This document shows, piece by piece, positions 1 through 64,000 of a stretch of DNA of 64,000 nt (position 1 is its first letter; every line of letters starts with the position of its first letter). The notes under the pieces were generated by a model that was given only the letters and a program-made list of their open reading frames with translations, made no database searches and was not told the DNA's origin. Source of the DNA: Blastocystis sp. Blastoise (lineage: Eukaryota; Sar; Bigyra; Opalinata; Blastocystidae). The stretch lies in NCBI GenBank assembly GCA_039096225.1, contig JBBPEB010000014.1, positions 558,001-622,000 of the forward strand, written 5' to 3'. Position numbers and translations under genes: made by a program.

Positions 1-2148
1 GCGCTAGATGTAGAAGTAGATTTTGATGAAGGAGAAGTAATCATATTAAATGATCCATTAAGAGAATTATTAACAGTAATAAAACTATTTGGAATAATAG
101 AAAGACGAATAGGAAGTGTATTTCGTATACGATGATAATAATAATATAATGATTGTATATAAGATATAGTCATAAAATGTATACATAAGAAATGTATAAG
201 TCCTTCATCAGGTTTCTTAGTACAAGTAGGATCAAAAAATATAAAACTAATTTCTTTAATTAGATCTACTTCCATTTGTTTTTCTATATGTTCATCTTTA
301 ATATCAAATAAATCATGAGGTAAATCAGGATTTAATGAGAAATAACGATGCATACATATAGGTGATATTATATATTCTATATTCATAATCATATCATGAA
401 TAAAAGATGCATTCGATTCATTACATTGTTTAAATAATATAGGTAAATCTTTAGAAGAAAAACTTACCCAACCTGCTGAATTCATAGCATTATTAAAATC
501 ACGTAAAGATTCTTTTAATCGATTTAAATCTTCTTGATTATATAATTCTTCATAAGGAAGTATTTCAAAAGAATCATCAGTCATACTTACTTTCTTTATA
601 TCTTGATCATAATAAAATGATTTTAAGGATTTAAATACAGAAGTATTTTCTACTTCATTTATATTCATACTTGAAGTAGGTTCAGTCTTCTTTTTAGATA
701 TATTTATATATTCTTTCATAAATTTAGTTTGTGGTAAAGAGGCTAATTCTTGACTAGGTTCCATAGGTATAACAATTTCTTCATAATAATCTCCAGTATC
801 AGGAACATAAATCATTTCTCCTGTATCTGTTTGAACAAATCCTTGATCTTCATAATTCATATTTTCATTAGAAACAGGATATATCTTTTCATCAGCCATA
901 AAACTTGAATTATTTAATTCAGGAGGAATAGGAATAGAATTATCTATAGGATTTAAATTTGTATTTACTTGAAGAGATAATAACGAATTAGAATTAGTAT
1001 ATAGAGTAGGGTTTTGATTATTATAACGATCTTCAATAGGGGATACATCTATTCCTTGTGAATAATAATTATTATTAATAGAATCATCAGTATAATAAGA
1101 ATTAGGATTGGAAAGATCTTCTATATTATGAAGAGAAGTCTCTCCATGGCTATTATATGATTCTTGTTGATTAAAGAAGGAATCATTATTATAATCATAA
1201 TTTGAAAAATTATCAAACGCTGTAAAACTTCCATCATTATTATTCTTCATATTATTATAAGATATTTCATTTATATTTACTTCAGAATTCATAATAGAAT
1301 CTTGTTCTAGACTATTATCAAGATTTAATTCTTCAGGTATTTCAGAAGGTATTTCAGAATGTAATTCTTCAGATATTTGTTGAGTTATTTGTGATAGACT
1401 AGAATCAGAAATATAATCTGATTTATCTGATGTAGTAGTATTATTATATATTATATCTCTATGAATATCTGAAGAAACAAGAGGATGAGGCAAGCCATCT
1501 AAATTCATATCTATAGAATAATTTTCTTCTGTTTCTATAGATTCAGATATAGAACTATAATTATTATTTTGATTCTCTGAATGAACATATTCATTGAATT
1601 CTTCATATACGTCAGGACCTAATGCATAAAGATAAGCTTGTTGTTCTGATGGATCCATCATCATAATCTTCCTAATAAGTAATATAATAATAATATAATA
1701 TGTATATATATAGATATATATAGATATATACTTGAATGTTATCAGTCTCTGACGTCTATCTTTTAAAGCCTATAAATAGGAATATATATATATATATATT
1801 TATATTTATATTAATTGTAACTAATCTGTATTATATATTATATTATTATTAGTATCTCAGATAATAATATCTCCGATAATAATAATAAAACAAACAACAC
1901 CATAAATATATATATATATATAAATATAAATATATATATATATACCTTTTCTTGTTGATCATCTTCATCAAATCTGCTTAATACACTTGAGTTTAACTTG
2001 GTCATTCCTTCTTCTTCACTTAAACGCTTCGATTCTTCATCATTCAACGCATCCTGATGAATGATCTATATATATATATATATGAATAAAATACTATAAC
2101 ATTTATATAACATAAATATATAATAACAATATATATAATAATATAATT

Positions 2149-2187
<39 letters not shown>

Positions 2188-3171
2188 CATAAAGAAAAAT
2201 AAAATTAATAAAAATTAAAAAGAGTATATATATATATATACTCTAGTTTCTCCTGTTTTGACTATATTTGGAGGTTCATCTTCAGAGTAATCCGTTACTT
2301 TAACAGGGTTGAATCGAATGAATTTATTTCGAGGAATAGAAGGTCGTTGATATCCTGGAGTTAAGCATGGCTTAATATCTCTGAAATTTGGATTTTCATC
2401 ATTAGTAGTAGAAACATCTTTTGGTGAATACTCTGTAGATAAATTCACTTCATATATACCATCAGAATCAACTGTTATTGGAACCAAATCATCCTATATA
2501 TAATATATAATAGAAAAACAATATATATATAATAAAAAAAACAATATATATATTATAAAAAAGCAATACATATATTATAAAAAAACAATAAAATATAATA
2601 AAAAAACAATAAAATATAATAAAAAAACAATAAAATATAATTAGAAAACAATAAAATATAATAAAAAAAACAATAAAATATAATTAAAAAAACAATATAT
2701 ATATATACTTCATCTGTTGAAATACGGACACTTGCCTTATGACTACCAGAAAGTCTCTAAAATAAAAAATGCATTATTTAATATCATTCAAATAACATAC
2801 TCTATCATATATCTCATCTGAAAGTCTATCGGAATCCTAAATATATAAATATTACATGTATATATTTGTTTTTATAAACATAAAACAAAAATAGACAAAT
2901 TTCTTTTAAAAATAAAAAATACATAATATTCATTGATTTGATTTTGTTTGGTTTCTTCAGTTCTATCATGGATTGAATCTGAATTTAATGAACTTGAATA
3001 GGAAGAATTAGAATGTGACGAATTCACTTCGTTATGAATCGTCTTGTCCTTGTCATCAAATGATTGCTCAGAAGTATCTATATATATAAAATTAATCCAA
3101 TTAAAAACCATATAAAATAAGAAAACATTTTGTTTAATTCAAATCATACTACGAGGTAAATTATTTGACAT
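1..3171 (-). CDS. Unrecognised Ser/Asn-rich protein, 8 exons, C-terminus outside the window
   Basis: I do not recognise this protein. Reading the minus strand, exons are 3171-3150, 3077-2923, 2836-2801, 2756-2709, 2493-2242, 2065-1946, 1769-1732 and 1671-1. Every junction has GT..AG borders and the reading phase is preserved through all seven introns, which is the main evidence that the gene is real. It starts MSNNLPR. The first exons are Ser/Asp/Glu-rich. A conserved-looking basic segment, ALKDRRQRLITFKKIMMMDP, spans the exon 7/8 join and is followed by AYLYALGPDVYEEF. Exon 8 then has a long acidic Asn/Ser-rich linker and, near the window edge, a more globular region (about 390-170 in window coordinates) rich in aromatic and hydrophobic residues. 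Introns are 35-180 bp and mostly AT dinucleotides. No function is proposed. Confidence 0.75.
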
Positions 3172-4451
3172 GATATTAAATATTAATTTGTAAGTACAGA
3201 CAGATCGTGCAAATTACTAAAAACGTATCTTAAACAACCAAATATATCTCAAAAACCTAATTGATGCTCTTAGATAAAAGAAATGAAGCTACTTAATTCT
3301 ACCCGTGATTATTCTTTTCTATTCCCCACAAATAATTAAAATAATTCTGGGAAGTATTCCTCATACCACTATTTCTATAAACATTTTCGTTTTCTTATGT
3401 TCATTGTTTCCCAGAAAATTAAAAGTTCCTCAAAACAATTTCATATCAAAAGTCATTTGATTTGATTGACTATAGATCTTATTTGTTTGGTCTAAATATG
3501 CAAGCATTCATTTATATTTATTTCAAGTTGATGATACGTCTAGAATTGTTTTTACTTGTTGATTGAACTTCAAATTACTTTTTCTCTTATTAATACTTTT
3601 CTATGTTCGCTATATGTAAAATCAGTATATTCAACTTATATTTTTAGTACTATTGAGTATAATTCTATCAACAAAATTATTTTATTTTTGTGATTATTGT
3701 TATTTTTCTCAATTTACTTGTTATCAAGTGTTGTTATTAGTCACATAGCAACGCATTTATATCGTTCTATTCAAATTCATCATTGAATTGCCTATAATCT
3801 GAAAATATAGAATTCAAATTTTGGAATCTTTTTTTAAATCTATTTTTCTATCAATGGGTTCTTCGTAATTTTTTGATATCATATATAATATAAGATCTAT
3901 TGAATTAGTGTAGAATGAACTTAATCGCCGTCAACCTAGAGAAACAACAGAAGTTTTTGAATGGAGATCTTGCTTATGTTTTATATCGTTTTTATTCTCT
4001 ATATTAAGCATAACTTGAATATAAACATCATTCAAGTGGAACTAAAAGAATAGTGATCATTGATTCTATTTAATATATAACAATCATGAAATACTCATGT
4101 AACTCTCGAGACTTCTATTCGTAGATGTTCTTTAAAGTTTAATATTAACATGTTACATAAGGCCAAATAAAGCGATGAACAATTTTTTAGTTTTTTATTT
4201 ATTTAATAGTAACATATATACCTATTTTCAAAGAAACATATTTTGAATCTACTCAAAACAATAACACTAGTACATTCATTCTGAGAATTCTAAACACTTA
4301 ATTAAAAGCCAGAATCTATTTATCCAAAGAATCTATTTTTAAAAAAAGAGACAGTTTCATTAAAAAATTATTGTCCAAACAAAAAAACGGTGGTAAGAAA
4401 AAGAGAAAGAAATAGATTCTGTATGTACTTTATCTATTTAAAGTGATATTC
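3172..4451. other. Intergenic region without a recognised gene
   Basis: This is the divergent spacer between the Ser/Asn-rich gene and the Nudix gene. It is AT-rich but not simple repeat, and contains only short open frames. It presumably holds both promoters, but I see no motif that I can assign. Confidence 0.5.
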
Positions 4452-5739
4452 ATGATGATTACAAGGTTGATAAGTGGTTCTTTAAGATATATTAGGTCAT
4501 GTGCTCGTGATTGTACTAAAACTATGACTAGATCTATGGCAAATGTTGGTGCTACATATAAATTGATGACTGTCGACAAACAAAAAGATGTCAAAACTCT
4601 TGTAGAAGAATATACTGCTCCATCACTTGCAGCTGGTCTTCGAGATCGTGAAGAAACACTTGCTTTCTGTGCAAAATTAGCTTGGCATAATAATTTCGAA
4701 GATTTAAAAGAAGTCCTCAAACCTTATTATTTAGCATACATGGATTATGATCATGATACGCATTTCAATATTCCTGACAAATTCTCAAGACCCTATTTGG
4801 AGAAAATTCGAATCAAACTGAATCGTTTACCTCGCAAAGTATATTCAACACTTTATTCTAATTTCTATTCATATAATTATTCATTATTATTTATTTATAT
4901 ACTGATTTTTATCAGTTATTTACATATTTTTGATAATGGCCACCTTTATTTGTTTATAATAATTAATATATATATATATATAGATCGCTCAACCCTCTTT
5001 AGGTCGTGCATCTGTATTAATTCCTTTATGTAATTATAATGGTCAAGCTGCTATATTATTTACAAAGCGTTCCGAACAGTTACGTCATTTCAAAGGTGAC
5101 GTATGTTTTCCAGGTGGTAAGATTGATGTAGAAGATGAGACGGTGAGTATTGCTGCATTACGTGAATTCAGAGAAGAATTAGGATGTAATGTAGATAATG
5201 TGAAGATCTTAGGTGTGATGCGTCTCGATTGGGCAGATGTTGCCTCTATTGCAGGAGTACCAGTAACACCTATAGTGGGCTACTTAGGAGAATATGATCA
5301 TATTAATTTTTCTCCTAATCCTGCAGAAGTCTCTGAAGTCTTTGCAGTTCCTCTTGAAAAACTTGTGGATGATAATTATTGGAGATATCAAGAATTTGCT
5401 GCTCCTACTTTTCATGATGATAAACACAAAATATGGGGGTTAACAGGGTATGTAATAAAATAACTGTTTTTTTTTTTGTCTCTTTTTTATTGATTTCACT
5501 TTTTTTTTGTCTTTTTAGTTTTTATTCATATGTCTTTTTTGTTTTTATTCATATGTCTTTTTTCTTTATTCTTTTTTTTCTATTCTTTTTTATTTTTATA
5601 TTATTCTAATATATATAGATATTTAACGGAATGTTTCATTACACAAATTATTAAAATGATCGATTTAAAATGTCCTGTGGATTGTATTCGTGAAGATACA
5701 ACGAAGACTGCTCCTGGCAATAAAACATCAAAAGAATAG
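4452..5739 (+). CDS. Nudix hydrolase, CoA diphosphatase (NUDT7/8, PCD1-like)
   Basis: Three exons (4452-4838, 4984-5447, 5619-5739) join in phase to give 323 residues. I start at the tandem ATG at 4452; an upstream GTG at 4443 is unlikely in a eukaryote. The N-terminus is basic and Arg/Ser-rich (MMITRLISGSLRYIRSCARD), as for an organelle-targeted protein. Exon 2 holds the catalytic core: LFTKRSEQLRHFKGDVCFPGG matches the CoA-specific motif that precedes the Nudix box in CoA pyrophosphatases, and the Nudix box itself reads GGKIDVEDETVSIAALREF then REELG, with the REx2EE metal-binding glutamates present. Family members split CoA or acyl-CoA into 4'-phosphopantetheine derivatives and 3',5'-ADP. 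The family assignment is firm; CoA as substrate is inferred from the extra motif. The adjacent convergent gene transfers phosphopantetheine from CoA, so the two products act on the same cofactor pool, although nothing indicates co-regulation. Confidence 0.9.
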
Positions 5740-6046
5740 ATTATATATATATATATATTTCTTTCTTTTCTTTTTGGTCTATTTTTTTCTTCTTTTACTT
5801 AATTTTGTGATGTGTTATTATATACCTTTTTTCTCTTTTCTTTTTTTTAGTATTTATATCCTATATAACATTTTTATCTATAACCAGTTCAATAATCAAC
5901 TTTCTTGTTACTTATTTTGTTTTCCATCTTATTCACTATACTCTCTATATCTTTTAATAACATTATAGAAGAATAAAAGGTACAAAACTCATTTAAATTT
6001 ATAACTTAAATAATAATAGTATATTCTTTTCTGATAGATCCATTCT
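5740..6046. other. Short convergent spacer, T-rich
   Basis: This is the spacer between the 3' ends of the Nudix and holo-ACP synthase genes. It is pyrimidine- and TA-rich and contains nothing else that I can identify. Confidence 0.5.
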
Positions 6047-6433
6047 TTAGGATTCCTTTACAGCAAGAACATATGCAATGCAATAATCTTGATCATGAGA
6101 TATACTTATTTGAATATTTGAAAGATGTAATGGATCTATGATGAGTTTTGTTTTTCCAGTAAAGGAGACAGATGGAATTCCAGAGAATGCATTGGTTACT
6201 TTGTGTTTAATAATGATTTCATTGAAATTCAAGCCATTGCAACCCACTGCCTTGTAAATAGCTTCTTTTGAGCACCATCTTGATGCTAAAAAACTAACTG
6301 GATCACGATGAGCGTAATAAATTGTTTGTTCTTCAACATTTAAAACTCGCTTTACAAAGCGATCTCCATGTCTTTCCAATATCTTAGATATTCTTGGAAT
6401 ATAAAGAATATCTGTTCCTATACCCCATATCAT
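6047..6433 (-). CDS. acpS: Holo-[acyl-carrier-protein] synthase (AcpS/PPT2 type)
   Basis: This is a single-exon gene of 128 residues, the usual length for the AcpS family. It begins MIWGIGTDILYIPRISKILE. The GTDI motif supplies the Mg-binding aspartate, and the second signature, SRWCSKEAIYKAVG, contains the catalytic or metal-binding Glu of the WxxKEAxxKA consensus. The C-terminal ISHDQDYCIAYVLA is also typical. The enzyme transfers phosphopantetheine from CoA to the serine of acyl carrier protein; in fungi and many protists this single-domain form serves the mitochondrial type II system (family knowledge). The ATG at 6433 is only 10 bp from the end of the pogo-like transposon at 6444, so its native upstream sequence now lies beyond 25906. 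The frame itself is intact. Confidence 0.93.
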   Translation of the reverse strand: MIWGIGTDILYIPRISKILERHGDRFVKRVLNVEEQTIYYAHRDPVSFLASRWCSKEAIYKAVGCNGLNFNEIIIKHKVTNAFSGIPSVSFTGKTKLIIDPLHLSNIQISISHDQDYCIAYVLAVKES

Positions 6434-6443
6434 GAATGAAATA

Positions 6444-6597
6444 AAGTACCTGTACCAGAGTGACCTCCTGTACCAAAGTGACCCGTTTTTGTTTTGTTTC
6501 CATATTTACGGGAAAAAATATTTTTTCACTGTATTTAATAAAGATAAACATGTAAATAACATTTTTTCAATAAAAATAGTCTTTTTTCTGTTTAAAA
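6444..6597 (+). repeat. Left 154-bp terminal inverted repeat of the pogo-like element
   Basis: It matches the reverse complement of 25751-25904, with about one mismatch (near 6581). It contains two near-identical direct copies of CCTGTACCARAGTGACC, 18 bp apart, which are good candidates for transposase binding sites. Confidence 0.92.
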
Positions 6598-6711
6598 CAA
6601 AACAAGAAATTTTTTTTGACATAAATTAATAACAATTATAAAAAAATAAGTATATATATGATATATTATATAAAAAAAAAATAAAAAATATATATATAGA
6701 AAGGAATATCT

Positions 6712-8124
6712 TTATTCATTAACTATTATTTCATCTTCTGAAACAGTATTATCAAGTTTATCACTAAATTCATCCTCCATCATTTCTCTATTGATATTAG
6801 TTAAGATTTTATTTGACACTTTAGATGATTTTCTAGTTACTTTACTACGGGGACGATCATCAAAATCCTTGATAAACTCATTCTCATCATCAATAAGAAG
6901 TCTCGAAGCTTGCCATGCACTTAAAATATTTCTTCTTGTAAAAGCTTCACTAAAAGCATCCTCAGATGCTGCTAATAACGAATATCTATTTGTTGTTTTA
7001 TAATATCTTCTAAATTTTGATTTATATACATTGTATATAACTAAATCAAGCGGTTGAAAGACACTAGTAGTATTTTTTGGAAGTACAATTACATCAATAC
7101 GGTTATTCTCACATAAACTAAGAAAATCAGTATCATTACGTGTTGTATGAGCATCAAGAATAAGTAGACAATAATCATTAGTACTATCAAGATTCATATC
7201 TTTTCTCTTTTTATTAACATATGGAAGAAAAACATCTTGAATCCATGAGTATAACACATGTGCATTTATCCATCCAGACTTAGCAGACCATACTTTTATA
7301 TAGGACAGATTTTGCTTATCTATTTCTTTAATATTATAAGTATCTCGATCAACAACATAAGAGGAAGGAACTGCAGTACCATCAGCACAAATACAACCAA
7401 TTAGTGTTGTATGAGTAACACTATTACCTTGTTTTGTTATTGGTAAATGATCATTATCAACTGCAACAGTAACTCTTGATCTTTTATCACCAGGAGTAAC
7501 CCATGACTCATCCATGTTGAATATAAGAGAAGTTTCGATTTTTCTTTTATTTATTACATAATGAATATTCCTATACAGTATCTTTGCATCTTTCTTTGTT
7601 GGTCTAGCTTTTTCTTCATAATTTGTTAGTGGTCTTTTCAATAGAATATTATTCTTTTTAAGCAGCTTCCTTACATACCCTTCTGATACAGTAATCATAC
7701 AGCCAATACCGTTTCGACACCTTTCAATTGATCTCTTACGTATTTCTTCAGCTATTTCATTCTTCGAAGGACAGTTATTCACATTAATTTGTGACTTAAT
7801 CCATTCTATTATTTCTACTTCTTCATTTTCATTAAGAACATGTTGATTACAACGATTATTAAGTGATACATCTTCATTCAGTTTCTTTTCAGAACGTTTT
7901 ATTGTAGACGGAGACACTTTAGTGATAGCACTAATACTAGATAAGGATAATTTCTTCATACCATTCTTTCCATTAAACACTTTTCTTATAGCACAGGACT
8001 TCTTTCTAGGACTTCTTTCTTTCTCAACTTCAGGATGATTCAGAACTTGATTTAGGGTTAAATTAGAATCAAGAATATCAAGATCAGGAAGGGGAATACT
8101 AGTAGTATTATCATTTGGAAAAAT
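6712..8124 (-). pseudogene. Pogo-like DDE_1 transposase, all but the first four codons; split by the nested element
   Basis: The open frame runs from 8124 to the stop at 6712. An N-terminal helix-turn-helix region (around LSLSSISAITKVSPSTIKRS) is followed by the DDE_1 catalytic domain: NMDES carries the first Asp, LLILDAHTTRND the second, and LPKNTTSVFQPLD the third acidic position. A Ser/Lys-rich acidic tail ends the protein. A GTG at 7980 is an internal codon rather than a start, because the 48 codons between 8124 and 7981 are open and coding-like. The missing start lies at 25529-25518 on the other side of the nested element: ATGATAAGAGGC joins in phase to ATT at 8124, giving 474 residues. 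The split copy cannot be translated as one protein unless the insert is excised. Confidence 0.9.
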
Positions 8125-8198
8125 GTTAGAAATACCCAGATTTCCCTATTGATTTGTATACATACCCAATTTTTTGTATGATTTGGTAGAAATACCCA
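8125..8198 (+). repeat. Left terminal iterons, 30-bp period
   Basis: Copies end at 8138 (GTTAGAAATACCCA), 8168 (shortened, CATACCCA) and 8198 (GGTAGAAATACCCA), exactly 30 bp apart. They mirror the array at the right end and are probably binding sites for the mobilising transposase. Confidence 0.85.
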
Positions 8199-9422
8199 AA
8201 AGTATCTGTTAACATTTTGATTTCATTGTCCAATCGTATTAATTTATATAATAACCGTGTTTATTAGATGTATTTATAGAATTTAAATTAATAAAAAATT
8301 AAAAGAATAATTCATATTATGACGTTAGGATTTGACAATTTGATCCAATCAATCGATTTTTAAGTTTCTATTAGAAGTTCGTTTATTGTACTATATAATT
8401 CTAAGAATTTGCTTTTTGGCAATTTTATCTATTTTTATTTATTTATATTCATTCCTTATTTTAATCAATATATACATTTATTTTGTTAAATAACTTTTAT
8501 TTATACTATTAATTCAATAGAATAACAATATAGACAAGGATCATAACATAATTGTCTGTAATTGTTTTAAAAATTAAGATTAGCAGACGTATAAGCCATG
8601 AACAGCTATGAAATAAACCTGATTAAAAAAGATAACATAGAATTACGTTATATAACATACTTTTAATTTACTGACAAATTAATTTACTCAATGAATACTT
8701 TATATAAGATCTATGTATTTATAGTATATGAGTTTATAAATATTATAAAGATGTTTTTAGAAAATAGAACTTATTTTTTGATAATTAACAGATTTGTTGA
8801 TTCTTTATATTTTCATATATACTATTACAATGTCATAGTTACATTGTTTAAAGACAAACATATAAATATTAATCTCAAATAACTGTTTTAAGAGTATGAA
8901 CTGTGAATTGATTAAGAAAAGTATTTAATAGATGACGAGATTCAAGTTAACAAGTTTTGTTTGGTATATGATATTAGTTTCTCGATACTATATCAAAAGG
9001 ACAGATAGTTTTATAATGGATCAAGTAAATGTCGAAATGGAAAATGTTGTTTAAAAATCATGAATGTGTATGTGTTGTGTTTGGTTGCTTATGTTGAGCA
9101 TACTGACCAGAATTCAGTTTAAAATAATAAACTACAGTTGTTAAAGTATTAATGATTGCTAAATAGACTCTGTATTTGAGTATATTTTGAAAATAAAAAA
9201 TGAATCTAAGTTTTAAAACTGCATTTAACTCAATTCTAACATATTTTGAATAAGATACACTGTTGAGAATAAAACAGATTACAACTCATCTCAGAAACTA
9301 TGAAGTTTTGAAGGATGAAGAGCTATAAATAATTTAATAAATGCATTCATAAGTGTAAAAAGAACATATAATTAAAATGTTTATTAAATAAAATATCAAT
9401 ATATATATATATATAAGGAATG
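8199..9422. other. Non-coding part of the nested element
   Basis: This is AT-rich DNA without a credible open frame. The 63-codon frame at 8691-8882 has no coding character. Confidence 0.5.
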
Positions 9423-9490
9423 ACTTATGTCAGGAGTTGAACCTGATTGCTATCTAGTTATGATAGCCTCTCACCTTATAGAGCATAAGA
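9423..9490 (-). tRNA. tRNA-like sequence, anticodon position AAC (Val?)
   Basis: On the minus strand, acceptor strands TCTTATG and CATAAGT pair except for the terminal position. CTCT/AGAG forms a D stem with loop ATAAGGTG, CTATC/GATAG closes a 7-base anticodon loop ATAACTA, and TCAGG-TTCAACT-CCTGA is a perfect T arm containing a B-box-like GGTTCAACTCC. The linker bases 8-9 appear to be missing and the A box is poor, so this may be a tRNA relic, an organelle-type tRNA or a tRNA-derived repeat rather than an active gene. Confidence 0.45.
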
Positions 9491-9531
9491 GTAATAATAA
9501 TAATGATAATAATATTAAAATACATAATATC

Positions 9532-9567
<36 letters not shown>

Positions 9568-9779
9568 TTATAAATAAATAAAAAAAAATTAAAATATATA
9601 TAAAAAAAAACATAAATAAGTAGTATATAAATTAATGAAATAATTAGTATAAATAAGAAATAAAAATGGGAAAATCTTTTTATTAATAAAAATAAATATT
9701 ATATTAATAAGTATAACAGATAGAAATAATTAAAATATGAAGAGAAGTATGTATATATATATATATATATATATAGATA

Positions 9780-11990
9780 TAAAAGATAATGAAAAATAAG
9801 AATTGAATATAGAAAAAAATTGAAGACAAGAATAAGGAGAATAAGGGAAAATAAATAAAGAAGAAGAAAAATATTAATTAAATGAGAAGAAGAAGGAATT
9901 GATTAGAAGGATAAAGAGCGAAAAGAATTTATATGTATAAAGAAGAATTAGAGGAAGAGGAAGTACATATAGATAATAAGATAAGAAGATAAAAAAAAAA
10001 AGAAAGATGGAGACTAGAAAGTCAAGTATAAGAGATAAAGAAGAAAGAATGTAGAGAAGAGTTAGAAGAACTATAAAGGAAAATCTATTAGAAAAGAAAT
10101 AAAAATATGAGGAGAATACACATAAGAAGAACAAGTGAAGATGTAGGAAAAGCAAATAAGACTATAATGTATATGGAAAAGATAATGAAAGTGAAAAACA
10201 TTAAAAATAAATGATATTCTGTATAATAAATATTGAAAATAATGAGATATAGAAAAATAGATGAAATGGAATGAAATGAGAATAATATAAAGAGGAAAGA
10301 ATTATAAGATATAAAAAGAAGATGCTGAAGAAGAAGGAAAGGAATGATATACAGAAGATATAGAAAGATAAGAAGCGAAAGATATAGAAAAAGTGGAAAA
10401 ATGATATGTAGAATAAGAAGAAGAAGAAGAAGGAGATAGAGAAGCGAAAGAAGGAGATGAAGGATAAATAGAAGAAGAAGAAGAAGGAGGAGGAGGAAGA
10501 GAAGGAGGAAATGAATAGAAGGAGGATAAGAAGAAGAAGAAGAAGAAGAAAGATTAATAGAATAAGGAGAGAAAGATGAATAGAAGAAGAAAGATGAATA
10601 GAAGAAGAAGAAAGATAATTAGAAGAAGAAGAAAGATAAATTAAAGAAGAAGAAAGATAAATAGAAGAAGAAGGAGGAGAAGAAGAAGGAGGAGAAAGAT
10701 GAATAGAAGAAGGAGAAGGAGAAGGATGAAATGAAGAAAAGGAGGAGAAGAAAGATGAATAGAAAAAAGAAGTAGAATGAGATAGAGAGAGAAAGAGACA
10801 GAGAAGAAGAAGGATATATGAAGAGAAGACAACTGAAAAGGAGAATAAGTAAAAGAAAGAAAAGAAGAATATATCGAAGAAGAAGAAGAAGAAAGAGAAG
10901 AATAAAGAATAACAAAAACAAGTAGAAGAAGAAGAAGAAAATAAAGAAGAATAAGGAGAATAATAATATAAAGACGAAGAAGAAAGATTAATGAAGATAT
11001 AAAAAAAGAAGGAGAAATACAAAAAAAGAAGAAGTACCACAGAAGAATATGTTGGAAAATAATGATAAATAGAAGATATACAAGATATAGAAGAAGAAGA
11101 AGATGCCGATAATATTGAAGAAAGAAATATAGACGAGGATAAAGAAGAATAAAGAGAATATGAATATATAGAAGAAAAAAAGTGAATAAGAATATATAGA
11201 AGAAGAATGATAAATAGAAGATATAGATGAAGAATAAAGAGATAAAGGAGGTACTGAAGATATAGGAGGAGAATAATATGGAGAAAATGTAGAATAAGAA
11301 TAATGATAAATAGAAGAGGAAATGTAGATGAAGGAGATAGAAAGAAAAAATATATACAGAGAAGAATGTATAGAAAGAGAAGAAGAAGAGAAGAAGAAAA
11401 ATAAGATTAAATAGAAGAAGAAGAAACAGAAAGAGATAGAGAGAAGGTGATTCAGAATTAAAATAAATAGAAGAAGGATAAATAGATGAAGAAGAACGAA
11501 AAAGGAATGAACAAGGAGACAAAAAATAAGGATATATAGAAGAAGAAGGAAAATAGAAACAATGTGTAGATGAATAATTAAAATGAATAAGAAATAAAGA
11601 AAGTATAATTGGAAGAAGAGGAGAAAAAGAAGTAATAATATAAGAAGGAAATGGAGAAGAAGAATAGGAAAAGGAAGAGTTGAAGGAAATGAAAAAGAAG
11701 AAGATCATGATAAAGAGAAGGAAATGAAGAGAGTAGGTAATGATAGGAGAAGAAGAACCAGTAATAATTAATGGAGGAAAGAAGAAAGTGAAGGAAAAAC
11801 TAGAATATAGAATAGAAGAACATGAAATAAAACATACTATAAAGTTATATTGAGAAAAACAATAACTGTTTTATGTAACATAAGAGTATAAGAATATAAA
11901 ATGAGTAGAAACTAGAAGAGTAGATGAATGGAAGAGAGAAGAGGAGAACAAGGCCAATTCAGGACAAGAGGAGAAAATAAGAATGAAGAA
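9780..11990 (+). repeat. Polypurine tract of about 2.2 kb (A/G on the plus strand)
   Basis: The plus strand is almost entirely A and G, built from degenerate GAAGAAGAA, AGGAGAAG, GATAAATAGAA and similar units. Long open frames on the minus strand (for example 11708-10641) encode only Ser/Leu/Phe/Ile strings and are by-products of composition. Mirror-symmetric purine tracts like this can adopt triplex DNA. A second tract of opposite strand asymmetry lies at about 18120-20720 in the same transposon. Confidence 0.9.
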
Positions 11991-12013
11991 AAACAAATAT
12001 ATATAGAAATATG

Positions 12014-12014
<1 letters not shown>

Positions 12015-12079
<65 letters not shown>
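12015..12079. repeat. (TA)n microsatellite
   Basis: This is an uninterrupted run of TA dinucleotides of about 64 bp, just after the polypurine tract. Confidence 0.95.
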
Positions 12080-12081
<2 letters not shown>

Positions 12082-12419
12082 AATAAAAAAGAGAAAAATA
12101 AAAATAAAATGAAATAATTTAAACTATAAGTCAATAAATATATAGAAGAAAGTAAATAATAAGTATATATAAAAATAATATTCAATAATTAAGAAATTTA
12201 TATAATATAACCAAAATATAAGAAGTTAATAATATATATATACTATACAAAAAAGAAACCAAGCAGTTATTGACCAGAAAAGCAAGAACTATATTTAAAA
12301 ACATTATAATAATAGATATGAACGTATATATAATAATATAATTATAATTATAAAGAAAATAAATAGAGAAAATATATACATCTACAATCTGAGTATAAAT
12401 CAAGCAAATCTATAACAAC

Positions 12420-12770
12420 GATGACATTTGAGTTATGAAAGTTGTTTATTAAGCCAAGATATTTGTGCTACTTTGTGACTTAAGACCAATTTGTTGAGAC
12501 AATTAACAATTTTATTTTCTGGAAGCTTTAAAACCGATACAATTAACACAATCAATCCATTGTGACTCACTGAGAAAGCCTAAAGAAATAGTTTTGTATG
12601 GTGACGTCAGATCATCCCATTTAAACCACGACACAATAGCTTACCATCTAGCTCAACCACTTTACACCACTCAGACAAGCTCACCATAGAGAAAGAGAAC
12701 ATAGCACAACAGATCAATCTGCCAATGGAGACTGGAAGGTACTCTACTATACTCCTAGGGCCTATATATA
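12420..12770. other. Complex, less AT-rich block inside the nested element; possible captured coding sequence
   Basis: This block has visibly higher sequence complexity than the DNA around it. On the plus strand it contains short coding-like runs such as YGDVRSSHLNHDTIAYHLAQ near 12597 and, in another frame, DKLTIEKENIAQQINLPMET just before a possible donor GTACTC near 12740. The frame changes within the block, so it is more likely a decayed or captured exon than an intact gene. Confidence 0.35.
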
Positions 12771-12779
12771 GATAAATAT

Positions 12780-13915
12780 ATACTTAAAACATACAAAAAC
12801 GAAATTAATCATATTTTTTATATGATTATTGAAACTTCACTATAAATTAACTTATTAAATTTTATTGAAATCTTAATATTTCTACTTTTTATTATTTATT
12901 ATTTAATTTAAATACTTTAAACCGTTATTCTTACTCATGATGTCTTCTTGTTGTTGATGGAGTATGTATTTATGTAAATAAAATTAGTTAATTGATTAAT
13001 TATTTATAGAGTGTTACATAAAATGAAATTAATGGTTATGGTCATGAGGAAATCACTAGACTTGATGAAGACAACAAAAATTAGTCGATTATGTGATAGT
13101 CACTAGATTGCCTAAATGTGTAGAACTGTCAGAAAAGGTGAGTTTGTGTGTGTTTGAATTTAAATTCAACATTAGTTTGAATACGTATTTCACTAATTAA
13201 TTCAATTTTAGAGAAGTTACAAACACAATTGGTTTTTCTAGTTGATATATTGAGTTAGAATGTCGTTATTTTAATTTTCTATTAGTAATTTGAATTTAAT
13301 TATGACCTATATAAACTAAAGTTAATTATAATAGTTTTCTAGGTAATGTAGATTTGTCAAGGTTCTTTAAAAGTCTCAAGAGTGGTTTATAAATGTTACA
13401 AATGACTTTTAGTGTCAATCATGTTAATATAAACAGTAGAAATGCTTTTTAAGAGTATAGACAAAGAATGCATTGCGTGTTTATAGACTTCAAGGTGTTA
13501 TTGATGAATATTTATTTTTTATTTGTGTGTAGAATTGATCAATAGGATATATAGCAAATCAAAATAATGAATATGGTATTCTAAGTGAATGTAATTGTGA
13601 ATGTGTTGTGTGTTGAATATAGTAAACTAAAAACATTATAAAAAAGCGACTAGTAATGTATAGAGTTTATTTAATTACATGAAACTCAATATACCCTTTC
13701 ATACTGGTTCTAATGAATGAGAATATCTATAGAGAAAAATATTTATATTTTTTTATAAAAAATATAATATATGACCCTAGATCAGGAATTGAACCTGATA
13801 ACAATCTATTAATGATTGCTACTAACCATATTCAGTCTAAGGAATATTAATTATTTGAATATAACCATGTATATATGTTTAACAGACAAAAACCCAAAAT
13901 ATAATTATATAATTA

Positions 13916-13947
<32 letters not shown>

Positions 13948-14054
13948 AATACTCCATTATACCTATTAATAATAATTTATATAATAAAAACCTTATAATA
14001 AAAGATAACTATTAATATGTGATAAGTATAATGTATCAGAGATATAAAAAGAGA

Positions 14055-14085
<31 letters not shown>

Positions 14086-14497
14086 TTAAAGCCATATATA
14101 CATAGGAGACAAGCTAAGGATATGTTCTATAAATAGTTAGAGAATAAAGAAAATGAATAATAATATATAAATAAATTTGGTTAAAATATTAATAAAATAT
14201 TACATAATAAGTTATAAAAAACTAATAATAGTATAAATATGTATATACCAAAAAGGTTGTATCATCATTAATTATAGTAGTTTCTATTAGGAGCTTGGAT
14301 TCTAAAATATATATAATAGCATATAGATGAATGACATATTTATAGAAAGAAATATAGATATATATTATAAAAGAAGTAATAAGCAGAGTAGAAAGTTATG
14401 TATTTATATTTACAGTATAAAAAAAAAAAAATAACAAAAAGAAAAAAACATATATAAATATAATATAAGAACATAATACTTATAAGAATAAAAACAA

Positions 14498-14536
<39 letters not shown>

Positions 14537-15531
14537 TTACCTGGACAATATCTTAATTTCATTAGCAATATATATATAATAATAATAGAAAATAGTAAAT
14601 ACATATATATATATATATAAAGTTGGAAAACATATAGTAAATTATTAGATATATTTATATATAAGAGAAGTAGACTTAATATATATTACGAAAAATAAAT
14701 TGCTCACATCAATAATGTTATATATATATATATATATATATATACATAATAACTATATGTATATAATCTTTATTTCAAAATAAATACAAAACGATATATA
14801 AATAAACGACAATTAATATACATATATACCACAATACATATACTAACATAATTGAATAAAACATACATAAAGAAGCGCTATGACTATTACTATATGTACG
14901 TATAATAAATTATAAGGTATATGGTATTTAAAAAAGATAATAAATAATAAAGTTGTAGAAAGATAAATGATATAAAAGAGTTAAATAGAAGAATAATTGA
15001 TATAAAATATTAAATACACAAAATATTATCTTTTATATTAAATAAAAAATACATAATATATATATATATAGAATAAGATGATATATATAATAATATATAC
15101 ATATTCAGAATTAAAGAACTATATTTATATAAATTCATAAGAAACATAAAAGGATGACTTACATATAACTATTTAACTATACATAATATATTATAATATG
15201 TATACTTACAGAATACTATATATAAGTATATATATTTATATATATATACTTTGAATATTAATATCAATGATATCTATATATATATATGTATATAAATGGA
15301 TATAAAATAATTACATATATATATATATTAAATATAATAAACATGTAAAAATTAATGCATAAAATATATATATAATGAATACAAATTAATTCTATAATAT
15401 CATATATAAATATATATATTTGTTCACTAAAGCAACGTTTGAATATGAAATAAAACAACTATATATACATATGTAAGCAAATAGACATATTATGGTAATA
15501 ATATAATAAAAATAAATAATACATAATAATA

Positions 15532-15579
<48 letters not shown>

Positions 15580-16509
15580 CTTATAAAACTAAATAAAACT
15601 AAATAAATAAACACATATAATGTGATAGTTATTAAATATATTTATACATATAGAATGAATATATAATAAATATTAATAATAATAATAATAATAATAACAT
15701 GAATAAGAAATAAAAAGTATAAATAATCTAAATAATGATAATTAGTAAAACGTATCTATTTGTATAAACTACATACTTTATAGATTAAAAATGAAAGAAG
15801 AATGAAGTATATAACTCAAAATGGAATATAATATATAATATAATATATAATATAATATATATATATACTAAAAAATAATCTTGAATATAACAATAACTAT
15901 TCACTATATAAAAAATGACATATAGCTAATAATAGAAATATAATATATATATAATCATTGTTTAAAAATAAAATAAAAGATAATAAACAACATAATACTA
16001 ATAAGAGATAAAGAATAATAGAAAAGTAATATAACATATATATTTACATAAAAAGAATATGTATTATGTAGTAATATCGATTATAGAAAGCAAACCATTC
16101 AATGGTAGTAATAATTCTATATATATATATAAGTTTAAGAATAAAAAACAATAGATTATAAAAAGAAAAAGAAAATGTATAACATAATATTATATTATAT
16201 ACAAAATATTCTAGACAAATTATTAAAATATAAATTAATAAATAGGAATATATATTTATATATACATTATGTGATTGCTAATAAGATAATACTTAAATAT
16301 TATAATAAATAATGTAATCTATATACATATATTATTAATATAAATATATATATATATACATATATAAACAAGAATATATGTAGATATATATACTATATGT
16401 ATATAATGAGTTGATTATCCAAGTGATCATTAATACGTCTATATATGATAATATATAATAAATAATATTATATATATATAATGAATAAAAGGAATAAAAA
16501 TGATAAATA

Positions 16510-16545
<36 letters not shown>

Positions 16546-16690
16546 ATCAACTATTGATGATGATGTTTAAGTTCTAATAAATATATATACTTTTAACTGA
16601 ATATATGTAAAATAATCTTGACATAATCATTGTTTTGTTTCTGTTATACCTATAGAAGATATGATAATTATTATATATATATATATACCT
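12780..16690. other. AT-rich non-coding DNA with many (TA)n runs
   Basis: The stretch is dominated by TA-rich sequence and microsatellites (for example 14504-14533, 14718-14744 and 15535-15578). All open frames are Tyr/Ile strings from TA repeats. One tRNA-like sequence at 13775-13842 is listed separately. Confidence 0.6.
13775..13842 (-). tRNA. tRNA-like sequence, anticodon position TAA (Leu?)
   Basis: On the minus strand, acceptor strands CCTTAGA and TCTAGGG pair over all seven positions (one G-T). CTGA/TTAG can form a D stem, CAATC/GATTG closes the 7-base loop ATTAATA, and TCAGG-TTCAATT-CCTGA is a perfect T arm with a B-box match GGTTCAATTCC. The length is 68 nt, the same as the copy at 9423-9490, and bases 8-9 are again missing. 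It lacks the long variable arm expected of a nuclear tRNA-Leu, so its decoding identity is doubtful. Confidence 0.45.
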
Positions 16691-17300
16691 TCAATAATCC
16701 AATGATACTATGAATTTGAAAGATAATAAAACTTCAAACAACTGATCATTCACCATTTCTATATAATAATATGAGGTATGTTGATAATAATAAAAATATA
16801 TACTTGTAAGATCATGGGAGAAGTCATTAAAATAATAAAAAGACCTAGGTAACATTCTTCTCAGTAAATGCAATTCATTTAATTTTTTCTTTCAAATTCT
16901 TCACTATATAATAATTAAATATAGAAACAAAATATAAAACAATATACTACTAGAGCATACTAAAACCAAAATTGCCAATCAAGAAATTATGACAAATATA
17001 GTTTCTTCCAATATTGAACAGCCAACGTCATCATGCTCTCTAAATCATGTTTCCAAACCTATATATATAATACTAATTCAAATAAACATATACCTGAAAG
17101 AATGAATCACCAATTGGCTTATTATTTGGATTTATTTCATTCCTAATCTATAATAATCTACCTAATAAAATATAATATAAATATAAATAATAAAATAACC
17201 TTCTAAATAATTAAATAATCCATATACTAATATTTAAAAAATATACTCTTTCAGCAGTTCATTTAAGCTGATGCTGAATAAGACTTTCACGGATTGAAGT
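16691..17300 (-). pseudogene. Exon-like coding remnants inside the nested element
   Basis: The minus strand holds segments that are clearly more protein-like than the surroundings. An exon ending near 17245 encodes SVKVLFSISLNELLKE and joins in phase to 17142-17094 (NEINPNNKPIGDSFFQ). A 35-bp GT..AG intron then leads to 17058-16987 (VWKHDLESMMTLAVQYWKKL, stop TAA). Further downstream, NELHLLRRMLPRSFYYFNDF and, after another short intron, MVNDQLFEVLLSFKFIVSL form a second phased pair ending near 16692. I do not recognise the protein. It could be a captured host gene fragment or a decayed gene of the transposon. Confidence 0.45.
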
Positions 17301-17653
17301 AATTCTGAAAAACTTTAAGAATAGGGACCATATCAAAGAAGACTTTTTATCCCATACTTTGAATCTCTAGAAATTATTTTTAAAACTTGTTCACTGAATC
17401 ACAAAACAGTTTTTATCAAAGAGGTTGCTTCCGCTATTTAGGCTGTTTTAACCCTGTTTCCATCCTCAGAATGATTATTTCTTGAGATTCAAATACTGCT
17501 TTATTTCATATATTGTCATTATAAACATATAAAATGAATCTACGTATGTTTTCTAGTCATAAATATATATATTATATAGTTTACTCTCTTCAAATATTTT
17601 GTTTTATATAGTAATCAGTTGATCAATTGGTTGCGTATTGTTTAGATATTCAG

Positions 17654-18006
17654 AAAAAGCTATATCTAGTTTCAAATCAACTCTAAAGGTCTTGGTGAAC
17701 AATACTGATGAATCTAAGGTATATAATTATTTTACATTTTCTCATTTTGTTTATTCTTTGCTATATTTATTTCATGTCTATGCTATTAGTATGTTTTTAT
17801 CATTCACATAACATATTTATTTTGTTTTCATTAGTATTATTATTTTTATAATTGAATTAGCTCCTACTTTTCTATCTAGTTGTTTCTTTAATATATATAT
17901 ACTTTTATCTATTTAATTTATTCTACGTATTTATTTCTTTAGTAAAACCAATCAAACTGAAGCACAACCTGGGAATCAGATTGCAATGATTCAAGTCTTT
18001 ATTAAG
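17654..18006 (+). pseudogene. Exon-like remnants on the plus strand, divergent from the previous ones
   Basis: An exon at 17654-17718 encodes AISSFKSTLKVLVNNTDESK before a GTATAT donor, and 17943-18006 encodes KTNQTEAQPGNQIAMIQVFI before another GTATAT donor. Both have good splice borders, but their phases do not match (0 against 2). The unit is therefore probably broken or misread. It runs toward the polypyrimidine tract. Confidence 0.35.
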
Positions 18007-18059
18007 GTATATATGTATTTAATAATATATTTAGTTTGTTTTAACTGACTATTAATAAT

Positions 18060-20830
18060 ATATATGTTATTTTTTGTCTTTATAATATTATTATTATTCT
18101 ATTTTTATAATATTATATATTCTTTAGATTTATTGGTATTAATTCTTCATTCTTCATTCTTAATTCTTCATTCTTCATTCTTCATTCTTCATTCTTCATT
18201 CTTAATTCTTAATCTTAATTCTTCATTCTTTATTGTTAATTCTTCATTCTTAATTCTACTGTACATCTTACTCTAATTTTTCTTTTTTTACGTATAGATA
18301 TAAACTTTTCTTTTCTTTACTATTACGTCTTCACAAATTCTACTATTACTTCTTCGTCCTTCTCATTATACTTCTTATCCCTATCCTTTTCATTATTCTT
18401 CATTCTTCTTATCCTTTCATGATTCTTCTTTTTCTTCTTACTTTACTTCTTCTTATGCTTCTTTCACCTTTACATCTTATTTTACTTTTCATTATTCTTC
18501 TTCTCTACTATACTTCCTTTCCACTTCTCCTTCTCATTATAGATTTACTTCTTGTTCTCATTATTATTGTTTTTTCTTCTTTTATTATCCTTCTACATCT
18601 TCTTATTCTTATTTTTTCTTTTCTTCTTCTTCTTTTCTTTTTTCCCTCGTTATCATTTCCATTCCATTTTGTTCCTTTTTTTCCTTATTCTCCTTGCAAT
18701 TCTTCTCCTTTAGCTTCTTCCTTTTTTCCTTCTTTCCTTCATTCTTCTATTTCTACTTGTACTTCTACTCATATTTCTTCTACTACTACTTACTCTTTTA
18801 TTTTTTCTTCTATTTCTACAGCTACACTACTACTAATAATACTTCTTATTATTCTACTTATATTTCTGCTTATATATCTACTTGTAGTTCTGCTTTTACT
18901 CCAACTCCTACTCGTGCTTTTGCTTCTACTACTTTATTCTTCTCATTCTTCTTATACTTATACTTCTCCTTGCTATTATCTTTCTCTTTCTCTTTCATCT
19001 TCTTCTTTTTTTCTATATTCAATTTCTCATTCTTCTTCTTCTTTTTCACTTTTTCTTATTCTTCTTCTCATTCTTCTTCTCATTTTTCTTCTTCTAATGA
19101 TTCTCATTTTCTTATTCCTAATACTTATATTTATACTTCTGTTTCTACTACTATACTTTTATTTATTTATTTCTCTCCTTCTACGTCTACTTTTTTGTCT
19201 TCATCTCTATCTCCTTTTCTATATTCTCCTTCTATTTATACTTTTACTTTTCTTTATCCTTCCTCTTGTCCTTCTTCTCTTTCTTATCCTTCTTGTTCTT
19301 CTTGTTCTTCTTGTTCTTGCTCTTCTTCTTCTTGGCATTCCTTCCTCTTCTTCTTGTCCTTCTTCTTCTTCTTCTTCTTCTTCTTGTCTTTCTTCTTGTC
19401 CTTCTTCTTATCCTTCTTCTTATCCTTCTTCTTATCCTTCTTCTTGTCCTTCTCCTTCGTCTGTTTCTTTTCTTTCTCTTTCTTCTCTTTCTTCTCTTTA
19501 TTCTCTTTCTTCTCCTTATCCTCTTTGTCCTTCTTATCCTTCTTCTTATAATTTTTCTTCTTCTCCTCTTTTTTTCCTTCTTGTCCTTCTCTTTCTCTTT
19601 CCTCTTTTACCCCTACTTTTCTTTTTCCTTCTTATCCTTCTTCCTATAATTGTTCTTCTTCTCCTCCTCCTCTTTGTCCTTCTTATCCTTCTTATCCTTC
19701 TTATCCTTCTTATCCTTCTTATCTTTCCTATTATCCTTCTTATTTATACTTTGCTCCTCTCCTTCTCCATCTTTTTATTCTCTTCTTGCTACACATTTTA
19801 TTCTCATGTTTCTTCTTGCTCCATATATTCTTCTCTGTCTTCTTCTTCTTCTTCTTCTTCTTCTTCTTCTTCTCATTCTTCTTATCATTTTCTTTCTTTT
19901 TCTGCTTCTTCTTCGCTTTATAATTTCACTTTTCCTTATTCTTCTCTTTCTTTTTCCTTCATTTTTTCTCGTTCTTCTCTTTCCTCTCCTCATTCTCTTT
20001 GTCATTCTTATCTTCTTATCCTTCTCCTTCTTCTTCTCTTTCTTCTCTTTCTCTTTCCTATTCTCCTTCTTATTCATATGTTGCTCCTCTCCTTCTATTC
20101 TCTTTTGAGTCTCTTCTTTTTCCACTTTTATTCTCATATTTCTTCTTCTATACCCACATATTATCCCTTCTCCGTCTTCTTTTTCTTATATTATCCTTAT
20201 CCTTGTACTTCTACTTCTAATCATTCTCATTCTACTTATCCCTACCTTCTACTGATGTTTTTCTTTTTATGCTTATTCTTGGTTTATTCTTATTTTCTTC
20301 TCTTTCTTCTTTTTCTTATTCTTCTCGTCCTTATCTTTCTCTTTCTTGTTCTTATCCTTCTATTTCTCCTTCTCCTTGTTCTTCTTCTTCTCCTTGTTCT
20401 TCTCCTGTCTTTCTTCTTCTTGTCCTTGTCCTTGTCCTTGTCCTTATCCTTTTTATTCTTATTCTTGCCATTTTCATTGTCCTTGTCCTTCTTCTTGTCC
20501 TTTTCCTTCTTCTTGTCTTTCTTTTTGTCCTTGTCCTTGTCATTCTTCTTCTTCTTGTCCTTGTCCTTGTCCTTGTCCTTCTCCCTCATCTTATTCTTAT
20601 TCTTCTTGTCCTTCTTGTCCTTCTTGTCCTTCTCCTTCTCCCTCATCTTATTCTTGTCCTTGTCCTTGTCCTTGTCCTTGTTCTTCTATATCTCCTTGTC
20701 CTTCTACTTCTACTTTTTCTCTTTCTCATTTTACTTCTGCTGCTACTTTTTTATCAACTTCTATTATCATTCTTCATCTACGTATATTACTACCACTTCT
20801 TATTATAAATTTCCTATTCCTATTATTCTA
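18060..20830 (+). repeat. Polypyrimidine tract of about 2.7 kb (C/T on the plus strand)
   Basis: This is almost pure C/T made of degenerate TTCTTCTTC, CCTTCTTAT, TTGTCC and, at 18146-18256, CATTCTT/AATTCTT heptamers. The very long open frames here (for example 18419-20905) encode Ser/Leu/Phe/Pro strings in several frames at once and are compositional. The tract mirrors the polypurine tract at 9780-11990 in the opposite orientation. Confidence 0.9.
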
Positions 20831-22352
20831 AGAATCGTTTTTTTCATTCAATTGAAGTTAAATTCTCATTTTTTAAAACGCTATACACAATATTTGATAT
20901 ATTGAATTATATATATATTGATATATAAAACAATAAATAGAATTGTGTATATATGTTACTTTTATTAGTATGAAGAATAACATATATAGAAAAACATATA
21001 TTATATATATATTGAACATATATATATACTTAATCGGATATATTAGAATTCTATAATATAGATATAAATAAGCATATGTATAGAATGCTATATATATATA
21101 TATATATATATATAGAATTGTATATGTATGTAGAATAGATATACATATGTATTGAATAGTATACATGTATACATATATATATAAATTTATATATATTAAA
21201 TATTGTGTAGAAAATAGAAATTCTAATATATTAATATATTTATGTAGAATCATGTAATATATATATATATTCTTGATTAAAAATATTAATAGTTCATATG
21301 ATATGTCTAATTTGTTTTCTTTTATTCTTTCTTTTAGCACTATATATTGTTTAGTATTATCTTTTAAATCATTTAATTTATTTTTAACACTTTTTTAATA
21401 ACTTATAATCTATTTTTTGCTTTTTGTTTCATTTGATATATAATATATACAAACGATTGCATTTCTATAAATATGTTATTATAAGAGTATAATTTATTAT
21501 TTAAGTTTGCTCAGAAGAGTCGTGACAACAATATCTTTTGACTACCCATCCAGAAACATCATCACCTTGGGAATGGAACATAAACGTGTAATTTGAAATG
21601 TAACATCTGTAAACAAGTCTTCTTTTTTATGTTTTTTTGTTTTTTTATTCGATACCCTAGCTTTTACATTTATAGTAAAACTACATTCTCTAGTTGAAAC
21701 TTTTTACATACATAATTTTGACTCCATATGTTTTTACAGTCTCAAATTTTGTTATTTATTCACTATCTTTAAACTTATGATAGTTCACCTTAATCAAACA
21801 AAAACATATTTCCACTTCTTGTTGTGGCTGAACTGAATCAGTTACCAAATTATAAAACAAAAATAATTAACATGAATTTAATATTGATTTACAGATATCT
21901 TTGTTGTTAAATATGCAGTAATTAAAGCTTTAATCGTCTAAATATGTCAAAATTAAAATAAAGTATATTTTTGAGATTCTGGACAACAAATTTCATTTTT
22001 ATAGTGATTAATAAATGAAAAATCATGAAAAATTACATTGTAGTTTTTAAAAGCTTTATTCGAGAGCAATACAATATATTATTACACTATAAATAACCCT
22101 AATCAGTCGATATAAGTGTCTGAAGTATTTATACTATCCTTAATCCAAAAATTTGAGATAATTATATTTAATTTGTAAATAAAAATGCTTATCTTAAATT
22201 AAATAACTACTTTTCTAAATTATTATAATAATCTATTAAAATATTTCTTATGTTTTAATTACTACAAAATTTTTATGTAAGCTTTAATAAAGAAAATATA
22301 AATATATTCTTGAGTATATTTTTTCTAATAATGACAAAAGAAATAAAAAGAA
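20831..22352. other. AT-rich non-coding DNA of the nested element
   Basis: TA-rich sequence to about 21280 is followed by A/T-rich unique-looking DNA without coding potential. The 155-codon minus-strand frame at 21340-20873 is a Tyr/Ile string derived from TA repeats. Confidence 0.5.
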
Positions 22353-22389
22353 CAAGCGTTTCACGACTGGCTACGCCAGCCTACGCTTG
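22353..22389. repeat. GC-rich hairpin
   Basis: CAAGCGT (22353-22359) pairs with ACGCTTG (22383-22389), and an inner CTGGC-TAC-GCCAG stem (22367-22379) lies between them. It stands out as an isolated GC-rich palindrome in very AT-rich DNA. Confidence 0.75.
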
Positions 22390-22559
22390 AATCTAAATAA
22401 AAAAAAAAATAGTTTGTAAAAAAATGTCTTTTCATTATTTTAAATTATTAATTCAAATTTAATAATATCATTAATGACTATTTCATTAAATAAAACTAAA
22501 AATTAAAATATAAAACAAAAATTAAACTACATTCAAAAATAAATATATTTAAATACTTT

Positions 22560-23290
22560 GGAAACTTTTATTATTGTACATAATATATAGTTTATAAAAC
22601 AAATAAGTTATTTTTAAAAAACTCTAAAAGACTTTAACGTTTTTAAATCACATATCCACTTTTATTTTAACTAATTTAAATATTCATATACACATATATT
22701 TAATTTGCTATTTTAATTTGTAAAGAATAACTTGAATCTCTTTTATTTAAAGTCACAATTACAAAAAAATGAGTTCTTTTGAAAGATAAAAAACATTCTT
22801 TAAACAATAATATTCTTTTATTTAGTGGAGAATAAACGTATTATACGGTTTTAGAAACAATTAAAATCTTTTTACCCATTTTAACATTCATATCAAACAA
22901 TCAACCACATTTAATTAAACTAATTTTTAATATTTTATATTCTATAATAAGTCTATTTATTATTTTAATAAAAAGTGACCTGAATCTCTTGACTTAACTA
23001 TTGTAATTCTAAAGAATCAATTTTTTTGAACAACTTAAAATGTTTATTTATTGTAGATTTTAATATAAAACACTTAAAAAACACTCTATACATACTTATT
23101 ACAACCATTTTCAAAAAATAGACTCATTTTAACATTTTGGTCAAACACATAACCACCTTTATTTCAAACAATTCTTTTATTATTATAAACATTACACACT
23201 CTAATACTCATTTTTATAAAAAGTGACTTGAATCTCTTCACTTAAGACAGTCAAACAGACAATTCAAAACTATTTTACCCTTTAACTTCA
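22560..23290. repeat. Degenerate tandem repeat, about 240-bp unit, three copies
   Basis: Equivalent landmarks recur at about 243-bp spacing: CTTGAATCTCTT-type motifs near 22733, 22981 and 23226, and CATTTTAACATT-type motifs near 22877 and 23128. The copies have diverged considerably. Confidence 0.55.
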
Positions 23291-24359
23291 TTATAAAGTG
23301 ATAATATTTACAGAATTGCCCTAATATATGATTTAGGCCACATTTAACTACTTTTTACAAAATTATGAGTCAACATGTGCATATATTTACACACTCGTCA
23401 TACTTATTTTTGACTATTTTTTTGAGAAATGCAATACATATAAGGTCTAGTTATCAAATATGTAAAAATTAATTGTCAAATATGAATTTGATTTGTCAAC
23501 TTTCAGAAAATTTTTAGAAAAACGATTTTTCAATTTTCAGTTTTTTAACATGTTATACTATTGACTCTACTGAACTCATTTTTTTATTAATTTTAAATAT
23601 TAAAAATAATATTATTAATATGTGTTATTCTCTATATTTATTTGTTAAAATTATAATAAATAATAAAATATTGACTGAGAAATTAAAACGATAAGCTATA
23701 CCCTTTTTTCAAAAAAAATAATTTTTATGTTTTGCATATATAATTTTTTATCTCAAAAGTTATTTTATATTTTGATAATATTTTTATAAATTTATAAACT
23801 ATAGTTTGTCTAGTTTATAAATAAGTTTTATTTATTTTTTAAAAATTAATATTGATGGAGGAATTGTCAAAATAAACTATAGTATCAAAAATGTTTTCTT
23901 TTTTTAAACGATTTATTTCACTAATTAAAGACAATTAAAAACATATTTATTTATTTAAAGCATATTTATGACATTTACAACTCATAATGACTCATAACTG
24001 ACTTTTTAAAACAAACATTGTCTGTATCAGTTCAACATGTTGTCCTAACTTTTTCAAATAAGTCACATTCAATGTCCATAAATGATTTTAAACACAAATT
24101 AAAACGTTTTAAGAGTTTATTGAGTTAACATTGTCTGGTGATCTGTTGTCACAGTCTTTTAAAAACCATAAAAAATTATAAAATATGTTTATTTTGGTAT
24201 GTTGTTATTAAATATGAAGTCAAATATCAAATATATTTATAAATGATGAAATTATTGACAACAAACAAATGAAAAATTTTTGAGATAAATTTCAAAAGTC
24301 ATTTTTTTATTGAGTTCAACTCTTGTCTCCTGTGACTTCATTTTTTAATATTTTAAAAA

Positions 24360-24720
24360 AGTGACAAAAACGGATGACATTTAAGTTTTGTAATATCTAA
24401 ATAAGCTTTAACTTTTTTATTTTATAAAATATTGACTGAGATCTAGTGATCACAAAATATACCCTTTTTAGAAATTTTTCATTTTTATGTTTTTGATATA
24501 AATTAATATATCTCAGTCAATATTAAATATTAAACAAAAATATAAAAAATGGATGACATTTAAGTTGTCCAGTTTACAAATATGTTTTTACTTTTATTAT
24601 ATGTTGAATATTGACAGAGATCTTGTGATCACAAAATTGGGTGTCAAAGATGAAAAATTTTTAAAGCAAATATTTCTCTTTTAATAGATATTACAAAAAT
24701 ATAAAACATGTTTATGACGG
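24360..24720. repeat. Degenerate tandem repeat, about 178-bp unit, two copies
   Basis: GGATGACATTTAAGTT recurs near 24374 and 24550. In both copies it is followed by TATTGAC(T/A)GAGATC and GTGATCACAAAAT at the same relative positions. A weaker third start follows near 24716. Confidence 0.6.
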
Positions 24721-25381
24721 ATATAGAGTTAGATAAATACATTAAAGCTCAAATAAGTTTATAAAGAAGGAATGTGTTGGATATCAGTTTGTCTTTTGTC
24801 GTTATTTAAAGGAATTATTGTTGTTTCAGAGTAGTTGAGGTCATTGTCATGACAATCGAAACCATTTTAGAGTTTATGGTTAGTGATGTGTGTATTGATA
24901 TGTTGTCAAGTTGTAAATATAAACAAATCTACCCGTCAAAACTATTTATAAGACCAACCCGTCAATAAAAGTTAATTTTATAAAAATAAATATAGAGTAT
25001 GTGAAGTGATATAGGAAAAAATATAAAACAATAAAAAATGAAAAACGAAAAATAAGTGTTTTTATAAAAATGAAGAATATTGGATAAAATAAAAATAATC
25101 CAATAATTTTGGTTAAAATTTTGTGCGAAAATGGTTTTTTGCGTTTTTTAGCCAGAAATTTAGAGTTTTTGAAAAATTTCTTTAACAGTCATTTTCAGAA
25201 TTGTGTTCCGGTTTTTATGATGTTATTTTTATTTTATAAAAGTTAATAACAAAGTCAATAATAGTTAAAGTGTGTGAGACACCGTACTTTTGGGCTGCTA
25301 AATTAAGGATATTAATTTTAATTGGTTTATAAGAATTTGTGTTTTCAAACCACCAATCGTTTAGAGTCTAAAATAAACAGT

Positions 25382-25514
25382 TGGGTATTTCTACCAATTT
25401 TGTAAAAATTTTGGGTATTTTAACAAAAATTTTGAAAGATTTTGGGTATTTCTAACAATTCGATTTTTTTTTGGGTAGGTTAAAATAATTATGGTTTTTT
25501 TGGGTATTTCTAAC
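25382..25514 (-). repeat. Right terminal iterons, 30-bp period
   Basis: Copies of TGGGTATTTCTAAC or close variants start at 25382, 25412, 25443, 25472 and 25501, that is, 29-31 bp apart. The outermost copy is the terminal repeat. The array is the inverse of the one at 8125-8198. Confidence 0.88.
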
Positions 25515-25517
25515 AAT

Positions 25518-25529
25518 GCCTCTTATCAT
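25518..25529 (-). pseudogene. First four codons of the pogo-like transposase
   Basis: ATG ATA AGA GGC reads directly toward the nested element and joins in phase to ATT at 8124. An in-frame TAG lies 18 bp upstream of the ATG, which supports this start. Confidence 0.8.
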
Positions 25530-25750
25530 TTTCGGATATATTTTCTATATTCATCGTATAATTAATTTATTTAAAAAAAAAACAATAATAAAATAATTAT
25601 GAATAAAATATGAAAACAATTAGATAAAGCCAGTTAGTATTCGTTTTAACTGAATACAAAAAGAATATTCTAGAAAGTTCTAGAATATATTTTCCGTTTT
25701 TTCCTTGTGAAAATTTTAAAAATTATACTATTTCTGTTCTTAAAAACCTT

Positions 25751-25904
25751 TTTTAAACAGAAAAAAAACTATTTTTATTGAAAAAATGTTATTTACATGT
25801 TTATCTTTATTAAATACAGTGAAAAAATATTTTTTCCCGTAAATATGGAAACAAAACAAAAACGGGTCACTTTGGTACAGGAGGTCACTCTGGTACAGGT
25901 ACTT
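25751..25904 (-). repeat. Right 154-bp terminal inverted repeat of the pogo-like element
   Basis: It is the inverse of 6444-6597 and is flanked by the TA duplication at 25905-25906. Confidence 0.92.
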
Positions 25905-25906
25905 TA

Positions 25907-26749
25907 ATATAAAAAGCACTAGAGAATATTTTCTATTTGTTTTTTTTTATGTACCAAATATGGTTTAGTTTTTAATTATTATAAAATATTCTTTGAGACA
26001 CTCATAAGTTATGTTATCTATTATAAATAGTATTGATAACAAATAGTGTCATTTTGTCGTTGAAGTTATAATTACCATAATACTCTTGGCTATAGATATA
26101 TTTGAATGCAGAGAAAATGCATTTGAAATACTACAAAGCTTCTATTTGTTATTTATCATGCTTTTTCTCAAATTATTGAATTTGAAAAGTTGATAGATTT
26201 TATAGATTTATATTTAAATATATAAACAATCTTATATTAAACATATTTTATTATTTTAAGAACTGAAAAAATGAAGATATTTGATAATTAACGTCGTCAT
26301 CTTCATTTTTATTTTATATTTTTAAAATCCACATGTTTCAATTTGATTCACAATAAATATTTTTTCATGAATAGAACAAATAATGTTTAATCCTTATATT
26401 TAAAAAGGAATAGCGAATTATAATCAAATAACATCAATATGTAGTATTTACTCACAAAATACAAATAAAACCATAGTATAAACCTGAATTCAATAAATTG
26501 CATAACAAATAAAGGAGAAAAGTATAGTAAATCAACCCAATATATAAAAATGATAAACATAAACAAGTATATTTATGAAACTTCTTCTTAAGAATCCTTA
26601 TATGGCAATAGCATCACTAAAGAAATGAATAACGTAGACACCAACACCAAATAAGCCTACATTTAACAGGGAGCTTAATTACAAAGAATGAAGGAAATCA
26701 TAATTTCATAGAGAAAACAATAAAAAAACGCGAATTAATAATAAAATAA
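25907..26749. other. Non-coding DNA, former upstream region of the holo-ACP synthase gene
   Basis: Before the pogo insertion this DNA lay directly upstream of the ATG at 6433. It shows no gene and no motif that I can assign, but it probably contains the original promoter. Confidence 0.55.
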
Positions 26750-26973
26750 TTATGAAAAATCAGAAAATAAGTATAATCTATGATAGAATGAGAAAAAGGA
26801 TATATGTTGGAAACGAAGAGATTCAGAAGCACCACTCTTCATCCACATCCAGTTGAAAAATGAGCCAATGTAGCTCATTCTAGAATATTTAGAAAACGAT
26901 GTGTGATTAAAAATACGGTTTAGGTTTAGCAACAGCTTCAGGTTGTTGACTATTGAGGAATTGCACTAAAAGA
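26750..26973 (-). CDS. Possible small gene, last two exons
   Basis: Two segments join in phase across a 37-bp GT..AG intron: 26973-26917 (LLVQFLNSQQPEAVAKPKP) and 26879-26750 (MSYIGSFFNWMWMKSGASES, then an aromatic tail and stop). I cannot find the upstream exon with the start codon, and I do not recognise the product. The composition is more protein-like than the flanking DNA. Confidence 0.35.
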
Positions 26974-27173
26974 CTAGAAAATAAACACAGTATATCATAC
27001 TAGTAAATGATTAGAGAATAGGCAATAAAAGAGTAAAATGGAAAAAACGGAAAAACTACCTGTAGAGAAAACTATATTTGTGATTATATCTGTCTTTCTT
27101 TGTTTTCTTTGAATAAATCAATTAGTTATATATATCCATTAAATAGTGAGTTTAAAAGATACACAATTAGAAG

Positions 27174-27873
27174 ATGTCTGGAAATAATCATTATGCAATC
27201 AAATCTATAACGGGTAATAATGCTTCTCACTCTCGTATTCAGAGAAACTATCGTCCTATGACGATACAAGACTATGGAAATAACTACATCCTTGTTCCGA
27301 TTCATACTGTGAATTCTACAGTTACAAAAAAACAAATTAAAGAATTAACGAATTCCTATCAGTTTTCAGAGACTAAGAATAACTCGTTCGTCCTATGCAG
27401 CAAACATTACCCACAAACTCGTATTGCAATTCCTTATTATTATGCTCGAAGTCATCAAGTTCATGGAAAACCCTCTGTTGAAATCATGAATTTCTATCCT
27501 AAATCTACTATACTTGCTACACCACCTGCAGGACAACATGTGTATTTATATATATATATATATTTCATTTTTTAAGTATTATTGATATCAGTAGATATTA
27601 TAGTTGTCATTCATAGAGCGGGAAAAACTGCGAAATTGGTTCAAGTGGATCAGAAGGCACTAAATTCATTAGTAACATTCCCTGAGATAAATCAAGTAGA
27701 TTTATATAGTAATACTCTTTCCAATAAATCGACATCAAATAGAATCAATGATATATCAATAGATCTTACTCAAAGTAATACTGGAAATACAGTAAATACT
27801 AATAAATCACATTCATGTATATAGAATATATATTGTATTATAGTAATTCATGGGATATAAATTTATTATGATG

Positions 27874-27915
<42 letters not shown>

Positions 27916-29371
27916 ATCTTGTTATTATTATTATTATTATTAATACTATAATAAAAACTATAATAATAATACTTATTCTATTTACAGCTATTTCTATAGA
28001 TAAATATCCATATAATTCCTTATTACATGCTACTGCTTCTACGACTACTTCTTCTGTCACTTCTTCTTCCTATACACAATCAACAAAACAAGAGAAAAAA
28101 ACAGTTAGTTCCTCCCTAGAAAGTGACCCAAGTAAATATAAAAGAACTCTCTCAGGATGGTCTACAAATAATGTCTTTGAATGCTCACATATGCCTATAT
28201 CCTCTTATTCTTATTTACTATATTTATATAATTATATGATTTCTTTTTAATATCCATCTCTATAACTCTTCTTCTCTATTTTTATGTTTTAAAAATAATT
28301 GATAATCTATTTTATATATTCATGGAATATTGTTCTATATATATCTTTAATTATACGCACAAGAAATATAAAACAGATCAACAACCTCAACAAAATATGT
28401 ATATATATTTATTATTATTATTATTTAGTATTATTCTATAAATATATATTCTTTGCTATTCTATATATTTTATTTATAATTGTATTTCTATATATATAGT
28501 ACAAATGATACTATGTATAAAGAGGTAGACACTCTCGTTCAGAGTCTTATCTCTATATTACAGAAGGAAGGATCTATTGCTATTGAAGTATATATATATA
28601 CTTATTCTTAATTCTATATATTCTATCTCCTTATTTATATATATTCTAAACACTATAGAATCTATTACTCTTATTATATATTCTATATATATCTTCTATA
28701 ATCTATATATAGTCTATTCCAACGATGTTTTCCAAATCCTATATACAAGTAGAACAGATATTACACATGCTCTATAATCTACAAATATTAACATATCGTA
28801 AAAACATACAAAACTCGAAGGACAAAGGAATCTATACGTTAAACTGTATTTATTATTATAGTTACTTATTGATTCTACTTGTATTTTTCTAGTATTATAC
28901 ATGACATTAGTTGTCTTTCTATATATATATATATAGGTGATGAAAAATGTCCAGTTCCACTAGATATTGCTACTCTATCAAAACAACTTCAACAAATGTC
29001 GAATGAAAATAAAGAAGCTGAAGAACGAATCAAATATCTAGAACAATGCGCACAAAAGTATTATTATTATTATTATTATTATTTGATTTTATATATTATT
29101 GAAATATAATAAAGTCTTCTTGTGACTTGTTTATTAACTAATATTTATTGATATTCTTATTATTGAATTATTAATATATTCTTCTTGTATCTGATTATTA
29201 TATATTTATTATTTGATTATATTTATTATTCTATACATATATTATTATAGTCCACAAATGGATCCATCCCTCGTTTATTATCATATACAAGATCGAATGG
29301 GTATATATGCTCTTCCTGACCCTCTCTATTCTTCTTTATCTAAATTAATTCCTTCTCCTTTTGATTCTTAA
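27174..29371 (+). CDS. Unrecognised multi-exon protein with a C-terminal coiled coil
   Basis: I do not recognise the family. The start is ATG at 27174 (MSGNNHYAIKSITGNN). Exon 1 (27174-27541) joins in phase to 27617-27816 at AGQHV/AGKTAKLVQVDQKA, and that exon joins to one starting at 27988, where a Thr/Ser-rich linker begins. Probable further exons are near 28355-28403, 28500-28590 (NDTMYKEVDTLVQSLISILQ), 28712-28743, 28936-29057 (a charged coiled-coil-like stretch with LSKQLQQMSNENKEAEERIK) and 29252-29371 (ending KLIPSPFDS, stop). Internal borders between 28180 and 28940 are tentative. The layout, a globular N-terminus followed by a Ser/Thr linker and a short coiled coil, would fit a subunit of a nuclear complex, but that is only a guess. 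Confidence 0.6.
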
Positions 29372-29587
29372 ACACATGTATGAATTATAAACTGTAAAAT
29401 AAATACTCTTTGAATATGCTTTTTGTTATTCATAGATAGAGTTGTTATAAACTTAATTAAAAAGAAAACTCAGATATAAACATCATAAATATAATTAGCT
29501 ATCATTACAAACATAAGAAAAAAACAAAAAAATTGCTTTAAAAAATTGAAAAAGATATTTAATATAAAGAATATGCTAATTTTATTT

Positions 29588-30130
29588 TCATTTTTCAGCT
29601 ATTAATACCCATACTCCAGGGTAAAATTTAGTAATATCGACATTGATCTCTGAGCATCGAATGGTTAAAATACTATAAATAAGGATAAAGAGAATAAAAT
29701 GACATGAACATAAATAAGGAATGAAAGAGAATAACTGATACACTTTGTGATATAAAAAGATATAAAAAAATAATTAAATATAAAATGATGCAAAAAAATA
29801 TAATAACGATATAAAAAGATATAAAAAAATAATAACGATATAAAAACATATTAACGATATAACAACAATGCAAAATAAAAGTCAAAAAAAAAATATATAT
29901 ATATATATATAGCTATTTTTATACGGTTTTAGTATAGTTGATGCCAAGAAGAAGAGTGCAGTATAATGTTTATTTGTAGACATATATACATAATCTAGAT
30001 TATTAAGTCTATCTGTGAATTGTTTATATAGATTCATTTGAGTAACTACATTAGTATAGGAAGAAGGTATATAGAGAAGAGAGAGAGAAGAAGAGAATGG
30101 ACGAGCTAAAATACTCTTTAACGAACTCAT
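29588..30130 (-). CDS. Small unrecognised protein, 96 residues, two exons
   Basis: Exon 1 (30130-29925) starts MSSLKSILARPFSSSLSLLY, a basic Ser/Leu-rich N-terminus that would suit mitochondrial targeting. It joins in phase across a (TA)-containing intron to 29672-29588, which encodes ILTIRCSEINVDITKFYPGV and ends at TGA. The middle contains a hydrophobic stretch, YTALFFLASTILKPILTI, that could be a membrane segment or hydrophobic core. No family is recognised. It is tail-to-tail with the gene at 27174-29371. Confidence 0.6.
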
Positions 30131-30244
30131 TGAAGTCTCTATAATTAGAATACAATGAATAAAATGTAAACATAAATATAATAAATAAAAATAAATAGAA
30201 AAAGTTGAACAACCAAATAAGTGACTAGAAAAATATATAATAAA

Positions 30245-34511
<4,267 letters not shown>

Positions 34512-35926
34512 TTGAATTTGATTTGAAAAATATTTATATTGAATGGCTGATAGAGACAAGCTAGTTTAACAAGTTCCTCTCAATACAAAAATAATAAAAT
34601 GATCGAAGTCTTTGATTTGGTGAAATATAATTTTTGAATTTTTTATTGGTTTTTTCTCAGTTTTGCTCTATCAAACTGTTTTTATTCAAAGAAAATAGTT
34701 TCAATCTTGTAAAATGAATGAAGGCTGCTTTAAATGAAAAGTAATATGATATATTCTATTAAATCATTCTATATAAAAATAAATATGAGTAAAACTTTTG
34801 ATTTTGGGGATAAATCATGAAAAGATTATTGTCTATGTGGCTAATACTTATTTAAAACAATATAAATATTCAAAGGAATAATATGAAGATATGCTACAGA
34901 TACGAATGAAAAAGAATCTTTGATTGTGAACACAAAGAGTTATTGTATTTCGTTTGCTTGTACATAAATATTATCATGATGTATAGAAAGCAACTGAATA
35001 GCAATAACATTAGGATTAATATGATAAATAAATGATATTCATTGTGCCCGGGTGTTGAATTTGTTTTAATTGATTACTATTGTGTATCAATGATCTATAT
35101 TGTAGATATACACTACAAAAAAAAATTGAGGGCATGTGAGGAAACAGTATTGTTTCATATTTTGAAGAATAACCAACTAATTTAAGATTTGGTAACATTC
35201 GCTATTCTTAATTATGTGAAACCATAAAATAATAATACAAAGCTGACACAAATTTCTGAATCAATATCTGAAGTTTTTAGTTGTATTATACAGGTTGATT
35301 GTGATTTTTCTTTTGTTGAATACAAGTTTTTCGTATGACTATCACTATTTCTATAAAGTAGGGAATCTACGAATTGCATGTAACATTACAGAGCTGTAAT
35401 GAAAGCAAAAATCATACAAAACAATATGGATTTTCTTTAAAATTGTTCTGTTTAATAATCATATAATATATATGATGCTATACCATTAAGTATTTATTCT
35501 AATAATAAGAAAAAAAAAGTAATTATGTAATTATAATGACAAAAAATGAGTTATGTTTGTTTTTATTATTATACATTACTTTTTGATATATATAATAATC
35601 TCAATGTACGATAGAGATGATTAAGAAAATAAGCAAATACTTCGTATTGATATAAAAGAAATTTATAAAATAATTTCTACAGAATTAAGAATATTTTAAG
35701 TGAAATTCGATTAAAAAGCCCTTTATTACACAGAAGAACAATTGATGATTAATTAAAGAGTATCTATGAAGCATATAAATGAATAGCAATAAAAGTGTTC
35801 AGTGAGAGATATACAGAAAACGCACGTTTCATTCTTCATTTGTTGAAAAAGGATTGTTCTGTAAAAAAGAATCATGGTTTTTCTGAGAAATAATAAGAAA
35901 TAATGAATAAAATCAAAAAAAAAAGG
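34512..35926. other. Divergent intergenic region
   Basis: This is AT-rich DNA between the AP2 and fimbrin start codons with no convincing open frame. It presumably contains both promoters. Confidence 0.55.
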
Positions 35927-38900
35927 ATGAATCTTTTTAAATTTGAAAGAACTATTATAAAGTTAGAATTAGATTATAAAGAGCAATATGAGCTTTTCAA
36001 AGTAAGTTTATAAAGTTTTTTGATTCCATTATGTGATATAGTAATATAAAAGAGAGTGAGATTCCTCTGATTCGTTCCATTTTTAATCGTTTTGATATTA
36101 AAAAGACTGGATCTGTTGACACAGACTCATTATGTTGTATAATAAAAGCTATCATTCCCAGTATTGAAGAAGATGATGATATTGAAGACGCTTTAGAAGC
36201 TCTTGGAAATGATGGTAAACTTGAATTCGATATCAATGATGTTTTCCAAATAAAATCATATCTTGATGCAAAGGATCGTGGGTTATCTTTTGGATCTCAT
36301 AGAGGATCTATAACAACATATAAAAGTAGAAAGACTGTCGATCAGAGTTTTCATAGTGTTGAAGATCGTGAAAGAGTATGCTTATTGTTGTATTTTATAT
36401 TGACTTATTTATATATGTAACTACTTCTTTGTTTCACTTCATAATATCTATATAAATTTCTAATCTAGATTGCTTTTGTGAATCATATTAATACTGCTCT
36501 TTCTGGAGATGTTGATCTTCCTTATTTACCTCTTAATCCTGAAACTGATCAACTATATACTGTTGTTGCTGATGGTGTCTTATTATGGTATATATTATAT
36601 TCTAAAATTAATATTGTTTTTGTGTTATTATTATAATTCTCTTTCATTTTTATTTTGATATAAATACCTTATAATCTTATCTATCCATTTTAATTGTTTT
36701 TTTTTTAATTTAATTCTTCATTAGTAAGATGATTAATAAGGCAGCTCCAGGCACAATTGATGAACGTGCTATTAATAAACACAAGAGTCTCACAGTATTT
36801 CATAAAACTGAGAATCTTCGATTAGCTTTAAATGCTGCTTCTTCTATTGGATGTATAATTATTAATATTGGATGGAATGATATCATGGAAGGAACTGTAT
36901 ATAGTTATTCATTATTTATTTATATTTATGAATCATATTCTTTTATTATTGTATTATTTATTATATTATTTATTTTATTATTGTATTATATATCATATTT
37001 TTTTATCATTTTATTATTCTGTTATATATCATATTCTTTTATTATTCTATTGTTTATTCTATTTGTAAATTAATTTTTTTTTATTATTCTATTATATATC
37101 ATGTTAATTAAAAAAATAAATATCTTCTTATTCTATCTGATTATATGATACTATATGATATCATTATAGCCTCATTTGATATTGGGAGTTATTTGGCAGA
37201 TTATTAAAGTAGAATTATTGTCAGGTATTGATATTCAAAATATGCCTAATGTAGCACAACTCTTTGAAGGTGAAGAAAATATCGATTTCTCCAAGATACC
37301 TCCTCAGGAAATCCTTTTGAAATGGTTTAATTATCATTTAAACAGAGTAGGATGCCCTAGAAGAGTGAATAACTTTGGACAAGATATTCAAGTATATATA
37401 TATAATAAGAATAATTATATTCATCTATTATCACTAATATGTATAAAATGATGCTATATTTTTATTGTTTTTTTTTTATTATTAGACTTCCTGTGAATTC
37501 TATTGCTACTATTCTATAATATATAAATATATATATATAGGATAGTGAATGTTATACATATCTTTTATATGCTCTTGATGGTGATCGTAATCATTTGAAT
37601 AATCTCCAAGAACAAAATGAAGAGACACGTGCTGGACACGTTCTTCAAGGAGCTACTGTATATATATATATATAAATATATATATTTATATATATTAGTA
37701 TAGTAATAATAATTATAATATAAATAATAATTATTTTTATTAAAATACTACTGTTAATAAAATACTATTAATAATAATAATACTATATATATATATATAT
37801 ATAGCAACTAGGTGTTGAGCCTTTCCTTCATCCTCAGGATATCGCAAATGGAAATGAACGTTTGAATCTTGCTTTTGTTGCTATGCTTTTTAAGGCATGT
37901 ACAGGATTAGAAGAAGTAGATCCAAAAAAACTGTATATATATATATATATATATATTTTAAATTTTCGTTATCTAAATAAATTATATATGTGATAAACAC
38001 TTTTTTTATTTTATAATTTAATCTTAAGAGTATTATATATATATATAGTAAGGAATTATTAGTAGATATATTTGATACCAATAGTGCTGAAGGAAGAGAA
38101 GAACGTGTATATAGAATGTGGATTAATAGTTTAGGTATTAAGGATGTTCAATTAAATAATCTATTCAGTGATTTTGATGATGGATTGAAATTAGCTAAAG
38201 TAAATATATAATAAATGAATAAATTATTGAATAAACATATATAATTATTTAAATTATTATTTAAATTATTATATAAATAATTCTATAAATAATTCTATAA
38301 ATAATTCTATAAATATAGGTAATGGATCATTTACAACCAGGAGTTGTTAATTGGAAACTTATGAATATGAATACAAAAATGAGAATTCCAAAAGTATATA
38401 AATATATATTTTAAATATATTTCTTATCATTTATTATATATAATAAACATAATAAACATAATAAACATAATAAACATAATAAATATAATAAACCTAATAA
38501 TAATAAACATAATAATAATAATACCACTATACTTATTATTATAGGTATTGAATTGTAATCAATGTGTTGAATCAGCAAGGAAAATGGATTTGAAAATCGT
38601 AAATATTGGTGGTGTAGATATTGTTAATAAAGAAAAAACACTTATTCTTGCAATTGTATGGCAACTTCGTCGTTATCATCTTCTTTCCCTCCTTTCTACT
38701 CTTGGTGGCGGGAAACGTATTGAAGATAAAGACGTCATGGCTTGGGCCAATGAAATGGCTCTTTCTATTGATCCTTCAACGATGACTATACATTCTTTCT
38801 CTGATCCTATTCTTCGAAATGGAATCTATCTTCTTTTAGTTATGTATAGATATATTATATGATTTAAAAATTAGTATAAAACTTAGAACATTTATTAAAT

Positions 38901-39358
38901 GAATTTCATATATATATATATATCCTATGTTTTTCATTCCTATTGTATATATATATGTATAGATCTAGTATTGATAGACAAGCAGTCAATTGGGATTATG
39001 TTCATGATATTGGGGAAAACGGAGAAACTGAAGCACAAACATTTGAAAGTAATGCTAGATATTGTATTAGTATAGCTAGAAAAATAGGAGCTACTGTATT
39101 TATTACTTGGGAAGATATTGTTGAAGTATCTATAATTAATAAATATATTATAATATAAAAATATAATAATAAATAAATATAATATAATATAATAGTAAAT
39201 AATATAAATATAATAATAAATATAATATAATATAATAAATATAATATAATAAATGTAATATAAAATTATTATACCTATAGTGTAAGCCAAAAATGATATT
39301 AGCGTTTATTGCATCTCTTATGTATACTCAGAAAATGAATGAGAATCAACAACTCTAA
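35927..39358 (+). CDS. Fimbrin/plastin, actin-bundling protein
   Basis: Twelve exons (35927-36001, 36055-36375, 36469-36587, 36725-36896, 37170-37391, 37541-37657, 37805-37932, 38049-38199, 38319-38393, 38545-38843, 38963-39125, 39281-39358) join in phase to a 639-residue protein, the usual fimbrin length. The N-terminus has an EF-hand-like segment ([19 protein letters not shown]) without a complete set of calcium ligands in a second hand. Four calponin-homology domains follow, in two tandem pairs. Diagnostic stretches are [20 protein letters not shown] in CH1, [20 protein letters not shown] in CH2, [20 protein letters not shown] in CH3, and [17 protein letters not shown] followed by [15 protein letters not shown] in CH4. 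Fimbrins crosslink actin filaments in cortical bundles and patches. Introns are short and TA-rich. The gene appears complete and functional. Confidence 0.95.
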
Positions 39359-39909
39359 ATCATATATACTAGTTTTTAAATCATAAATAGGTTTTTCATT
39401 ACTTTGCAATTATTTATAGTTATAGTTAGATTAGTTATTCTCTTGATTGCTTATTTTTTAGGTTTTATGTATAATGTCTATTATTTTATTTGCCTATTCA
39501 TTATACTTAACCACAACGTGTTGTCTACAAACAAATATTAGCTTGTAACTACTTGAAATCGTTTTGTTATCATATAAAATCATATATTATTATTAATATC
39601 ATATATCTTTCCTTTTAATAATCTTTAGAAAATCATAAACTTATCTTTACAACGTTAATTAAATAGAAAATAAAAAAAATATTGTTGAAGATTTAAAATT
39701 AATGTTTTGTTTAACTAGATCATTTTATATCCTAGCCATAAAAAACAATATTCTATGTATTTATAAACTTAAGTATGTAGTATTCTTGTAAATAAGAGTA
39801 TATTATAAATATAAAAAGAAATGAGAAAATAATTGTGATTATTTTATTAGTATTAGTTAATTATTTAGTATTCCCAAGTATTTTTTAAATTGTTTTGAAT
39901 AGATTACAA
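39359..39909. other. Intergenic spacer
   Basis: This is AT-rich DNA between fimbrin and SAP18. No gene or distinctive motif is seen. Confidence 0.5.
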
Positions 39910-40305
39910 ATGCAGAATAACAGAATAGCAAGACCTATGGATAGAGAAAAGACTTGTCCTTTTCTCTTAAGAACATTTATTCGTTCTAATCAACACTTCC
40001 AAGAAAGTGAATTCACTATTCAAAGTGTTCCTTCAGACTGTGAACTTGATATTCATACTTGGAAAGATGCCACTATCATGGAGATTCTAACAATTATTAG
40101 ACAAGATAATATTGATTCAAGAAGAAAAAATGCTACTATTGATATATTAAAAGGTTATTTTACGAATAGTGGTCAATTTTATATAAAGAAAGTGGGTTCA
40201 ATCACATCAGATCAAAATTATGATAAGAAAATGACGCTTGATCAAACTCAACTTCGTATTGGTGATTTCTTACTTTTTGAAATAACCTTCTCTTCTCCTA
40301 TTTAA
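39910..40305 (+). CDS. SAP18: SAP18, Sin3-associated polypeptide / ASAP-PSAP complex subunit
   Basis: This is a single exon of 131 residues starting at the ATG at 39910 (a TTG at 39895 is ignored). The family hallmark RPMDREKTCPFLLRTFIRSN, corresponding to the PIDREKTCPLLLRVF consensus, is near the N-terminus. It is followed by the ubiquitin-like fold elements DIHTWKDATIMEILTIIRQ, the family VKEIGS motif as IKKVGSITSD, and the C-terminal LRIGDFLLFEITF. SAP18 belongs to Sin3-HDAC corepressor and to the exon-junction-associated ASAP/PSAP splicing complexes. A splicing-linked role would suit this intron-rich genome, but that remains inference. It lies about 1 kb upstream of the xylose isomerase gene on the same strand. 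Confidence 0.93.
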   Translation: MQNNRIARPMDREKTCPFLLRTFIRSNQHFQESEFTIQSVPSDCELDIHTWKDATIMEILTIIRQDNIDSRRKNATIDILKGYFTNSGQFYIKKVGSITSDQNYDKKMTLDQTQLRIGDFLLFEITFSSPI

Positions 40306-41328
40306 GTGTTATACTTTATCTACAAATGAATTGTTTACTATTTTATCAAAAATTAATAATTGTTTTGCTATTTGAATTAAAAACTCTTTTTAATGATCGA
40401 AGACATAATATGCAATTCTTGATAAACTCCTTTTTGATGAAATTATTACAATTTTATTTTTTTTTTGACTATTGAATAATTTAATTTGTTGTAATATTAG
40501 TTCCTATATAAGCTTATTATTATTAATATTATATAAGCTACATGAAAGTATGAGAAAAATAGTAGAAACAACTAATCTGTCTTTTTTTCGTATAAAATAT
40601 ATACTGGCATTTATTGATCATAGAAAGATATACAAAGACAACGATATATATATATTTGACTCATTTCAAGTGAATAAAAACGAAAAACAAAAGATTTCAT
40701 TCATTCATTTTTTTTTTAGGAATTATTATGGACATAGTTATTTTTTGTTTTATTGAATCATTTAATGATAAACAACATTTTAATTAACGATATCATCTTA
40801 TTTTTTTTTCTTTTCCTTCATCGGTGAAAAATGTGAATTTTCTTTGAGATTAGTATTAATATGATGTAAATATTGTGGTCATCTTTCTGTAATTATTTTT
40901 TCTATAAATATATGCTGAAAATAAAGAAAATATCCTGAAAGAAAAAGAAGCATTCAGTTAGGTTTTGCGGTCATAACTGTTTTGTTAGAATAAAACAGAA
41001 TAAACAGAAAATAGAATCTATTCATGAAAAAAAAAGATTAAACCCTTGAGAACACAAAAAAATCATAATTCGAAATAGAGAAACTTCCTCAGAATTCTGA
41101 AAGATGGTAACTTTTAAAAAAGCGAAACGTTGATTGGAATTATCTAAAAAAGTCTATGATGAACAAGGAAAAGAAATCCGGAAATGTATGATTGAACTTA
41201 TGACGGTAGGATGCGTCGATGATCTTTTGACTTTTAAACACAAACTCCTACATCACAAACGTTAGAAATACTTTTCTCTTTTTAGACATATTTATTTTAT
41301 TTTTAGGATAGATATATATTTATATAAT
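40306..41328. other. Intergenic region upstream of xylose isomerase
   Basis: This is AT-rich, mostly unique sequence. The open frame at 40472-40756 has no coding character. The region should contain the xylose isomerase promoter. Confidence 0.5.
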
Positions 41329-41419
41329 ATGACGAGTATGCTCAACTATATTAATATTATATATTTATGTTCTTTTATAGCTTATTTCCCTACTGTTTCA
41401 AAGATTAACTATGAAGGTC
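41329..41419 (+). pseudogene. xylA: Xylose isomerase, 5' part, truncated by the CACTA insertion
   Basis: Exon 1 is only seven bases (41329-41335, ATGACGA). A 45-bp GTATGC..TTATAG intron follows, and exon 2 begins at 41381. The product starts MTTYFPTVSKINYEG, matching the xylose isomerase N-terminus (YFPxIxKIKYEGPxS). The frame stops abruptly at the transposon border: 41417-41419 is the GTC target copy and 41420 the first base of the element. An unspliced reading from the same ATG is also open, but the spliced one restores the family N-terminus better. The rest of the gene is at 55291-56708. Confidence 0.92.
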
Positions 41420-42097
41420 CACTGGTAGGCATTTTCATGGGTCTGAAAAAGCGATACACTAGAAATTCTTGCTAACTATTTTTTAAGAAATTTTCAGTCA
41501 ATAATATGGAATCTATCAAGAATTTATTAAAAACTTAATTGGCTTATTACTATATATTGGCAAATTAAAATACATAGAATAGTCCAATTAAATTAATGAG
41601 AATATTCGGGAATTTTTAATTAAGATCTTTGAAAGATACGTTTGCTTTTATTATCAAAAATTGAGAGTTTTTTTTATTCGTAGTTACTTTTTAGTATTAA
41701 AACAAAACACACTATATTTTTAATAAAATAATAAAAACAGTAAAAAATAAAAATATAATTTATATTTTTCTAAACCTATTGCATTGTGATTTAATAAAGT
41801 ATATTGCAGTCAAATAAAAGTACCTATAAATAGTGAATCTGTTAAGATAATTGTTTATCTATTGAAATATATATAATGAAATAATATATTATTAAAGAAA
41901 CTAATATATACCATAGTAATTGATGTTTGCTAATTCGTGATCTATAAAAAGGAATATGATAAATTAAAATAAAATTGAATTTAAAAAAATACATAAAATA
42001 AGCTATAATTATTGTTTTTAGATTTATGATCTATATAATATATGTAATTAATAAAATAAACAATAATATTATATATAATTATATAATAAATTACTTT

Positions 42098-42194
42098 CAC
42101 TATTAGGCACTTTTGGCCTTTCAGAACATATGATTGGCAAAATCAACTATTTTATCCAATCAATTTCCTTAAAACATCAAAATGCCTAATAGTG
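42098..42194. mobile_element. 97-bp CACTA-type MITE
   Basis: Inverted repeats CACTATTAGGCACTTTTG and CACTATTAGGCATTTTG terminate a 97-bp sequence flanked by TTT duplications (42095-42097 and 42195-42197). The ends resemble those of the surrounding large element (CACTGGTAGGCA), so a related transposase probably moved it. It has no coding capacity. Confidence 0.88.
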
Positions 42195-42569
42195 TTTTAC
42201 AAATTTACTCTATTTCATTACTATGCTATAAATGATAAGTTAATACATAAAATTCATATTATATACCTATTTAAGTGATTAAAATTCATCTTTCAACTTT
42301 TATATCATAGTGATGACCCTGAATGCAATCCATTCTAACTTTGTTAAATTATTCTATAAATATAAGGATACACATAAATAATTATTATAATTCATATACT
42401 TATTTTCAAGATAATATAATACATATTCATAAAATAAATTAAAATACTAAAATTAAAAAAATATATGAAAAGATAGAATCTATCATATTCCAAATAAATA
42501 AAAAGAAACAATAGTTTAATAAAAAAAGTGAAACAATAATAAATAAAACAACCAATAGTATATACTTAC

Positions 42570-43425
42570 CTATGACGACGATTGTGTTCCACAACTGCGT
42601 CATAACTCTTTTGTAGTTCTTCAATAATAGCGTAGTTGGCTTTATATGAATACGTCGTTTTGTCAAAAAAGGAAGGATTTTGCTTCCATTCTAAACTCTA
42701 TATATGTATATATAGATTAGTATATAATATTATAACAAGTTACCATAAAGTCATTTTTCAAACGTTTTTTATCAATAATAGAATACCCTTCTTCATCTAT
42801 AACATTAAAACCAAAAGACGCGGCAAGATTTCCATTATTCTTTTTGTCATACAATGATTTTTTTACACATTTTATTATAACATAATCATCTAATGGTTCA
42901 GCAAACTTGTTTTGGGTCATATACTCTTTTATCACTTGAAGAATAGTAATATACAATTTGTTGTTTTCATCAATTAAACATTTATTATTCGTCTGTTTAT
43001 ATATATGCTTAGCTTCAGCTAACTCATTCTCTTTCACAACAAAAGGAATAAACCTTAAACAAGTCTATATTATAGAATGTATAATTTTATATAAATACTT
43101 TTATTATTCTTGTCGAGTTCTTAATAGCTGGAACCTTTATGTTTCTTATCAGAGCTTCACGTCGAAAAAAAGTTTCCATATTATATGTTAAATAACGACA
43201 TTTTTTATTATCTAAATATATAATAGAAATAGATATAGTTATACTTGTTTTCTCAGGTAATAGTATTAGACGATAGAACTCATGAAAAGCTTCAAATAGT
43301 ACCAATTTGAGTTTTTTCATTCTCTTTATATCTTCATTTATTATTTTATCTCTAGAACTCGATATACACAAGAAAGAAACATGTATTATACTTGGGTGAC
43401 ATTTCTGCACTTTTTTATAAAACAA
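42570..43425 (-). CDS. Unrecognised CACTA cargo or accessory protein, at least three exons
   Basis: Minus-strand segments 43425-43099, 43064-42744 and 42697-42570 join in phase through short GT..AG introns, then reach a GTAAGT donor, so a further 3' exon is expected and was not located with confidence. The likely start is an internal ATG (MKKLKLVLFEAFHEFYRLIL); the open frame upstream of it has no ATG. The middle exon encodes EEGYSIIDKKRLKNDFM, and the last contains WKQNPSFFDKTTYSYKANYA and a basic HNRRHR. No family is recognised. CACTA elements often encode a second DNA-binding protein that binds subterminal repeats, and this could be its equivalent (inference). Confidence 0.5.
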
Positions 43426-44572
43426 AATAAAAATGGATTTTTCTAGAAAAATATTTTGTATTTATGTAATATTTTAAAAAAGATTTTCAATATTATCTAA
43501 AATAGTCATATTAATAAATAACTATGAAATAAAGTAGCCTATTTTATTCTTACAATAGTGAAGATATACTTCTTTGTATCATCTATTCCATATAATGATA
43601 TATTAAAGTGAATATATTGTTATTCTTGACGAATAAATGAGATAACAAAAGACATTAAAGAAAAATTATAATAATCATAGAAATATAAATTAATGTTTCT
43701 AATTTTACCGATAACATATGAATAATTAATTATTTATAAGTTACACTACCAACTTACAGAAAGAGGTATATTACTCTCGTATAAATAAATAAAAGATAAT
43801 ATGGATTCTAAATATTTTCTTATAATCCATAAAACGTACTCATTAAGAAACCACATATATATTAACTGTAGTCTGATATATATCTAGACTATTTCATATA
43901 AACTATAAACTTTATATATTTAAATACAAACCTTTTTAATAATTTCGTTATACTTATATAATATATTTATATACGTAGCATATTTCACTAGATCATATGA
44001 TGATGACACATATTAAGTAATTAAGAAGCAATTCATTATCAAATCTGTCTATATATATAATTTAATATTTTTATATACATTTTTTATAAATAATATTTCA
44101 ATTAATAATAGAAATAATAATAGTATAAATAGTAAATAATCTTATAAAAAAAATAAGTAGGCCAATAAATGGTGATAATGTAATGTATGATATATATATA
44201 TATATATATACAATATAGAGTAATTTTCAAAAGATATTTAACAGAGACTAAAATGAAAGCATGAGAACAATCTATTTTATTTCTTCCTAAATAAACTGTA
44301 ATAAATAGCTTAATACATAAAGATGTATACAAAATATATATATATACCATTGATCATGTTGTTGAAAGACATAGTATATAATGTTCATTAATATCCCAAT
44401 TCATCAAATATAATTTATATGAGTTAATATTTACTCTACGCTAAATGGAAATCTAGCATGCTTTATAAATACTTCCTTAGTCATTATGTAATAAATGGAA
44501 TTTATTTAAGTACTGTCTCTAAAAAATATATATGAGAATATTGTTAAAATAATATATTTTTTAATAAATACA

Positions 44573-44640
<68 letters not shown>

Positions 44641-45624
44641 TATAATATTTTAATTACAATATTATTCTTTATACTAATGACAGATACTTATAATAAGAAA
44701 CTAAAATTAGATGTTATCTATATAAGTAAAAAATGAATCATTAAGTCTAATGGTACATAACATAAATAATATAATATTGAAATGTAAATTTTGTAAATAA
44801 ACAATAAGATATATAATATAATATCAGAGACATAATATATAAGAAAAATAAATACATAAACAGTCAGAATAATAACATATATATAATATATACTTCTATT
44901 TGTTAGTGATTAATACTAGATTCTTTTAATATCGTTGACTTCATTTCTAATATAAAAAGAATATTGAATCAAAACAATTAATTCGAAATCTCAATGAATA
45001 ATTATGTATTTAATAATTCAGGTATACTATTATCCTTTTTTGAAATTTAAGTTTACATCACATGATAATATAATTGATGTTCTTTTTCCTATAATAATAC
45101 AGTTTATATATATTAGTACGTCTTATATATGTATAGATATATATATTTAAAGTAATTAAGATCAAGAAATATAATAATAATAAAAATGTTAACAAATTAT
45201 ATTTATTATTTAGAAAATGATATTATTATTTATTTATATATACACTATATAATTGACTTTTTTATTTAAAATACGGCCTAATGCAGTTTGTATATATATA
45301 TATTTGGTATTTAAATTTCATCATAAAATATTTCAAAAGAAATTTTATTGAGTTTCCGCTAACTGCTAAAAATTAAATCTTATTACGAGTTACATGAATA
45401 AATACATGATTAAGATTATTATTTGAGATAAGTAAAGAATTATCGCAATTCAAGAAAATGATGTTGAATTTGAAATCATTAGAGTTGTTACTATCAATCA
45501 AAAGACTGACATGCTATTGCTTATGTATTGAATAGAGAAAGAATCGGCTTGGAAGAATGTGTGTAAACAAAAATTTAAAAGAAATTATTGAAAAAAAATT
45601 CTAATTTTTATTTTGAGTTTATTC
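43426..45624. other. Non-coding part of the CACTA element
   Basis: This AT-rich DNA includes a long (TA)n run at 44575-44636. Open frames here are Tyr/Ile strings only. It should contain the transposase promoter. Confidence 0.55.
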
Positions 45625-48600
45625 ATGACCAAACGTTTATTTGATTTACCTAGATTCGAGACAAAGCAAAAGAGTAAACATCTTATTTGTTGTATCAAAT
45701 ATATAGCAATCCCAAGGTATGATGACCATCATGAGTTAGAAAATGATGCTTTGAATACTTCTACATTACTCGAAGGATTGAATGAAGATGTTAGTGATAA
45801 AAATCTTAGTGAAACAGAATCAATTTATGATTTACTTATGAATAATATTGTGAATCAGGTAATTTTTTATAAATTTTTATAAATGTATTAATTAATAATG
45901 TTAATTTGTTTATTTTATTTATATATATTCATATAGAAACGATTATCAAAGAATAATGAAACAAATCAATCAAAGATAGAAGATATCATTTATTCTTGTT
46001 GGTGTGAATTGAGAGTTAGCACAGAAAAAATAAAAAGACTATATGAATTAGCTAATAATATAATCAAACTGTTGAATCCTGATAGTGATTTATTGTTTAT
46101 TCCAAAGAATGGGCAAGATATAATCAGAAAGTATTGTAGAACTCATTCAGAAACGCCCATTCATAAGAATATATATGTATGTAGTAAGTGTAATTCATTA
46201 ATATCATTCAACGGTGGACGAAACCTTCTAGCTCAAGAAAAAAAACAATGCAATAACAAAGACTGTAATCTTAACTTAGGTATATATATATTATACTATT
46301 AAAAATCATCTTTATATTTTCAAATATATATGATGATTACTACCTTTATAATATATTTTTAATAGTAAATTTCTTTATAATACATTTCTTTATAATATAT
46401 TTCTTAAGGCATATTTCATTTTATTACATTTCTTAATATTTTTTTCTTAATAGTATATTTCTTATTATTATATTTCTTATTATTATATTTCTTATTATTA
46501 TATTTCTTAATAGTATATTTCTTTGTAATGTGTTTCATTATAATATGTTTCTTTACATTTTATATCTTAATAATAAATTTTTTTATATATTATATTTCTT
46601 TATAATATATTTCTTAATAATGTTTTTCTTAATATATATTATATTAACATTTAATATTTATTATTTATGTCATGATAAAGGATCAAAGGTATCAATTATT
46701 CCATTAATTCCAAGAATTCGATATATGGTTTCTTCGATGTCTTTAATGGAAGATATTTCTTATTATACAAAAGAAGAAATACAGTATTATTTATCTATGC
46801 CAATTGAAAGTCTACCTAATACTCTTCCTTCATATATGTCAGGAAAAAATTATAGAAGATATATAGAATCAGTATTAGATAATGGTGACATTTTTCTTCT
46901 ATTCGATATGACATGTGATGGTATATGTGTATTCTCAAATCCTATTATAGAAAGTAATAAATCTTCATTTCCTATACTTCTTAAACTACTAAATTACAAT
47001 AAAGAACGAATAAATGATCAACGTGTATTCTGGACTTATTGTATTACTAAAGAATCATTATCAAATACAATTCTTACTATATTAATGAAAGAGTTGTCTA
47101 TTCTATCTTCTGGTATTGAAATGGATGTGTTTATAAATGGGAGAATTGAGAAAAAAAGAGTTGTAGCTGTATTATTAAGCGCTTATGGCGATTGCGCTGC
47201 TGTTACTAATGTTGGAAGTTTTACCGGTTCTTCTTCTTCATATCCTTGTAGGTATTGTGAACTCTTTTGGAATAGAACAAATGATGATTTTCATCTGGGA
47301 ATTAAATGTGCATATGAAAGTATCAAAAATTATGTTACTATTGATGATACAAATAAAAAACTTCTGAATATTCGTTATCCATCTATTTCTCTACCATTAT
47401 ATAATTCTCATAATTCTTCATCCTCACCTCCTCAGGAAGATACTATTATTACTAGTCAAATTCTTATTGAATCTATTTCTGATGATCATATATTTACAGA
47501 TGCATTCGACACAATAACATATAATCAAAGAACTAAAGAATCTATTCAAAATAATCGCGAATTATCATCTGAAAATGGATCAAATATTGGAATAAAGCAA
47601 AAACCTAGTGTTTTTGAATCACTAACTTATTTTGATGCATCTACAAGCTATACACTTGATCCTATGCATTTATTCAACAATGTTTGTACTCTTATCTTAA
47701 ATCTCTTATTCCATTATAATGTTACAGATTATACTACTAAATTAGCTAAAAATGATAGTATAAATCCTCAGAAACTACTTATGACATATTGTCTAGATGA
47801 TGAGAATATGTCTATTCTTAATTCAAGAATACTAGCAATCAATACACTCTACAATGATAATGAATACGAATTTAGATATATATTGAATGAGAAAAAATTC
47901 TACAATATGTCCTCACATACTAGAATTTTTTTTACTTCATGTATTCTTCCTCTTATTACTTTAGATTTCAGTGCTTCTGATTCTCCACTTATTTTACTTA
48001 TTGATCCATTAGCAACTATTATACGTAATGTCTACATATATCGTGGAAATACTTCACAGAATATTTTAAATATGTTTAAAGATCAATGCTATATATTCTG
48101 TTTTTTATGTGAACTCCTGCTTCCAAAAGAAATTTTGAATACACAGTTACATCTTATTCAACATCTTTATGATTCTATTATAAACTCTGGTTCTATATAT
48201 TATGCTTCCACTTTTCAGTCAGAAAGATTCTATTCGTTTCTTAAAAGAGTATCCTTTGGAAGAAAAAACTTTAACGAATCATGTATTCGATGCGTAATTG
48301 AGAGGGAGGTACTAGATATAAATATGAAAAAATACTCCAACGATTATATATTAGATGAATTCTCAATAGATTCTAATAGTATTACTAATAATGATAATGA
48401 ATCTAGAATTAGTATTGATATACATCCTCAACAAATAATATCTGATACTTTTAATAGTATTATTATTAATTATAATGGTATTGATACAGTGAAAGGAATA
48501 AGAGGAATTGATAAAATTAAATTGTATAAAAATGATATGAAAGATATAGCTAAGATTATTCTATCATCAAATGATAGTATACTTAAAGAACGTCTCTATC

Positions 48601-49223
48601 AAGGCATAGATATCAATGAAATTATATATGTTGATGATATTCTAAATGATCCTTCCTTGTGTAAAATAATTTTTAATAATTTAGAAAAACTAGAAATGAC
48701 ATTTTACTCTGAGATAATATTAAATGATTCAATAATATTTAATTCTTCTGATATTGACCAAGGAATAGAAACAATTGACAATTCATATATTATGTACTTC
48801 ACTTATGACACAATAAATAGTCATAAAGTTCACTTAATTAAAGCTCTATGTTATATCCAAATTGGATCTTTATTATTGATAAAAAAGCATGAATATCCAT
48901 ATGCACGAGTATCAACAACAGGATTGTATTACATAGTTAATGATTCTAATGAAGTTCTGTCAAAAAGAAAGGAATATGTATCTAGTTTCATATCTATATC
49001 TGATATTGAACCTTTTAATTTAATAATTGCAGATGTCCATGAGTATATCAATCGAAATAATGATGAAACATATGCAGAGGTATATATATATATATATCTT
49101 TTTAATAAAATTTCTTTAATATAGGGAAATGAGAAAGACGATCAAGATAATACTGGAGTAGTTGATGGAAGAACAGTTATCACGAATACTGTGTTTATAA
49201 CTCGACATAATAATACAATATGA
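45625..49223 (+). CDS. tnp2-like (CACTA/EnSpm) transposase
   Basis: Four exons (45625-45858, 45937-46279, 46681-49079, 49125-49223) join in phase to 1,024 residues without a stop. The first exons hold a conserved-looking cysteine cluster (CSKCNSLISF, KKQCNNKDCNL), probably a zinc ribbon. The catalytic region resembles the tnp2 / Transposase_21 family: LLFDMTCDGICVFSNP with the first acidic residue, SFPILLKLLNYN, then TNVGSFTGSSSSYPCRYCEL corresponding to the LAGFTGHSSxYPCRYC signature, and TYFDASTSYTLDPMHLFNN corresponding to the DxMHL block. The C-terminal part (YASTFQSERFYSFLKR) matches the late E-containing region. The protein looks full length and potentially active. Residues that can be read from 46530 to 46680 are intron. 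Confidence 0.88.
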
Positions 49224-52200
49224 ACATAAAACTATTATATTTCTAGTATTAATAATATGTTTCATTCTTAGTAAGATATATATTACATAATATTTTTGTT
49301 ACAATTTTATTTTTCTAATACGGTTATCTAATCATATTTATGTCATTATATTATTTTGTTTCGATCTATATTATAAAGTAAAACAGTATTGAATAAATGA
49401 CTTTTTTAAGCCTTAAAAAATAAGAATTTTAACAGAACTATTACATAAAATACTCATTCAGTAATCATTAAAATAGCAAATTATTATTACTACAGGTATA
49501 TCAATTATGATTTTTAATTATTTATGATAATTCTATTAGCCAAATATTTATCATATAATACAATAAGATTATTTTTTTTATTAATATAACTTTGTGTTAA
49601 TTATTTAAAATGACATATATTCAGATCTGGGATATCAATATTGTAGTTAGTAACAAAGTATTAAACATTATAGAATTCACGAAGAATAATTATGTAGAAC
49701 AATAAATCATTAAGAATAAAAACGAGTTTAAATTCCTGAAAAATTTGTATCTACTATTTATGATATTATTGTTAAGGCTATCCAATAAACAACAAATGTT
49801 AACATCAAAAAATTATTAATGTGTTTAGAATCACTATTATAGATATCCTCAGAAATAAGGACAGTAAATGGAATTATATAAAAGGTTAAAGGCATCTTTC
49901 AGGAAACAAATAAAGAACAATAAGAATTGATAATCATGATAATAGATGAATTGGATGCACAATCTGTAAAAAATAATAACACTAAAAAGAATATTTATAA
50001 TCATCAGTATTAGGATATAATGTAATTCTTTAAAAGCAGCAAACAAAATAATATAATTATTTACAGAATATATAAAATAAAGTAGTTATAAACATTATTA
50101 GATTAATAAATGTGAGAGGTTTCAAAATAGTTATAGACTTAATAGAAGGTATATCAATTAAAAGATTGTCAAAAGTTATAGGATTGATAGAAATTACTAA
50201 CATTATAGATTAATGATCATTATAGAATAAATAGAGGTTATAAAATTAATAAATTATAAATGTTTGAGGATAAATAGAAGTTATAAGATTTATAGAATTA
50301 ATATATGATATATGATTAGTACTGTATATAGAAGTTATAAGAATAATAGAAGGTGTAGTCGCTCAAATTAATAGATAATAATGCTAGTAGAATGTATAAG
50401 ATTAATAAAAGGTATAAGATTAATAAAAGGTATAGGATTAAAAGAAAGTATAGGATTAGTGAATTTTAAAGAAGTAATAGGATCAATAGACCATAAGATC
50501 AATAGAAACTACAAATTAATAGAATGTATAGATGTTTTACTGTTAATACAGTTTATGGAGTTAATAGAAGTTATAGAAATCATATAATTAATAGAATTTA
50601 TATAATAATGCTACTAATAAAATCGTTAAGACAAATAGATGGTGAAGAAGCTATATTAATAGTAGAGATTATAAGATTAATGGATGGTATAGAAACTATA
50701 AGATTAACAGAGATTATAGAACTAATAGAAGTTAAAGACATTTTATGATTAATAATAGTAATAGAATTTCTAAGATTAATAGGATATAAATGAGTAATAG
50801 AAATAATAGAATACATAAGATAAAAGATACTATAGTATTAATATAATAAGAAATATAAATTGTTAGAAGTTAAAAGTAAAATAGAAACTATGACATTAAT
50901 AGATTCTATATGAGGAACAGAAGTTATATGACTAATGAAAGCTGTAGAAGTTACAAAAATAGTAGAAATTATAGAAGTTATGAGATTTATGGAATTTCTA
51001 GGATTAATTTAGATAATAGAGGTTATAAAAATATCGGATTACTAGTATAAAAAGTAATAGAACTAATAGAATTAGTAAAATTAGTAAAATTGATGGACGT
51101 AGTAGAATTAGTAGAATTGCAGAATATATACGATTATCTTTAATATATCTAATTGAACTTTTAATATTTATCAGTTATAGTAATTATGTGTATATTAGAA
51201 TAATAGAAGCTAAAGGGTTAATATACGTTATAAGATAATTAAACTTTATAAGACGAATGAACGTTAAAGAAAAATAAGCATTAACGGATTAATACGCTTT
51301 ACAGAGTAATTAAAGGAATAGGATTAATCGAAATAATCAGACTGATGACTTATTTATAGATAAAAAATATCATTATGAAGAGACAAATATCGATTAAATA
51401 ACGAGTAACATTAAAAATAATTATTTCATAATCTTTTTTTTTCAACATATTAATACTTTGTAAAGTGTAGATAAATATTATCATAGTACCAAAAGGTGAG
51501 AATAGATTTTGTGGTATTAAATGCTAATATTGGACGATTTATTGATTAGTTTCAATCCTGAAATATAATATAATAGTAATAATATTGATTTTATATTAAA
51601 TATCAATAGTTAGATATAATAAAAGTCCATGAAATTAATACAACAATTCTATAATATAATAATTCTAACATATATTTTTATATTAGTATTGATATACAAT
51701 TATAATAGAAATGTAAGAGATTGTGATACATATCAAAAAGCTTATTTAGATGTAATAAGATATAAAATTAGGATATAAAATTGTAATAATGGTTCTACTG
51801 AATAGAAAAAAATATTATAAATCAGATAGTTGACCAATAGTTATACTTCAAATAATCAAAGAAAGGCAACAAATATAGAAGAAGCAATGACAATAGGAAT
51901 AATGTCACTAGTAGCAAATATTAAAAAGAAGTAGTAGCATATATTTGTAGTGTATAAAAAGTGTTTGAAGAATACTATTAGAAAACGACATTCATAGTAT
52001 AAATTGTATATAACCTCTAGTAAAATTTAGAGTAAACAACAGTACTTTATTGACTAATATTAGTTTATTTTGAATTATTAAATTAGCTAGTAAAATAAAA
52101 AACAAAAAGGAATTAGAATAATATCATATATAGTAGTATTTATTATAATACACATAATATTAGTAGAATCATGAAATAATACATAAACCAAATAAATGAC

Positions 52201-53086
52201 TGTTATAAAGATATAATTGAATTTAGAAAAATTCTGACCATCATACATAAATAAAATCAAAATTAGTACCCGAGTAATGCAGTAGGTAAGTAGTAGCAAT
52301 AACAATTCAAATACAAATTGATACGTACAAAAATATGACTGAATAAGTAAGAATATCATAGAAGGTTTAGTAAGAATAAAAAATAGGAATACAATTAGGG
52401 ATATCAATACAAGTGACTGATAAGTGGAAGGAATGTTATTAACTAATAACAATAGGATAATTGTAATGCAACTCAAAAAACAATTAAATATTAATAGAAT
52501 ATTATTGCATAATATGTCAATAGTTATAATTCATTTTGATAGCAGATAACAATAAATATCATATAGAAGAGTTAATAAAAATAAATCAAAAAAGAGATAT
52601 GATAACAGAAGTATTCATTATACATTTGATATTCAGTAATATATATTTATAGTAGTAATAAAGGAACATAATTAAACAGTAGTATAGTAAGAATCTTGAA
52701 TACATGGATATAAATTGCTATGTTATTTTTTTTCAACAAGAATTGAAGTTGATAATTTTGTAGAACTAATATAATATTTCAAACAAAAGTAATAGCATAG
52801 TAGGAGTGGAAGACAGTAAATAAATTCCAGAAAGAATAATCTACATAATAGGAAGAATAAGATATGAAATAAGTTAGAGAAAAACATATAAAATTGTATA
52901 ATGTTCTATATGATATATTAAAGATAAATTTATAGCACTAATATCTAAGAAAAGTATGACGTTCAATTAAAGTAAATTAAATAAATGAAAGAAAAACACA
53001 TCATATTATGTACATTAAATGAAATGAATATATACACAATGAATAGTAGAATAAAACATATCTATACAATAAATACATTACGCAAA

Positions 53087-53090
<4 letters not shown>
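49224..53090. repeat. Low-complexity region with degenerate repeats of about 18 bp
   Basis: From about 50090 to 51130, and more weakly to 52600, variants of ATTAATAGAAGTTATAAG follow one another with drifting length and composition. Open frames are Ile/Glu/Val strings of this repeat. In CACTA elements, arrays bound by the accessory protein are expected near the ends; whether this internal array has that role is unknown. No gene is seen. Confidence 0.55.

Positions 53091-53142
<52 letters not shown>
53091..53142. repeat. (TA)n microsatellite
   Basis: This is an uninterrupted TA run of about 50 bp. Confidence 0.95.
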
Positions 53143-53147
<5 letters not shown>

Positions 53148-53270
53148 AGTATAATAAGAATATACAAAGTAACATCATCATCATCTTCATCAATTTAAGC
53201 ATCTTTTTATTTTTATAAAGTATAAATTATCTTTTGTTATTTTTTTATCTTTAAATAATTTGTATATTAA

Positions 53271-53425
53271 TAAAATATTAAATAATAAAATAATAAAATA
53301 ATAAAATAATGAAATAATAAAATAATGAAATAATAAAATAATAAAATAATAAAATAATGAAATAATAAAATAATAAAATAATGAAATAATGAAATAATGA
53401 AATAATGAAATAATAAAATAATGAT
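53271..53425. repeat. (AATRAAAT)n 8-bp tandem repeat
   Basis: About 19 copies of AATAAAAT or AATGAAAT, with the A/G variant alternating irregularly. Confidence 0.85.
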
Positions 53426-53645
53426 AACAATATATGTATACCTATAACTTCAAATCATTCAAATTAACTTCATTTCTTTCTTTGCCTTCAATGTTTTTTC
53501 TATGTTACTGTTCTTAATCTTCAACTGCTCTATATATATAGAGATATTTTCTTCATGTTTCTGTCTTTAATCTTTTAATCAATTAATTGCTTCTCAATTC
53601 ACATCGTCCACATCGTATATGTATAATAATAATAATAATCATAAC

Positions 53646-53792
<147 letters not shown>

Positions 53793-54005
53793 TTTATCAT
53801 AATTTACCATTTTAAATAAAAAAGACTCAACTAAGATCATAATTCACGAATGGAAAAAGAAAATTAGTATCCTATATAATATAATATATAATAAACATAT
53901 AATAAAAATAAAATAAAATAAACAAATAACAAAAGAATAATTTTAATAAGAAATTGAAAAAAAATGAGTAAATGTAAATAAAATAATAAAAAAATATTTA
54001 TATAC

Positions 54006-54198
54006 CTTCATTAATCTGTTGGTTGGCTGTTTGAAAGAAGTGTAAATGAGAATAACCAAGGAACCTAAAAGAATTAAAAAAGTAAATGTAAAAAAATATT
54101 TTACAAGAAATAAACCAACATGATACTCTAACGAATCATTTTGAAATAAGCCAAGGAGACTGTCTGGACTGAAGAGGAAACCCAAAATGGAAAAAATC
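54006..54198 (-). CDS. Possible exon of a small membrane protein in the CACTA element
   Basis: Between a TTTTAG acceptor and a GTATAA donor the minus strand encodes IFSILGFLFSPDSLLGLF, then YFFTFTFLILLGSLVILIY, a strong membrane-spanning stretch, and KQPTNRLMK. Neither a start exon nor a terminal exon could be fixed. It may be a captured host exon. Confidence 0.35.
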
Positions 54199-55270
54199 TA
54201 AAAGAATCATGTTGCAAAATAGGAAATTTTTAATAAATAAATACTGATATATTATGTGTTGAGCTTAAAAACGTAAACAATTCTTATTATAAACTCTAGT
54301 TTTAGTTATAGACAATATATTTAAAATATAAGATGAATTCACAGTTAAATTCAAACTATTTAGTCAAAAAATAAATATTTTCATAAAAAAATAGTTTTTT
54401 TTATTTTGATATATTTCATGATAGTTTATTAGAATTTTAGTTTATAACAGTTCAAACACAACCATATACAAACAATACTGTTGTATCCCAATAATCAAAA
54501 CTTTGAAAATAAAAACTCATTTTTCTTTGACTCTATGATCTGTTTGCTTATTCTTTTGAAAACTATTAATTTTTACTTGAGACTTCTATTCATATCAGAA
54601 TTAATTATAAAAGCAACTCATAAAAAGACTTTTATTTCATTCTGAGAAAAGTCCGTCTTTTTATGATCCCCGATATATTTTTCTAATGGGGAATTTTATT
54701 TCATATTGAAATCAAAAGAAAAAACCATTTTAAAACCTTTGTGTCCTCTTTTATACAATAAAATATAGATAGACTCAGTTTTGAACAAGAAATATATTCC
54801 CGTAAATATTTAAAAAACAAAAATCTGGTCTAACTGTCCATGATACAAATAGGCTCGGCTCTTTTTTTCAGTGTAAAAAAAATACAAAATTTTGACTTTT
54901 TGGCTGAATTTTTGTTTTGAGCCATAGAGGTCAGCTGTTTGACTTTTAATTACATTTATGACTCTAAAACGGTCTAAACTTTAAACAGAGAGACATAATG
55001 TTTTAAAATATTGACCCCCATTTTTCATCAGAATTACGACTTAAAACAAAAGAAAAACGGTTTGGATATCGTGTGACCCTCTATAAATAAAAAATAATGT
55101 CAATTCTTTAATAAAATAGGTTTAATATGGTCTTTGAGTCTAAATCAAAAGTCGTCTTAAAATTTTTGTGAAAATTTTCTTTTTTTTGCCTAAGTCTTTT
55201 TTTTATTGAATTCTCATTGGCTAAATGAGTCTTGAACGAAAATTAACCAATTAAAACCCTTTAAAAAGTC
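54199..55270. other. Right subterminal region of the CACTA element
   Basis: This is non-coding AT-rich DNA of higher complexity than the repeat arrays. No clear subterminal iteron was identified by eye. Confidence 0.5.
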
Positions 55271-55290
55271 AAAAGTGCCTACCAGTGGTC

Positions 55291-56708
55291 CTGAATCTGA
55301 TAAGATTCTTGCTTTTAAGTATTACGATGCTGATCGTGTTGTGATGGGAAAAGTATGATTTATAAATTAGAATAGGATGTTTATATCTATATGTTTTTCT
55401 TTAGAAAATGAGTGAGCATCTTCGTTTTGCTTGTGCTTGGTGGCATACTTTTTGTGCTGGAGGTAATGATCAATTTGGTGATCCTACTCTTCCTAAGCCT
55501 TGGGATGATGGTACTAAAACATTAGAAATGTGTAAGAAACGTGTTGATGCTGCCTTTGAATTCTTTACTAAACTTGGAGTTCAATATTATTGTTTCCATG
55601 ATCGTGATATTGCTCCTGAACTTGATACTCTTGAGGCTACTAATCATTTATTAGATCAAGTAAGTGATTATATGCTTGAAAAGCAAAAAGAAACTGGTGT
55701 TAAGTTATTATGGGCTACTGCCAATTGTTTTGGTGCTCCTCGTTATATGAATGGTGCTTCTACAAATCCTGATGCTCATGTATTTGCTGCTACTTGTGCT
55801 CAAGTAAAGAAAGCTATGGATCTTTGTCTTAAATTAGGAGGTGTTAACTATGTATTTTGGGGTGGTCGTGAAGGTTATCAAAGTATTCTTAATTCTATTC
55901 CTAAAGAAGAATTAGATCATATGGCTCGTTTTATGCATATGGCTGTTGATTATAAGAAGAAGATTGGTGCTACATTCCAATTATTAATTGAACCTAAACC
56001 TAGAGAACCTACTAAACATCAAGTATGTATTTTTATTTATTTATTATTATCTTTATTATTATATATTTATTATTATATATTTATTATATAAATATAATAA
56101 TTAAAATTGATTTTTAGTATGATTATGATGCTCAAACAGTTATTGGTTTCCTTCGTACTTATGGTTTAGAAAATGATTTCAAATTAAATATTGAACCTAA
56201 TCATACTACTCTTGCTGGTCATGATTATGAACATGATATTGTAATTGCTTCTCAATATGGTATGCTAGGTTCTGTTGATGCTAATACTGGTGATACTCTT
56301 CTTGGTTGGGATACTGATCAATTCTTAATGGATACTAAAAAGGCTGTTATTTGTCTTTTAGCTATTATTAAAGCTGGTGGTTTACATAGTGGTGGCTTAA
56401 ATTTCGATGCTAAAGTAAGAAGAGAATCTACAGATTTAGAAGATCGTTTTATTGCTCATATTGGTTCTATGGATACTTGGGCTCATGCTTTATTAATTGT
56501 AGAAAAAATATTAGCTGATGGTAAACTTGATAAACTTGTAAATGCTCGTTATTCTAGCTATACTGAAGGATTAGGTGCTAAAATACATAATGGTGAAGCT
56601 ACTTTCGATGAATGTGAACAATATATTCTTGAACATGGTGAACCTAAACCTATTTCTGCTAAACAAGAAATGTTTGAAATGGTACTTAATCAATATTTAA
56701 GATTATAA
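55291..56708 (+). pseudogene. xylA: Xylose isomerase, main 3' part (residues 16-438 of the uninterrupted gene)
   Basis: Exons 55291-55352, 55405-56022 and 56118-56708 are in phase, and joined to the 5' part before the transposon they total 438 residues, the standard xylose isomerase length. The active site is complete: YYCFHDRDIAPE carries the catalytic His and Asp, IEPKPREPTKHQ the metal-binding Glu and catalytic Lys, NIEPNHTTLAGHDYEHD the next Glu/His pair, GSVDANTGDTLLGWDTDQF the Asp ligands, and NFDAKVRRES the last Asp. FWGGREGY is also present. The enzyme converts D-xylose to D-xylulose. No internal stop or frameshift is seen in either half, so the disruption is probably young. An internal ATG (55408) could at best give a protein lacking about 38 residues. 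Confidence 0.95.
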
Positions 56709-56722
56709 ATATATAGACTTAA

Positions 56723-56723
<1 letters not shown>

Positions 56724-56760
<37 letters not shown>

Positions 56761-57095
56761 ATCTTTTCCTCTATCATTATTATTTACTTGATTTTCATCG
56801 CATTTGTAGTTATATCTCGTTTATTTCTTAACTACTGTTATATCTTGCTTAACTATCTCTGCACGTTATTATCATATATTTGTTTTGTTTTATTATTTAT
56901 TAAAACTCAAAATCATTTCAAACAAACAATAACTTTATATATATATCATTCTACAAAGACAAACAAAATAATAACAAAAGTTAAAAAATGGAGAAAAACT
57001 AATCAATTAGCTACGCAAAAAAAAAAAAAAAATAAATAATAAATAACAAAAATAACAATAAAAAATATAACAATGAATAAAAAAAATAATAATAA
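56724..57095. other. Convergent spacer with (TA)n run
   Basis: The stretch contains a TA microsatellite at 56724-56758 and A-rich simple sequence between the 3' ends of xylose isomerase and the TLDc gene. The open frame 56722-57039 is not coding. Confidence 0.6.
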
Positions 57096-57778
57096 TTATA
57101 ATATATATTCATCTAAACCAAAAACTTCGATTTCTTCTACTTGGAAATAAACACAACTTTGATTTTTAGTTATGGAAGAAAATTGAATTTGATCATAATG
57201 AGTATCATAAGCATGATTCGATTCAATTGAAATCCAACCACCTTGTTGCTTATTACATTTATCATCAATAAATAAATCAAAACCATCTCCAAAAACAGGA
57301 CCACAACGTTGATGATTGTATATAGCATATTTTGGAGATTTACAAAGACTTTTCACAGGACACATCTGATCATTTATTGCTAATAAATATATGAACGCTT
57401 CTTTATCTTCAACAAACTGCCTTACTATATATATGATTTCATATAGATTAATAAATAGTTAAAAAAATAAACAAATAAATGTAAAATAAATAAATAAATA
57501 CGTTGATGAGGAGGAGTTATCCAAGATTTTGATGTATATCCTCCAAAAATAACAGAGTCAGATCCAATCTTACATTTGATAATAGTGACAGTCTCACCTC
57601 TCTGATCACACTTTTTGTGAAAACAATTTGCAGAAAAACCATCTTGAGTCCCTCTGTAAAGTAAGTCCCATTTTTTATCTTCACCTAACCAATTGAGGAT
57701 TACCGAACAACTATTCATGTTTAACAAAACAGAATCAGGAAAGTAATCAACCATCATGTCATTCGACAGATAAACCAT
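57096..57778 (-). CDS. TLDc-domain protein
   Basis: Exon 1 (57778-57502) and exon 2 (57424-57096) join in phase to 201 residues. The TLDc signature is clear: WDLLYRGTQDGFSANCFHKK, GETVTIIKCKIG, FGGYTSKSW, and, after the intron, a segment equivalent to AFLFSL (KEAFIYLLAIND), then GPVFGDGFDLFI and a C-terminal VEEIEVFGLDE, corresponding to the family ending xEVWGL or xEVFGV. TLDc proteins of the OXR1/NCOA7/TBC1D24 type act in oxidative-stress protection and bind V-ATPase; in many protists and fungi they occur as numerous stand-alone copies (family knowledge). The ATG at 57778 is preferred to an earlier alternative codon. Confidence 0.88.
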
Positions 57779-58839
57779 TCTAACCCATAAAAATAAAACA
57801 TATCTAGATTTGTAAATTGAAAAAAACCAAAAAGACTGTGTATAAACTGTATAATTCACTGAAATACAAAATATTTCCCATGAAATCACTAAAATTTTAA
57901 AACCTGCTTAACTTTTTAAATACTTATTTAGTATTTATTATGTGTTTTTCTTTAGTAAAATGATATCTATTGATGAACATGATGAATAATAGACACAATT
58001 TATTAATTCATAGAAAAATATAAGCTTTTGTTTATCTATTGTGATTACGTTTTTTATTCAATTGCCACTTTTACAAGTAAGAATGCATCGTTGTTAGATC
58101 TATAGGATCAGAAAATATTACTTAAGATTTATTTTTCATTTGGTTTTCATATATATTTGATTTTCTTTGTATTGTATACTTTTTATCATCTCAAAATAAT
58201 GGTTATAAACACCTTAGCAAGCAATGATTACTAAATAATTCATATTGATAATTCTTTGTATCGATTATTTTCAATACTTTGAAATTCTTACGATTCATGC
58301 TTGTATAATATTATTAAGCATGAATTATGTAGGTTTTACTATCAAACAAATAAAATAGAGATCTGTTTTTTAAAAATAAATAGTTTAATGATTAGTATAT
58401 TATTTATAAAACTGACTAACAACTGAACTAATATATATGAAATCATTAGGTAATAAACAAGAAATAATAAATGAAATGAATTTCAATGATAATTGTTTAA
58501 TTGATTCTAAATAAGGAATTCGGACTTCTATCACGGTAAAACAAGTTTCTGATGACTTATTTCTTTTAAATTATTGAGAATGAAATCTTTTTTTAAATGA
58601 AAAGTGGTATTTGTCTGTAACTCTTATCATAACACGAAATATCTTATATATTTAAACCAAGCACTATTATGTTATATATATACATATACTCTCTCAATTG
58701 TACTTGATAAATGAACTCTTAAAAATGAAGTATTAATATTTCTTTTTCAGATCAATTCTGACTTTCTGAATTGGTTTTGGCGGTTTTTTCACCACTTTGA
58801 AGAATCGTTCAATTATCGTTAGCTATTACAAATATATGA
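57779..58839. other. Divergent intergenic region
   Basis: This is AT-rich unique DNA between the TLDc gene and the long right-hand gene. No gene is seen. Confidence 0.5.
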
Positions 58840-60851
58840 ATGAAACGCGTTCAACAAGATAGTTGTGATATATTTGAAGAAATAGAACAACAAAAGAGGA
58901 AATTTCTGAGTAGTCATTCGAATAGTATGGATGCAAATAACATATATTGTCGTGATCCAAATTGTAAATTGACTCATTCATTTACTTTTGATGATATCTC
59001 TTTTGAAATCAATACTCAATTTATGAATTGTCCTTTTTATATGAATACTATGATTTTTATGTTAAAGAAGATATGCGAAACTGTATATAGATAAGTATTT
59101 TAATAAAAAACAATATTATATATAGGAAACAATTTCAAAACAAGTATCGATTTTTCAATATCTCAAATTTATGTTGTCTTCTTCATATATGAAACTATTC
59201 TACGTCACTCAAGAAATAAAGAGTATGTATTTATGTATATAAAAGAAACATAGTTTTTAGAAACATCTGTTTTCTCTTCAAAATTAATTCTATATTCACT
59301 TGATTTATTAACGACAGATGATTTATTTCAAGATTCTTCTGAATTATCTATTCAAGTATATATAGTCTATAGAACATCGAGTCTTATTATTCTATAGACA
59401 TTTCTATCTAATCTTGTAAAGAATTCAAAAAATGATGATCATCTGTATATATTTAATAATTGTCTATATATACTATGATATGTATACAATTTATTCTATA
59501 GTGATATTCTCATGCTCTTTGATCGAATTATTCGACATTATCTTTCAATTACTACAACGGATACTGTATATTATTATTTTTAATTCTCTTATTAGTTTCA
59601 TTCATTTGTTTTTCTAATATATGTGTATATAGATACTCAAAAAATTATTATCTATACTAATATATTTACTGAATCCTTCTCAATCAAATGATATTGTTTC
59701 TAATAAAATATATATTGGAATACAAAATGTATTTTAATTGATTTTATTCTATGAATCTGTTTTATTCTATATGTTGTATCACTAGCATTTCAACAATTGT
59801 CAATCTGAAAGTCTATATACTTTATTATCCTCATTACTTCCTATCTACTGTTCTATACAACTAGATTGTATATAATGATCATTAACAATACTTGATAGTT
59901 ATTATATATATATATAGCTCAATATACTTCATTATATAAACAAATGTTATCTTCTTTTCTTCCTCTCTTTTCTTCTTCTCAAAAAGAATCATTTTGTATA
60001 TATTTTGTTTTCTTGTTCATTTATAAATAATTTCTATTAAAAATATGTATACATTCCTTTATATATATATATATATATAGATTCTTTACTTTTTTCGTTA
60101 TCTACTTCTAAACAAAATATTCCTATTAATTCTACTGATATAAATCTAAATTCAACATTTCTACTTACTTGTGATTATCTATTTACTTATCCAGAAATAG
60201 CTATTAATTTTATAGAATTTTATTCTTTATTTATATATGATTCATTATTTATAACACAGTATAAGTCAGAATCTCCAATTTATACAAACGTTATTTTACC
60301 ATCATTAAAACTACTCACACATGTATATTAATATTCTATGTAAACTACTATATATTTATATATATAGATATATGAACCTTATGAATATAAACTTTATTTA
60401 TATACATATATTATTAAATGTGAAAGTATGCATATATATATATTAATTTTATATATAACTTTTATATAATAGGTATGACTGAATATGTGAAGAAACCAAA
60501 GAATAATTTACATATAATTTTAATGTTATTCATGGATTTATTAGACATATATCCCCGTGATTATCAAGAGGTTTTATTTGATATATTAAAGTCATTAAGA
60601 TATACAGAGAGTGCTTCACAAGTATTTTATTATTCTTTTTTATTCTATAAAAATATATATTATAATTGGTAATTATATATATATATATATTAATTACTTT
60701 ATATAGGTGCAACCATTCTTAGATAAATATCGAGATATAGTACAAAAGTGTAAAAAGGATATTAAAGAGGATGAGAGAGAGATACATAATGATGAAGAAC
60801 AATATACTAAGATGACGACAGTATGATAAGTATTCTTCTTTACATTCTATA

Positions 60852-60887
<36 letters not shown>

Positions 60888-62729
60888 AAAACACACTTTT
60901 AACAATATTATGTTATAATATATATATATCTATATTTCAAAATATAGATAGAATCTTTATATTATAATTGGACTCAAACATTGAAAGTTCCACGGGAAAT
61001 TATTAAATGGCAAGTATTTCCTTCAGAATGGTATAAAAACATGTTTATGAAAGATTTACTAGTATATATATGAATATGTATATTATACTTATTCTAATCA
61101 TATTAAATATAATAAATATAATAAATATAATAAATATAATAAATATAATAAATATAATAAATATAATAAATATAATAAATATAATAAATAAATATAATAA
61201 ATATAATAAATATAATAAATATAATAAATATAATAAATATAATAAATATAATAAATATAATACTATTCATTATATAAATGTTAATAATAAAATTTATATA
61301 CTATTAATAATTATCTATTTATTTTTTTCTAAATAACATATATATATAGTTAGACACAAAATATGCTGATTTTGAACTATTTCTCTATCAAAATGGATAT
61401 ATTTCAAGACCTAAACATCTGACCTATATACAAGGTATATATTATTAATATACTCATTTTTTCTATATCTCTATTTATTGATCAGAAATGGAGAAACTGA
61501 ATACTCACTTAGAAAATATTGATAATCACGATTATTCTGATGAATATGGTATATGTCTATACTATATATAATAATTCATATTCTTTTATAGCTATACTTC
61601 AATGTATTAAGGATATTAAACAAAAACGAAAAGATGTAATTATTTATTTGTTTTTTAATCATTATATATTTATATATATGTTTATAGATCTATTCAAATT
61701 ACTTTTTATCCATATCAAAACAAATAAAAGAACATAATAATACTTTTGTATATATATATATAACAAATCAATTCTATTAATATTATTTGTATACAGTATA
61801 TATCGTTTCTAACAAAATGTTTGTCTACTTTATGTTTTTATCCATCTATTTATCTTTTTCAAAATGATTCTCACGGTAATATCGACGCACCTCCTTCCTT
61901 GCCTGTAGAAACAACTATATTATCTCAAAATATATCCACAACACAAATCAATCATCAAAACTATACATATAATTTTACATATATCTATAAATATATATAT
62001 CGACAAGATTTTTTAGAGTTATATACATATATTAGAGAATTACTATTATTATGTCCAGTTTCTATTCAAGAAGAACTAGATAATCAAATGAACAATATCC
62101 GCGGGGATCTGAAAGAATGGAAAGACAATATTCAATCTATTATTAACTTGGGAAATAATGTATTTATATTATTTATTATTATTTATTATTATATATAGAT
62201 ATTTATGATATCTCTTCTTTCTTCTTATCTTCATACTACTCAAACAAGTATATATATATATATATAATTAACATTTATATAGTATCAAATAATTATATTA
62301 CTGAAGTATCCAATCTCTTTATCAGCTCTATTCCGTTTCTCTCACCATATCTATATATCTATCTTGTATATATATTATATATAGTTATATCTATTTATTA
62401 GTGTATATATCATTTATATATATATACATATAACCTTGATCATTATCAATTATATATGAATTATAATTCTAGTATAATTGCTTGACTCTTCCATTTTGTC
62501 TTATTCCTTCTATTATTGATTCTCTTGATACTAATACAGATATTCATGGAAATACATGCTTATTCATATCAAATATAAAGAATGAATCTCTCAACTTCGT
62601 TTATAATAGTATATATATATATATTTGTATACTTTATATACATATTAATCATGCATATTTATTTGTTTATAGCTATATCTATTCCCTCAAATTCTTTTTC
62701 AATTTACTCATTTCTTATCTCTGTTCTCG

Positions 62730-62764
<35 letters not shown>

Positions 62765-64000
62765 TTTTTTAATTTTTCTTAAAATAACTTTCATTACAGA
62801 TACATATCCCGTTCTTCTTTTGCAACCTTATTCATGGTTATTTTCTTCATCGCAGAGTATTTCTATTGGTTTCTCACGATTTTTATTTTACTCCTTTTTA
62901 CTTGTTTCTAAACATGAGTCGAAATCATTATATTATTGGAATATAGATCATTATATAAATATATATGGATATATATTTATAAATCAACTACAAACATCTT
63001 TTGTATCTCTTTGTCAATTTTGTGGTATATTGATATCATTTATTATATTATTATTGATTATATTATTTTATTTATATTATTTTTATTATTAATATATAAT
63101 ATCTATTTCTTTATTATTTCTGTAGCTCAGTACATATCATTACTCATAATAAGCTCATCATACAAATCAAGTATATATATAATATCATTATATAATACTC
63201 TATATATTTATTTAGTTATTGATTCTATAAGTCATTTTATTTGTAAACTTATAACAGATTATATATATACAACACAGTCTCCAGCAAAAATTAATAATTT
63301 TCAATATTTCTCCAATTTATTTTATTCATTGTTTCTTATTACATATAATTATCTATTATATTATGAACCCTATATAACAAATTCATTATCTTCTTCTTCA
63401 ATAGACGTCTCTATATCTTTACAACAATTTCCATCAATTTCCCATGATTATGAAGAATTATTAAATACATACTTGTGTTCTTCATCATTTGAAAATATAG
63501 ATTCTTTTCTTATAGCACATCCACTGTCATCTTCTTCTTCATCTTCTTCATCTTCTTCTCATTCCATATTACAATCTCTACATACTCTATATATTTCTTT
63601 CTTTTCAACGCTTTTCTCATCGTTTCCTTATTTTTCAGACATATCAATAAAATCTCTTCCCTCTTCATATATAAAACTCATTATATATATTTCACAATAT
63701 CAGTATTTATCGTCAAATATCACTTCTTCATTCTATCTACCTCTTTATCTATATTTATCTTCTTCATTACCATTATCATTATCAGATAATAAGAATACAT
63801 ATAAACCTATGAATAACGATAACATAAATAATAATATTAATAACGATATTCCAGAGTCTAATACAATATCTAATCAAATAGATAATTCATCTAATAATCA
63901 TAATAATAGTATACATAATGATTGTATAGAACTAATAGATTCATTCAGTCATGATTTGTTATATTCTATTTCTCATTCAGAATCAATATCTTCTATTAAT
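58840..64000 (+). CDS. Long unrecognised multi-exon gene, 3' end outside the window
   Basis: This gene has at least a dozen small exons separated by TA-rich introns. The start is ATG at 58840 (MKRVQQDSCDIFEEIEQQKR). Exon 1 to about 59077 includes a CxxxxxC pair (IYCRDPNCKLTH). Further exons are 59126-59211 (SKQVSIFQYLKFMLSSSYMK), 59319-59356, about 59399-59450, 59502-59567 (DILMLFDRIIRHYLSITTTD), 59632-59730, about 60080-60320 (ending VILPSLKLLTH), 60474-60619 (MLFMDLLDIYPRDYQEVLFD), 60707-60824, 60951-61062 (VPREIIKWQVFPSEWYKNMF), 61349-61434, then less certain ones, with a long Ser-rich exon from about 63240 to the window end. Leu-rich helical repeats suggest a large alpha-solenoid scaffold or E3-ligase-like protein, but I cannot assign a family. 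Several borders are tentative. Confidence 0.55.
61090..61262. repeat. (AATATAATA)n 9-bp tandem repeat within an intron
   Basis: About 19 near-perfect AATATAATA units with one phase slip near 61189. The array lies in an intron of the right-hand gene and reads as Ile/Asn or Asn/Lys/Tyr strings. Confidence 0.9.

Follow-up and report, generated by a model that had tools for sequence, protein, structure and literature searches.

A CACTA-like transposon splits the xylose isomerase gene of Blastocystis sp. Blastoise

Genes disrupted by transposons are well known, the Spm alleles of maize being a familiar example. Elements of the CACTA, or CMC, superfamily are characterized by a transposase with an RNase H fold and a DDE catalytic triad, by subterminal repeats that are bound by a TNPA-like protein, and by target duplications of 2-4 bp, usually 3 bp. 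In TNP2 transposases, the Transposase_21 domain lies upstream of DUF4218.

In the literature searched, in which subscription journals and preprints are thinly covered, we found no description of a CACTA-type family for Blastocystis. The words "xylose" and "transpos" are both absent from the main text of the 2017 report on the 18.8-Mb ST7 genome (PMC5608401); in PMC3129679, "xylose" is absent and "transpos" occurs once, in the methods.

Here, we analyze a stretch of 64,000 nucleotides of the 33-Mb assembly of Blastocystis sp. Blastoise (hereafter, the window), in which a class II xylose isomerase (XI) gene is split in two by an insert in exon 2. The parts of the gene are as follows.

41329..41335, plus strand: exon 1 (ATG ACG A), placed by the frame and a GT-AG border; solved XIs align from residue 3
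41336..41380, plus strand: intron 1, 45 nt, GT-AG (GTATGC...TATAG)
41381..41419, plus strand: exon 2, part before the insert, ending ...KINYEG plus one base
55291..55352, plus strand: exon 2, part after the insert, from the joined reading frame
55344..55346, plus strand: Met34 codon, the first in-frame ATG past the insert; initiation at this codon would yield an XI of 405 residues
55353-55404, plus strand: intron 2, 52 nt
55405..56022, plus strand: exon 3, from the joined reading frame
56023-56117, plus strand: intron 3, 95 nt
56118..56708, plus strand: exon 4 including the stop, from the joined reading frame

When positions 41420-55287 and one GTC are removed, the flanks form a single 438-residue class II XI frame with a stop and three short introns, which reproduces the original prediction. 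The latter had also placed the first 15 codons at 41329-41419; the location is correct, and the codons are to be understood as spliced, because this interval contains an intron. The insertion point lies inside the XI sequence YEG|PES, and the alignments of the joined protein with the solved structures 1a0c (query residues 3-436) and 5nh4 (query residues 3-435) run through the break without a gap. H101, E232, K234, E268, H271, D296, D307, D309 and D339, which we take to be the metal-binding, catalytic or substrate residues, are all kept. With 38.5 bits, the match to the Pfam TIM barrel model of xylose isomerase (PF01261) exceeds the cut-off of 31.1. NCBIfam TIGR02630 matches two exons separately; neither score, 319 or 258 bits, reaches the cut-off of 533 that is set for the whole protein. 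There is no sign of decay, because the window XI has a branch length of 0.055, compared with 0.15 for P0001, the relative nearest to it. All protein relatives listed are at most 88% identical to the window XI, and the gene therefore seems to be missing from the deposited proteins with 241 residues or more. The Met34 or Met38 starts listed for the metagenomic relatives P0001-P0004 may merely reflect gene calling next to an intron.

The insert has the following structure.

41420..55287, plus strand: CACTA-like transposon, 13,868 bp, delimited by inverted ends, duplication and a second copy
41417..41419, plus strand: target-site duplication GTC, left
55288..55290, plus strand: target-site duplication GTC, right
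41420..41431, plus strand: left inverted end CACTGGTAGGCA, from the end-pattern scan
55276..55287, minus strand: right inverted end CACTGGTAGGCA, from the end-pattern scan
42098..42194, no strand assigned: nested 97-bp miniature element with ends CACTATTAGGCA and duplication TTT

The insert thus starts with CACTGGTAGGCA and finishes with TGCCTACCAGTG, and the GTC on both sides, like the inverted ends, had been correctly foreseen. With up to one mismatch allowed, CACTRNTAGGCA has four matches in the window, all of them exact, compared with 0.41 expected from shuffles; these are the two ends of the insert and the two ends of the small nested element.

Another 13,868-bp copy is located at C28:499660-513527, with unrelated flanks and a duplication of its own, ATA. 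The two copies are 99.93% identical (2 mismatches and 7 gap openings over 13,872 BLAST columns), and the gaps are in, or beside, homopolymer or TA runs. A near-identical copy at a different site with its own duplication argues for recent transposition rather than a chance chimera. The ends of the insert mark a transposon family that is spread across the Blastoise genome: the end pattern CACTRNTAGGCAYTTT has 110 matches in the assembly, and its backwards control has none. Among 24 end pairs examined, the duplication was 3 bp long in 18, 4 bp in three and 2 bp in one, and two had none, whereas a 3-bp duplication was found in 6.3% of 552 mismatched pairings. Several copies, among them the one on C28, also sit in open frames, which led us to suspect that the family prefers coding exons, but a phase test of 23 sites against 3,159 controls taken from the window gave no excess. 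With a minimum length of 200 nt, open stretches were present at 9 of the 23 insertion sites, versus 46.9% of these controls; at 240 nt, the corresponding values were 6 of 23 and 35.0%.

Inside the element, two genes were recognized.

45625..49223, plus strand: TNP2-like transposase gene, about four exons, limits approximate
46437-49124, plus strand: large open frame of the transposase
42566..43402, minus strand: second element gene, limits approximate, from P0129 (WA158_002129, 227 aa)

The transposase has eight relatives from the protein search, all from Blastocystis sp. Blastoise, and its alignments contain invariant Asp and Glu residues. DUF4218 matches all six aligned members (best E 0.00017) and seven of the nine copies scanned, in each case below the Pfam cut-off; Transposase_21 matches one of the nine copies weakly (E 0.019, below the cut-off), upstream of DUF4218. 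A RYYR-CCHC match (E 0.00014) is also below its cut-off, and Pfam matches to Cas9 WED and MIC5 were taken as chance. AlphaFold prediction for the six transposase sequences gave a model too poor for use (mean pLDDT 42.3), and a profile of the same six matched no solved structure at E 1. Frames related to the second gene are present in other elements; a Pfam scan of its product at E 1 gave no match. Because all Pfam scores of the transposase are below the cut-offs, assignment to CACTA comes mainly from the ends, which start with CACT(A/G), with CACTGGTAGGCA on both sides, and from the length of the duplications, GTC in this case. The superfamily name given in the original prediction is therefore less firmly supported than the split of the gene itself, with the ends, the duplication length and the sub-threshold TNP2 profile matches behind it.

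The ends, the duplication, the second copy, the internal transposase gene and the genome-wide family together give good support to the earlier claim that a transposon, CACTA-like in type, cuts the XI gene in two. We consider it very probable that a CACTA-like cut-and-paste transposon, possibly autonomous, entered exon 2 of the only XI found in the assembly very recently. Having recognized the CACTGGTAGGCA ends, the putatively active transposase would have made a staggered cut of 3 bp in the target, and its repair would have produced the GTC on either side of the insert. Reading onward from exon 2, a stop is encountered inside the element after 33 residues, following MTTYFPTVSKINYEGPLVGIFMGLKKRYTRNSC, so that no full-length XI can come from the filled copy via the normal start, and the insertion probably switches off the window copy of XI, with a presumed loss of XI activity and a physiological effect. 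The downstream part of XI, with its catalytic residues, is undecayed, as the young age of the insertion would explain.

The insert might be confined to one of the chromosome copies or to a fraction of the culture, with an empty allele supplying normal XI and the assembly displaying the filled one. This arrangement is a substantial possibility, although we lean against it. It would fit both the undecayed XI coding sequence and the recent transposition, and the assembly does contain some sequence in duplicate, contigs C1 and C10 having a flank in common, so that alternative copies can occur. However, a 101-base query representing the empty site matches the assembly only as its two halves, at the window locus. 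The original prediction had also proposed looking for a second intact XI; none was found by protein search, family-model search or the empty-site query in the 34 contigs. These results are not decisive because assemblers drop alleles. An empty allele concerns the other chromosome copy and differs in its consequence; it is compatible with a recent insertion of the transposon.

A shortened, 405-residue XI starting at Met34, from a transcript driven by cryptic sequence or by the element's right end, appears unlikely. All nine metal-binding or catalytic positions checked, on their presumed roles, are at residue 101 or later, and P0001-P0004 are listed with starts at Met34 or Met38, but upstream of the break the frame stays open only as far as a TGA at 55233 and contains no ATG, and the N-terminal segment is present in the solved XIs 1a0c and 5nh4. 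It is very unlikely that the whole element is removed as an intron of about 13.9 kb: seven combinations of three donors and eight acceptors near the ends keep the frame without a stop, but some such combinations are expected by chance, none of the seven uses a TAG acceptor, as all three XI introns do, and these introns are just 45, 52 and 95 nt long. An assembly chimera is hardly credible, given that a misjoin, even between the nearly identical repeats at which assemblies fail, would not be expected to create a duplication of 3 bp exactly at the inverted ends while the reading frame of one gene carries on from one side to the other, and that the second copy lies between other flanks, with a separate duplication.

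With the recent transposon insertion as the preferred reading, the sequence may point to loss of, or allelic variation in, xylose use, which yields a simple testable prediction on xylose growth. A xylulokinase gene is present: for a piece on C21, the match to 4bc2, a xylulose kinase, has E 1.3e-22. The bacterial xylulokinase model TIGR01312 has eight weak matches, including pieces on C16, C21, C24, C25 and C26; the C24 match was rejected as a xylulokinase, the piece being a glycerol kinase. A Blastocystis xylulokinase was likewise not found described in the literature searched, with its thin coverage of subscription journals and preprints. It is conceivable, but improbable, that the family is currently mobile and the XI insert a live, reversible polymorphism, in which excision would restore xylose use and the culture or species would be a mix of users and non-users.

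The mechanism of insertion is ordinary; for the transposon family, the literature searched contained no description from Blastocystis. The locus provides a clean, recent case in which a DNA transposon has broken a catabolic gene whose search for a second copy in the Blastocystis assembly gave none, and the apparent absence of the split XI from deposited proteins with 241 residues or more is a caution for annotators. A sizeable CACTA-like family is present in the 33-Mb assembly; for comparison, 18.8 Mb is given for ST7 in PMC5608401.

Compared with class II XIs 1a0c and 5nh4, the Blastoise protein aligns over nearly the full length without gaps and keeps the catalytic residues; unlike them, its gene is interrupted by a transposon and carries three introns. 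The element differs from CACTA/En-Spm (CMC) transposons in the transposase profile scores, which are below the Pfam cut-offs, and in the second protein, which is without a Pfam match at E 1; it resembles them in the CACTR inverted ends, the mostly 3-bp duplications, the large transposase with weak DUF4218 similarity, the second, smaller gene and the miniature derivatives. The disrupted allele is unlike those of maize Spm in its host, an anaerobic gut stramenopile, and in affecting an XI gene for which no second copy was found, and it shares with them the insertion into an exon, the target duplication and an otherwise intact frame.

The xylose isomerase (XI) gene of Blastocystis sp. Blastoise (taxid 3128533, Stramenopiles; assembly of 33.3 Mb in 34 contigs) is cut in two by a large insert, as the original prediction had proposed, and its anatomy was borne out by the reconstructed frame, by homology and by the ends of the insert. 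The window spans 558001-622000 of contig C8, and its relevant features are the following:

41329-41335, 41381-41419, 55291-55352, 55405-56022 and 56118-56708, plus strand: XI exons, jointly encoding a 438-residue protein plus stop
41420-55287: insert, 13,868 bp, 21% G+C, with inverted ends CACTGGTAGGCA and GTC on either side
45625-49223: transposase gene of the insert, about four exons; large frame 46437-49124
minus strand: second gene of the insert, encoding P0129 (WA158_002129)
42098-42194: miniature element nested in the insert, 97 bp, with ends CACTATTAGGCA and its own TTT duplication

Two class II xylose isomerases of solved structure, 1a0c (E 4.7e-156) and 5nh4 (E 7.7e-153), align to the joined protein with no gap, and the introns (45, 52 and 95 nt) all start with GT and end with TAG. 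The break falls within YEG|PES, and because 1a0c (YEGPKS) and the eukaryotic relative P0036 (YEGPES) read through this stretch, homology confirms that the two halves are continuous. All nine metal-binding and catalytic positions checked, between residues 101 and 339, are present. Close to the gene lie a SAP18 protein upstream (39895-40302) and a TLDc-domain protein downstream (57428-57889).

Translation from the normal XI start would reach a stop about 18 residues into the element. The original prediction, which read the insert as loss of, or allelic variation in, xylose use, also proposed a search of the assembly for a second intact copy. None was recovered by protein search; a TIGR02630 search, positive in six of 14 control genomes, gave two matches, both at this locus; and a 101-base query for the empty site matched the assembly only as two halves, again at this locus. 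An empty allele may exist that was dropped by the assembler. Initiation at Met34 (55344), the first in-frame ATG 3' of the insert, would yield a shortened XI that retains all the catalytic residues, but, followed upstream, the frame runs into a TGA at 55233 with no ATG in between. Removal of the entire insert as an intron is possible on paper, with seven workable donor/acceptor combinations, although none uses a TAG acceptor as seen in the XI introns.

In a tree of 61 sequences, built from the XI under study and the 60 matches heading a list of 120, this XI forms a 100/100 clade with its relatives P0001-P0004, and shows no relaxed evolution, given that its branch (0.055) is shorter than that of its sister P0001 (0.15). 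A xylulokinase piece is present on contig C21 (match to 4bc2, E 1.3e-22). Together with the lack of a second XI in these searches, these observations suggest that the loss of XI would be one of three things: young, hemizygous or bypassed. The consequence of the interruption for xylose use is a sound prediction rather than a finding. Among the 120 listed relatives of 8,000 scored, none was more than 88% identical or named Blastoise, although the Blastoise annotation does name the second gene of the insert; as the search had a lower length limit of about 241 residues, this suggests that XI is unannotated or called shorter than that. Within partial coverage of the literature, nothing was found in print on the Blastoise genome or on XI or CACTA elements in Blastocystis.

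The transposase (P0121) has a 100% match at C28:505724-508036, where ends at 499660 and 513527 enclose exactly 13,868 bp. The two copies are 99.928% identical over 13,872 columns, with two mismatches and seven gap openings, the gaps lying in or beside homopolymer or TA runs, contexts that are also prone to sequencing error. The C28 copy has flanks unlike those of the XI locus and an ATA duplication. This near-identity in different surroundings indicates that the element has moved recently; either copy may be older, or both may derive from a third. The C28 copy (C28:499660-513527) also interrupts an open frame, of 1,803 nt and in phase on both sides, the right-hand part of which had no match in a Pfam scan.

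The pattern CACTRNTAGGCAYTTT occurs 110 times in the genome (58 forward, 52 reverse), and its backwards control not at all. Ends were paired by position and orientation from 100 of these places, and 24 pairs were examined, 19 long and five miniature (including the nested one), leaving seven miniature pairs and the long pair at C15:1019301 outside the set. The longest target duplication was 3 bp in 18 of the 24, 4 bp in three, 2 bp in one and absent in two, compared with 3-bp duplications in 6.3% of 552 mismatched pairings; all five miniature pairs had 3 bp. The right-end 888 bp of the insert recurs at at least 40 places (40 of 87 candidates having been scored), with 100% identity at XI and C28 and 78-82% at the other 38; the left-end 678 bp matches in full at XI and C28 only. 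The transposase matches at least 78 pieces of the genome, some being several pieces of a single copy, and among about 5.8 billion proteins a search that detects relatives only via shared short words returned eight, all from Blastoise. Pairs resembling the nested CACTATTAGGCA element lie at many other places. Family pairs are inverted, whereas those of a CACTAGTAGGCATTTT subfamily lie on the same strand about 217 bp apart (C5:712166/712383, C8:1380378/1380595, C13:330172/330390 and others). By eye, sites L035 (C1:396475) and L061 (C10:30992) share a flank in opposite orientation, which seems to reflect either a duplication or redundancy between contig ends. A preference for exons was rejected: 9 of 23 sites lie in open frames, versus 46.9% of 3,159 control positions.

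Elsewhere in the window, 6712-7980 (minus) encodes a protein of the DDE_1 endonuclease superfamily (Pfam E 2.6e-19), probably of another DNA transposon. Two long open frames, 30245-33400 (minus, 1,051 codons) and 18419-20905 (plus, 828 codons, in a stretch of extreme base skew), have no Pfam matches at E 0.01.

The attribution of the break to a CACTA transposon stands as regards the ends, the 3-bp duplications and the second copy; membership through the transposase is unproven. DUF4218, a component of the TNP2 architecture of CACTA elements, matches all six aligned transposases (best E 0.00017) and seven of nine further copies scanned, with Transposase_21 in one of the nine (E 0.019). Because all these matches fall below the Pfam cut-offs, the insert is best named CACTA-like rather than CACTA, with a mode of action very probably of the CACTA type.
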